From the IMG/VR virus record IMGVR_UViG_3300009151_000185, positions 1 through 36,519 of that record: DNA of 36,519 nucleotides, one strand, 5' to 3'. The position numbers were made by a program, and so were the translations under genes. Every line of letters begins with the position of its first letter. Within the stretch, counting starts at the first letter, position 1. A model generated the notes under the pieces. That model was not told the DNA's origin. It made no database searches and saw nothing but the letters and a program-made list of their open reading frames with translations. The stretch comes from a virus. Positions 1 through 36,519 of this stretch are shown here, piece by piece.

Positions 1-27
1 CACAAATTTTCGTGGAACGAGTGGTGA

Positions 28-516
28 ATGGGGGGGTCAATGTCAGTTAAAAAACCTCCTGAACTTCATGTAGTCAATAACCGCAAGGGAATGAACCAAG
101 GCGTATTATTGCCTGATGAAATTAAAAAAAGAGTTCCAACGGCTTACTGGCTGGATAATTTCAATGCTTGGGATAAAGAAGAATTTATTAAAACAACTGC
201 GGATTATTTGTATGATGTTTATGGGATTGGAAGCGACCAAGACCAACATCTTTTAGCAATGTTAGCCTTGCAGATAGATACTTTTATTAAATGCCAAAAG
301 ATTGTTGATGATACCCACATTATTGTTAAGTTTAATAATGGTGCAAATCATGGAACAAACCCTGCCTTAATTCAAAGGGATCGTGCGTATAAATTAATCA
401 TTTCAGGAATGAATGAATTAGGTTTAACGCCTAGCGGTAGATTACAAAAACATACAGAACCCACATCAAACGCTTCCATTGGAAAACTGATGCAAGGTGT
501 TCAAAGGAAAATATGA
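28..516 (+). CDS. terS: Terminase small subunit (P27 family)
   Basis: Recognises phage DNA and hands it to the large terminase during packaging. The 162-residue length, the N-terminal stretch PPELHVVNNRKG and the helical middle (LLAMLALQIDTFIKCQKIV, about residues 76-94) fit the P27-type small terminase family. The 3' end overlaps the large terminase start by 4 bp, the usual terS-terL arrangement. A second in-frame ATG at 40 sits just after a run of seven G and is an alternative start. I kept 28 because the stop of the ORF crossing the window junction lies immediately before it. The family call is by pattern recognition; the packaging role rests mainly on position. Confidence 0.85.
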   Translation: MGGSMSVKKPPELHVVNNRKGMNQGVLLPDEIKKRVPTAYWLDNFNAWDKEEFIKTTADYLYDVYGIGSDQDQHLLAMLALQIDTFIKCQKIVDDTHIIVKFNNGANHGTNPALIQRDRAYKLIISGMNELGLTPSGRLQKHTEPTSNASIGKLMQGVQRKI

Positions 517-2168
517 ACTGGCAAGACGGTGTTCAATACGCAAGTGATGTTTCAAAAGGCAATATTTCAGTTTGCAATAATATTAGATTATCTTGCCAAC
601 GCTTTCTTGATTTCATGGAAAACAAACAATGGGAATATGTCTTTAGTCCTGCTGATGTAGAACATTTTTTAACCTTTGTGGCATTGTTGCAACATACCAA
701 AGGTGCTGATGCTGGCAAACCAATTATATTAGAGCCGTTCCAAATAATGCTGATTTGTGGCATCTATGGATTTAGACACAAAAAAGACCACGCCAAAAGA
801 ATGACAACTGATGTAATAGTTTTTATTCCTAGAAAGGCTGGTAAATCTACATTAACAGCCGTAATTGCATTATATGAATTGTTGTTTGGTGAGGCAGGGT
901 CGGAAGTATTTACATTAGCAACCAATAGAGAACAAGCCACAATTGTATTTGATGCCGCCAAAGGCATGATTGAACATATGCCAAAAGAAGATGCCAGTTG
1001 GTTTAAAACCAGTAAATATCACATAGGCAAAGCTAATGATTTGCAGTCAATGTTCAAAGCATTATCACGAGATAATAAAAAATCAGGTGATGGTAAAAAT
1101 GCTTCATGCGCCATTATTGATGAAGCGGCACAAATTGTGGACAGAAACTCAATTGAAGTTATCCATTCAGGCATGGTTGCCCGAAAGAACCCACTCCGCA
1201 TTTATATTACTACTGCATCATTTACAAAGGACACCAAATTCTTTGAGGATATGCAAATGTTTGAATCAATGCTTAATGGCGAAGCGACAGATAATCCTCA
1301 TTGGTTTGGATTATTATATGGGCTTGACCCACAGGATGATTGGCGCAATCCCGATACTTGGGCAAAGGCAAACCCTATGCACGGCATTAGTATTTACCAA
1401 GATGCAATTGCTGAAAGATGCGAACAAGCAAAGTTAAAGCCAGCGGCATTAAATGAATTTTTATGCAAAACACTTAATATATATGTTTCAGCTAATAGCG
1501 CATGGCTAGACCGCCAATATTGGGATAGTAGCATTGGTGAAGCACAGCCCGAACCCGAATCAGTTTATATAGGCTTTGACTTAGCGGCTACACGAGATTT
1601 AAATGCCGTATGTACTCTTAAAAGGTATAGTGAAAATGAGTTTCATGCGGAATTTAAGTTCTTTTTGCCCGAAGAAGGACTGTTATTAGTTCCTAGCCAT
1701 TATCGTGATATTTTTGACCAAGCCGTTAAGTCAGGAATTTTGCATATTACGCAGGGCAATGTAATGGATGACCGCGAAATATCTGATTATATAAAAAATC
1801 AGGCGGCACTATACAATATTAAAGAAGTAGGATATGATGCCTACAATGCGGCAAGTTTAATTGCTCGTTTACACGAAGTCGGTATGCCAGTTAAGAAAGT
1901 TGGGCAGGGAATGGCGGTATTATCCAATCCTAGCAAGCACATAGAAAAACTGGTAATGTCCAAGTCTATAAAACATGATGGCAATCCATTTTTGGGTTGG
2001 CAATTAGGCAATGCCGAAGTTTATGAAGATGTAAATGGGAACATTAAGGTTCGCAAGAATGAAGCAGACAAAAGCGCAAAAGTTGATGGGATCATTGCTT
2101 TGATTATCGCTATGCATTGCTCCTTAGACCACCCCATTTCATCAAGTTATGGCTTCCGTAGTCTTTAA
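513..2168 (+). CDS. terL: Terminase large subunit (ATPase and nuclease)
   Basis: Packaging motor ATPase and nuclease that translocates DNA into the prohead and cuts it. At 551 residues it has the normal family length. Walker A is PRKAGKST (about residues 106-113) and Walker B is CAIIDEA (about 199-205). The C-terminal RNase H-like nuclease opens with YIGFDLAATRD (Asp near 356), and a late Asp is in VDGIIAL (near 525). This is the Terminase_1 type found with HK97-like heads. It is translationally coupled to terS by overlap and followed closely by the portal gene. Confidence 0.96.
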   Translation: MNWQDGVQYASDVSKGNISVCNNIRLSCQRFLDFMENKQWEYVFSPADVEHFLTFVALLQHTKGADAGKPIILEPFQIMLICGIYGFRHKKDHAKRMTTDVIVFIPRKAGKSTLTAVIALYELLFGEAGSEVFTLATNREQATIVFDAAKGMIEHMPKEDASWFKTSKYHIGKANDLQSMFKALSRDNKKSGDGKNASCAIIDEAAQIVDRNSIEVIHSGMVARKNPLRIYITTASFTKDTKFFEDMQMFESMLNGEATDNPHWFGLLYGLDPQDDWRNPDTWAKANPMHGISIYQDAIAERCEQAKLKPAALNEFLCKTLNIYVSANSAWLDRQYWDSSIGEAQPEPESVYIGFDLAATRDLNAVCTLKRYSENEFHAEFKFFLPEEGLLLVPSHYRDIFDQAVKSGILHITQGNVMDDREISDYIKNQAALYNIKEVGYDAYNAASLIARLHEVGMPVKKVGQGMAVLSNPSKHIEKLVMSKSIKHDGNPFLGWQLGNAEVYEDVNGNIKVRKNEADKSAKVDGIIALIIAMHCSLDHPISSSYGFRSL

Positions 2169-2177
2169 GGGATAAAA

Positions 2178-3575
2178 ATGGCAATATTTGATATGTTCAA
2201 AAGCAAAACAACAAACGAAAGCAATACGCTATTCGGTCAAACTGCGCTGGGTAATAATGTTATCCGCAACGCTGGTAGCCCTACACAATCGGTATCAAAT
2301 CAATTATTATATGTAACAACATCAAGTTCTAGCGAAGCTGGGCGTGTTGTTGATATGTCGGTGCTTAGCCGCAATTCAACCATCATGAGTTGCGTTGGTG
2401 TTAAGGCTCGCGCATTGGCGCAATTGCCAATTAAAATTATGGCTAATACTGATGATGGCTCATTGGTTGATGCTTGCTTAAGCGATAAAGTAACGGCAAG
2501 GGATAAAGCAAAAGCAAAATCAGTTCTTTCATTACTGCAAAATCCAAACAACTTTCAAAGCCAATATGAATTTTGGTATCAATTTTGTATGTGGTTAGAT
2601 TTGTCAGGTGAAGCGTTTACAATCTTATGGCGCAAAGACCAAGAAAATACGCAACAAACGCCACTTGAAATGTATATCCTAGATTCAACCTTGATTACAG
2701 CGCAATTAACTCCTACACGATACCCTAGTTATAGACTTTCAACGCCTAGTTATGGCTTCAGCAAAGATGCACCATTACAAGCGCACCAAGTTATGCACTT
2801 AAAAGAAGCGGCATGGCAAGGTTCTGCTGGTTTTAATAAAGGTATCTTAGCAGTTGAATTAGTTGCATTAGACCAAGATATTGATTTATACGCTAACTTT
2901 ATAATGCAAAACGGTGCAAAACCATCAGGAATGTTCGTAACCGATATGGTTATACCTGATACACGATACAAAGAGATAGCGGCACGACTTAAAGAAGCGT
3001 GGGCAAGCATGACAGGTAGCAAAGCAACTGACTTATCAAAAGCTGGTCAATCAATGCTATTAGACAATGGCATGAAATATATGCCAATTAATATGTTGAA
3101 TTTACAAGATGCTGATTGTGCCAATCTTAAAATGCAAACTATGAAGCGCATTTGTGGTTTATTTGGCGTTCCAGTTACCATGTTAAGTATTGAAGCAGGG
3201 AAGTTTAATAATAGTCAGACAACGATTGACGAATTTTACAAAACGACAATGTACCCAATGCTGGTGAATATTCAGCAAAAATTAAAACAAAGTTTATTGC
3301 AAGGTTATCCAAATCTATCAATAGAGTTCCAAACCCAAGACTTTTTACGAGGCGCACCGCTTGACCAAATGAATTATGTGGTAGCTGGTGTGGGAAATGG
3401 AATATTAACGCCCAACGAGGCTAGAAAGTACCTCGGCAGGGCTGAATTAGATGGTGCTGGTGAATTACAAGCTAAAACAGCACCAACAGCGATTGATGGA
3501 AGTTCCAAACAAGATACAGGTGGTGGTGGTAATACTTCAAGCGTTGGCAAAACAGGTCAAGCTGGCAAAGCATAA
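2178..3575 (+). CDS. Portal protein (HK97 family)
   Basis: Forms the dodecameric ring at the unique capsid vertex through which DNA enters and leaves. At 465 residues it matches the HK97-type portal family, with a typical core including RICGLFGVPVTMLS (about residues 325-338) and the following PNEARKYLG motif near the C terminus. The tail end is Gly/Ser-rich and probably disordered. It lies directly after terL and its stop codon overlaps the start of a 44-residue ORF (TAATG). Confidence 0.94.
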   Translation: MAIFDMFKSKTTNESNTLFGQTALGNNVIRNAGSPTQSVSNQLLYVTTSSSSEAGRVVDMSVLSRNSTIMSCVGVKARALAQLPIKIMANTDDGSLVDACLSDKVTARDKAKAKSVLSLLQNPNNFQSQYEFWYQFCMWLDLSGEAFTILWRKDQENTQQTPLEMYILDSTLITAQLTPTRYPSYRLSTPSYGFSKDAPLQAHQVMHLKEAAWQGSAGFNKGILAVELVALDQDIDLYANFIMQNGAKPSGMFVTDMVIPDTRYKEIAARLKEAWASMTGSKATDLSKAGQSMLLDNGMKYMPINMLNLQDADCANLKMQTMKRICGLFGVPVTMLSIEAGKFNNSQTTIDEFYKTTMYPMLVNIQQKLKQSLLQGYPNLSIEFQTQDFLRGAPLDQMNYVVAGVGNGILTPNEARKYLGRAELDGAGELQAKTAPTAIDGSSKQDTGGGGNTSSVGKTGQAGKA

Positions 3576-3709
3576 TGACAGAAAAAGAGATTAAAGAATT
3601 GCGTTTATTATTGCTAATGGTACAGCTAAAACAATCGGCTGAAAAAAGAGTAGGTAAACCGCTTGAGGCTAACGGAATGAAAAAAAAGGGAGTTCCAATC
3701 CATGACTAA
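3575..3709 (+). CDS. Small ORF between portal and protease, 44 aa
   Basis: A 44-residue ORF whose ATG shares its first base with the portal stop (TAATG) and whose end overlaps the protease start by 8 bp. That tight packing suggests it is translated. The product is highly charged and probably helical (TEKEIKELRLLLLMVQLKQS) with a basic C-terminal half. I do not recognise a family. It may be a small virion or assembly factor, or may mainly serve translational coupling between portal and protease. Confidence 0.6.
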   Translation: MTEKEIKELRLLLLMVQLKQSAEKRVGKPLEANGMKKKGVPIHD

Positions 3710-4505
3710 AGATGTAAAATTTTATTATGAAAGCCAAGTTGCTTTGGGCGTTACAAATGATGAAGCAAATGGTATTAGTGGCGCAATTGAAGCTGTTTTA
3801 ACTACTTGGGGCGCACGAGAGGGCGCAGATGGTCGTAGGTTTAATTATCAAGCCGCACCATTTCAAGAATGGGCAAATGAATTTGCACAAACTGGCAAAC
3901 CATTACCAATGTACTTTCAACACAATGACGAATCATTACCAGTAGGCGAATGGTCAGCATTTGAATTTGATGATACAGGCATGACAGGTAAAGGTCGCAT
4001 TTTCACTAATACGACAGTAGGAAAAGATTTATACACAATCATGAAAGAAAGCCCAAACATGGTTGGCGGTGTTTCAGTCGGTGCTTATGCAGACGAATAT
4101 CAAATGGTTAATGCCAATAATGAGGTTATGAACCCATTAGACCCTGCTTATGATGAAGCCTATTTTCAGATTACCAAAGGTGGATTGCGTGAAGTTTCAG
4201 TTGTAATGAACCCTAACAATCCTATGGCGAACATTAACAAACTAGAAAATGTTTATCGTGAAGATGGTAGTATTAATTTAAAAGAAATAGAATCGGTCTT
4301 GCGTGATGCAGGACTTACAAAGTTGCAAGCAACCTCCGCAACTAGCATTTTCAATAAAGTAATTAAGTTGCGTGAAGTAACTGATGAAACTATTGAATCG
4401 CCACCAAGTTTGAGTGAATCAGATGCGGAGGTTAATCAAGCAATATTAGCCGCCTTAACAGAACGCGAATTGCTTAAAAAACTTACTAATCGTATTAAAG
4501 GATAA
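3702..4505 (+). CDS. Prohead maturation protease (S78-like)
   Basis: Serine protease expected to cleave the capsid delta domain during head maturation. The HK97-type catalytic pattern is visible: His in MYFQHNDE (about residue 74), Ser in GGVSVG (about 125), and the trailing LREVSVVMNPNNP block that closes the fold. Length is 267 residues. The C-terminal third (about 185-267) is charged and may act as a scaffold. It sits between portal and capsid genes as expected. Confidence 0.92.
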   Translation: MTKDVKFYYESQVALGVTNDEANGISGAIEAVLTTWGAREGADGRRFNYQAAPFQEWANEFAQTGKPLPMYFQHNDESLPVGEWSAFEFDDTGMTGKGRIFTNTTVGKDLYTIMKESPNMVGGVSVGAYADEYQMVNANNEVMNPLDPAYDEAYFQITKGGLREVSVVMNPNNPMANINKLENVYREDGSINLKEIESVLRDAGLTKLQATSATSIFNKVIKLREVTDETIESPPSLSESDAEVNQAILAALTERELLKKLTNRIKG

Positions 4506-4508
4506 ATC

Positions 4509-5858
4509 ATGTCTAAAGAAATTATGGAAAAGTTAGATTTAATTGAAGCGGAACAAGTTGCTAAAATTGAATTGGTAAAATCAGAAGTTAAGGCTGAATT
4601 TGATGCCACAGTTGCAACATTTGAAGAAAAAGTTGCTAACCTTGAAGCTAAAGTTGCTTCAATCAATGTAGCACCATCAATCATCAAAATTGAAAAATCA
4701 ATTCGTGGTGATGTAAACAAAATGGTTAAAGAACAACTATCAGCTTTTCACAAAGGCAATGGTCGTACTGAAAAAGAACTAAAAATGTTTGAAGATGAAT
4801 CACATTACGCAGAATATTTAAAAGAAGCGTCTGCTTTAACTGCTGGCGGTGATGGTAAGGGTGGTCGTACTGCTTATGACCCAACATTTGTTGCTTTGCG
4901 TTTGGCAAATCCTTTGCGTGGCGTGGCTCGTACTAATGCAACTGATGGTTCTTCATACCAATGGCGCGTTAAAACTGGTAATGCTGGCGCTCAATGGGGC
5001 TACACAGTTCAAAACAATGGTACTCCAACTACTGAAGACACAGTTATTTGGCAAGTGGTACTAAAAGATTTAAATGTTCAATTCCCAATCCGTACTGCGG
5101 CACTAGATGATGTTGATGGTTTAGAAGCTAATGTTGTTGATGATATGTTGGCAGAATTTGCACAAACTGAAGCACAATCAATGATTTCAAACAATGACCA
5201 ATCAGGTTCAGGTTCTTCAGTTTCTACTGGCGGTGCTGACGGTGTTCGTGGTTTAAATCAATACGGTGGTTCAAATGCTTCATTTGCTGGCGGTACTGTT
5301 TCAGTAGCGGCATTTGGTTCAACTGGTACAAGTTCATCAAGCGGTTTACATAGCCTTGCAACTTATGACCAAACAACATCAAATGTTAATACTGTTGGTG
5401 CTAATGCGATTACATACAAAGATGTAATTAATTTAATCCACAGCTTGCCACAACAATACTGGACTGCTGATGCTAAATTTATGATTAACCCAATCCTTTT
5501 ACAAGGTATTCGTGGTTTAGTAGATACAAATGGTCGCCCAATCTATGTTGATGGTTTGGCTCGTACTGATGGTATCGTTGGTCAATTATTAGGATTTGAT
5601 GTTATCGTTAATAAATACCTAGACACTCCATCACAACTTACAACAGGCGCGGCTGGTACAGTAAGCAAGTTCCCAATGTATTTTGCTGATTGGAATCGTT
5701 TTTACGGTATTGTTGACCGTTTAAATATGGTTATGCGTAGATATGACCAAACACTTCCGGGCTACATCACCTTTTTTGGTGAAAAGCGTTTGGCAACTTC
5801 TGTCCGTGACCCTAATGCTGGTGTTCGTTTCCGTTCAACAGCCACAGCCGCGGCTTAA
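4509..5858 (+). CDS. Major capsid protein 1 (HK97 fold, with delta-like domain)
   Basis: HK97-fold shell protein of 449 residues. The first ~100 residues are strongly helical and charged (coiled-coil pattern around EKLDLIEAEQVAKIELVKSE), as in delta/scaffolding domains removed by the prohead protease. The mature part probably starts near GGDGKGGRTAYDPTF (about residues 115-130). The core contains NPLRGVART, FPIRTAALDDV and a C-terminal GEKRLATSVRDPNAGVRF strand region. A strong terminator-like hairpin follows. The next gene is a paralogue without the long N-terminal domain, so this is the likely main shell subunit. Confidence 0.93.
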   Translation: MSKEIMEKLDLIEAEQVAKIELVKSEVKAEFDATVATFEEKVANLEAKVASINVAPSIIKIEKSIRGDVNKMVKEQLSAFHKGNGRTEKELKMFEDESHYAEYLKEASALTAGGDGKGGRTAYDPTFVALRLANPLRGVARTNATDGSSYQWRVKTGNAGAQWGYTVQNNGTPTTEDTVIWQVVLKDLNVQFPIRTAALDDVDGLEANVVDDMLAEFAQTEAQSMISNNDQSGSGSSVSTGGADGVRGLNQYGGSNASFAGGTVSVAAFGSTGTSSSSGLHSLATYDQTTSNVNTVGANAITYKDVINLIHSLPQQYWTADAKFMINPILLQGIRGLVDTNGRPIYVDGLARTDGIVGQLLGFDVIVNKYLDTPSQLTTGAAGTVSKFPMYFADWNRFYGIVDRLNMVMRRYDQTLPGYITFFGEKRLATSVRDPNAGVRFRSTATAAA

Positions 5859-5866
5859 TTAGGCTT

Positions 5867-5904
5867 AGGGGTGGTGGTTAATCTCCAACATCACCCCTTT
5901 TTTT
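5867..5904 (+). terminator. Rho-independent terminator after capsid gene 1
   Basis: Left arm AGGGGTGGTG (5867-5876) pairs with CATCACCCCT (5889-5898), ten pairs including one G-U, with a 12-nt loop and a T run to 5904. It lies between the two capsid paralogues, so it probably lowers expression of the second one relative to the first. Confidence 0.85.
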
Positions 5905-5921
5905 AACCTAAAGGACACACC

Positions 5922-6971
5922 ATGAAAATATCAGAACAGGCAATTTTAGCAGGAATTAAAACCGCGTTAATTGATGGCGAAGCTACCATTAATATGTTTG
6001 AAAACGCAACAACAATAGATGAGGCTTCTGCGATTACTGGTTCAGGTAGTGGCAAAGGTGGTCGTACATATTTTGATGATACATTTGCAGTAGATAGATA
6101 CATCAATCCATTTCGTATGGGTAGCCGTCAAATTACTATAAGCGGTTCAGATGCTCAATTTGTAGCAAAAGTTGGTAATGCGGCAAATGCCACAAACCCT
6201 TGGCTATATGCTTTGACACCTAATAGCGGTACTCCGAACATTGATACAACGATTTGGCAATTGCCTACGCGAGTTATTGCGGCACAACTTCCTATTCGTA
6301 GTGCAGTTTTATCAGATGTAAATAATTTAGATGGTGCAATTGTTTCAGATTTAATGATGGAATTTAGTCAATTAGAAGCGCAATCAATGGCAACTAATAA
6401 TGATCAATCAGGTTCAACAACTACTGCAACTGGCGGTACTAATGGCTTGCGTGGTTTAACTTCATATTTAACAAGCAGTTCAGCATCATTTGGAACTAGC
6501 GGTACAGCGATTACAAATGGTATTCATACTATTAAATCTATTAGCCACAGCACTACGGTTCTTGATTACAATATGATGGCTGATTTAGTTAATGCGTTAC
6601 CAGCAGTTTATTGGGCAATGCCTACAACTGCATGGCATATTCACCCAACAATGATTAATGCTTTACGCCAATTAAAAAATACGGCTGGATTACCATTATT
6701 CTTAGAAGTTGGTGATGATGATGGTGCGGCAATTGGTTATGTATTTGGCTTCCCTGTTATTCCTAATCCTTACTTAGATGCTCCTGCTGTTGGCGCGATA
6801 CCATTAGTATTAGCTAACTGGGATAGATTTTTAACTATTGCTGATGTTGAAGAACTAACAATTAAACGCTTTGACCAAACACAGGCTGGTTCTATTGTTC
6901 TATATGCAGAAAAGCGTATGGTTTCAAGTGTTCGTGATTGCTTTGCTGGCGTGTATTTGAAAGGCATCTAA
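5922..6971 (+). CDS. Capsid protein 2 (HK97-fold paralogue without delta domain)
   Basis: A 349-residue second HK97-fold protein. It shares with capsid 1 the opening GKGGRTYFDDTF, the PIRSAVLSDVNNLDGAIV region, EAQSMATNNDQSGS and the C-terminal AEKRMVSSVRD block, so the two are clearly paralogues. Only about 45 residues precede the GGRT motif, so the roughly 100-residue charged N-terminal domain of capsid 1 is missing. It is separated from capsid 1 by a terminator hairpin. A minor capsid or vertex role, by analogy with paralogous capsid/vertex pairs such as T4 gp23/gp24, is inference only. Confidence 0.88.
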   Translation: MKISEQAILAGIKTALIDGEATINMFENATTIDEASAITGSGSGKGGRTYFDDTFAVDRYINPFRMGSRQITISGSDAQFVAKVGNAANATNPWLYALTPNSGTPNIDTTIWQLPTRVIAAQLPIRSAVLSDVNNLDGAIVSDLMMEFSQLEAQSMATNNDQSGSTTTATGGTNGLRGLTSYLTSSSASFGTSGTAITNGIHTIKSISHSTTVLDYNMMADLVNALPAVYWAMPTTAWHIHPTMINALRQLKNTAGLPLFLEVGDDDGAAIGYVFGFPVIPNPYLDAPAVGAIPLVLANWDRFLTIADVEELTIKRFDQTQAGSIVLYAEKRMVSSVRDCFAGVYLKGI

Positions 6972-7622
6972 ATGACAACAACTACTTTGGGTGGTGTTGC
7001 TAGTTTAGCCTCAAATCGCAATCCTTTTAATTATGAAAAGATTGAACAAACTAGCCGTGATATATCTACCGCTTGGCTAACACTTGACGAAATTACCAAT
7101 CAATTAAATTTGTTTGGTGATGAATCGCAAGATGCTTATTTGAGTGGATTGGAAGTTGCGGTGCGTATGCACATTGAGGATTATTTGGGTATGCCAATAT
7201 TCAATCAATCTTATCGTGTTTATTATGGTGCTGATTGTTTATATGGAACGCCTATTAGTTTAGATTTGCCCGAAGTATCAATGAATGGAACAAAAATTAA
7301 TTCCGTTCAATATTATAACAATGCAAGTCCATCTGTTTTAACGACAGTAACCGCTAGTAATTATTATTATGATAATACTGGAAATAAAGTTGTAATTTTG
7401 GCTTTAGGTTCTGATTTAAATACAAACATGACTTCACCAGTATTAGTTAATTACACGATTACGCCTAATTTAATTTCGCAATATCCTGTAATTAAACAGG
7501 CTGGATTGTTATTGCTTACTCATTTATATAATAATAGAAGCGATACCACAGCGACAGCATTACAAAAAATCCCTTTTGGGGTTGATGTATTACTTAGACC
7601 TTATAAACCGTTGGTGATGTAA
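6972..7622 (+). CDS. Head-tail connector (gp6-like adaptor)
   Basis: Adaptor expected to bind the portal ring and extend the DNA channel. The stretch WLTLDEITNQLNL followed by helices containing VAVRMHIEDYLG (about residues 65-76) is characteristic of gp6-like connectors. The following section is a beta-rich insertion (PEVSMNGTKINSVQYY) ending in a helix with LLLLTHLYNNRSD. It starts immediately after the capsid 2 stop and overlaps the next connector gene by 1 bp. Size, 216 residues, is normal to slightly long. Confidence 0.85.
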   Translation: MTTTTLGGVASLASNRNPFNYEKIEQTSRDISTAWLTLDEITNQLNLFGDESQDAYLSGLEVAVRMHIEDYLGMPIFNQSYRVYYGADCLYGTPISLDLPEVSMNGTKINSVQYYNNASPSVLTTVTASNYYYDNTGNKVVILALGSDLNTNMTSPVLVNYTITPNLISQYPVIKQAGLLLLTHLYNNRSDTTATALQKIPFGVDVLLRPYKPLVM

Positions 7623-7966
7623 TGGCTATTAGTAGATATGAACAGGTCAGCGTTAATAATTTAACTTTTGGCGTTAATGCTTTTGGTGAATATACAACAA
7701 CAACGGTAGTATGGTTCTTAGGTCGCCCATTGGTGGCTGAAGTCCGTAATTCAGTTGCCATTACAGAACGATATAGAATTTATAGTGATTTGATTACTTT
7801 TAAATTCAACTATACTCCTAACATGAGAATGATTGTAGATGACCAAAACAAATACAGCATTACATACAGGGGCAATGAATGGCGAATAACTGATGCAATT
7901 GAAAACAATGATAAAATGTCGGTAATGTTAATGTGCTATCGTTCTGACCCTGAAACAAAGGCGTAA
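7622..7966 (+). CDS. Head-tail joining protein / head closure
   Basis: A 114-residue beta-rich protein of the phage head-tail joining family. The pattern includes VRNSVAITERYRIYSD and DDQNKYSITYRGNEWRITDAIEN, matching the small barrel of stopper/joining proteins that close the filled head. It sits between the gp6-like connector and the tail terminator, the standard position. The start overlaps the previous stop (TAATG). Confidence 0.8.
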   Translation: MAISRYEQVSVNNLTFGVNAFGEYTTTTVVWFLGRPLVAEVRNSVAITERYRIYSDLITFKFNYTPNMRMIVDDQNKYSITYRGNEWRITDAIENNDKMSVMLMCYRSDPETKA

Positions 7967-7968
7967 AT

Positions 7969-8388
7969 ATGGCAATTCAACAAAATGTTAGTAATTATGC
8001 AAAAGCAATACAAGCACAGCTAGTTAGCATTGTTGGTTCTACTATTCCAGTTTATGCTAGTTTTAATCGCAATTTTGCAACTGAATCAAAGTTTATAACA
8101 TGGCAATTAAGGAATGTTCATCAAGAAGTTTTTGCTGGGCAAATACAAAGTAACAAAAGTATAGATAGACCAATATTTCAAATAAGCCTATTCACAACGA
8201 ATATGCAGGATTGTTTTGATATATCTAATACTATATTGCAATCGCTTCATGGATATAGCGGTCAATTTGGGGGTGTAAGTGGCTTCCCAATTGCCAAGGC
8301 AGATGTAGCATGGCTTTATAATACATACGACAATGAAATTAACTTGCATAGCATTATTATGGATTGCACCTTAGATATATCAACATAA
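7969..8388 (+). CDS. Tail completion / tail terminator protein (DUF3168-like)
   Basis: A 139-residue protein resembling the gp17/gpU-like tail terminator group, which caps the tail tube and joins it to the head. Visible hallmarks are PVYASFNRNFATESKFITWQ followed by PIFQISLFTTN and a helix with CFDISNTILQSLHGY. It stands directly before the tail tube genes, as this family usually does. Confidence 0.78.
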   Translation: MAIQQNVSNYAKAIQAQLVSIVGSTIPVYASFNRNFATESKFITWQLRNVHQEVFAGQIQSNKSIDRPIFQISLFTTNMQDCFDISNTILQSLHGYSGQFGGVSGFPIAKADVAWLYNTYDNEINLHSIIMDCTLDIST

Positions 8389-8423
8389 TAAGATTCAACC
8401 AATTTTTTAAGTGAGGTATCAAA

Positions 8424-8927
8424 ATGGCATTACCAAATAAAGTATTAGCAGGTTTTAGTGCAACAATGTATGCACAACCAACAGCATCACCAACAGCATT
8501 AACGACAGCACAATTGGCTTTAGTTGCTAGTGTTTCACCTATTGCAGTTGTTGGCAATGTTATCAATATTGAAGCAATCCCTGCATTTGGTCAAGATGAT
8601 GCAGTTGCTTCTTTTGCCGTTGCTGGCTCTCGCCAATCAGATAAAATCCCAGTTCAATCAGCACCAACAAGCATGACAATCACAGCACCGTGGAATCCTA
8701 CTGATGCAACATTATTATTAATTCGTGGTGATGCGTATAGTGGTCAAGTTGATAGAACTTATGTTATTGCCGCAATTGATGGTGCAACTAGCCCTAACAT
8801 TATTTATTACGCATTTAATGGTCGTGCATCACAATTCCAAATTGATTCCGCACCAAGCGCAGAAGCTAAATGTACATTTACAATTCAACCGCGTGGCAAC
8901 CAATATGGTTGGTCTAACAACGCTTAA
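8424..8927 (+). CDS. Major tail tube protein 1
   Basis: A 167-residue tube subunit candidate. It is followed by a paralogue of almost the same length. Both share MALPNK(V/I)LAGFSA at the start, EAIPAFGQDDAVASFA in the middle and a long nearly identical stretch through SRQSDKIPVQSAPTSMTITA, then AEAKCTFTI near the end. Position between the tail terminator and the chaperone/tape-measure block supports a tube role. No detailed fold could be verified, and which of the two paralogues builds most of the tube is unknown. Confidence 0.78.
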   Translation: MALPNKVLAGFSATMYAQPTASPTALTTAQLALVASVSPIAVVGNVINIEAIPAFGQDDAVASFAVAGSRQSDKIPVQSAPTSMTITAPWNPTDATLLLIRGDAYSGQVDRTYVIAAIDGATSPNIIYYAFNGRASQFQIDSAPSAEAKCTFTIQPRGNQYGWSNNA

Positions 8928-8940
8928 TTAGGGGAACAAT

Positions 8941-9459
8941 ATGGCATTGCCAAATAAAATTTTAGCTGGTTTTTCTGCATCATTTTGGATGCAATCAGGT
9001 GCAACACCAACTTCTTTTACAACTGCGAATCTTTCAGTATGGACAGCGCAAGTTGCAACAATCGTGGGTACAGTTGCTAATGGTACTGGTGCGGCTGGTT
9101 TAGCAGTAAATGTAGAAGCTATTCCTGCTTTTGGTCAAGATGATGCGGTGGCTTCTTTTGCTTTGGCTGGTAGCCGTCAATCTGACAAAATACCTGTCCA
9201 ATCTGCACCAACTTCAATGACGATTACTGCACCTTGGAATCCATCTGATACAGCATTACTTCAATTACGCGCTGATGCTTACAATGGTTTAACAGACAGA
9301 ACATTTGTAGTGGCGGCTTCTGATGCGGCAACTACAATTGCTTATGCTTTCAATGGTCGGGTTTCTCAATTCCAAGTTGATGCCGCACCTAGTGCTGAAG
9401 CAAAATGTACTTTTACCATTCATCCTCGTGGCAATCAATACGGCTGGTCAAATACTTAA
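8941..9459 (+). CDS. Major tail tube protein 2 (paralogue of the preceding gene)
   Basis: A 172-residue paralogue of the preceding tail gene. The central and C-terminal parts are almost identical in protein sequence, while the codons differ at many synonymous sites, so the duplication is old and the protein is under constraint. Divergence concentrates in about residues 10-55, where this copy has an extra Gly/Ala-rich loop (VGTVANGTGAAG). A terminator hairpin follows. It may form a mixed tube with copy 1 or a specialised segment; this is inference. Confidence 0.78.
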   Translation: MALPNKILAGFSASFWMQSGATPTSFTTANLSVWTAQVATIVGTVANGTGAAGLAVNVEAIPAFGQDDAVASFALAGSRQSDKIPVQSAPTSMTITAPWNPSDTALLQLRADAYNGLTDRTFVVAASDAATTIAYAFNGRVSQFQVDAAPSAEAKCTFTIHPRGNQYGWSNT

Positions 9460-9465
9460 CACAAT

Positions 9466-9485
9466 AGCCCTACGGGGCTTTTTTA
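9466..9485 (+). terminator. Rho-independent terminator after the tail tube genes
   Basis: AGCCC (9466-9470), loop TACG, GGGCT (9475-9479), then a run of T to 9485. It is compact and directly follows the stop of tail tube protein 2, consistent with higher expression of head and tube genes than of the downstream tail genes. Confidence 0.82.
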
Positions 9486-9497
9486 ATAGGATAAAAT

Positions 9498-9719
9498 ATG
9501 AATGTAAAATCAAACAATGACTTGTTAGGTTTCTTAATAGCGCAGTCAGGAAGTGGACAAAAAAACTGGTTTGGCTTTGCACAGCAACGCCTTACTGGTA
9601 TCAATTTAGCCCACGAGATTGCGGCTAATCATGCAGATACAATGACACCTGATGAAGTTGTTGAATATGTTGTAAGTTTAAACAACGCAATATACAAACA
9701 TTTGATTAAGGCTGAATGA
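9498..9719 (+). CDS. Hypothetical protein, 73 aa, tail region
   Basis: Not recognised. A 73-residue, mostly helical product (GINLAHEIAANHADTMTPDEVVEYVVSLNNAIYKHLI). It has a good ribosome site (AATAGGATAAAATATG) after the terminator and its stop overlaps the next gene. It is probably a small tail-assembly or regulatory protein, judged only by location. Confidence 0.7.
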   Translation: MNVKSNNDLLGFLIAQSGSGQKNWFGFAQQRLTGINLAHEIAANHADTMTPDEVVEYVVSLNNAIYKHLIKAE

Positions 9720-10261
9720 TGGCAAGCAATTTTGAAATTACTGGATTAAAGGAAACTTTGGCAGTTTTTCAGCAATTACAAAATGAAATTGGGGATAAAC
9801 AAGGTAAAAGTAAAATTTTAATCCCAGCCGTTAAAATGGCTATGAAACCCGTTTTATCTATGGCTAAAAGTTTAGCCCCTTATGATAATTCTGCTGGACA
9901 TCAAGGAGTTCATTTACGCGATACATTATCAATTGTAGGTAGAAAACCAACAAACAAAGATATGAAATCAAAGTATATAAAAAAAACAGATACAGTAATT
10001 GCAATTGTTACAAGTAAAAAAATACCAGCTAAATTGAAAAAAGCTGGGAAAAGCATGAGTAAAGAACAAAGAAAAATTTTTTATCATTCTATGAATCAAC
10101 TTACTGATGGTCGTGCCGCATTTAATGAATTTGGTACAGCTAAAATGGCTGGTAAACCATTTATGCGACCATCAATGGAAACTCAAGCGTCAAATGTAGC
10201 AATCAGTTTAGGTGAAATATTAAAACAAAAGATTGAAAACTATAGGAGTAAGAATTTATGA
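9716..10261 (+). CDS. HK97 gp10-like tail component
   Basis: A 181-residue protein resembling the HK97 gp10 family of minor head-tail/tail components: GLKETLAVFQQLQNEIG at the start, SLAPYDNSAGHQGVHLRDTL in the middle (the conserved P-x-x-x-G-x-LR-D-S/T pattern), and FNEFGTAKMAGKPFMRPS near the C terminus. In most HK97-like phages this gene precedes the tail terminator; here it lies after the two tube genes, an unusual order. Two adjacent ATGs (9716, 9719) are possible starts. Confidence 0.8.
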   Translation: MMASNFEITGLKETLAVFQQLQNEIGDKQGKSKILIPAVKMAMKPVLSMAKSLAPYDNSAGHQGVHLRDTLSIVGRKPTNKDMKSKYIKKTDTVIAIVTSKKIPAKLKKAGKSMSKEQRKIFYHSMNQLTDGRAAFNEFGTAKMAGKPFMRPSMETQASNVAISLGEILKQKIENYRSKNL

Positions 10262-10737
10262 GTAAAATCTCAAACGCATTAGGTGGCAAGTATCAAGAAA
10301 ATCGTTTATCAGTAATGACCCGAACATTTGTATTGGGTGACCATTTATTTAAGGTTCGTGTTCCGTCAGTTGGTGAAATTGAAGCAATTTACAATTACTT
10401 TAAAACTCCCGATACCAATTTAGTTGAAAAAACTTTCAAAGAATTAACTTACGAATTGGTTAAAATCAAAGAAGATAAACCTGATGGCGTAGTCTATGGC
10501 GATAATGACATTGTGGTTGAGGGTCGTTCCATGATGGAAGCCGCCAAAAACAAAGTAGTATTGCAACATAGAATTGTTGAGTATTTTAAATTTTTAATTC
10601 CTGAAGATGGTCAAACATTATCAGATTTAGAATATCAAGATATTGAAGAAGAATTTCCATTGGCTATTCAAATTCAATTAATAGATAAAATTAGCGAAGT
10701 AATTGCCCCTGATTACAAGGCTATTAAGGAAAAGTAG
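10258..10737 (+). CDS. Tail assembly chaperone (gpG-like)
   Basis: A 159-residue protein placed directly before the tape measure, where lambda gpG and its relatives lie. An N-terminal beta part (RTFVLGDHLFKVRVPSVGE) and helical acidic C terminus fit the chaperone pattern. A good ribosome site (TATAGGAGTAAGAATTTATG) precedes it. The next frame opens across its 3' end, so a -1 frameshift near 10728-10734 could add a T-like domain. No strong sequence signature was seen; the call is based mainly on synteny. Confidence 0.72.
   Translation: MSKISNALGGKYQENRLSVMTRTFVLGDHLFKVRVPSVGEIEAIYNYFKTPDTNLVEKTFKELTYELVKIKEDKPDGVVYGDNDIVVEGRSMMEAAKNKVVLQHRIVEYFKFLIPEDGQTLSDLEYQDIEEEFPLAIQIQLIDKISEVIAPDYKAIKEK
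10728..10734 (+). other. Candidate -1 programmed frameshift site (G/GT type)
   Basis: The sequence G GAA AAG lies just before the TAG of the chaperone gene. A -1 slip on the A AAG part (AAG re-pairing on AAA) would continue as VVGSLRTQVKAAM into the next ORF, which is open from 10728 onward and adds about 114 residues. It differs from the lambda heptamer GGGAAAG, so the P-site re-pairing would be imperfect. Support is the conserved gene position and the lack of a good ribosome site for the downstream ATG. Confidence 0.5.
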
Positions 10738-10769
10738 TTGGCTCATTAAGAACGCAAGTAAAAGCGGCA

Positions 10770-11078
10770 ATGATTTTTAATGGGCATACGCAAGAAAGTA
10801 TAAACGCAATGGATGAAGCTACAATGAACGAAATTACAGTCATGTATGCTGATGGTGCATTAGGTAATTATGGAGTGTTACAGACGCTAGGAAGCCTTAC
10901 GGCAGGGGTATTTAATTACTTAAGAGGTGCAAATTCACCGCCTTATGAATTAAAAAGTGTTTTAGGCAATGCTTACGGATATTTATATCCCGAAAAAGAA
11001 GCAAACCCTAATGAAGCGTTATTAACTTTCATGACACAGGCGCAAGGGTTTAATGTAAGCAATTTTAAAAAGGGTTAA
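10770..11078 (+). CDS. Tail assembly chaperone extension (gpT-like)
   Basis: An ORF of 102 codons from its first ATG, but open from 10728 in the same frame. The ATG at 10770 has no clear ribosome site (preceded by AAAAGCGGCA), so I think it is mainly made as the C-terminal part of a frameshifted chaperone, like lambda gpGT, recruiting tube subunits to the tape measure. The content is mixed helical (ESINAMDEATMNEITVMYAD). It ends 2 bp before the tape measure start. Confidence 0.65.
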   Translation: MIFNGHTQESINAMDEATMNEITVMYADGALGNYGVLQTLGSLTAGVFNYLRGANSPPYELKSVLGNAYGYLYPEKEANPNEALLTFMTQAQGFNVSNFKKG

Positions 11079-11080
11079 TC

Positions 11081-13411
11081 ATGTCAATTGTATCAAGATT
11101 AGGTGTTGTTTTAGGCTTAGATTCTGCCGAGTTCAATAAAGGCTTGGGTCTAGCTGAATCTAAACTTGGTTCATTTGGCGCATCAAGCCTTGCATCAAAA
11201 TTATCACTTGCGGCAGTAGGGGCGGCTTTCGTTTCTACTGCTGTTAGTGCTTTCCAATTTGCAGACAAAATAAATGATATAGCACAATCAACCGAAATGA
11301 CCGCAGGAAAAGTGCTGGCATTTTCTCAAGCATTGGCTTTAAATGGCGTTCATAGCGAAGCCGCAACTAAGATGATTTCATCATTTTCAGTTAAAGTTGA
11401 AGAAGCGGCATCAGGAAGTGATAAAGGTCGTGCAAATTTTGCAAAGATGGGCATTACTTTAAAAGATATTGCCACTTTAGATTCAGCATCATTGATGGAA
11501 AAAACCTTAAAAGGGTTAAGCGCAATTGAAGACCCTATTACCCGAAATGCTTTGGCGTTTCAATTATTAGGTAAAGCGGCTAAAGGATTAGATTTAAACG
11601 GTGCTTATGATGAATTTATGCGCCAAAAAGATAAAAATAAAGATGTAGATAAAGCCTTTTCTGATACTGGTGATGCCATAGATAACATTGACAAATTATC
11701 TATAAGAATGAAAACTAATTTTGCGACAAACATGGGTGGCGCATTTAAAGAAGTTACGATTTGGGCAACTGAATTATTTGATTGGCTTGAAAAAGTAAAA
11801 ATATCATTATTAAGCATAAATGATTTAGGTAAAAACACAGGTATTGAAAAGTATATCAATCATGCCAATGACAAAAATAATTTTTTTGCATTAGGGGCAA
11901 ATACAGGAATTGATGGAACTAAATATCAAAGCGCAAATTATGGTCAAAATACAAGCGTTGGCGCAAAAATGGGAACGCCTAATAAAGCCAACACAAATAG
12001 AACTATTGAGTTAGGTGAAAAAGCAAAAGCACTAGCCGAAGAAGAAAAAAAGAAAGCGATTAAACAATCCGAAGAATTAGAAAAACAAGTAAAAAGTTAT
12101 GAGCAACAAACAGTTGCCGCTGGTCGTACTTTAACTGAAGTTGAAAAACTTACATTAGAGTTTGAAAAGACAGGTAAATTTGACACTATTAAAGAGGGCG
12201 CAAACAAACAACGCTTAATTGATGCCGCCAAAGAATTAGATTTAGCACATGATTTAGTTAAATCTAGGGAAACAGAACTTAAATACGCCAATGAAAAACG
12301 AACCATTATTAATGCAACTAATGATGTTGGCATTGCAACTGAACGCTTAACATTAGAAGCATCTTTGGCAAATGAAACAGATGCAATTAAAACCGCAAAA
12401 TTAGAACAATTTGATATTACCCAAAACATTTTAAAAATGGAAAGGGATATGAGTGTTGCTGTATTAAATACAGCACAAGGTCAAACAATTGTAACTAATG
12501 CAGAACAAGCCCAAGCAGATGCAATGAAAGCACGAGCCACACTAGTTGCGGCAACTAAAGCAAAATCATTGCAAGATGAAATTGATGCGGTAAATGTTTC
12601 AGCCGAAAGATTTAGGTTGGAAATGGGAATGGCTGGGGCATCAGATACGCAAGTTAAAAAGGCTTTAGAACTATTTGATTTGAAACAAAAAATGTTGGAT
12701 ATGGCAAAAAATGGTAATACTGAAGCCCAAATAATAGCCTATCATGATGCAAGAATTGCCGCCATTGATGCTGAAGAAGCTAATACAAGGGCGCAAAATA
12801 CATTCCAAGCTGGTTGGGAAAAGGCTTACAACAACACAATGGAAGCCGCCAAAGATTCAGCTACATTGGGCGCACAGGCATTTAGTTCAATGGCTGACAG
12901 TATGAATGGCGCACTTGATAATTTTGTAAGCACAGGTAAATTATCATTTTCAGATTTAGCCAGTTCAATTATTAAAGACTTAATTAAAATTCAGTTAAAA
13001 GCACAGGCATCAAGTATATTTAGCAGTTTACTTGGTAACATAGGCGGATTGTTTGGAAATGGCGGAGTTTCTGCTGATGCTGGGGCTTATTCAATTGACC
13101 AAAACCCATATTTAAATTGGACAGGGGCGGCAAGGGCTGGCGGTGGTGAAGTCGGTTCTAATACATCATATTTAGTTGGGGAAAAAGGTGCGGAAATGTT
13201 TGTTCCTCGTACTGCTGGAACAATTATCCCAAATAATGCTTTAGGCGGATTAGGCGGTAGCAATCAACCACAAACAGTTTATAATGGCACGGTAATACAA
13301 AATATGAGTGCCATAGATACGCAAAGTGGATTGCAATTTTTAGCAAAAAATAAAACAGCTATATTTGCCGCGAATCAATCAGCCCAACGCAGTCTGCCAC
13401 AATCAAGGTAA
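11081..13411 (+). CDS. Tape measure protein
   Basis: A 776-residue tail length ruler. The start (SRLGVVLGLDSAEFNKGLGLAESKL) is a classic tape-measure N terminus, followed by an Ala-rich hydrophobic stretch (about 43-60), a long charged helical middle (about 300-590), and a lambda gpH-like C-terminal region with FSDLASSIIKDLIKIQLKAQ and YLVGEKGAEMFVPRTAGTII. Using about 1.5 Angstrom per residue, as known for the family, the tail would be about 115 nm. It is the longest gene in the tail assembly block before the tip protein. Confidence 0.93.
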   Translation: MSIVSRLGVVLGLDSAEFNKGLGLAESKLGSFGASSLASKLSLAAVGAAFVSTAVSAFQFADKINDIAQSTEMTAGKVLAFSQALALNGVHSEAATKMISSFSVKVEEAASGSDKGRANFAKMGITLKDIATLDSASLMEKTLKGLSAIEDPITRNALAFQLLGKAAKGLDLNGAYDEFMRQKDKNKDVDKAFSDTGDAIDNIDKLSIRMKTNFATNMGGAFKEVTIWATELFDWLEKVKISLLSINDLGKNTGIEKYINHANDKNNFFALGANTGIDGTKYQSANYGQNTSVGAKMGTPNKANTNRTIELGEKAKALAEEEKKKAIKQSEELEKQVKSYEQQTVAAGRTLTEVEKLTLEFEKTGKFDTIKEGANKQRLIDAAKELDLAHDLVKSRETELKYANEKRTIINATNDVGIATERLTLEASLANETDAIKTAKLEQFDITQNILKMERDMSVAVLNTAQGQTIVTNAEQAQADAMKARATLVAATKAKSLQDEIDAVNVSAERFRLEMGMAGASDTQVKKALELFDLKQKMLDMAKNGNTEAQIIAYHDARIAAIDAEEANTRAQNTFQAGWEKAYNNTMEAAKDSATLGAQAFSSMADSMNGALDNFVSTGKLSFSDLASSIIKDLIKIQLKAQASSIFSSLLGNIGGLFGNGGVSADAGAYSIDQNPYLNWTGAARAGGGEVGSNTSYLVGEKGAEMFVPRTAGTIIPNNALGGLGGSNQPQTVYNGTVIQNMSAIDTQSGLQFLAKNKTAIFAANQSAQRSLPQSR

Positions 13412-13416
13412 ATGAT

Positions 13417-14097
13417 ATGCCATTAAATACAATACTTGCAGTATCAGAATCAGTTGGAATAAATGACCAAAGATTTGTTGGGCAGATGGTCAGTCGCAAT
13501 CAAAGAATCAGCACTTCTGAAATTCTAACAGTTCAACCCTTTGGCTTTGAGATGAAGCCAATGCAATATCTTCAATACAGCACAAATAGAACTTTGCTTA
13601 GTGCATTGCGTGAAGCAGATAAGGCAACCGAACAATATTTAAATTTTGGTTCTACTAATTGGGTTAATTATATTGCTTATCAAGGAGGGCTTACAAGCGC
13701 ACAAATAGGCAGTTGCCTATGGCAAACATCAAGCGCAAATAAAACGCTAGTGTTAGGGGCTTTGCCGTCAGTCGCAAGTACCACATATATAGTTAGAACT
13801 GGTGATTTTTGCCAAGTTGGGCGTTATTCATATATAGCCACAGCAGATGTTCAAAGAGGAAGTGGAACAACTGTTAATATTCCAGTTCATAGAAACTTAA
13901 TTGCAACATTAACTTCAACAGTTCAATGCGTAATTGGTCAATATGGTACAACAATTGCATTAGGTAGCGGAACATTTACAGGCGTTACTTTTTGCGTAAT
14001 TCTTAGAGATTATCCAACTTATACTTTAGTTCCTATGACCAATGATTCATTTATTGCTTGGACAGGCACATTTAAAGCGTTTGAGGCTGTTTTATAA
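13417..14097 (+). CDS. Minor tail protein, distal (gpM-like position)
   Basis: A 226-residue protein after the tape measure, where distal tail/minor tail proteins such as lambda gpM lie. The N-terminal half (ERISTSEILTV-like region RISTSEILTVQPFGFEM, and YSTNRTLLSALREADKATEQYL) looks partly helical, the second half beta-rich. I recognise no specific domain. Its stop overlaps the next gene start (TAATG), so the two are probably made in equal amounts. Confidence 0.6.
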   Translation: MPLNTILAVSESVGINDQRFVGQMVSRNQRISTSEILTVQPFGFEMKPMQYLQYSTNRTLLSALREADKATEQYLNFGSTNWVNYIAYQGGLTSAQIGSCLWQTSSANKTLVLGALPSVASTTYIVRTGDFCQVGRYSYIATADVQRGSGTTVNIPVHRNLIATLTSTVQCVIGQYGTTIALGSGTFTGVTFCVILRDYPTYTLVPMTNDSFIAWTGTFKAFEAVL

Positions 14098-14714
14098 TGC
14101 AAGTGATAGCACCAGTAGTAGGCACAAATAATATACGCCTAGCGGACTTTATACGAGTTACAACGATAGTGGCTGGCGTAACAACTATATACCAATTTTC
14201 AACTTGCCCTTATGTCATTACTGTTTCAGCAGTTTCAGCAACTCCTTTCAATGGATTAAGCCAATTGGTTAAAGTTGGTGATGTTCAACGAGATATTAAA
14301 TCCACAGCAAATGAAACTTCAGTTACTTTAATTGGGTTAGATACAGCATTACTTGGTTGGGTATTAGGGCAGAATTTAAAGGGTTCAAAAATTGAAATGT
14401 GGCATGGTTTTTTTGATACTAATAATGCTTTAATTACTACTGGCGGTACTGGTGGGCTTTATAAGTTTTTTACTGGTTATATCAACGCATTTTCTATTTC
14501 AGAACAATGGATGGAAGAAGCTAGGCAATTTATTGGTACAATTAGTGTTAGTGCCGCAAGCATACAAATCATTCTGCAAAACAGAACGGCTGGAAGATAT
14601 ACAAATGACAATGCTTGGCAGTTCTTTAATGCTGGCGATACATCAATGAATCGGGTTAATTTTGTTGAAACAATAAACTACCAATTTGGAAAAGATGCCC
14701 CTGCTGGCTCTTAA
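14097..14714 (+). CDS. Minor tail / baseplate hub protein (gpL- or DUF2163-like)
   Basis: A 205-residue protein, probably a distal tail or hub component at the tip. Features include an N-terminal beta domain (TTIYQFSTCPYVITV), a central segment (LLGWVLGQNLKGSKIEMWHGFFD) and a C-terminal TNDNAWQFFNAGDTSMNRV, a type of ending common in phage gpL-like proteins. A role next to the J-like tip protein fits the gene order. The family assignment is tentative. Confidence 0.6.
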   Translation: MQVIAPVVGTNNIRLADFIRVTTIVAGVTTIYQFSTCPYVITVSAVSATPFNGLSQLVKVGDVQRDIKSTANETSVTLIGLDTALLGWVLGQNLKGSKIEMWHGFFDTNNALITTGGTGGLYKFFTGYINAFSISEQWMEEARQFIGTISVSAASIQIILQNRTAGRYTNDNAWQFFNAGDTSMNRVNFVETINYQFGKDAPAGS

Positions 14715-14716
14715 AT

Positions 14717-15175
14717 ATGACAATACAATATACGACAGCACGAGTTTCAGATTGTTTTGATGAAGTTCTAACATTATTAGATGAACATTATCAAGAATTA
14801 TCAGTAACTAAGCATTACAAATTAAACCCTTATTATGATGTATATAAGGAAAATGAAAAGAATGGAAAATGCCGAGTAATTTTATGTAAAAACGATAATG
14901 AAATTATTGGGTATATTGTATTTTTTATTGATGTAAATTTGCACTATAAAGATTGTTTGTTGGCTACTGAAGATATTTATTATTTAAAACCTGAATATCG
15001 CAAAGGCAGAACAGGAATCAAAATGTTTAAATTTGCGGAAGAATATCTAAAATCATTAGGTGTTAATATGATTAAATATTCTACAAAGGTTCATTCTGAT
15101 AATTCTAAATTATTTGAATATCTTGGTTGTTCGTTTACAGAAAAAGTCTATATTAAAACAATAAAGGAATTATAA
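14717..15175 (+). CDS. GNAT-family N-acetyltransferase in the tail tip operon
   Basis: A 152-residue protein with the GNAT fold pattern: an N-terminal strand and helix (TTARVSDCFDEVLTLLDEHY), beta-4 strand with EIIGYIVFF, and the acetyl-CoA loop YLKPEYRKGRTGIKMFKFAE (about residues 89-108), a variant of the R/Q-x-x-G-x-G/A motif A. Substrate is unknown. It lies exactly between the gpL-like and J-like genes, where lambda has K and I, with 1-2 bp spacing, so it is co-expressed with late tail genes. It might modify a virion or host protein. Confidence 0.82.
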   Translation: MTIQYTTARVSDCFDEVLTLLDEHYQELSVTKHYKLNPYYDVYKENEKNGKCRVILCKNDNEIIGYIVFFIDVNLHYKDCLLATEDIYYLKPEYRKGRTGIKMFKFAEEYLKSLGVNMIKYSTKVHSDNSKLFEYLGCSFTEKVYIKTIKEL

Positions 15176-18100
15176 ATGGGCGTTTCATTAGTAGCATTTG
15201 CATTTTCAGCCGCGGCAACAGAAACTTGGGTAATGGTTGCTGGCTTTGCGCTGAATATGGTTGCCTCTATGATTATATCCAAAATATTTGCGCCCGATAC
15301 TCCAAGTTCTAGCGGTTCGGCACAGCCAAATCCCGGCAATCGCCAACAATTAGCCCCTGCTGGTGATAACAAATTACCAATTGTTTATGGTTCTGCTTAT
15401 GTTGGTGGCGTGGTTGTTGATTTAACCATTTCAAATAATAATCAAGATTTATATTGGGTGTTTGCATTAAGTGAAGTAACTAATAGCGAAAATGGAAATA
15501 CGCCTGATGTATTTACTTTTGGTGATGTTTATTGGGGTGGTAAAAAAGTTATATTTGGAACTGACCAAGCTGTTACTGGTTTAATGGATGAAAGCACAGG
15601 ATTAGTTCAAGATATAACTGGCTACATGGATATATGGTTATATAGGAACGGCTCATATACGCCAACAAATAGCACGACAAACGCCATTAATGTTATGCAA
15701 ACTGCTGGATTAGTATATACATGGGATAGTTCTAAATTAATGAGTAATTGCGCCTTTGCAATTATTCATATTAAATACAGTCAATCAAGAAACTTAGTTG
15801 GATTAGGTCAAACAAGATTTCAAGTAATTAATCCTCGCAATTCTGCTGGCGATTGTATTAAGGATTATTTAACTAGCGATAGATATGGCGCGGCTATTGA
15901 TATTGCTAATGTTGATACTGCAAGCATGACTGCATTAAATACCTATTCTAATGCTTCATTTACTTATACTAATTATAGTGGTGGCACATCTACTCAATCT
16001 AGGTTTAAATTTAACGGTTCATTAGATACAAATACAAAGATAATGGTAAACATTCAAAACATGGCTGATTGTTGCGACTGTTTAGTTCGTTATTCTGAAA
16101 TAAATTCATTGTGGGGCGTTATAGTTCAAACGCCAACTAATACAGTTTCAATGGATATAAATGATAGCAATATGGTTTCAGCTTTAACTGTTACACCAAT
16201 TGATTTATCAAACTCATTTAATATTATTGAAGTTAAATTTCCTGATGGTTCAGCTAAAGACAGTTTTAATTCTGCCACTTTTGATTTGGCAGTTATTAAT
16301 CCATCTTTATTATTCCCAAATGAACCAGTAAACAAACAATCAGTTAATCTTTATTTATGTAATAACAATGTTCAAGCGCAATATACAGCCAATAGATTTT
16401 TAGAAGCCGCGCGTGAAGATTTACAAATGACGGTTGATATTGATTACACAGGACTTCAGTTAGATGCTGGCGATATTGTTACAGTTACTAATGCAAATTA
16501 TGGTTGGGTTGCAAAACAATTCAGAATAGGTAAAGTTACACAAAAATTTAGTGATAGCGGTCAAGTTGTTGCTGGATTAAGTTTAATGGAATTTAATGGT
16601 GCTGTTTATGATGATGCAAGCATTGTTCAATTTACTCCTGCACCTAATACTGGTATTGGAAGTCCTGTAACCTTTGGTGTAGTTCCAGCACCTACTATTG
16701 ATAGTTTTTATCCATCTGCAACTAATCCATCATTTAGTGTTCATGTAACAACATCAAGCGCAGGAATAACACAATATGCAGAAGTTTATTATTCTGCTTA
16801 TCAATACCCTACGACAGCGCAATTAATATTTGCTGGCACTACTGAAATTCAAGCAAATGGAAGTCCTTATAGCACAAATGTTTTAATGCCAGCCGTTACG
16901 CTATTTAATATTCCTGCTGGTAATTGGTACTTCTTCAGCAGAATGGTTAATAGCCTTGCAGACAGTTCTTATTCATTAGCATCAACTATTGTAAATTGGC
17001 GACCAACTATATTTCAATATGGCTATCAATATATGAGTATTGCCTATGCCGATACAATTACAGGAACAGGATTTAATTTATCCCCTACAAATAAATCATA
17101 TTTTGGTTTATGCAATCAAGCGTCACAAACAGTTTCAACAACTGCTTCAGACTATAAATGGTATTTAGCCGACCCATTATTTGGAACTAACAAATATTTG
17201 GTTTTTGTTAATTATGGGAATAGAAGATTTGGCTTTGATACTGACTTTGCGGCTTATGCGGCTGGAACGGCAACATTCGTTCCAACAACTATTGCACAAT
17301 TTGACCCTAGAATTTGGTCTGCATTACCTAATGGAACAAACATAATTGATTTAGACCATTCAACAGGGCAAGTTACTCAAACTGGTACTTCATCTTCTTT
17401 TGTTGCTAATGGTTTAATTCAAACAACTAACACTTCAGATGGTCAATTAATTGCACAACTTTATCCAATGTTTAACTTTGCTGGTGGTACTTCTTCGGGT
17501 TCAGCGGCAACTATTACTATTGATAACTTTGGGCGTGTAATTGGATTTACAACACCTGATGATTTTTATTTTAGCGCACAATATTTTACCGCAACAAGTG
17601 GACAAACTTTATTCACTCCTACGGCTAGGGTATCAGGTTATATTGCTGGTCAAGATTTGATATTTAAAAATGGATTGCTATTAGATACAAGCGAATATTC
17701 AGAAACAATAACTACATTTACATTAAGTGTAGGCGCAACAACTGGTGATATTATTACTTGCCTATCAATGAGAGCAGTTTCAACTTCTGCTTATTATGAA
17801 CCATTATCATTAGTTGTTTCATCTACTGCAACCAATACAGCAATTTGGACTTCATCTCAAATGCCTTATCAGTTAATTAATGTAGGTGATGTTATTACTT
17901 TTGCTAATACAGGAACTCCAACTGGATATACAGTAACAGGCGTAAATTATACAACGCGCACCGTTACATTCTCAACCACAGTTACCGCAGTAAGCGCAGG
18001 GGCTTTATTTTATAGATTAAGGGCTAGTGGTGCTTCCTACCCAGTATTTAGCCGTTGGTCGTTTGATTTAGTTAGTTCAGGCTCATATACTCCGACAACA

Positions 18101-18481
18101 TGGGCAGTAAATAGCGGATATGAATTATTATTTATGAATGGTACTCAAGTTAATGAAGTTGATTATGATGTTGTTGGTGGGGCAATAACAAACTTCCCTG
18201 CTACCAACACAGGTAAAATGAATATGATACAATTTAGCGGAAGCAATTTAGGAACTCCTACTGGAACTCCATCTAATGTTGTTACATATACAGTTAATGG
18301 TCAAACGGTTTACACTTACACTTATACACCATTAGCCTTTGATTTATATGCAAATGGTGTAATATTGCAACAAGCGGTGGATTATACAACTTCAACAGGA
18401 AGTTTTACTTTGACAGCAACACCAAACAATAGCACGACAGTTTTAGTTCAACAATCATTCGCACGAGTAAGCGCGGCATAA
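15176..18481 (+). CDS. Tail tip attachment / central fibre protein (J-like)
   Basis: A 1101-residue host-specificity protein at the tail tip. The N terminus is hydrophobic and Gly/Ala-rich (about 1-40), resembling the hydrophobic part of lambda gpI fused to J. Then comes the J-like domain with LPIVYGSAYVGGVVVDL and repeated Asn-rich strands up to about residue 480. The C-terminal part (about 800-1100) holds three related beta modules of the pattern ...NG-x4-x3-DY... (for example LIFKNGLLLDTSEY and DLYANGVILQQAVDY), the likely receptor-binding region. The last module resembles the C terminus of the fibre at 22049. Confidence 0.88.
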   Translation: MGVSLVAFAFSAAATETWVMVAGFALNMVASMIISKIFAPDTPSSSGSAQPNPGNRQQLAPAGDNKLPIVYGSAYVGGVVVDLTISNNNQDLYWVFALSEVTNSENGNTPDVFTFGDVYWGGKKVIFGTDQAVTGLMDESTGLVQDITGYMDIWLYRNGSYTPTNSTTNAINVMQTAGLVYTWDSSKLMSNCAFAIIHIKYSQSRNLVGLGQTRFQVINPRNSAGDCIKDYLTSDRYGAAIDIANVDTASMTALNTYSNASFTYTNYSGGTSTQSRFKFNGSLDTNTKIMVNIQNMADCCDCLVRYSEINSLWGVIVQTPTNTVSMDINDSNMVSALTVTPIDLSNSFNIIEVKFPDGSAKDSFNSATFDLAVINPSLLFPNEPVNKQSVNLYLCNNNVQAQYTANRFLEAAREDLQMTVDIDYTGLQLDAGDIVTVTNANYGWVAKQFRIGKVTQKFSDSGQVVAGLSLMEFNGAVYDDASIVQFTPAPNTGIGSPVTFGVVPAPTIDSFYPSATNPSFSVHVTTSSAGITQYAEVYYSAYQYPTTAQLIFAGTTEIQANGSPYSTNVLMPAVTLFNIPAGNWYFFSRMVNSLADSSYSLASTIVNWRPTIFQYGYQYMSIAYADTITGTGFNLSPTNKSYFGLCNQASQTVSTTASDYKWYLADPLFGTNKYLVFVNYGNRRFGFDTDFAAYAAGTATFVPTTIAQFDPRIWSALPNGTNIIDLDHSTGQVTQTGTSSSFVANGLIQTTNTSDGQLIAQLYPMFNFAGGTSSGSAATITIDNFGRVIGFTTPDDFYFSAQYFTATSGQTLFTPTARVSGYIAGQDLIFKNGLLLDTSEYSETITTFTLSVGATTGDIITCLSMRAVSTSAYYEPLSLVVSSTATNTAIWTSSQMPYQLINVGDVITFANTGTPTGYTVTGVNYTTRTVTFSTTVTAVSAGALFYRLRASGASYPVFSRWSFDLVSSGSYTPTTWAVNSGYELLFMNGTQVNEVDYDVVGGAITNFPATNTGKMNMIQFSGSNLGTPTGTPSNVVTYTVNGQTVYTYTYTPLAFDLYANGVILQQAVDYTTSTGSFTLTATPNNSTTVLVQQSFARVSAA

Positions 18482-18490
18482 GGATAAAAA

Positions 18491-19375
18491 ATGACACAGG
18501 CATTTAATTTAAGTCAATTTGCAAATAAAGTTAATACAAGTGGTCAAGCAGATTTAACAACAGCAGTATCAGGAACTTTACCAATTGCTAATGGCGGTAC
18601 AAACTCAACTGCAACACCTACGGCTGGTGGTGTTGTCTATGGTACTGGTACGGCTCATGCGATAACTGGTGCTGGTACTACTGGTCAAGTATTGACTTCC
18701 GCTGGTGCTGGTGTACCAACTTGGGCAACTGCTGGTGGAGGTGGTGGTCTAGGTGGTATGCAAGTATTTACAGCATCAGGTACTTTCACAATTCCTGCTG
18801 GTAAAACTGTTATTAAGATAACGGTTGTTGGTGGTGGTGGTGCTGGAGGTAGTAGCACCTCAAATAGCTGTGGGTATGCGGCTACTGGTGGTGGAGGGGG
18901 CGCTGGAGGTTATGCTATTAGTTTTCTTACTGTAACTGCTGGAAATACTATTACAGTCACTAGAGGAGGTGCTGGTGCAACATCTTCAGTTTCATCGGGA
19001 ACACAAACTATATCAACTATATCTGCAACTGGTGGAGGTGCTGGAAGTAATTATGTAAATGCCTCTTATGGAGTTGGAGATGTGGCTAGGGGTGGTGCTG
19101 GTGGGGTTGGTAGTGGAGGTACTTTAAATGGTACAGGCGGTGGCGGTGGTGGTGGGGTAACCGTAAATAGTGCAGGTTTTTTTGCAGGGGGAAATGGCGG
19201 GAACTCTATTTTAGGGGGTGCTGGGTTTTCAGGTGGTGCAGTAACAGGAGTAGCTACTAACAGTAGTGTAGGTGGTAATTATGGTGGTGGTGGTGCAGGC
19301 GCAGGGGCGTCCACAAATGGTACTCTATATAATTTAGGTGCTGGTGCTGGTGGCGTAGTTATCTTTGAATGGTAG
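18491..19375 (+). CDS. Glycine-rich tail fibre protein
   Basis: A 294-residue fibre. The N-terminal part has the fibre motif LPIANGGTNSTATPTAGGVVYG (split here as LPIANGGTNS and following repeats), then from about residue 95 a strand-forming region (FTIPAGKTVIKITVVGG) leads into a Gly-rich body with runs of four to eight Gly, as in polyglycine-II receptor-binding domains. It ends in GGVVIFEW, a typical C terminus of this class. A good ribosome site (AAGGATAAAAAATG) precedes it. Likely contacts a host surface receptor. Confidence 0.8.
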   Translation: MTQAFNLSQFANKVNTSGQADLTTAVSGTLPIANGGTNSTATPTAGGVVYGTGTAHAITGAGTTGQVLTSAGAGVPTWATAGGGGGLGGMQVFTASGTFTIPAGKTVIKITVVGGGGAGGSSTSNSCGYAATGGGGGAGGYAISFLTVTAGNTITVTRGGAGATSSVSSGTQTISTISATGGGAGSNYVNASYGVGDVARGGAGGVGSGGTLNGTGGGGGGGVTVNSAGFFAGGNGGNSILGGAGFSGGAVTGVATNSSVGGNYGGGGAGAGASTNGTLYNLGAGAGGVVIFEW

Positions 19376-19384
19376 GAGTATAAA

Positions 19385-19636
19385 ATGAAAAAAGCGTTAA
19401 TTAGCAGTACAGAACTTATTACTAATTTTGATAACACCACAGGCTATCGGGTTGCTCAAGTAGAACTTCCAGCGGATATATTTCCAGTTGCAGATACAAT
19501 GTCTTGGGTTGATTGTGATGATTTAACAGTTCAAGATGAATGGTATTTTGACACTACAACTAATGCAGTTTTAGTTAAACCACAGCCACCTTTAATAGGT
19601 TCTCAACCAATCTCAACAGGCTCACAGGCATTCTAA
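19385..19636 (+). CDS. Small conserved phage protein, fibre-associated, 83 aa
   Basis: Not assigned to a named family. The start MKKALISSTE, then YRVAQVELPADIFPVADTMSWVDC, is a pattern I associate with small proteins found beside phage tail fibre genes. The ribosome site is strong (TAGGAGTATAAAATG). A chaperone or fibre-tip role is possible but unproven. Confidence 0.65.
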   Translation: MKKALISSTELITNFDNTTGYRVAQVELPADIFPVADTMSWVDCDDLTVQDEWYFDTTTNAVLVKPQPPLIGSQPISTGSQAF

Positions 19637-19917
19637 TGACAACTTCAATCCCAACAGCACATACCCTAGTTTACGATGGTTGCCAAACTAATGTCTTTCA
19701 CGCTTCAATAGGTGAGGGCTTACCACATCATCAACACACTTTTAGCCACGCTACAATCTGCATGGCTGGTTCTATTGTTGTCCGCAAGGAAGGCAAAGAA
19801 TTAGTTATGACCAAAGTAACACAGCCAGTTAATTTGACTGCTAACGAGTGGCATGAGATTGAAGCACTTGAAAATGATACAGTTTTTGTAAACATATTTT
19901 CAGAAGGTAAGTATTAG
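19636..19917 (+). CDS. Small cupin-fold protein
   Basis: A 93-residue single-domain cupin. The metal-binding motif 1 appears as PHHQHTFSHATICMAG (about 30-45), with several His, and the second part has NLTANEWHEIEAL (about 69-81) with another conserved His. Cupins bind a metal and small ligands or sugars; the substrate here is unknown. It overlaps the previous gene by 1 bp and sits among fibre genes, so it may act on a surface glycan or be a small virion protein. No partner is visible. Confidence 0.75.
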   Translation: MTTSIPTAHTLVYDGCQTNVFHASIGEGLPHHQHTFSHATICMAGSIVVRKEGKELVMTKVTQPVNLTANEWHEIEALENDTVFVNIFSEGKY

Positions 19918-19923
19918 GTTACA

Positions 19924-19992
19924 ATGTTTGAAACCTATAAGATAAGACAACAACGCGCTTCCGTGAGAACATGGGCGCGAATTACCTTGTAG
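19924..19992 (+). other. Intergenic stretch with 22-codon ORF and hairpin
   Basis: The gap between the cupin and the next gene is about 84 bp and locally GC-richer. It holds a 22-codon ORF (MFETYKIRQQRASVRTWARI...) without a convincing ribosome site and an imperfect inverted repeat, CGCGC (19954-19958) with GCGCG (19975-19979). It could be a tiny basic peptide or an RNA element; neither is proven. Confidence 0.25.
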
Positions 19993-20001
19993 GGGAAAAA
20001 C

Positions 20002-20490
20002 ATGGCAGTCTTTAGTAAAAATTCAATCACTCAAGTTAGTGGTTTTGACAATCCTTGCATTACAGGGGAACTTGTCTATCAACAAAAAACCTTTTGGAAT
20101 CTAACATTAACTTCAGAAGATGGTGTAACCCCAGTTAATCTTACTGGTGCTACCGTAGATGCTCAAATAATCCGTAGAACTTTAACCAATGTGCAAGATA
20201 CTCGTTATGGGCTATCTTTTGATATTGGTGACTATACCCCTACACCGACAGCAATTCCTCTAACCATAGCCAATCGTAATGATACTGCTGGGTCTTTTAC
20301 GCTTGTTATTGATGACACTTCTTGGATAGCGGTTGCAAGTGACCCTGAAATGGCAATTAGTTCTGTTAATGGCGCTGGATTTTCAGGTCGCATAAAAATT
20401 AGTTTTACCGCAACTGGTTCAACTCCTGCAGAAGACAACATTATCTTTTTACTTTTCATTGTGCGTTCAGACGCAATCATTAAAGTCTAG
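20002..20490 (+). CDS. Putative virion protein, beta-rich, 162 aa
   Basis: Not firmly recognised. The pattern FWNLTLTSEDGVTPVNLTGATVDAQIIRR is like the Ig-like or BppU-type N-terminal domains of phage baseplate/fibre proteins, followed by beta-rich segments (TAGSFTLVIDDTSWI, GRIKISFTATG). It is followed closely by a small protein and the fibre genes, so a virion accessory role is likely. Confidence 0.55.
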   Translation: MAVFSKNSITQVSGFDNPCITGELVYQQKTFWNLTLTSEDGVTPVNLTGATVDAQIIRRTLTNVQDTRYGLSFDIGDYTPTPTAIPLTIANRNDTAGSFTLVIDDTSWIAVASDPEMAISSVNGAGFSGRIKISFTATGSTPAEDNIIFLLFIVRSDAIIKV

Positions 20491-20498
20491 GGGGAATC

Positions 20499-20792
20499 AT
20501 GGCAACTATTAGCGTACAAACAGTACCTAGTAACACAAATGTTACCGTTCAAGATGCTAACAATCTCAATGTCAATGTTACAACTGGAAATTCAATCAAC
20601 CTTGAAGTCACTCCAATACCAACCCAAGTTATTCAAATTAACAGAGGGATTGCTGGTCGTGATGGTGGTGATTTTATCGGGGGCTATCCAGTAATAATGA
20701 GTAGCGTTCAGACTAGAGATGTGGTGATGTTTGGTACTAATCAATGGAACAATGTTTCGCAGACTGAAATTTCAGATGGCGGCAATTTTTAA
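20499..20792 (+). CDS. Small virion-associated protein, 97 aa
   Basis: Not recognised. The N-terminal half is a regular beta repeat (ISVQTVPSNTNVTVQDANNL), and the second half contains GIAGRDGGDF and a loop-rich tail. It begins 8 bp after the previous stop with AGGGGGAATC as ribosome site. A fibre connector or tip protein is plausible from location only. Confidence 0.55.
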   Translation: MATISVQTVPSNTNVTVQDANNLNVNVTTGNSINLEVTPIPTQVIQINRGIAGRDGGDFIGGYPVIMSSVQTRDVVMFGTNQWNNVSQTEISDGGNF

Positions 20793-20808
20793 TTAAGGAT
20801 TTTTAATC

Positions 20809-22011
20809 ATGTCAAATACAATCAGAATTAAACGCAGGGCAAGTGGTGGTGGAGCAGGAGCGCCAGCAACTTTAGCCAATGCTGAATTAGCATTTAATGA
20901 ACAGACCAATATTATGTACTATGGTACTGGTACTGGTGGTGCTGGTGGTTCTGCTACTTCAATTATCGCGGTGGCTGGTAATGGTGCTTTTGCTGATATA
21001 ACAACGGCACAAACAATTGCTGGCGTTAAAACATTTAGTTCAACTATTGTTGGTGCAGTAAGTGGAAACGCTGGTACTGCTACCGCATTAGCCACAGGGC
21101 GCACGATTGCAATCACAGGTGACCTAGCATATACAAGCCCATCTTTTGACGGTTCTGCCAATGTAACTGCATTAGGTACTCTTGCAACTGTTAATAGTAA
21201 TATTGGCGCGTTCTTAAAAACAACGGTTAATGCAAAAGGGTTAGTAACTGCCGCGACAACTGCCAGCATCAATGATTTAACTGTTCCAACGGCTAGTTAT
21301 GCTTTTGGTGGTTTTGGTATCACAGGACTTTTAGACCCTACCAATGCTCAAGATGCCGCAACTAAAAATTATGTTGATAGTGTGGCTCAAGGTCTTAATG
21401 TTAAAGCGGCTGTTATATGCGCGACTACTGCAAACATTATATTGTCAGGAACTCAAACAATTGATGGTATTGCGGTTGTTGCTGGCAATCGTGTTTTAGT
21501 TAAAAACCAAACTTTATCTCAAAATAATGGTATCTATCTTGCTTCTGCAACTGCATGGACAAGAACAACTGATATGGACACATGGGCAGAAGTGCCAAGT
21601 GCGTTTACATTCGTTGAAACTGGAACAACCCTTGCTGATACAGGATGGGTATGTACTTCAGATTTAGGCGGTACAATCAATACAACTCCTATTGTATGGG
21701 CGCAATTTAGTGGTGCTGGTTCATATTTGGCTGGTACAGGTTTAACGCTTACAGGTTCAACTTTCAGCATTACCAATACTGCTATTACACCAACTTCTTA
21801 TGGTTCTGCATCAAGTGTTGCAACATTTACTGTTAATGCTCAAGGTCAATTAACGACTGCGGCAACCACAGCAATTGCAATTGCCAATACGCAAGTATCA
21901 GGATTAGGTACAATGAGTACACAATCCGCATCAAGTGTTGCTATTACAGGTGGTTCAATTACTAATTTAACTACTTTTGATGGTATTACAATTGATGGCG
22001 GTACATATTAA
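20809..22011 (+). CDS. Tail fibre protein 1
   Basis: A 400-residue fibre. The N terminus SNTIRIKRRASGG and ANAELAFNEQTNIMYYGTG is shared in design with the next fibre gene and probably anchors it. The following segment (TIAGVKTFSSTIVGAVSGNA) is a common trimeric fibre repeat. Residues about 195-305 form a domain seen in cyanophage-type fibres (IDGIAVVAGNRVLVKNQT, NNGIYLASATAWTRTTDMD). The C-terminal part is Thr/Ala-rich and repetitive. It has a good ribosome site, TAAGGATTTTTAATCATG. Confidence 0.82.
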   Translation: MSNTIRIKRRASGGGAGAPATLANAELAFNEQTNIMYYGTGTGGAGGSATSIIAVAGNGAFADITTAQTIAGVKTFSSTIVGAVSGNAGTATALATGRTIAITGDLAYTSPSFDGSANVTALGTLATVNSNIGAFLKTTVNAKGLVTAATTASINDLTVPTASYAFGGFGITGLLDPTNAQDAATKNYVDSVAQGLNVKAAVICATTANIILSGTQTIDGIAVVAGNRVLVKNQTLSQNNGIYLASATAWTRTTDMDTWAEVPSAFTFVETGTTLADTGWVCTSDLGGTINTTPIVWAQFSGAGSYLAGTGLTLTGSTFSITNTAITPTSYGSASSVATFTVNAQGQLTTAATTAIAIANTQVSGLGTMSTQSASSVAITGGSITNLTTFDGITIDGGTY

Positions 22012-22048
22012 TTTTTAACCCTGCTATATAGCAAACTAGGGAAGCCAC

Positions 22049-22909
22049 ATGGCAAATACAATTAAAGTAAGGCGTTCAGCAACTCCAGCCGCAGTTCCTA
22101 CAACAACTGCGCTGGCGTTGGGCGAATTAGCAATCAATACAAATGATGGTAAATTATTTTTAAAGAAAAGTGTTTTAGGTGTTGAAACAATTGTTGATGT
22201 AACTGCAAGTGGAGGCGGTGTTTCTACATTTAGTGCAGGAACAACTGGGTTAACTCCAACGGTTGCTACGAGTGGGGCGGTTGTTCTTGCGGGAACTTTA
22301 GCGATTGCTAACGGTGGAACTAATGCCACAACTGCTGGTGGTGCTTTAACCTCATTAGGGGCTTATGCTTCATCTAATCCAAGTGGATATACCAACAACA
22401 CAGGAACGGTTACAAGTGTTGCCTCTTTAACTTTAGGCACAACAGGAACAGATTTAAGTTCTACGGTTGCCACAGGCACAACAACCCCAGTAATTACATT
22501 GCAAGTTCCAACGGCTTCTGCAACCAATAGAGGTGCATTAAGTTCTTCCGATTGGACAACATTTAATGGCAAAGGCGCTGGAACGGTAACTTCAGTAGGT
22601 GGTACTGGTACAGTCGTTGGTCTAACTTTAACTGGAACAGTCACAACAATTGGTTCACTTACTCTTGGCGGTACTTTTGCATTGCCAACAGGTCAAGTTC
22701 CAACAAGAATGATTTATGATGCCTTTACTGCAACTGCCTCACAAACTACATTTACAACTTCAACAACTTATACTTCAGGTAAGATTGAAGTATTTTGTAA
22801 TGGCGTTAAAATGAATGGCGGTGATGTAACAGTTACAAGTGGTACTTCAGTAGTATTTGCAACAGGTCTAGCAGTAAATTCTCAAGTCAATTTAGTTTAC
22901 CCAACATAA
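22049..22909 (+). CDS. Tail fibre protein 2
   Basis: A 286-residue fibre. Its first ~40 residues (ANTIKVRRSATPAA, LALGELAINTNDGKLFL) match the pattern of fibre 1, so both probably attach to the same tail site. The middle carries LPIANGG-like and AGNLNA-like repeats (LAIANGGTNATTAGGAL). Residues about 229-286 (ATASQTTFTTSTTY, KIEVFCNGVKMNGGDV) resemble the C-terminal modules of the J-like tip protein. Preceded by a ten-base palindrome GCTATATAGC (22023-22032) near the ribosome site AGGGAAG. Confidence 0.8.
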   Translation: MANTIKVRRSATPAAVPTTTALALGELAINTNDGKLFLKKSVLGVETIVDVTASGGGVSTFSAGTTGLTPTVATSGAVVLAGTLAIANGGTNATTAGGALTSLGAYASSNPSGYTNNTGTVTSVASLTLGTTGTDLSSTVATGTTTPVITLQVPTASATNRGALSSSDWTTFNGKGAGTVTSVGGTGTVVGLTLTGTVTTIGSLTLGGTFALPTGQVPTRMIYDAFTATASQTTFTTSTTYTSGKIEVFCNGVKMNGGDVTVTSGTSVVFATGLAVNSQVNLVYPT

Positions 22910-22917
22910 GGCGTATC

Positions 22918-23151
22918 ATGGACAGTCAATTACTTATTAATATTATTCTTGGTTGTGCCATGACAGTTGTTGGTTGGTTTGCACGAGAATTATGGGCGGC
23001 AGTTAAAGAATTAAAAACAGATTTAGCAAAATTACGAGAAGAAGTAATTCGTGAATTTGTGCCTAGAGTAGATTACAGGGAAGATATGCGTGATGTTAAA
23101 GTGATGCTAGATAAAATCTTTGATAAACTTGCAGGGAAAATGGACAAATGA
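22918..23151 (+). CDS. Small membrane-anchored coiled-coil protein of the lysis cassette
   Basis: A 77-residue protein: one N-terminal hydrophobic segment (LLINIILGCAMTVVGWFA, about 5-22), then a charged coiled coil (VKELKTDLAKLREEV). The pattern of a TM anchor plus RVDYREDMRDVKVMLDKIFDKL is frequent beside phage endolysins. It overlaps the endolysin start by 4 bp. It may be a holin-like or holin-regulating protein; I do not have evidence of pore formation. Confidence 0.75.
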   Translation: MDSQLLINIILGCAMTVVGWFARELWAAVKELKTDLAKLREEVIREFVPRVDYREDMRDVKVMLDKIFDKLAGKMDK

Positions 23152-23564
23152 TTAATTCAAGGTCATTAGATGATTTAAATCCAAAAGTAAAAACTTTATG
23201 CGAACAATTTATAAGTTCATGTCATTTAGTAGGAATTGATGTAATTATCACTAGCACTTATAGAGATTTGGAAAGTCAGGGGGCTTTATATGCTCAAGGT
23301 AGAACAACAAAAGGCAGTATCGTTACAAACGCTAAAGCTGGTCAATCATTCCATAATTATAGGGTTGCCTTTGATTTTGTGCCTATTGTTGGTGGTAAGT
23401 GTATTTGGAATGATGCTGGCTTGTTTACTAAGTGTGGTCGGATTGCTGAAGCTATTGGGCTTGAATGGGCTGGTTCATGGTCAGGCAAGTTCAAAGAAAC
23501 AGCGCATTGCCAATTTAGCGGTGGTTTAACGCTTACAGACTTTCAAAATGGGAGAAACATATAA
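23148..23564 (+). CDS. Endolysin, M15 family peptidase
   Basis: A 138-residue peptidoglycan peptidase of the VanY/M15 type (L-alanyl-D-glutamate-like). Zinc ligands fit the family: His in SFHNYRVAFD (about residue 69), Asp 76 and His in ETAHCQF (about 120); TSTYRDLESQGALYAQGRT is the typical upstream part. The Gly normally seen in the H-x-x-G-x-A-x-D motif is Arg here (about 72). No export signal is visible, so access to the wall probably depends on the holin. Overlaps its neighbours by 1-4 bp. Confidence 0.92.
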   Translation: MINSRSLDDLNPKVKTLCEQFISSCHLVGIDVIITSTYRDLESQGALYAQGRTTKGSIVTNAKAGQSFHNYRVAFDFVPIVGGKCIWNDAGLFTKCGRIAEAIGLEWAGSWSGKFKETAHCQFSGGLTLTDFQNGRNI

Positions 23565-23947
23565 TGGGTGGACTTTTAAGTTTAATACTGCCAGCGGTCG
23601 TTCCTGCACTTACTGACGGTGTTCGTGGTATCTTTGCTAAGTTTACAGGTGGTGCTGGTGGTACTCCTCAAAATGTAGATGAACGAATTAAATTAATGCA
23701 AGCAGATACAGCAAAACTACAAGCATTAGCTGACATTGACAAACCATCAGGCGAACCCTCCTTGTGGGTTACAAATGTCCGTGCTATATTCCGTTATGCC
23801 GCAATTACCTTAATTTGGGTTGCAACAATTGTGGCTATATTTACACCAACAGTTGAAACTTCAATTACTTTGATGCTACTTGATTTAAGTGGTGCTTGCA
23901 TGAGTTTTGTCATTGGTGAAAGGATGTACCTTTCTCTTAAAAAATAG
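23564..23947 (+). CDS. Holin (three-TM GTA-like type)
   Basis: A 127-residue membrane protein. One hydrophobic stretch lies at the N terminus (LLSLILPAVVPAL), and two at about 76-95 (FRYAAITLIWVATIVAIF) and 100-120 (TSITLMLLDLSGACMSFVIG), which suits the GTA holin 3TM family. The conserved start (GGLLSLILP), the segment ERIKLMQADTAKLQALAD and SGEPSLWVTNVRAIFRY support this. It follows the endolysin with 1 bp overlap. Together they form the lysis cassette; no spanin pair was recognised. Confidence 0.8.
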   Translation: MGGLLSLILPAVVPALTDGVRGIFAKFTGGAGGTPQNVDERIKLMQADTAKLQALADIDKPSGEPSLWVTNVRAIFRYAAITLIWVATIVAIFTPTVETSITLMLLDLSGACMSFVIGERMYLSLKK

Positions 23948-23955
23948 GGCAACAC

Positions 23956-25116
23956 ATGAAACTTGATGATGGCTTAAAGCAATTTGCCACAGAAAGACAA
24001 ATAGAATATATAGATGCAGTTAATGAACATGGTGGAGTTAGGCAAGCAAGTGAGTTTCTAAAAGTTGCTGAAACTTCAATTCGTAGAAGTATTATTGCAA
24101 CACAAAAGAAAGCCGCAATAAGAGGTTATGCCCCTGAAAGTAATATGACTAGAACCGCCCCTGAACCCTTTGTGGTGCGCGGTGTATCAACTTACTATAA
24201 TGCCAAAGGCGAAGCATCAGGGCAATGGGTTAAAACCCGACTTGATGATTCTAAAATGCAAGCAATCATGATGGAAACGATTGAAGCATTAAAAGAAGAA
24301 ATACCAAGAGTAACATTAATGTTACCGCCTCCAATGGGCAACGACAAACTCCTTAATTGTTATGTCATTACAGATTACCACATGGGTATGTTGGCGTGGC
24401 ATGAAGAATGTGGAGAAGATTGGGATGTAAAAATAGCCGAAGCATTAATCATTAAATGGTTTGCTCAAGCAATTCAACAATCACCTAGTGCGAACACAGC
24501 CGTATTTGCACAATTATCCGACTTCTTACACTTTGATGGAATGGATGCCGTTACACCAGCAAGCAAGCATTTGCTAGATGTTGATAGCAGATTTTCTAAA
24601 TTGGTGCGTTCTTCAATTCGTGTATTAAGAACCGTGATAACAATGTTATTACAAAAGCATCAAAATCTTCACATTATCATGGCAGATGCTAATCATGACC
24701 CAGTATCACAGATATGGTTGCGTGAATGGTTCAGCGTGATGTATGAGAATGAACCGCGAGTAAGTGTAGATACTAGTCCTAATCCTTATAATGCTTATGA
24801 ATTTGGTAAGACTGCATTATTCTTTCATCATGGGCATAAGCGCAGGGTTCATAATGTAAGTGAAGTATTTGCTGGTCAATTCCGTGAGATGTTTGGGCGC
24901 ACCAAATACGCTTACGCACACATGGGGCATTTACATCATGTGGATGTTAAAGAAAATAATTTAATGATTGTGGAACAGCATAGAACATTAGCCCCTGCTG
25001 ATGCCTATTCCGCTAGGGGTGGTTGGCTAACTGGTCGTGATGCTAAAGTTATTACATACTCAAAAGAGTTTGGAGAAGTTTCAAGGCTTACTATTAACAG
25101 CGATATGCTTAAATAA
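23956..25116 (+). CDS. HTH plus calcineurin-like metallophosphoesterase
   Basis: A 386-residue two-part protein. The N-terminal ~55 residues look like a helix-turn-helix (FATERQIEYIDAVNEHGGVRQASEFL region). The C-terminal part is a calcineurin-like metallophosphoesterase: D-x-H in TDYHMGM (about 140-142), Asp in LSDFLHF (about 189), ADANHD (about 243-248), HHGHK (about 291-295) and MGHLHH (about 323-328). Related proteins occur in many phages with unproven substrates, perhaps nucleotides or DNA ends. It is the last gene of the rightward block and converges on the leftward early operon. Confidence 0.85.
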   Translation: MKLDDGLKQFATERQIEYIDAVNEHGGVRQASEFLKVAETSIRRSIIATQKKAAIRGYAPESNMTRTAPEPFVVRGVSTYYNAKGEASGQWVKTRLDDSKMQAIMMETIEALKEEIPRVTLMLPPPMGNDKLLNCYVITDYHMGMLAWHEECGEDWDVKIAEALIIKWFAQAIQQSPSANTAVFAQLSDFLHFDGMDAVTPASKHLLDVDSRFSKLVRSSIRVLRTVITMLLQKHQNLHIIMADANHDPVSQIWLREWFSVMYENEPRVSVDTSPNPYNAYEFGKTALFFHHGHKRRVHNVSEVFAGQFREMFGRTKYAYAHMGHLHHVDVKENNLMIVEQHRTLAPADAYSARGGWLTGRDAKVITYSKEFGEVSRLTINSDMLK

Positions 25117-25353
25117 TTAATCTTCAATATGGGTTTGGTGGGTAATTTTATCCATCATTCCCTGAATTTCAGTTTTATCATAATGTAAGCCGTCATTGCC
25201 GTTACTTCCTATAATATCAATTCTATCTTCATTCCATTCAGCATCACGAATAGGATATTTTTTCTTGCCAAAGATTAGGTCGTAATTATCTTCATAATCT
25301 TTATTGTTCTTTTTACTGAATATTGAATCGCCAGTAATATCATTTTTAGCCAT
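25117..25353 (-). CDS. Hypothetical acidic protein, 78 aa, end of the leftward operon
   Basis: Not recognised. The product is highly charged and polar (DITGDSIFSKKNNKDYEDNYD, DDRIDIIGSNGNDGLHYDK-type), with no membrane segment. Its start overlaps the end of a 55-residue membrane ORF, and its stop is adjacent to the stop of the opposing metallophosphoesterase gene. No terminator hairpin is evident between the convergent genes. Confidence 0.65.
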   Translation of the reverse strand: MAKNDITGDSIFSKKNNKDYEDNYDLIFGKKKYPIRDAEWNEDRIDIIGSNGNDGLHYDKTEIQGMMDKITHQTHIED

Positions 25354-25513
25354 TTAAATCATTCCATCTTTTTAATAAATGTTTCAAAAGAGATAGAGGA
25401 ATAATCAAACCTAACCAAATCCAACTTTCGTTATAAACTAAGATGGTTATGCCACATTGCCCTATCAGGTCAATCAAAGTATATTCTTTTTTAGTCAAAA
25501 AATTAAGCATCAT
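25346..25513 (-). CDS. Small membrane protein, 55 aa
   Basis: A 55-residue ORF with start at 25513 (tandem ATG ATG) and stop overlapping the next gene start (AATGGCTAA). A ribosome site (TATAGGAACA) lies 10-14 bp upstream. It has one hydrophobic region (about 15-43: IDLIGQCGITILVYN, IWLGLIIPLSLL) and a basic C terminus (KHLLKRWND), typical of a single-TM or hairpin protein. The start codon overlaps the end of the nuclease-like gene by 4 bp, which indicates coupling. Function unknown. Confidence 0.7.
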   Translation of the reverse strand: MMLNFLTKKEYTLIDLIGQCGITILVYNESWIWLGLIIPLSLLKHLLKRWNDLNG

Positions 25514-25941
25514 AAATTTATGTTCCTATAAATTACACCATCTGACCATTGTTTATCGGTTGAATCGTTATAAAGGCTGATTACTTTACTAATTGTCATT
25601 AACATTGGCGATTTGTCTTTAAAGCAAAACGCATAATAAATTGGACACTTTTCTGAATTATACCATTCTACAAATTGTGGCAATAAATCATATTCCTTTT
25701 GTTTAATATTCCCAGTTCCTTTGACCATTATCAGTTTTGATCCCTGCGAATTATTAACAAAATAATCAGGCAAGTTTCTCATGCAAGAATTAAGATTATA
25801 AAAATTGGGTATTTTTCCATTCTTTTCATCAAATCCCAATCGTTTATAAAAGTATTGTTTTGATTGGCAATATGATTCAAATAAATCTTCAGCTAAATTA
25901 ACACCAATATTCCTTTCAGAATAAGTATTTGTTCCATTCAT
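25510..25941 (-). CDS. PD-(D/E)XK nuclease-like protein with altered active site
   Basis: A 143-residue protein that looks like a restriction-endonuclease-fold domain: LAEDLFESYCQSKQYFYKRLG, then RNLPDYFVNN (the PD element, about 55-64), then KLIMVKGTGNIKQKEYDLLP, where the usual E-x-K appears as M-V-K. The remaining fold elements (ISKVISLY) fit. Loss of the acidic residue suggests weak or absent catalysis, perhaps a DNA- or protein-binding role. It is coupled to a small membrane protein. Fold call is by eye. Confidence 0.5.
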   Translation of the reverse strand: MNGTNTYSERNIGVNLAEDLFESYCQSKQYFYKRLGFDEKNGKIPNFYNLNSCMRNLPDYFVNNSQGSKLIMVKGTGNIKQKEYDLLPQFVEWYNSEKCPIYYAFCFKDKSPMLMTISKVISLYNDSTDKQWSDGVIYRNINL

Positions 25942-25950
25942 TTAAACCCC

Positions 25951-25980
25951 TATCGGTCATATATTACAATTTATCGGTCA
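25951..25980 (+). repeat. Two direct copies of TATCGGTCA, 21 bp apart
   Basis: TATCGGTCA at 25951-25959 and 25972-25980, in the upstream region of the leftward gene starting at 25941. The 21-bp spacing is two helical turns, so a protein could bind both on one DNA face. On the - strand the motif reads TGACCGATA and the pair flanks a TAATAT. Confidence 0.6.
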
Positions 25981-26007
25981 ATTTTGCGTTGATTATTACC
26001 GCACGGT

Positions 26008-26029
26008 ATGTATATACAATGTATATACA
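26008..26029 (+). repeat. Perfect tandem repeat ATGTATATACA x2, operator-like
   Basis: Two adjacent copies of ATGTATATACA (26008-26018, 26019-26029). Each contains the perfect palindrome TGTATATACA, and the 11-bp period is about one helical turn. It lies just beyond the end of the small basic ORF at 26031 and 67 bp upstream of the nuclease-like gene. It may be a repressor/operator site; it resembles the core of LexA boxes only loosely. Confidence 0.65.
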
Positions 26030-26030
26030 T

Positions 26031-26168
26031 TTACCTCAATCTACCGCCCCATCTTCTGTTACGCATATCTGCGTACAGTCGCTTACATCTATCTGACCGC
26101 CTAAATGTTTTCATGCGACCATCCCATATAGGCTTGCCGTTAAGCATTCGCATTTGGTGGAGTATCAT
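26031..26168 (-). CDS. Small, strongly basic protein, 45 aa
   Basis: A 45-residue ORF starting at 26168 after AAAGGCAAAAAATG. The composition is extreme: many Arg/Lys (KTFRRSDRCKRLYADMRNRR) with two Trp and a Gly-Gly-Arg tail, which suggests nucleic acid binding. Local GC content is higher than the surroundings. No family is recognised. It could be a real small regulator or a chance ORF; the ribosome site and composition favour real. Confidence 0.5.
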   Translation of the reverse strand: MILHQMRMLNGKPIWDGRMKTFRRSDRCKRLYADMRNRRWGGRLR

Positions 26169-26182
26169 TTTTTGCCTTTATT

Positions 26183-26239
26183 GTTAGTTAAGTCACACAT
26201 TACTGGCTAAAATTGAACCAATTGTGTGTACTAGCTAAC
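26183..26239. repeat. Imperfect 17-bp inverted repeat with 23-bp spacer
   Basis: GTTAGTTAAGTCACACA (26183-26199) and TGTGTGTACTAGCTAAC (26223-26239) match in 13 of 17 positions when one arm is reversed and complemented. Could be a split operator or the stem of a long RNA hairpin in the leader of the 45-residue basic protein gene. Confidence 0.5.
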
Positions 26240-26244
26240 ATTTT

Positions 26245-26300
26245 TAACGCCTTCGTTATAAAACTTGCGACTTTCTGTCAGTATTAACGCTTTCGTTATA
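26245..26300. repeat. Paired palindromic repeats TAACG-N4-CGTTA, 40 bp apart
   Basis: TAACGCCTTCGTTATA (26245-26260) and TAACGCTTTCGTTATA (26285-26300) differ at one base. Each contains a 5-bp inverted repeat TAACG/CGTTA around 4 nt. On the - strand each starts with TATAAC, which for the upstream copy is the likely -10 box of a promoter, so a repressor binding here would block it. Alternatively they form short RNA hairpins. Confidence 0.65.
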
Positions 26301-26323
26301 GAAACAAATGTATCTATTAACAA
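26295..26323 (-). promoter_or_regulatory. Candidate leftward promoter overlapping a palindromic operator
   Basis: On the - strand, TTGTTA (26323-26318), a 17-bp spacer, then TATAAC (26300-26295). The -10 overlaps the TAACG-N4-CGTTA palindrome. It would transcribe the basic 45-residue gene, the nuclease-like gene and the two genes after it. The match to the sigma-70 consensus is moderate. Confidence 0.45.
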
Positions 26324-26362
26324 GCATTTAAACCGTTTAAAGACACATTTATGAATAGTAAA

Positions 26363-26494
26363 CTATGCTTTACTTTTTACAGTCATTGCTAAAGCCTTTT
26401 CATTGCAATCAGAACATCTTTTTCTATTGTTTTTTATAACCAATAGCATTGAGTTTCTATGTCTGCTACATGAAGAACAAAAAAATGTTTGCAT
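26363..26494 (-). CDS. Zinc-ribbon-like small protein, 43 aa
   Basis: A 43-residue ORF with two C-x2-C pairs: CSSC (residues 6-9) and CSDC (27-30), spaced 17 residues, a zinc-ribbon pattern; the linker is basic (IKNNRKR). It follows the SSB-like gene and a GC hairpin; no good ribosome site is seen directly before the ATG, which is preceded by CCCCCTTTAAAAT. It may bind DNA, RNA or protein. No named family. Confidence 0.55.
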   Translation of the reverse strand: MQTFFCSSCSRHRNSMLLVIKNNRKRCSDCNEKALAMTVKSKA

Positions 26495-26501
26495 ATTTTA
26501 A

Positions 26502-26517
26502 AGGGGGCGAACCCCCT
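26502..26517 (-). terminator. UUCG-loop hairpin after the SSB-like gene
   Basis: Read leftward: AGGGGG, loop TTCG, CCCCCT, followed by TTAAAATA. The stem is six G-C-rich pairs but the T tract is short, so it may be a partial terminator or a 3'-end stabiliser. The same design with the same flanks occurs at 30263-30280. Confidence 0.6.
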
Positions 26518-26528
26518 ATCCTATTTAA

Positions 26529-26786
26529 TTAAAAAGGTACTTCTTGGTCATCTGTTTCTTGGGTACTGCCTGATTTTGAATAAGGTTTTTGATTCTCTTT
26601 AGGCATTGGTTCTTTCATCATTAACCAACCATCAAAATTGATTGGTAAACTTTCAATATGCAATGTTTGACCGCCTGATTTAGTATCCATTACAACACCG
26701 CATCTAATCCAACGAGTTTTTTCAACGCCATCTTTGTTTTTGTATGTTTCGCCTTTAGCGATTAATTCATGTGTTATGCCAGCCAT
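26529..26786 (-). CDS. SSB-like protein with acidic C-terminal tip
   Basis: An 85-residue protein next to the recombination genes. It has a short beta-rich body (VEKTRWIRCGVVMDT, GQTLHIESLPINFDGWLMM) and a flexible Ser/Gln-rich part ending TDDQEVPF, like the acidic DDIPF tip of single-strand DNA binding proteins that recruits partners. It probably binds ssDNA during annealing-type recombination. It is shorter than bacterial SSB (about 170 residues), so the OB-fold call is tentative. The start overlaps the YqaJ gene by 13 bp. Confidence 0.65.
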   Translation of the reverse strand: MAGITHELIAKGETYKNKDGVEKTRWIRCGVVMDTKSGGQTLHIESLPINFDGWLMMKEPMPKENQKPYSKSGSTQETDDQEVPF

Positions 26787-27397
26787 TTTAATTCCTTTAG
26801 TTTAGTTAGTGTTTCCGTTACTTCATCAAGAAAAGCAATTACAGCCTTTTCCGTTACTGCTATATATTCATCATCACGCATTACACGAACAACAAATAAT
26901 TCTAAATTTGCCCCAACATCAGGACAATAACTTACAAAATCGCACCATTTTCTGCCCGTACAAGCCATTTGCCATTGCATTTGACTAATATATTTACTTG
27001 GTGCTTTACCGCTTAATGCAGTTTCAATATGATTATTAGGCGTTGGGCATTTAATTTCAATTAATCCGTCAGTTGAAATAAGACCATCAGGGCTTGCCCC
27101 ACTCATTTCAATCGTTGGATGTGGTACAAAACCAACTTCATCAACTAATAAGCCTTTAATTACCTCGTAGGAAGCTCTTGCAAGCGGTTCTAACAGCGTT
27201 CCGCGTTCCATGTGAGTGTTAGTATAGCCGTCTGCTTTTAAACCTGTCAGGCGTTCACAAACAAGCATCATGCGATAATTCCGTCTAGTAATTGACTCAC
27301 CATCTTTACCTTTTGACAGAATATCAATAATCTTACTTGCGGTGGCTTTTCCTAATCTTGCTGAAAACCATTCATTTGATCCCTGAATTTCGTTCAT
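26774..27397 (-). CDS. YqaJ-type recombination exonuclease
   Basis: A 207-residue lambda-exonuclease-like nuclease that would resect dsDNA ends so the annealing protein can load. It contains the opening QGSNEWFSARLGKATAS, Glu in RGTLLEPLAR (about 70) and the catalytic SPDGLI (Asp about 104) and IEIKCP (Glu 114, Lys 116), the PD-(D/E)XK core. It lies with the Sak-like annealing protein and SSB-like protein in one operon, a typical exonuclease-annealase pair. Ribosome site AAAGGAAACTAA precedes the ATG. Confidence 0.93.
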   Translation of the reverse strand: MNEIQGSNEWFSARLGKATASKIIDILSKGKDGESITRRNYRMMLVCERLTGLKADGYTNTHMERGTLLEPLARASYEVIKGLLVDEVGFVPHPTIEMSGASPDGLISTDGLIEIKCPTPNNHIETALSGKAPSKYISQMQWQMACTGRKWCDFVSYCPDVGANLELFVVRVMRDDEYIAVTEKAVIAFLDEVTETLTKLKELKWLA

Positions 27398-27540
27398 TTA
27401 GTTTCCTTTCTTTCAATTGATTTGGCTAATAGCCATTTATCGCCCATCTTATCTTTGCAAATTTGAACTTTCTTATCTCGCAAAGTCGTTTCTTTTTTTG
27501 TCGGTGAAGATAAACCGTAAACACTAGATAGAATGAACAT
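27394..27540 (-). CDS. Small basic protein upstream of the exonuclease, 48 aa
   Basis: A 48-residue ORF from 27540 that ends ATGA-overlapped with the YqaJ start, so it is coupled to it. It begins within the end of the upstream gene (17 bp overlap) after TTGGGATAAAA. The sequence is basic and partly helical (SPTKKETTLRDKKVQICKDK, GDKWLLAKSIERKE). Similar short ORFs with a GDKWLL-type motif occur before recombination genes in phages; function unknown. Confidence 0.6.
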   Translation of the reverse strand: MFILSSVYGLSSPTKKETTLRDKKVQICKDKMGDKWLLAKSIERKETK

Positions 27541-27868
27541 TTTTATCCCAATCTAAATTTTTACGCCAGTTATGAGTAATTTTCATTCTAGCGTGTTCGT
27601 GATTAATATCAAACATGGAACAAATCCAAATGAATGATGCTGGTTTTTCGCTATTGTCAAAAATCCAGTTGTAAGCAATACGAGCATTAAGCATTGCTTC
27701 ACCAGTAGTTTGCCTAGATTTATTGGATTTAGCCTTTAGCATTTTTACGCCTCTTGCATAGTCCTGAATGTGTAATGCCATTTTAGAAGCCCACAATCTT
27801 CTGCAAGAATTAATTTGATGCGATAGTTGAATGTCATCAGTAGTTCCTACCGTGCTAATATCATTCAT
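27524..27868 (-). CDS. Conserved phage protein in the recombination operon, 114 aa
   Basis: Function unknown. It is helical, with INSCRRLWASKMALHIQDYARG and a C-terminal block (AYNWIFDNSEKPASFIWICSMFDINHEHAR) that resembles a widespread phage family with an FxWxCxxLGxDPxxVR-like motif. It is coupled to the annealing protein by ATGA overlap. The last part, a helix-turn-helix-like segment, might bind DNA; this is inference. Confidence 0.7.
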   Translation of the reverse strand: MNDISTVGTTDDIQLSHQINSCRRLWASKMALHIQDYARGVKMLKAKSNKSRQTTGEAMLNARIAYNWIFDNSEKPASFIWICSMFDINHEHARMKITHNWRKNLDWDKNVHSI

Positions 27869-28395
27869 TCTGTTTCAACTTTGGTCAGTTTAACTTTCAT
27901 AATATCTTTAGTTTTGGTAACTAAAGTAAACATTTTAATATCCGATTTAATCATGGGCGCAATTCGTAAATAATTGGCTTGCAGTTCTTCAATCGTGGTA
28001 CTAGATGTAATTTGGTCAATATATGAATCTGCATTTACATCAGGCAAATCCTCCCCTGCGTAGATGTATAACCCAAGTCCAAAGCAAGCAATACACTTAG
28101 CCAAACAGCGCATGGTTGCATCACTAATTTTTCTGCTATCGGGGTTAATAATTGAATTGTTGCGATTGTCCATAACAGGCAATTGCATTTTCATAGTTTT
28201 GCCTAATGCTGTTACATTGCAGAACACCATCACAGTTTCACCAAAATACTTTGGTTCAGGAAATTCCCATGTTGCGGTTTCATCTTGTTGCAAAAGAGCA
28301 TCAACCGCCCATGTCCAAGAAAGATAGGTTAATTGCCCTTTCTTTTCAGTATGTTCATTAACATTAATTTCACGAAGTTTTTTATATGTTGTCAT
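27865..28395 (-). CDS. Single-strand annealing protein, DUF1071/Sak3-like
   Basis: A 176-residue Rad52-like annealase partner of the YqaJ exonuclease. It carries family features: LREINVNEHTEKKGQLTYLSW (start), WAVDALLQQD, and DATMRCLAKCIACFGLGLYIYAGEDLP-type core (about 91-117; split motif DATMRCLAKCIACFGLGLY). The C-terminal part is charged. Expected to anneal complementary strands during phage recombination or concatemer repair. Start at 28395 follows the stereotyped GGAAACTAAAATG ribosome site. Confidence 0.88.
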   Translation of the reverse strand: MTTYKKLREINVNEHTEKKGQLTYLSWTWAVDALLQQDETATWEFPEPKYFGETVMVFCNVTALGKTMKMQLPVMDNRNNSIINPDSRKISDATMRCLAKCIACFGLGLYIYAGEDLPDVNADSYIDQITSSTTIEELQANYLRIAPMIKSDIKMFTLVTKTKDIMKVKLTKVETE

Positions 28396-28404
28396 TTTAG
28401 TTTC

Positions 28405-28524
28405 CTATACGCACAGCAAAAAATAAACAGCAATTATCATAACAATACACAAGATAAAAGCCACGCTTTCTAACACAATTTTTGGAGTTTCACTTTGAAC
28501 TTTTGAATTTTTATAATCTTTCAT
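28405..28524 (-). CDS. Very small membrane protein, 39 aa
   Basis: A 39-residue ORF: a polar N terminus (MKDYKNSKVQSETPK) and one TM segment (VLESVAFILCIVMIIAVYFL, about 17-36). It has the shared ribosome site TAAAGGAAACTAAAATG and lies directly before the annealing protein gene. Single-TM micro-proteins in early phage operons often affect host membranes; no specific role can be assigned. Confidence 0.65.
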   Translation of the reverse strand: MKDYKNSKVQSETPKIVLESVAFILCIVMIIAVYFLLCV

Positions 28525-28525
28525 T

Positions 28526-28768
28526 TTAGTTTCCTTTAAAATTATCAGATTTCATTGATTCATAAAATTCAACATATTTTACGGCTTCTGTATATGTAGC
28601 CATAGGGATGCCCATTTTATGAAGCGCAATAACATTAATTGATTCATCATAAGCCCAGTAAGATGCTCTTACATTATCGCCTTCTGACATTTTTGAAGTG
28701 AAAATCATTTTAGCAACAAGAACATTGTTAAATAATTCACCGATTTTGATTAATTGTTTTTTAGTCAT
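28526..28768 (-). CDS. Hypothetical early protein, 80 aa
   Basis: Not recognised. An 80-residue, mostly helical, soluble protein (QLIKIGELFNNVLVAKMIF, NVIALHKMGIPMATYTEAVKYV). It is the first gene after promoter copy 2 (28816-28844) and its leader, with ribosome site AAAGGAAACTATCATG, so it should be strongly expressed early. Confidence 0.7.
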   Translation of the reverse strand: MTKKQLIKIGELFNNVLVAKMIFTSKMSEGDNVRASYWAYDESINVIALHKMGIPMATYTEAVKYVEFYESMKSDNFKGN

Positions 28769-28812
28769 GATAGTTTCCTTTAGTTTCCGTTTATGTCTTT
28801 TGTTACGACAAA
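28769..28812 (-). promoter_or_regulatory. 5' leader copy 2, with conserved 19-bp block
   Basis: Read leftward, TTTGTCGTAACAAAAGACA (28812-28794), then AACGGAAACT and AAAGGAAACT before the start codon. The 19-bp block is identical in copy 1 (30770-30752). TGTC/GACA can form a short 5' hairpin; a doubled GGAAAC precedes the real ribosome site. Confidence 0.75.
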
Positions 28813-28815
28813 TGA

Positions 28816-28844
28816 ATTGTAATGGGGCTAATTTTTAAATGCAA
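28816..28844 (-). promoter_or_regulatory. Leftward promoter, copy 2
   Basis: On the - strand TTGCAT (28844-28839), a 17-bp spacer with AAATTAGCCCC, then TACAAT (28821-28816). It shares spacing and the spacer motif with copies 1 and 3. A 7-bp inverted repeat (28824-28830 GGGGCTA, 28845-28851 TAGCCCC) surrounds the -35 and spacer and may be an operator. Confidence 0.75.
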
Positions 28845-28851
28845 TAGCCCC
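28824..28851. repeat. Inverted repeat GGGGCTA/TAGCCCC spanning promoter copy 2
   Basis: Perfect 7-bp arms at 28824-28830 and 28845-28851 with a 14-bp spacer. Because it encloses the -35 element and part of the spacer of promoter 2, it could be a repressor or activator site. No T tract follows, so a terminator is less likely. Confidence 0.6.
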
Positions 28852-28867
28852 ACACAAAATAATTTAT

Positions 28868-29032
28868 TTATTCACATTTTAATATTTTAGCAGAAAAATA
28901 ACCACGATATTCAAGGTCAAGAACAGCCTTTACCGCTTGTTGCAAAGTCATTAATGCACTAGCTTTTTTATAATGGTCAGGGCAATGTTGCCAAATAACT
29001 ACATAAGATTTTTTGTTATAAGAGTTTTTCAT
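28868..29032 (-). CDS. Hypothetical early protein, 54 aa
   Basis: A 54-residue ORF starting at 29032 with ribosome site AAAGGAACTAAAATG, directly downstream of promoter copy 3. The product (KSYVVIWQHCPDHYKKASAL, LEYRGYFSAKILKCE) looks like a small alpha/beta protein with an aromatic N-terminal strand. No family recognised. Its own promoter and clear ribosome site support that it is real. Confidence 0.75.
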   Translation of the reverse strand: MKNSYNKKSYVVIWQHCPDHYKKASALMTLQQAVKAVLDLEYRGYFSAKILKCE

Positions 29033-29077
29033 TTTAGTTCCTTTAAGTTTCCGTTGTTAAATAATTACTACAACTGA
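29033..29077 (-). promoter_or_regulatory. 5' leader copy 3
   Basis: Read leftward, GTTGT ... ACAAC (29076 to 29054 region) can form a 5-bp hairpin, followed by GGAAACTTAAAGGAACTAAAATG. The hairpin sequence differs from copies 1 and 2 but its place just before CGGAAAC is the same, suggesting that structure, not sequence, is conserved. Confidence 0.65.
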
Positions 29078-29106
29078 ATATTAAAGGTTCTAATTTGGCA
29101 ATGCAA
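29078..29106 (-). promoter_or_regulatory. Leftward promoter, copy 3
   Basis: On the - strand TTGCAT (29106-29101), 17-bp spacer containing AAATTAGAACC, then TAATAT (29083-29078). Same layout as copies 1 and 2. It lies between the 52-residue and 54-residue genes and would transcribe from 29032 leftward. Confidence 0.75.
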
Positions 29107-29125
29107 CACATTATTAAAAATAATT

Positions 29126-29284
29126 TTACCAGTTTGCAATGCGCCCTTTTATCTTAAATATTAACATTGCACGATTAAGAACCTTTGCATCATGAGAATA
29201 ACGCCCTGCGCTATGGTCGCGGTTTAAATTACGCTTTGCATTGAGTTTAATGCGCCACGCTTTACGCTGTTTATAGTTGGTCAT
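29126..29284 (-). CDS. Small basic protein, 52 aa
   Basis: A 52-residue ORF whose ATG overlaps the stop of the previous gene (ATGA), a coupling that supports expression. The sequence is very basic (YKQRKAWRIKLNAKRNLNRD, LIFKIKGRIANW) without membrane segments, which suggests nucleic acid or ribosome binding. No family recognised. It ends 20 bp before promoter copy 3. Confidence 0.72.
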   Translation of the reverse strand: MTNYKQRKAWRIKLNAKRNLNRDHSAGRYSHDAKVLNRAMLIFKIKGRIANW

Positions 29285-29601
29285 GCTATGTCCTCCATAG
29301 TATCGTTATAAATCATTTTTGCGTAATTGTTAGTTTCGTAATTTTCTTCAACCCATCTTGCCAACATTTGAATTTTAAAATCGTACATATCTTTAATACG
29401 CCCAATTTTATCGTTTTGGTCATCATACAAAATACGACAGACTTCATCTGATAGCAGTTCAGTTTCTTCTAAATAATCAGATAAACGCTTTGCATCAAAA
29501 GTTAAAAACACTTCAACAAGTTCTGACACACTTATTGGATTATCATCTTCTAACCAATCGGGATCATTCTGACTGAACATGGCTTTTGGTAGGTTTCTCA
29601 T
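29281..29601 (-). CDS. Hypothetical acidic early protein, 106 aa
   Basis: Not recognised. A 106-residue acidic helical protein (PDWLEDDNPISVSELVEVFL, RLSDYLEETELLSDEVCRIL). Small acidic early proteins can be inhibitors or DNA mimics, but nothing specific is visible. It lies between two other small early genes with 1-4 bp spacing. Confidence 0.7.
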   Translation of the reverse strand: MRNLPKAMFSQNDPDWLEDDNPISVSELVEVFLTFDAKRLSDYLEETELLSDEVCRILYDDQNDKIGRIKDMYDFKIQMLARWVEENYETNNYAKMIYNDTMEDIA

Positions 29602-29871
29602 TTAACTTTCCTCACTTTCATATTGGGCAATCATACTTTCTGCAATTTCAATCCAATTTACATCTTCTATAAAAGACATTGCATAACTATACACGAGGCT
29701 TTCACCATCTGAATTTTCTTGCAACACTTCTTCCGCATATTCTTTTAACCGTTTTGAATATTCATATACATCATCAGTATGATTTTCAAGAAAGGCAACA
29801 CCATCAAAAATTTCAAGATTTATGCGCCATGTTGCGTAGTTAGTCCAACCATTATATGTTTGCTTTTCCAT
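29602..29871 (-). CDS. Conserved phage protein with NGWTNYATW motif, 89 aa
   Basis: An 89-residue acidic protein with the N-terminal motif NGWTNYATWRINLEIFDG (about 7-24), a conserved hallmark of a small protein found in many unrelated phage early regions, function unknown. The rest is helical and acidic (YEYSKRLKEYAEEVLQENSD). Ribosome site AGGAAACTATCATG. Part of the first leftward transcript. Confidence 0.78.
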   Translation of the reverse strand: MEKQTYNGWTNYATWRINLEIFDGVAFLENHTDDVYEYSKRLKEYAEEVLQENSDGESLVYSYAMSFIEDVNWIEIAESMIAQYESEES

Positions 29872-29880
29872 GATAGTTTC

Positions 29881-30249
29881 CTAGTTTATTACAGCGTTAA
29901 AAGCATAATGCACATTATTAACAGCATGGTCATCATGACCGCCTATGTGCCATTCAGTAATTTCATCAAGACTTAAACCATCTTCATCACAATAATTTTT
30001 ACCGTTTTTCCAGTTGTAAATTGTTGCAACTGAATTATCTTCAAATCTTATAGCCCATTCAGCATCAGTTTTATAACCATCACCATCATCAGATTGTCCA
30101 AACACTTGCACCAAATCATGATAACTTGCTTCAATATATCCTTGCAAACAAGTACCATCAATATTTACATTTACAGTTTTAAAATTTAATTTAATTTTTT
30201 CCACTTTAGTTTCCTTTTTTTCAATATCTAAATCGCTGAAATATCCCAT
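29881..30249 (-). CDS. Conserved phage early protein, 122 aa
   Basis: A 122-residue acidic protein. The core (YHDLVQVFGQSDDGDGYKTD, EWAIRFEDNSVATIYNWKNG, EITEWHIGGHD) has a pattern I know from uncharacterised phage proteins of early regions. It is beta-rich. Function unknown. Downstream of the UUCG-loop hairpin; ribosome site AAAGGAAACTATTATG comes right after the stem. Confidence 0.75.
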   Translation of the reverse strand: MGYFSDLDIEKKETKVEKIKLNFKTVNVNIDGTCLQGYIEASYHDLVQVFGQSDDGDGYKTDAEWAIRFEDNSVATIYNWKNGKNYCDEDGLSLDEITEWHIGGHDDHAVNNVHYAFNAVIN

Positions 30250-30262
30250 AATAGTTTCCTTT

Positions 30263-30280
30263 AAAGGGGCGAACCCCTTT
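30263..30280 (-). terminator. UUCG-loop hairpin between the first two leftward genes
   Basis: Read leftward: AAAGGGG, loop TTCG, CCCCTTT, then AAAGGAAACT (the next ribosome site). Seven-pair stem with no real T tract leftward; rightward it is followed by TATTT. As it lies between operon genes it is more likely an mRNA stabiliser or processing/translation control element, or a leaky terminator. Same family as 26502-26517. Confidence 0.55.
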
Positions 30281-30283
30281 TAT

Positions 30284-30724
30284 TTAATTAACGATTGGGA
30301 AGAATTGTAAGTTGTTGTTGTTTGCTTTTTCAATTGTTGCGATTACACCTTGAAAGCGTACTAACATACCTACAAACACTTCAATAACATCATCTGCTTC
30401 ATGGTGATGTGCAGTTAGGACACTTCCGTTTGCATTTATCCAAACAAGTGGATGACCTCTTGATTCTTCTCTTGCAATTGCTTTAATCGGACATTCATTA
30501 TTTTTGATTGCATAACTAGCGACAGACCCAGCAGAAAATGTTCCTGCATGACCTTTAGAAGTTTTTAAAATCAATGTATCATCTTCAGTTATTTCAGTAA
30601 CATCATCAATCACATCCCAAGAATCATTTTCAGCGATATGATAATTAACTGAATGAGTTTCACGAGTATAAACATTGAAAGCTGGATAAGTTGTTGTTAA
30701 ACTTTGTTTTTTGTAAACTGACAT
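30284..30724 (-). CDS. Hypothetical protein, first gene of the leftward operon, 146 aa
   Basis: Not recognised. A 146-residue beta-rich protein (TREETHSVNYHIAENDSW-type start, TLILKTSKGHAGTFSAGSV, EVFVGMLVRFQGVIATIEKA). As the first gene behind promoter copy 1 and a conserved leader it should be made very early, when phage proteins that act on the host or counter defences are typical. There is no sequence proof of such a role. Confidence 0.7.
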   Translation of the reverse strand: MSVYKKQSLTTTYPAFNVYTRETHSVNYHIAENDSWDVIDDVTEITEDDTLILKTSKGHAGTFSAGSVASYAIKNNECPIKAIAREESRGHPLVWINANGSVLTAHHHEADDVIEVFVGMLVRFQGVIATIEKANNNNLQFFPIVN

Positions 30725-30770
30725 TTTTAATTTCCTTTAAGTTTCCGTTGTTGTCTTTTGTTACGACAAA
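30725..30770 (-). promoter_or_regulatory. 5' leader copy 1, with conserved 19-bp block
   Basis: Read leftward, TTTGTCGTAACAAAAGACA (30770-30752), then AACGGAAACTTAAAGGAAAT before the start codon. TTGTC and GACAA can pair as a hairpin at the 5' end. The block is identical to that of copy 2. Confidence 0.75.
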
Positions 30771-30773
30771 TTC

Positions 30774-30802
30774 ATCATAATGGAGCTAAAATAAAAATAC
30801 AA
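30774..30802 (-). promoter_or_regulatory. Leftward early promoter, copy 1
   Basis: On the - strand TTGTAT (30802-30797), 17-bp spacer with TTTTAGCTCC, then TATGAT (30779-30774). A good sigma-70 promoter in the divergent region between the two early operons. Confidence 0.78.
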
Positions 30803-30844
30803 TACATGGCACAAAAATAATTTAAATTAATTTTAGGTATATAA

Positions 30845-31201
30845 ATGACTATTAAACTTACAGAACATCAAGAACAATCATTACTTATAAAATGGTTCAG
30901 ACTGCAACACAAAGCCTTTGCCAAATGTTTATGGGCAATCCCAAATGGAGGTATGAGAAACATGGGAACGGCTATTAAGTTGAAGCAGGAAGGAGTTATT
31001 GCAGGAGTTCCTGATTTGTTTCTAATGATCCCAAAAAATGGGTGGCATGGTATGTTTATTGAGATGAAAGCCAAAGGTGGTAAATTACAGCCAAACCAAC
31101 AAGAATTTATGGGCATTGCCACATTATTGGGTTACCAATCCGTAGTCTGTTATGGTTTTGAAGATGCAAAAGACCTAATCCAAGAATATTTGCAGAAATA
31201 A
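30845..31201 (+). CDS. VRR-NUC domain nuclease
   Basis: A 118-residue PD-(D/E)XK-type nuclease of the VRR-NUC family. The catalytic pattern is GVPDLFLMIP (Asp about 57) and MFIEMKAKGG (Glu about 73, Lys 75), with LWAIPNGGMRNM before and LQPNQQEF after. Stand-alone VRR-NUC proteins in phages are believed to resolve branched DNA. It is the first rightward early gene and precedes the DnaA-box array. The ribosome site (TTTTAGGTATATAAATG) is modest. Confidence 0.9.
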   Translation: MTIKLTEHQEQSLLIKWFRLQHKAFAKCLWAIPNGGMRNMGTAIKLKQEGVIAGVPDLFLMIPKNGWHGMFIEMKAKGGKLQPNQQEFMGIATLLGYQSVVCYGFEDAKDLIQEYLQK

Positions 31202-31202
31202 G

Positions 31203-31277
31203 TTATGCACAGCCTGTAAGGTTTGGAATAAAAGTTATGCACAATCCATTCACAATTTAATGCACAGCTTATTCACA
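31203..31277 (+). other. DnaA-box array (candidate origin)
   Basis: Three perfect TTATNCACA boxes: TTATGCACA at 31203-31211 and 31235-31243, TTATTCACA at 31269-31277. Two near-matches lie between: CCATTCACA (31246-31254) and TAATGCACA (31258-31266). All have the same orientation. The last four start at 31235, 31246, 31258 and 31269, an 11-12 bp period close to the helical turn, as expected for a filament of host DnaA on one DNA face. Confidence 0.75.
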
Positions 31278-31402
31278 GCGCACTAATGCAAGTGTATGCA
31301 CGAACATTAAAACATCAGGAAACGCTTAAAAATGCTGTTCCTTGTCATCATTTGCCTGAATTTCCACTAAATTTCAGTTTAAAATGCTAAAAAATAAAAA
31401 AC

Positions 31403-31431
31403 TTGCAGAAAATAATTCTATGATTTAAAAT
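31403..31431 (+). promoter_or_regulatory. Promoter of the replication leader RNA
   Basis: TTGCAG (31403-31408), 17-bp spacer, TAAAAT (31426-31431). It predicts a start near 31438-31440, a few bases before the TTGACGG element of the leader RNA. Sits at the end of an AT-rich stretch. Confidence 0.65.
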
Positions 31432-31438
31432 ATTGTTT

Positions 31439-31548
31439 AATCACTTGACGGTGTAAATCTAGTAAGCCTTAATCTACACTCTGCTGGGTACTAGCCCAGT
31501 CCGTCAAAGCCCTTAAAAAAGGTTAGAGTGTAGTTTAAGGCTTTTTTT
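31439..31548 (+). ncRNA. Structured leader RNA / attenuator before the replication initiator
   Basis: Arms 31464-31482 and 31525-31543 pair in 18 of 19 positions and are followed by seven T (31542-31548), forming a strong terminator-like stem. The loop carries a hairpin CTGGG/CCCAG (31484-31499) and a small one CCTT/AAGG (31511-31522). Between them CCGTCAA (31501-31507) is exactly complementary to TTGACGG (31445-31451) upstream, so a pseudoknot or switch is possible. Terminated RNA would be about 110 nt; readthrough gives the replication gene with its ribosome site GGAGCAAAAAGATG. Confidence 0.7.
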
Positions 31549-31561
31549 ATGGAGCAAAAAG

Positions 31562-32284
31562 ATGGAATGGTTTAGACACGATTCAAACGCAAATTTAGAT
31601 GAAAAATTACAAGAAGTATTATTAGATTATGGTTTAGAGGGTTACGGATTATATTGGTATTGTATAGAATTAATCGTAGGTAAAACTTCAGCGGACAACA
31701 TTACATTTGAACTTAAACATGATGCGCGAGTAATTGCACGAAATACAGGTTCAACACCGCAAAAAGTTGAAGAAATGATGAAGCGTTTTATTGCTTTAGG
31801 ATTATTTGAAAATGAAGAAAACAAAATTACCTGTATGAAAGTTGCGAAGCGTTTAATGAGTTCAGCAACTAGCAATCCTAAGATGCGTACTATGATTATG
31901 GACATTAAACAACAGTATGAAACACCAATAGACACTAATCGTCATGACGGCATCATGACGGCATCAGATTTCATCACGGCAGAAGAGAAGAGAATAGAAG
32001 AGAAGAGATTAGATAAGAAAGAAAAGATTATAAAGACTATTGTTTTAGATGATGGGTTTGAAATGTTTTGGAATGTATATCCTAAAAAAGTAGGTAAAGG
32101 ATTAGCATTAAAGACTTGGACTAAATATAAACCACCTATAACTGCTATATTGCTTGCATTACAATGGCAGATAGAAAGTAAACAATGGCGTAAACAAGAT
32201 GGTGATTTTATACCTAACCCCACTACCTACTTGAATCAAGAACGATGGACAGACGAAGCACCAATTGAACAAGCACCATTCTAA
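31562..32284 (+). CDS. Replication initiation protein (DUF4373 N-terminal domain)
   Basis: A 240-residue protein. The first ~115 residues (WFRHDSNANLDEKLQEVLLD, GLEGYGLYWYCIELI) match the DUF4373/Lin1244-type winged domain seen in phage replication initiators. The C-terminal part (about 155-235: FEMFWNVYPKKVGKGLALKT, NPTTYLNQERWTDE) matches the helper domain that follows in DnaT/DnaD-like proteins. It probably binds the phage origin and recruits helicase machinery. Its start is directly behind the leader RNA terminator. Confidence 0.8.
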   Translation: MEWFRHDSNANLDEKLQEVLLDYGLEGYGLYWYCIELIVGKTSADNITFELKHDARVIARNTGSTPQKVEEMMKRFIALGLFENEENKITCMKVAKRLMSSATSNPKMRTMIMDIKQQYETPIDTNRHDGIMTASDFITAEEKRIEEKRLDKKEKIIKTIVLDDGFEMFWNVYPKKVGKGLALKTWTKYKPPITAILLALQWQIESKQWRKQDGDFIPNPTTYLNQERWTDEAPIEQAPF

Positions 32285-32294
32285 GGAAACTATA

Positions 32295-32711
32295 ATGATT
32301 GAATCAGATAAAAGCGCATTTAAAGAAATGTTAATAGCAGTATTTTCTATATACAATAAACAAGCACCTGAAAAAGAGATATTGCGTATATGGTGGCATA
32401 AGTTAGAAAGATTTGATTTTAATAGTGTGGGCATGGCTTTTGATAGGTGGACAGATACACCAAATAAACTACCACAGCCAGCAGATATTGTTGGTTTATG
32501 CAGACCTCGTGAAGAAGTTTACAAAGCATTGCCAGCACCGATTAACAAAGAAGCAAACAAGATTCATTCTGAAGAAGTAGTTAAATACATACATGAAACA
32601 TTAAAGCCTACGAAAGATATGAGAGCATGGGCAAATAGAATTATTGAAAACCCTACGCATTATCCTGATATAAGTTTACGAATAGCGAAAGAAGCAATAA
32701 ACTATGTATAG
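32295..32711 (+). CDS. Replication protein, helicase-loader-like (G39P type)
   Basis: A 138-residue protein. I chose the ATG at 32295 because AAGGAAACTATAATG gives a good ribosome site; an earlier in-frame start at 32265 lies inside the previous gene. The part FKEMLIAVFSIYNKQAPEKEI and FDFNSVGMAFDRWTDTPNKLPQPADIV has the helical pattern of loader proteins that bind the helicase (W-x10-L-x-PxPADI). Right after the initiator gene, it fits a loader; a specific family is not certain. Confidence 0.6.
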   Translation: MIESDKSAFKEMLIAVFSIYNKQAPEKEILRIWWHKLERFDFNSVGMAFDRWTDTPNKLPQPADIVGLCRPREEVYKALPAPINKEANKIHSEEVVKYIHETLKPTKDMRAWANRIIENPTHYPDISLRIAKEAINYV

Positions 32712-32868
32712 TTGTCATTCTCATATTAGCCCTAAAAGATTGTTACATGAAACAGTCCATCATTCTCAAGATAAGACTGTATTTTGGGCTAATATATTTA
32801 CTAGAACTTGCCAATACGATAATAAATTAAAGGATAAAAAATGTTTCGGGTGTAAACAAAATGGCTAA
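32704..32868 (+). CDS. Small Cys/His-rich protein, 54 aa
   Basis: A 54-residue ORF overlapping the previous stop and the next start by 8 bp on each side. Cys and His residues (CHSH, residues 4-7; C36; CFGC, 47-50) could bind zinc. The ribosome site is weak (GAAGCAATAAACTATG), so expression probably depends on coupling. No family recognised. Confidence 0.55.
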   Translation: MYSCHSHISPKRLLHETVHHSQDKTVFWANIFTRTCQYDNKLKDKKCFGCKQNG

Positions 32869-33055
32869 AATGACTTGCAATGAATTTATAAAATCCATGA
32901 AAGATGCTGGCTTTAGTTTTAGATATCGTGCAACCAATGGCAAACAAGTGTTTACAGGTGAAGTTAAACAAGATGGTGAAATGGTTACTACAAAAGTAGC
33001 AACATCAGACGAAAGCAGACAAAAGATAAAAGATTTATTTAAAAAAGGAAACTAA
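32861..33055 (+). CDS. Hypothetical protein, 64 aa
   Basis: Not recognised. A 64-residue basic protein with alternating beta/charged pattern (MTCNEFIKSMKDAGFSFRYR, KQVFTGEVKQDGEMVTTKVA). Starts inside the end of the previous small ORF. Could be a small DNA-binding factor, but nothing decisive is visible. Confidence 0.65.
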   Translation: MAKMTCNEFIKSMKDAGFSFRYRATNGKQVFTGEVKQDGEMVTTKVATSDESRQKIKDLFKKGN

Positions 33056-33056
33056 T

Positions 33057-33236
33057 ATGAAATGGTTAAATTTGGATAAATATTGTGAGAAGTCAGGCGA
33101 ATACTTTATTGCCACATACTTTTCACATAGCAAAGTTAAATTTGGATTAAGCGTTGGAAATAAGAATTTAGGTTATTTTGATTCTAAAGAAGATGCAAAA
33201 AAAGAAGCATGGGCTGTTTACAATGGCAAAGTGTAA
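33057..33236 (+). CDS. Hypothetical protein, 59 aa
   Basis: A 59-residue ORF one base after the previous stop with the stereotyped ribosome site AAGGAAACTAATATG. The sequence (WLNLDKYCEKSGEYFIATYF, LGYFDSKEDAKKEAWAVYN) looks like a small beta-sheet/helix domain, reminiscent of AP2-like integrase N-terminal or short DNA-binding modules, but not assignable. The end overlaps the NinB-like gene start by 14 bp. Confidence 0.72.
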   Translation: MKWLNLDKYCEKSGEYFIATYFSHSKVKFGLSVGNKNLGYFDSKEDAKKEAWAVYNGKV

Positions 33237-33528
33237 ATGTTGCGGTCAAGAACCTAGACGGTCATTGCCACAGAATAATAGATTACATTTATTGTTTACT
33301 GAAATTGCCGCAAATGTTCAAGCAAAAGATGGGTTGTATCACCCTGCCTTATGGTGGAAAGCCATGTGCAAACATCAATGGTTGGGATATGACGAATATA
33401 AACTGCCAAATGGTGAAACAGTCTATTCAATGCGTTCAACTTCAAATCTTCATGTAGATGAATTAAATAAATTTATGGAAAGGGTTGAAAGATTTGCCGC
33501 AGAAAAGAATGTTTGGTTACAGGATTAA
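33223..33528 (+). CDS. ninB: NinB-like recombination protein
   Basis: A 101-residue NinB/Orf family protein that aids recombination, in lambda by binding ssDNA/SSB and substituting for host mediator proteins. I chose ATG 33223 (MAKCKCCG) over the earlier in-frame start because the family begins near here; upstream overlap is then 14 bp. The motifs SLPQNNRLHLLFTEIA, ALWWKAMCKHQWLGYDEYKL, STSNLHVDELNKFMERVERF and AAEKNVWL match the family. An extra N-terminal CKCCG could bind zinc. Confidence 0.82.
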   Translation: MAKCKCCGQEPRRSLPQNNRLHLLFTEIAANVQAKDGLYHPALWWKAMCKHQWLGYDEYKLPNGETVYSMRSTSNLHVDELNKFMERVERFAAEKNVWLQD

Positions 33529-33530
33529 TT

Positions 33531-33821
33531 ATGACAAAAGCAGAAAGACGGCATTATGAAGATTTAGTTGAAATAGGTTGTATTGTTTGCATTAGAGAGG
33601 GATTTGGTTATAGTTCACCACATATTCATCATATTAGAACTGGTGTAGGAATGGGGCAAAAATCTCATTATTTAATGGCGATCCCATTATGTCCTAATCA
33701 TCATCAAAATGGTGGTCATGGTGTTGCGTTTCATGCAGGGCAGAAAGAATTTGAATCAAACTTTGGTACTGAAACAGAATTATTAGAACACACGACAAAA
33801 TTTGTACTAGGCGAACTATGA
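33531..33821 (+). CDS. Ref-like RecA-dependent nuclease
   Basis: A 96-residue HNH-type protein of the Ref family, which in phage P1 cuts DNA at RecA-made displacement loops. ATG 33531 is chosen (MTKAERRHYEDL) since this is the family start. Visible: CIVC (17-20), HIHHIRTG (about 31-38), MGQKSHYLMAIPLCPNHHQN (about 41-60) and GGHGVAFHAG. Directly after NinB, so the two form a recombination unit. Confidence 0.87.
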   Translation: MTKAERRHYEDLVEIGCIVCIREGFGYSSPHIHHIRTGVGMGQKSHYLMAIPLCPNHHQNGGHGVAFHAGQKEFESNFGTETELLEHTTKFVLGEL

Positions 33822-33910
33822 GATTGAAGTTATCATATGACAGCACCATCATTATTTTAGCCACAATCACTAATGTTATCTTGATTGTTAATGTTATTCA
33901 CCATTGGTAA
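33818..33910 (+). CDS. Tiny membrane peptide, 30 aa
   Basis: A 30-residue ORF overlapping the Ref stop by 4 bp (ATGA). It has one hydrophobic segment (TIIILATITNVILIVNVI) after a basic start (MRLKLSYD). No independent ribosome site is needed if it is coupled. Could be a real small membrane factor or a coupling artefact. Confidence 0.45.
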   Translation: MRLKLSYDSTIIILATITNVILIVNVIHHW

Positions 33911-33919
33911 GGAAGCCAC

Positions 33920-34180
33920 ATGAAAAAACCTATTAAAGATGCAGTAGATTATTTAATTAAATCGTATAAAAGCGTTCAAGATGAAGCACGAGGTTGGGTA
34001 TTAAACATTGATGATATTAATGCCGCATTAACTGAAGTTAAGCCTGATACAGCCGAATATAATGTTTTAATGCTATTAGCGCAGACTAATTTTGTTGAAG
34101 TTATTACTACTGCAACACCTGAAGAATTTGTTTCACCTATGCTCCCAACTGACCCACCATTGGAAGTTACACCACAATAA
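33920..34180 (+). CDS. Hypothetical protein upstream of ParB-like gene, 86 aa
   Basis: Not recognised. An 86-residue acidic protein: helical N-terminal half (KDAVDYLIKSYKSVQDEARG, INAALTEVKPDTAEYNVLML) and a Pro-rich C terminus (EEFVSPMLPTDPPLEVTP). Ribosome site TAAGGAAGCCACATG. Stop overlaps the ParB-like gene by 1 bp, so they may work together. Confidence 0.65.
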   Translation: MKKPIKDAVDYLIKSYKSVQDEARGWVLNIDDINAALTEVKPDTAEYNVLMLLAQTNFVEVITTATPEEFVSPMLPTDPPLEVTPQ

Positions 34181-34743
34181 TGAAACTTAAAATAGAATAT
34201 AAAAAGACAGACGATTTAATCCCTTATGTTAATAACAGCCGAACACATAGCGAGGAACAGGTGGCTCAAATTGCCGCAAGTATTAAAGAGTTCGGCTGGA
34301 CTAATCCTATTCTTCTTGACGGTGATTTTGGTGTTATTGCTGGTCATGGTCGTTTACTAGCCGCAAGAAAACTAGGTGAAAAAGAAGTACCAACAATTGA
34401 ACTATCAGGCTTGACCGATATTCAGCGCAAGGCATACATCATTGCAGACAATCAATTGGCGTTAAAAGCTGGTTGGAATGGTGAAATGTTAGGGATTGAA
34501 ATAGCAGATTTAAAAGACTTCGGCTTTGATATTAGTCTAATGGGTTTTGATGAAAATGAACTTGAACTATTAATCAATAACTTTGATGCTGATGAAATTG
34601 ATGAAATTGAGGAAGTGAATGAATCGGTTAATTTCATTGTTAAATGTGAAAACATATCTGAAAAAGAACAAATAAAAGAACGACTAGGCATTACAAGCGA
34701 AAAAATAAATTTCAAATCATTTATGGAAGCTATTGATGGCTAA
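34180..34743 (+). CDS. ParB/Srx-like domain protein
   Basis: A 187-residue protein with a ParB N-terminal-type domain: LIPYVNNSRTHSEEQV, VAQIAASIKEFGWTNPILLD, and the box II motif VIAGHGRLLAARKLG (about 52-66), then KAYIIADNQLAL. No ParB centromere-binding HTH is visible. In phages such domains often accompany DNA modification or nuclease genes, sometimes fused to a methyltransferase; here no methyltransferase is present and a glycosyltransferase-like gene follows. Role uncertain: CTPase/nuclease or regulator. Confidence 0.85.
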   Translation: MKLKIEYKKTDDLIPYVNNSRTHSEEQVAQIAASIKEFGWTNPILLDGDFGVIAGHGRLLAARKLGEKEVPTIELSGLTDIQRKAYIIADNQLALKAGWNGEMLGIEIADLKDFGFDISLMGFDENELELLINNFDADEIDEIEEVNESVNFIVKCENISEKEQIKERLGITSEKINFKSFMEAIDG

Positions 34744-35665
34744 TATTCTCATTATAGAAACAGTACCACGGTCAGTTAATCCTATTGATGCTCATGTAAG
34801 AAACGCAATCAATATACAAACAGAACTAAAGGCTAAAGGGCATAAGGTAGATTTACTATTTACTGAAGAAAGTTCAAAGCCTTATCAAAAGAAGTATGAT
34901 GTAATTTTTGTAAGCTATGCAACGCCATATCCTTTGATTAAAGAGATTGAAAAGATTGAAGCGTTCAACAAAGATACATCATGGGGCTGGATAACGAATG
35001 AATATAATTTACGCCCTAATGGTTGGGCTTATACGATATTCAAAGCAAACAAATCATTTTTGTTATGTAACTATGATTTAGGTTCAGTAAAATTTGCCTG
35101 TTTTGATAACTCTTATTCAGTCAATCTAAACCCATTATTGTTTAAAAATATGCCTGTACTGCCTAAAACGCATGATTTTATTTATTACGGCACTTATAGA
35201 GTAGATAGAGAACATTATTTTAAAAAGTATTTCAATGAAAAGGTTTATTTATCCACTAGCGTTAAGAATCATAAAAAGTTTCTTCATATTAAATGCACTT
35301 CAAAACCTATTAAAAAATTCTCATGGACAAAGCCAGCCTTATTAAACTTTAGATATTCAATTTACATTGAAGATGAATTTACGCACAATAATTTTAATAA
35401 TCTTGCCAATCGTTACTATGAATCATTAGCTTGTTATTGCGTTTTATTGTTTGATGCTTCATGTGTTAATACATTAAAACAAGCAGGGATCAAAAATTAT
35501 GAATCGTTTATTATTCATTCAAGTGATGATTACAGCAAATTCACTAAAGAGAATTATTCAGAACATTTAAAGATTCAAGCAGAATGGCGTAATAATATTG
35601 AAGCAGAAAGAATTGAGATTATTAGACAAATTGAAAATGTAATTCATGCTGAAATGGATAGATAA
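34736..35665 (+). CDS. Putative glycosyltransferase (GT-B-like)
   Basis: A 309-residue protein. I use ATG 34736; a TTG just before is in frame. The N-terminal part is Rossmann-like (NILIIETVPRSVNPIDAHVR, YDVIFVSYATPY), and the C-terminal part has the GT-B-like block IEDEFTHNNFNNLANRYYES followed by LACYCVLLFDASC (about 215-248). This pattern is typical of phage and bacterial glycosyltransferases. The substrate may be DNA bases, virion or host surface sugar; it sits in the DNA-metabolism block, not near fibres. Confidence 0.6.
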   Translation: MANILIIETVPRSVNPIDAHVRNAINIQTELKAKGHKVDLLFTEESSKPYQKKYDVIFVSYATPYPLIKEIEKIEAFNKDTSWGWITNEYNLRPNGWAYTIFKANKSFLLCNYDLGSVKFACFDNSYSVNLNPLLFKNMPVLPKTHDFIYYGTYRVDREHYFKKYFNEKVYLSTSVKNHKKFLHIKCTSKPIKKFSWTKPALLNFRYSIYIEDEFTHNNFNNLANRYYESLACYCVLLFDASCVNTLKQAGIKNYESFIIHSSDDYSKFTKENYSEHLKIQAEWRNNIEAERIEIIRQIENVIHAEMDR

Positions 35666-36081
35666 TGCCAGTTGCACCATTGAATAGTGAATGTAGGGAA
35701 TTAGGTTGTCATAATCTAAAAACATCTAGGTCAACCTTTTGTGTTCTTCATGGTGGTGCAATCACAGAAAAGGGCAAAGCCAATAGTGCATTATATTCAA
35801 CAGCATATTGGAAGAAACAGCGAACAGCACAATTAAGCACCAATCCCTTATGTGCTGGTTGCTTATGTGGTGGTAAGGTCGTACAGGCAGAACATATAGA
35901 CCATGTATTTCCTCATAGACAGAACAGCGATAGATTTAAACGCAATATCTTTCAATCCTTATGTGCCTCATGTCATACACTAAAAACACAGATGGAAAGT
36001 AGGGGTGTATATTGGCACTATACGACTGCTGGTGTCCGACAGTACAATGAAGCAGATTACAATAGAGTTATAGGACAATAG
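35665..36081 (+). CDS. HNH endonuclease
   Basis: A 138-residue HNH nuclease. Zinc Cys pairs CAGC (63-66) and CASC (100-103) frame the catalytic AEHIDHVFPH (about 75-84), with NIFQSLCASCHTLKT as the second part. HNH proteins beside terminase genes assist packaging cleavage in many siphoviruses; if the genome is circularised this gene is about 1 kb before terS. An extra N-terminal C/H-rich part (CRELGCHNLK...CVLHGG) may bind zinc too. Confidence 0.88.
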   Translation: MPVAPLNSECRELGCHNLKTSRSTFCVLHGGAITEKGKANSALYSTAYWKKQRTAQLSTNPLCAGCLCGGKVVQAEHIDHVFPHRQNSDRFKRNIFQSLCASCHTLKTQMESRGVYWHYTTAGVRQYNEADYNRVIGQ

Positions 36082-36468
36082 ATGATAGGTAATGATACTA
36101 AAGATAAGTCGCAACGATTAAGACAGTTCATCATAGACTTATGCAATACCAAGACGATAACGGTAGCCACAATAGCGACACAGTACAACATAAGTAGTAA
36201 GCTGGTAAATCATCACTTACGCGCATTACTTGAAGAGGGTTATATCATCAAGCATAAGCGTTACATTAAGGTCAATGGTGCATACGCTAATGGCTATACT
36301 ACTATTAAGAATGAGCCGTATATATGGGCTACTCGCAAGACTAACGCACTACTAAATAAGACAGTCGTTATCATAGACTATGACAACGAATTAATGCATA
36401 AACTCGGCTACACTAATATAATCCCTGCACAGGGGCGCGTATGTCTAGGGATAATGTCAAAGGACTAG
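36082..36468 (+). CDS. Winged-helix DNA-binding protein
   Basis: A 128-residue protein. The first ~65 residues have a winged-helix pattern: RLRQFIIDLCNTKTITVATI, ATQYNISSKLVNHHLRALLE, EGYIIKHKRYIKVNG. The rest is less clear and beta-rich. It may regulate the late genes or packaging: it is the last complete gene before the window edge and close to terS if the ends join. Codon use is somewhat different from the neighbours (more ACG, GCG), compatible with a different origin. Confidence 0.65.
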   Translation: MIGNDTKDKSQRLRQFIIDLCNTKTITVATIATQYNISSKLVNHHLRALLEEGYIIKHKRYIKVNGAYANGYTTIKNEPYIWATRKTNALLNKTVVIIDYDNELMHKLGYTNIIPAQGRVCLGIMSKD

Positions 36469-36471
36469 ATA

Positions 36472-36519
36472 ATGCTGAAAATATTGAATAACTTAAAATT
36501 GGGCGCAATCTCAAACAAG
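36472..36519 (+). CDS. Truncated small ORF at the right edge (probably continues at position 1)
   Basis: ATG at 36472 is open to the last base: MLKILNNLKLGAISNK. If the window is a circular or terminally redundant molecule, position 1 continues in the same frame with HKFSWNEW and a TGA at 25-27, directly before the ATG at 28. That gives a 24-residue ORF right before terS. Too short to assign; the frame continuity may also be chance. Confidence 0.4.
   Translation, partial: MLKILNNLKLGAISNK

Follow-up and report, generated by a model that had tools for sequence, protein, structure and literature searches.

A double-pseudoknot leader RNA that ends in a terminator lies before the replication genes of many uncultured aquatic phages and probably acts as their gatekeeper

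The window analysed here is a 36.5-kb virus record (IMG/VR IMGVR_UViG_3300009151_000185, positions 1 to 36,519). Its terminase shares 80% identity with the one encoded by Methylophilaceae phage P19250A, which makes a betaproteobacterial methylotroph from water the likely host. A leader RNA is predicted between a VRR-NUC gene and a replication initiator gene of the DUF4373/Lin1244_N type (Table 1). An earlier sequence-only reading of this DNA had described a promoter, a TTGACGG segment, a long stem with CCGTCAA exposed between two hairpins, and a closing run of seven T, and every one of these elements was found in place when the sequence was checked. The promoter comprised TTGCAG (31403-31408), a 17 nt spacer and TAAAAT (31426-31431). 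The 19-position stem (31464-31482 with 31525-31543) was paired at 18 of 19 positions. TTGACGG had been located correctly but is not a free tail; a 5' hairpin, missed by that reading, displays it in its loop, and this hairpin has 3 bp in the window and 5-6 bp in relatives. A second covarying pseudoknot, PK2, had also been overlooked.

Table 1. Features of the leader RNA locus. Positions are those of the window unless a locus handle is given; percentages are cells paired in the family alignment, and two-sided changes are counted by base pair.
Feature	Position	Strand	Evidence and remarks
VRR-NUC gene	30845-31201		Pfam; upstream neighbour of the leader RNA
Sigma-70-type promoter TTGCAG-N17-TAAAAT	31403..31431	+	Sequence; predicted start near 31438-31440
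P1, 5' hairpin, loop holds the 5' half of PK1	31439..31456	+	88% paired; 5/6 pairs with two-sided changes
PK1 5' strand TTGACGG	31445..31451	+	Pairs with 31501-31507; 99.2% paired; 3 pairs with two-sided changes
PK2 5' strand CTAGTA, flush with P2 base	31459..31464	+	Pairs with 31489-31494; 98.1% paired; 4 pairs with two-sided changes
P2 (terminator stem) 5' arm	31465..31482	+	Lower helix 31465-31472, mismatch 31473, upper helix 31474-31482
Invariant unpaired junction G	31483	+	65/65
P3 hairpin	31484..31499	+	31484-31488/31495-31499; 100% paired; 4/4 counted pairs with two-sided changes
PK2 3' strand TACTAG, in P3 loop	31489..31494	+	Pairing and covariation analysis
Invariant unpaired junction U	31500	+	65/65
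PK1 3' strand CCGTCAA	31501..31507	+	Between P3 and P4; pairing and covariation analysis
P4 hairpin, variable length (12-24 nt)	31508..31524	+	98% paired; 4/4 pairs with two-sided changes
P2 3' arm	31525..31542	+	99.1% paired; 13/17 pairs with two-sided changes
U-run (intrinsic terminator)	31542..31548	+	At least 6 T in 8 nt in 65/65
Shine-Dalgarno GGAG	31551..31554	+	Sequence
Start codon ATG of initiator	31562	+	Sequence
Replication initiator (Lin1244_N/DUF4373)	31562..32284	+	Pfam PF14297, E=2.3e-10; PHROG replication initiation protein, E=5.6e-25
Class II leader RNA	L367:4196-4308; L005:694-806; L021:2880-2993; other loci		

The element comprised, from 5' to 3', P1, a linker, the P2 5' arm, an unpaired G, P3, an unpaired U, the PK1 3' strand, P4, the P2 3' arm and the U-run, followed by the Shine-Dalgarno sequence and the start codon. 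PK1 joins the P1 loop to the strand between P3 and P4, and PK2 joins the linker NNAGUA to the P3 loop UACUNN. The short P1 of the window copy pairs only at 31442-31444/31451-31453. The folding energy of the window RNA was 4.3 s.d. below that of dinucleotide shuffles, and none of 200 shuffles equalled it.

A search of IMG/VR for relatives of the initiator returned 69 loci. Several carried a similar leader directly 5' of the gene, with the PK1 strands TTGGCGG/CCGCCAA, TTGGAGG/CCTCCAA or TGGTGG/CCACCA. The family was then collected by DNA pattern scans and a covariance model (R1), whose scores were sharply separated: full-length copies scored 94-122 bits, a deleted copy 76, and two fragments at contig ends 41 and 24. 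The 65 distinct members came from viral contigs and one bacterial genome bin, and were aligned (alignment A2) with a mean pairwise identity of 66% and a minimum of 39%. By this comparison, positions 31439-31548 of the window are one member of a predicted structured RNA class, here called class I, that is absent from Rfam 15. The deleted copy (L129:3658-3760) lacks 12 nt of the P2 5' arm, which probably breaks its terminator; it still lies directly 5' of an initiator-like start (MAERRMFAKTI).

Standard pairs filled 97.4% of the 2732 pair cells in the alignment of 64 distinct relatives. Two-sided changes numbered 552, compared with 131 in shuffles, and were seen in 33 of 43 pairs; many pairs showed three to five pair types. 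The covariation score was 0.567 against 0.144 for shuffled alignments (0 of 500 shuffles as high) and at most 0.078 with partners slid, both controls being ones that ignore kinship. PK1 and PK2 alone were 98.7% paired, with a covariation of 0.320 against 0.079. The check named by the sequence-only reading was covariation of the stem and of the 7-nt TTGACGG/CCGTCAA pair in relatives, and both proved conserved and strongly covarying. As the first member filters had demanded PK1 complementarity, PK1 was rechecked on pattern scans blind to its 3' strand. It was kept in all 51 genuine members of these scans (49 exactly, two with one G-U) and is therefore no product of the filters; the six other matches were unrelated sequence.

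The geometry of P2 was fixed. Both arms were 18 nt long with zero indels in 65/65 members, all eight pairs of the lower helix were formed in 65/65, and the mismatch position was a non-pair in 53/65, mostly A.C or U.U. P4 and the linker between P1 and PK2, unlike the P2 arms, varied in length. Invariant nucleotides lay nearly all in PK1, PK2 and the junction, with G31483 and U31500 as the only unpaired ones, and the pseudoknot halves were constrained in sequence (UUGG/CCAA and AGUA/UACU). PK1 (6 bp), P3 (4-5 bp) and PK2 (5-6 bp) together approximate the length of P2 (18); from this hand estimate we infer a side-by-side bundle in which the pseudoknots would set the length of P2. A view of PK2 and full P2 as sterically exclusive was withdrawn, since the helix lengths match by the same estimate and coexistence is possible. 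Coexistence would account for arms of constant length. No nucleotide is shared between the pseudoknots and P2, and arms fixed at 18 nt suggest that both may sit in one predicted fold, the alternation between two folds offered by the sequence-only reading being perhaps less likely.

Class I was looked for outside these loci. Two class I RNAs used as blastn queries matched nothing among cultured phages, and the sole above-chance match of the window RNA region was to the initiator gene of a Vibrio phage. No genuine member was present among the matches listed from a pattern scan of genome contigs. With about ten candidates scored per genome, which limits sensitivity, the covariance model found class I in 0/369 and 0/385 genomes of class- or order-level samples and in 1/399 of a Burkholderiales-order sample; the class II model described below gave 0/399. 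In the Burkholderiales-order genome bin, the class I RNA lay 5' of a DUF1376-like gene.

In 31 of the 51 non-redundant members, 10-13 nt separated the end of the best -10 hexamer from the PK1 loop, so transcription is predicted to start at the base of P1. Scores of at least 8/12 for a promoter were reached by 92% of the upstream regions of these 51 members and by 28% of shuffles. The claim that the RNA is promoter-led holds in that a similarly spaced promoter recurs across the family; the window copy itself is a weak match to consensus (8/12), under the threshold of a generic promoter scan. At the 3' end, a stable G+C-containing stem is followed by a U-run, as in an intrinsic terminator. In most members, some 9-11 nt separate the U-run from the start codon. 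No separate promoter fits into a gap of about 10 nt, so that initiator expression would need readthrough, and this short gap is the strongest argument from the sequence for readthrough-dependent expression. Promoter, structured terminator leader and gene, with no promoter between, form the layout of an attenuator.

The first or second downstream gene fell into the initiator cluster (single-linkage) in 47 of the 57 members with callable genes (~80%). The position before a replication initiator, as had been read from the window, therefore extends to several initiator families across members: by PHROGs the downstream genes include replication initiation proteins, O-like proteins, primosomal proteins and DnaD-like helicase loaders, and by Pfam they carry DUF4373 and DUF1376. 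In the remaining members the RNA is followed by other genes, such as ParB-like, HNH or helicase genes. At two loci (L009, L018) a gene of ~380 aa lies between the RNA and the initiator; by eye it is ATPase- and acetyltransferase-like, which is unusual for a phage replication operon.

Some related phages (P19250A; L002/L058) have no such RNA and keep promoter-like sequence with a Shine-Dalgarno sequence shortly after it; the RNA is therefore regarded as an insertable control cassette. At other loci the same site, between promoter and Shine-Dalgarno sequence and before the same kinds of gene, holds a different leader, here called class II. Its 5' hairpin has the loop GGNCAAG, whose 7 nt pair with the terminator hairpin loop in the covarying variants GGACAAG/CTTGTCC, GGTCAAG/CTTGACC and GGGAAAG/CTTTCCC. 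The two classes share the logic of a 5' hairpin loop that pairs with a loop inside the terminator, but have no detectable sequence similarity and differ in secondary structure. They were never found together in one locus among the loci searched with both models. A class I locus (L167) and a class II locus (L367) were 98% identical over the 51 nt upstream and 97% identical over the 250 nt downstream, and their RNAs were no closer to each other than shuffles (local score 20; shuffled mean 18.9, maximum 31). Near-identical flanks around unrelated RNAs indicate that the two replace each other, and by this comparison two unrelated RNAs of one predicted design swap between promoter and Shine-Dalgarno sequence. 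In class II, a GAUGCC segment can pair with an upstream or a downstream GGUAUC and could form a switch of its own.

Repeated motifs were seen on both sides of the leader. Three DnaA-box-like TTATNCACA sites lie on the same strand at 31203-31277 (within 75 nt), upstream of the promoter; two others occur in the whole window. Inside the initiator gene, three copies of TCATGACGGCA/TCATCACGGCA at 31942-31981 have an iteron-like arrangement, comparable to the origin that lambda has in its gene O. The DUF1376 gene of P19250A contains AACGGGCGTT repeats. At least three close repeats were counted in 19 of 55 segments following the RNA and in 1 of 48 later segments. The repeat clusters weakly suggest an origin inside the initiator gene.

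We propose that the 5' leader of this phage replication operon is a promoter-proximal conditional terminator (attenuator), in which formation of the knot biases readthrough, and assign this reading a probability of roughly 0.6. The sequence-only reading had already called the element an attenuator RNA and is supported overall. The double-pseudoknot fold, the terminator, the promoter position and the site before replication genes are backed by comparison of relatives; that readthrough would be the regulated step, that folding order would act as the switch and the direction in which it would work are what we infer from them. The RNA would start at the base of P1. As it emerges, PK1 would form between the P1 loop UUGRCGG and the CCGYCAA that separates P3 from P4, and PK2 between the NNAGUA linker and the loop of P3, and both would hold the 18-nt P2 5' arm stretched along the scaffold. 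The P2 3' arm would be synthesised last. Where it zips onto the 5' arm, RNA polymerase would stop at the U-run and release an RNA of ~110 nt. Where the knot has closed first, full winding of P2 (~1.6 turns) would be hindered, because the polymerase on the 3' end could not thread through a closed ring, and transcription would read into the initiator gene. Formation of the stem first would give termination, and the knot might then clamp the terminator. In both classes a 5'-proximal loop would thus be tied to the terminator interior. Initiator synthesis would be controlled in consequence and, should the initiator gene contain an origin as it does in lambda, so might transcription across the origin.

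The pseudoknots and P2 use different nucleotides, so there is no classical antiterminator, and the proposed switch depends on the topology argument. We put forward only tentatively that it is a new kind of switch, in which two pseudoknots ring one terminator strand so that folding order (topology), not competing base pairs, decides termination, and in which phages exchange two unrelated RNAs of this kind as cassettes before the replication operon. Further points speak against the attenuator. With G31483 and U31500 as the only unpaired invariants, a pocket for a ligand is not obvious; rigid arms of 18 nt suggest a final RNA in which all helices are present together, which would equally hold for a stable small RNA; and some members precede non-initiator genes (ParB-like, HNH, helicase).

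The terminated RNA of ~110 nt might instead be a stable small RNA that acts in trans, its target being RNA or a protein of the host or else a superinfecting relative, as known from RNA-based phage immunity, with initiator mRNA made by passive readthrough. A separate promoter and terminator would yield such a discrete RNA, its compact fold of rigid geometry would suit a stable one, and the allelic swap with class II resembles swapping of specificity modules. A described precedent is IsrK of prophage Gifsy-1, a single locus that can produce a small RNA by termination and an mRNA by readthrough (PMC4825925). We nevertheless regard this as unlikely. A start codon ~10 nt downstream, seen in members with a called gene, is needless for a free small RNA, and an immunity specificity would not be expected to show the low variation of PK1, whose loop is tied up in cis. 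The scanned right-arm genes of the window phage included no integrase, so this phage may not lysogenise. A strict riboswitch, whose conserved core would bind a small molecule or ion signalling the state of the host and so set termination before replication, appears improbable. Sequence-constrained pseudoknot halves and an invariant G and U at the junction do surround an expression platform, and riboswitches are present in a marine methylophage genome (PMC9004378). A conserved core and a terminator are thus present, but almost all invariant nucleotides are paired, so that a binding pocket is not evident; the associated genes point to a replication operon and not to a metabolite pathway, and no Rfam riboswitch was matched.

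Two further explanations carry very little weight. In the manner of the put element of phage HK022, the folded nascent RNA could bind RNA polymerase and make it resistant to downstream terminators. RNA modules are indeed exchanged after the same promoter here, but the terminator is built into the element and the hairpins are enclosed by the terminator stem and two pseudoknots, unlike the two-hairpin put layout. Scattering of several copies per phage, as for put, was ruled out by the single copy in all 46 positive phage records, and we hold this explanation very improbable. Phage DNA synthesis might also be started by the RNA, acting as a replication primer or as an origin RNA. It adjoins the initiator gene, the three DnaA-box-like sites lie ~160-240 nt upstream of P1, and some initiator genes contain repeat clusters. 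Primer function is not favoured, and its chance is slighter still: the RNA also precedes non-initiator genes, the DnaA-box cluster is outside the RNA, on its upstream side, and is known from the window only, related phages dispense with the RNA altogether, and coupling to promoter and Shine-Dalgarno sequence suits the control of expression. The attenuator is thus retained as the preferred reading. On comparative evidence, many uncultured water-borne phages carry a knotted, terminator-ended RNA between a promoter and a gene for the start of replication, where it is probably a gatekeeper of replication. A recurrent and strongly conserved double-pseudoknot class before their replication genes would offer a direct test of terminator control by pseudoknot topology, and the natural exchange of two unrelated RNAs at the same promoter and gene provides a ready-made experiment on phage replication control.

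Several known systems resemble parts of this arrangement. The ZTP, fluoride, preQ1 and SAM-II riboswitch classes have a pseudoknotted core and an intrinsic terminator, and are likewise leader RNAs in which the conserved core is coupled to that terminator; class I matches none of these families, and its pseudoknots enclose the terminator stem itself. The immunity RNAs of satellite phage P4 and of P1 (CI, C4) form a leader before replication genes, where premature termination controls replication; in P4 a processed RNA pairs with sites in the leader. The position before replication genes is similar, but the class I pairs covary within one molecule, and the C4 antisense RNA family of Rfam did not match class I. 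The put RNA of HK022 lies just after the early promoters, takes the place of the lambda N/nut system, occurs in more than one copy and has no built-in terminator. Class I resembles it as a structured RNA directly after a phage promoter that is exchanged as a module, and is set apart by layout, with a single copy per record and the terminator within the fold. Identity with put was rejected on anatomy, since class I has a terminator and two pseudoknots in place of a two-hairpin, terminator-free form. A type III toxin-antitoxin RNA (ToxI type) was also rejected: the RNA is a single unit with no tandem repeats, and the downstream genes encode replication proteins.

That no RNA class of this layout had been described was borne out by the searches. 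Rfam 15 (cmscan at the gathering cut-off) gave no match in the window or in ten loci carrying class I or II, the best sub-threshold matches at permissive thresholds were at chance level, and the full text of open-access papers held no description of such a phage leader. The nearest described logic is that of IsrK, which has its own promoter and terminator and some of whose transcripts read through into mRNA (PMC4825925), as proposed here. IsrK differs in that its known role is to trans-activate its own readthrough mRNA and in that its abstract describes no double pseudoknot (PMC4825925); the window RNA matched no Rfam family. Judged by these sources, the RNA class is new and the attenuating leader is a known kind of control; the topological mechanism would, if shown, be new.
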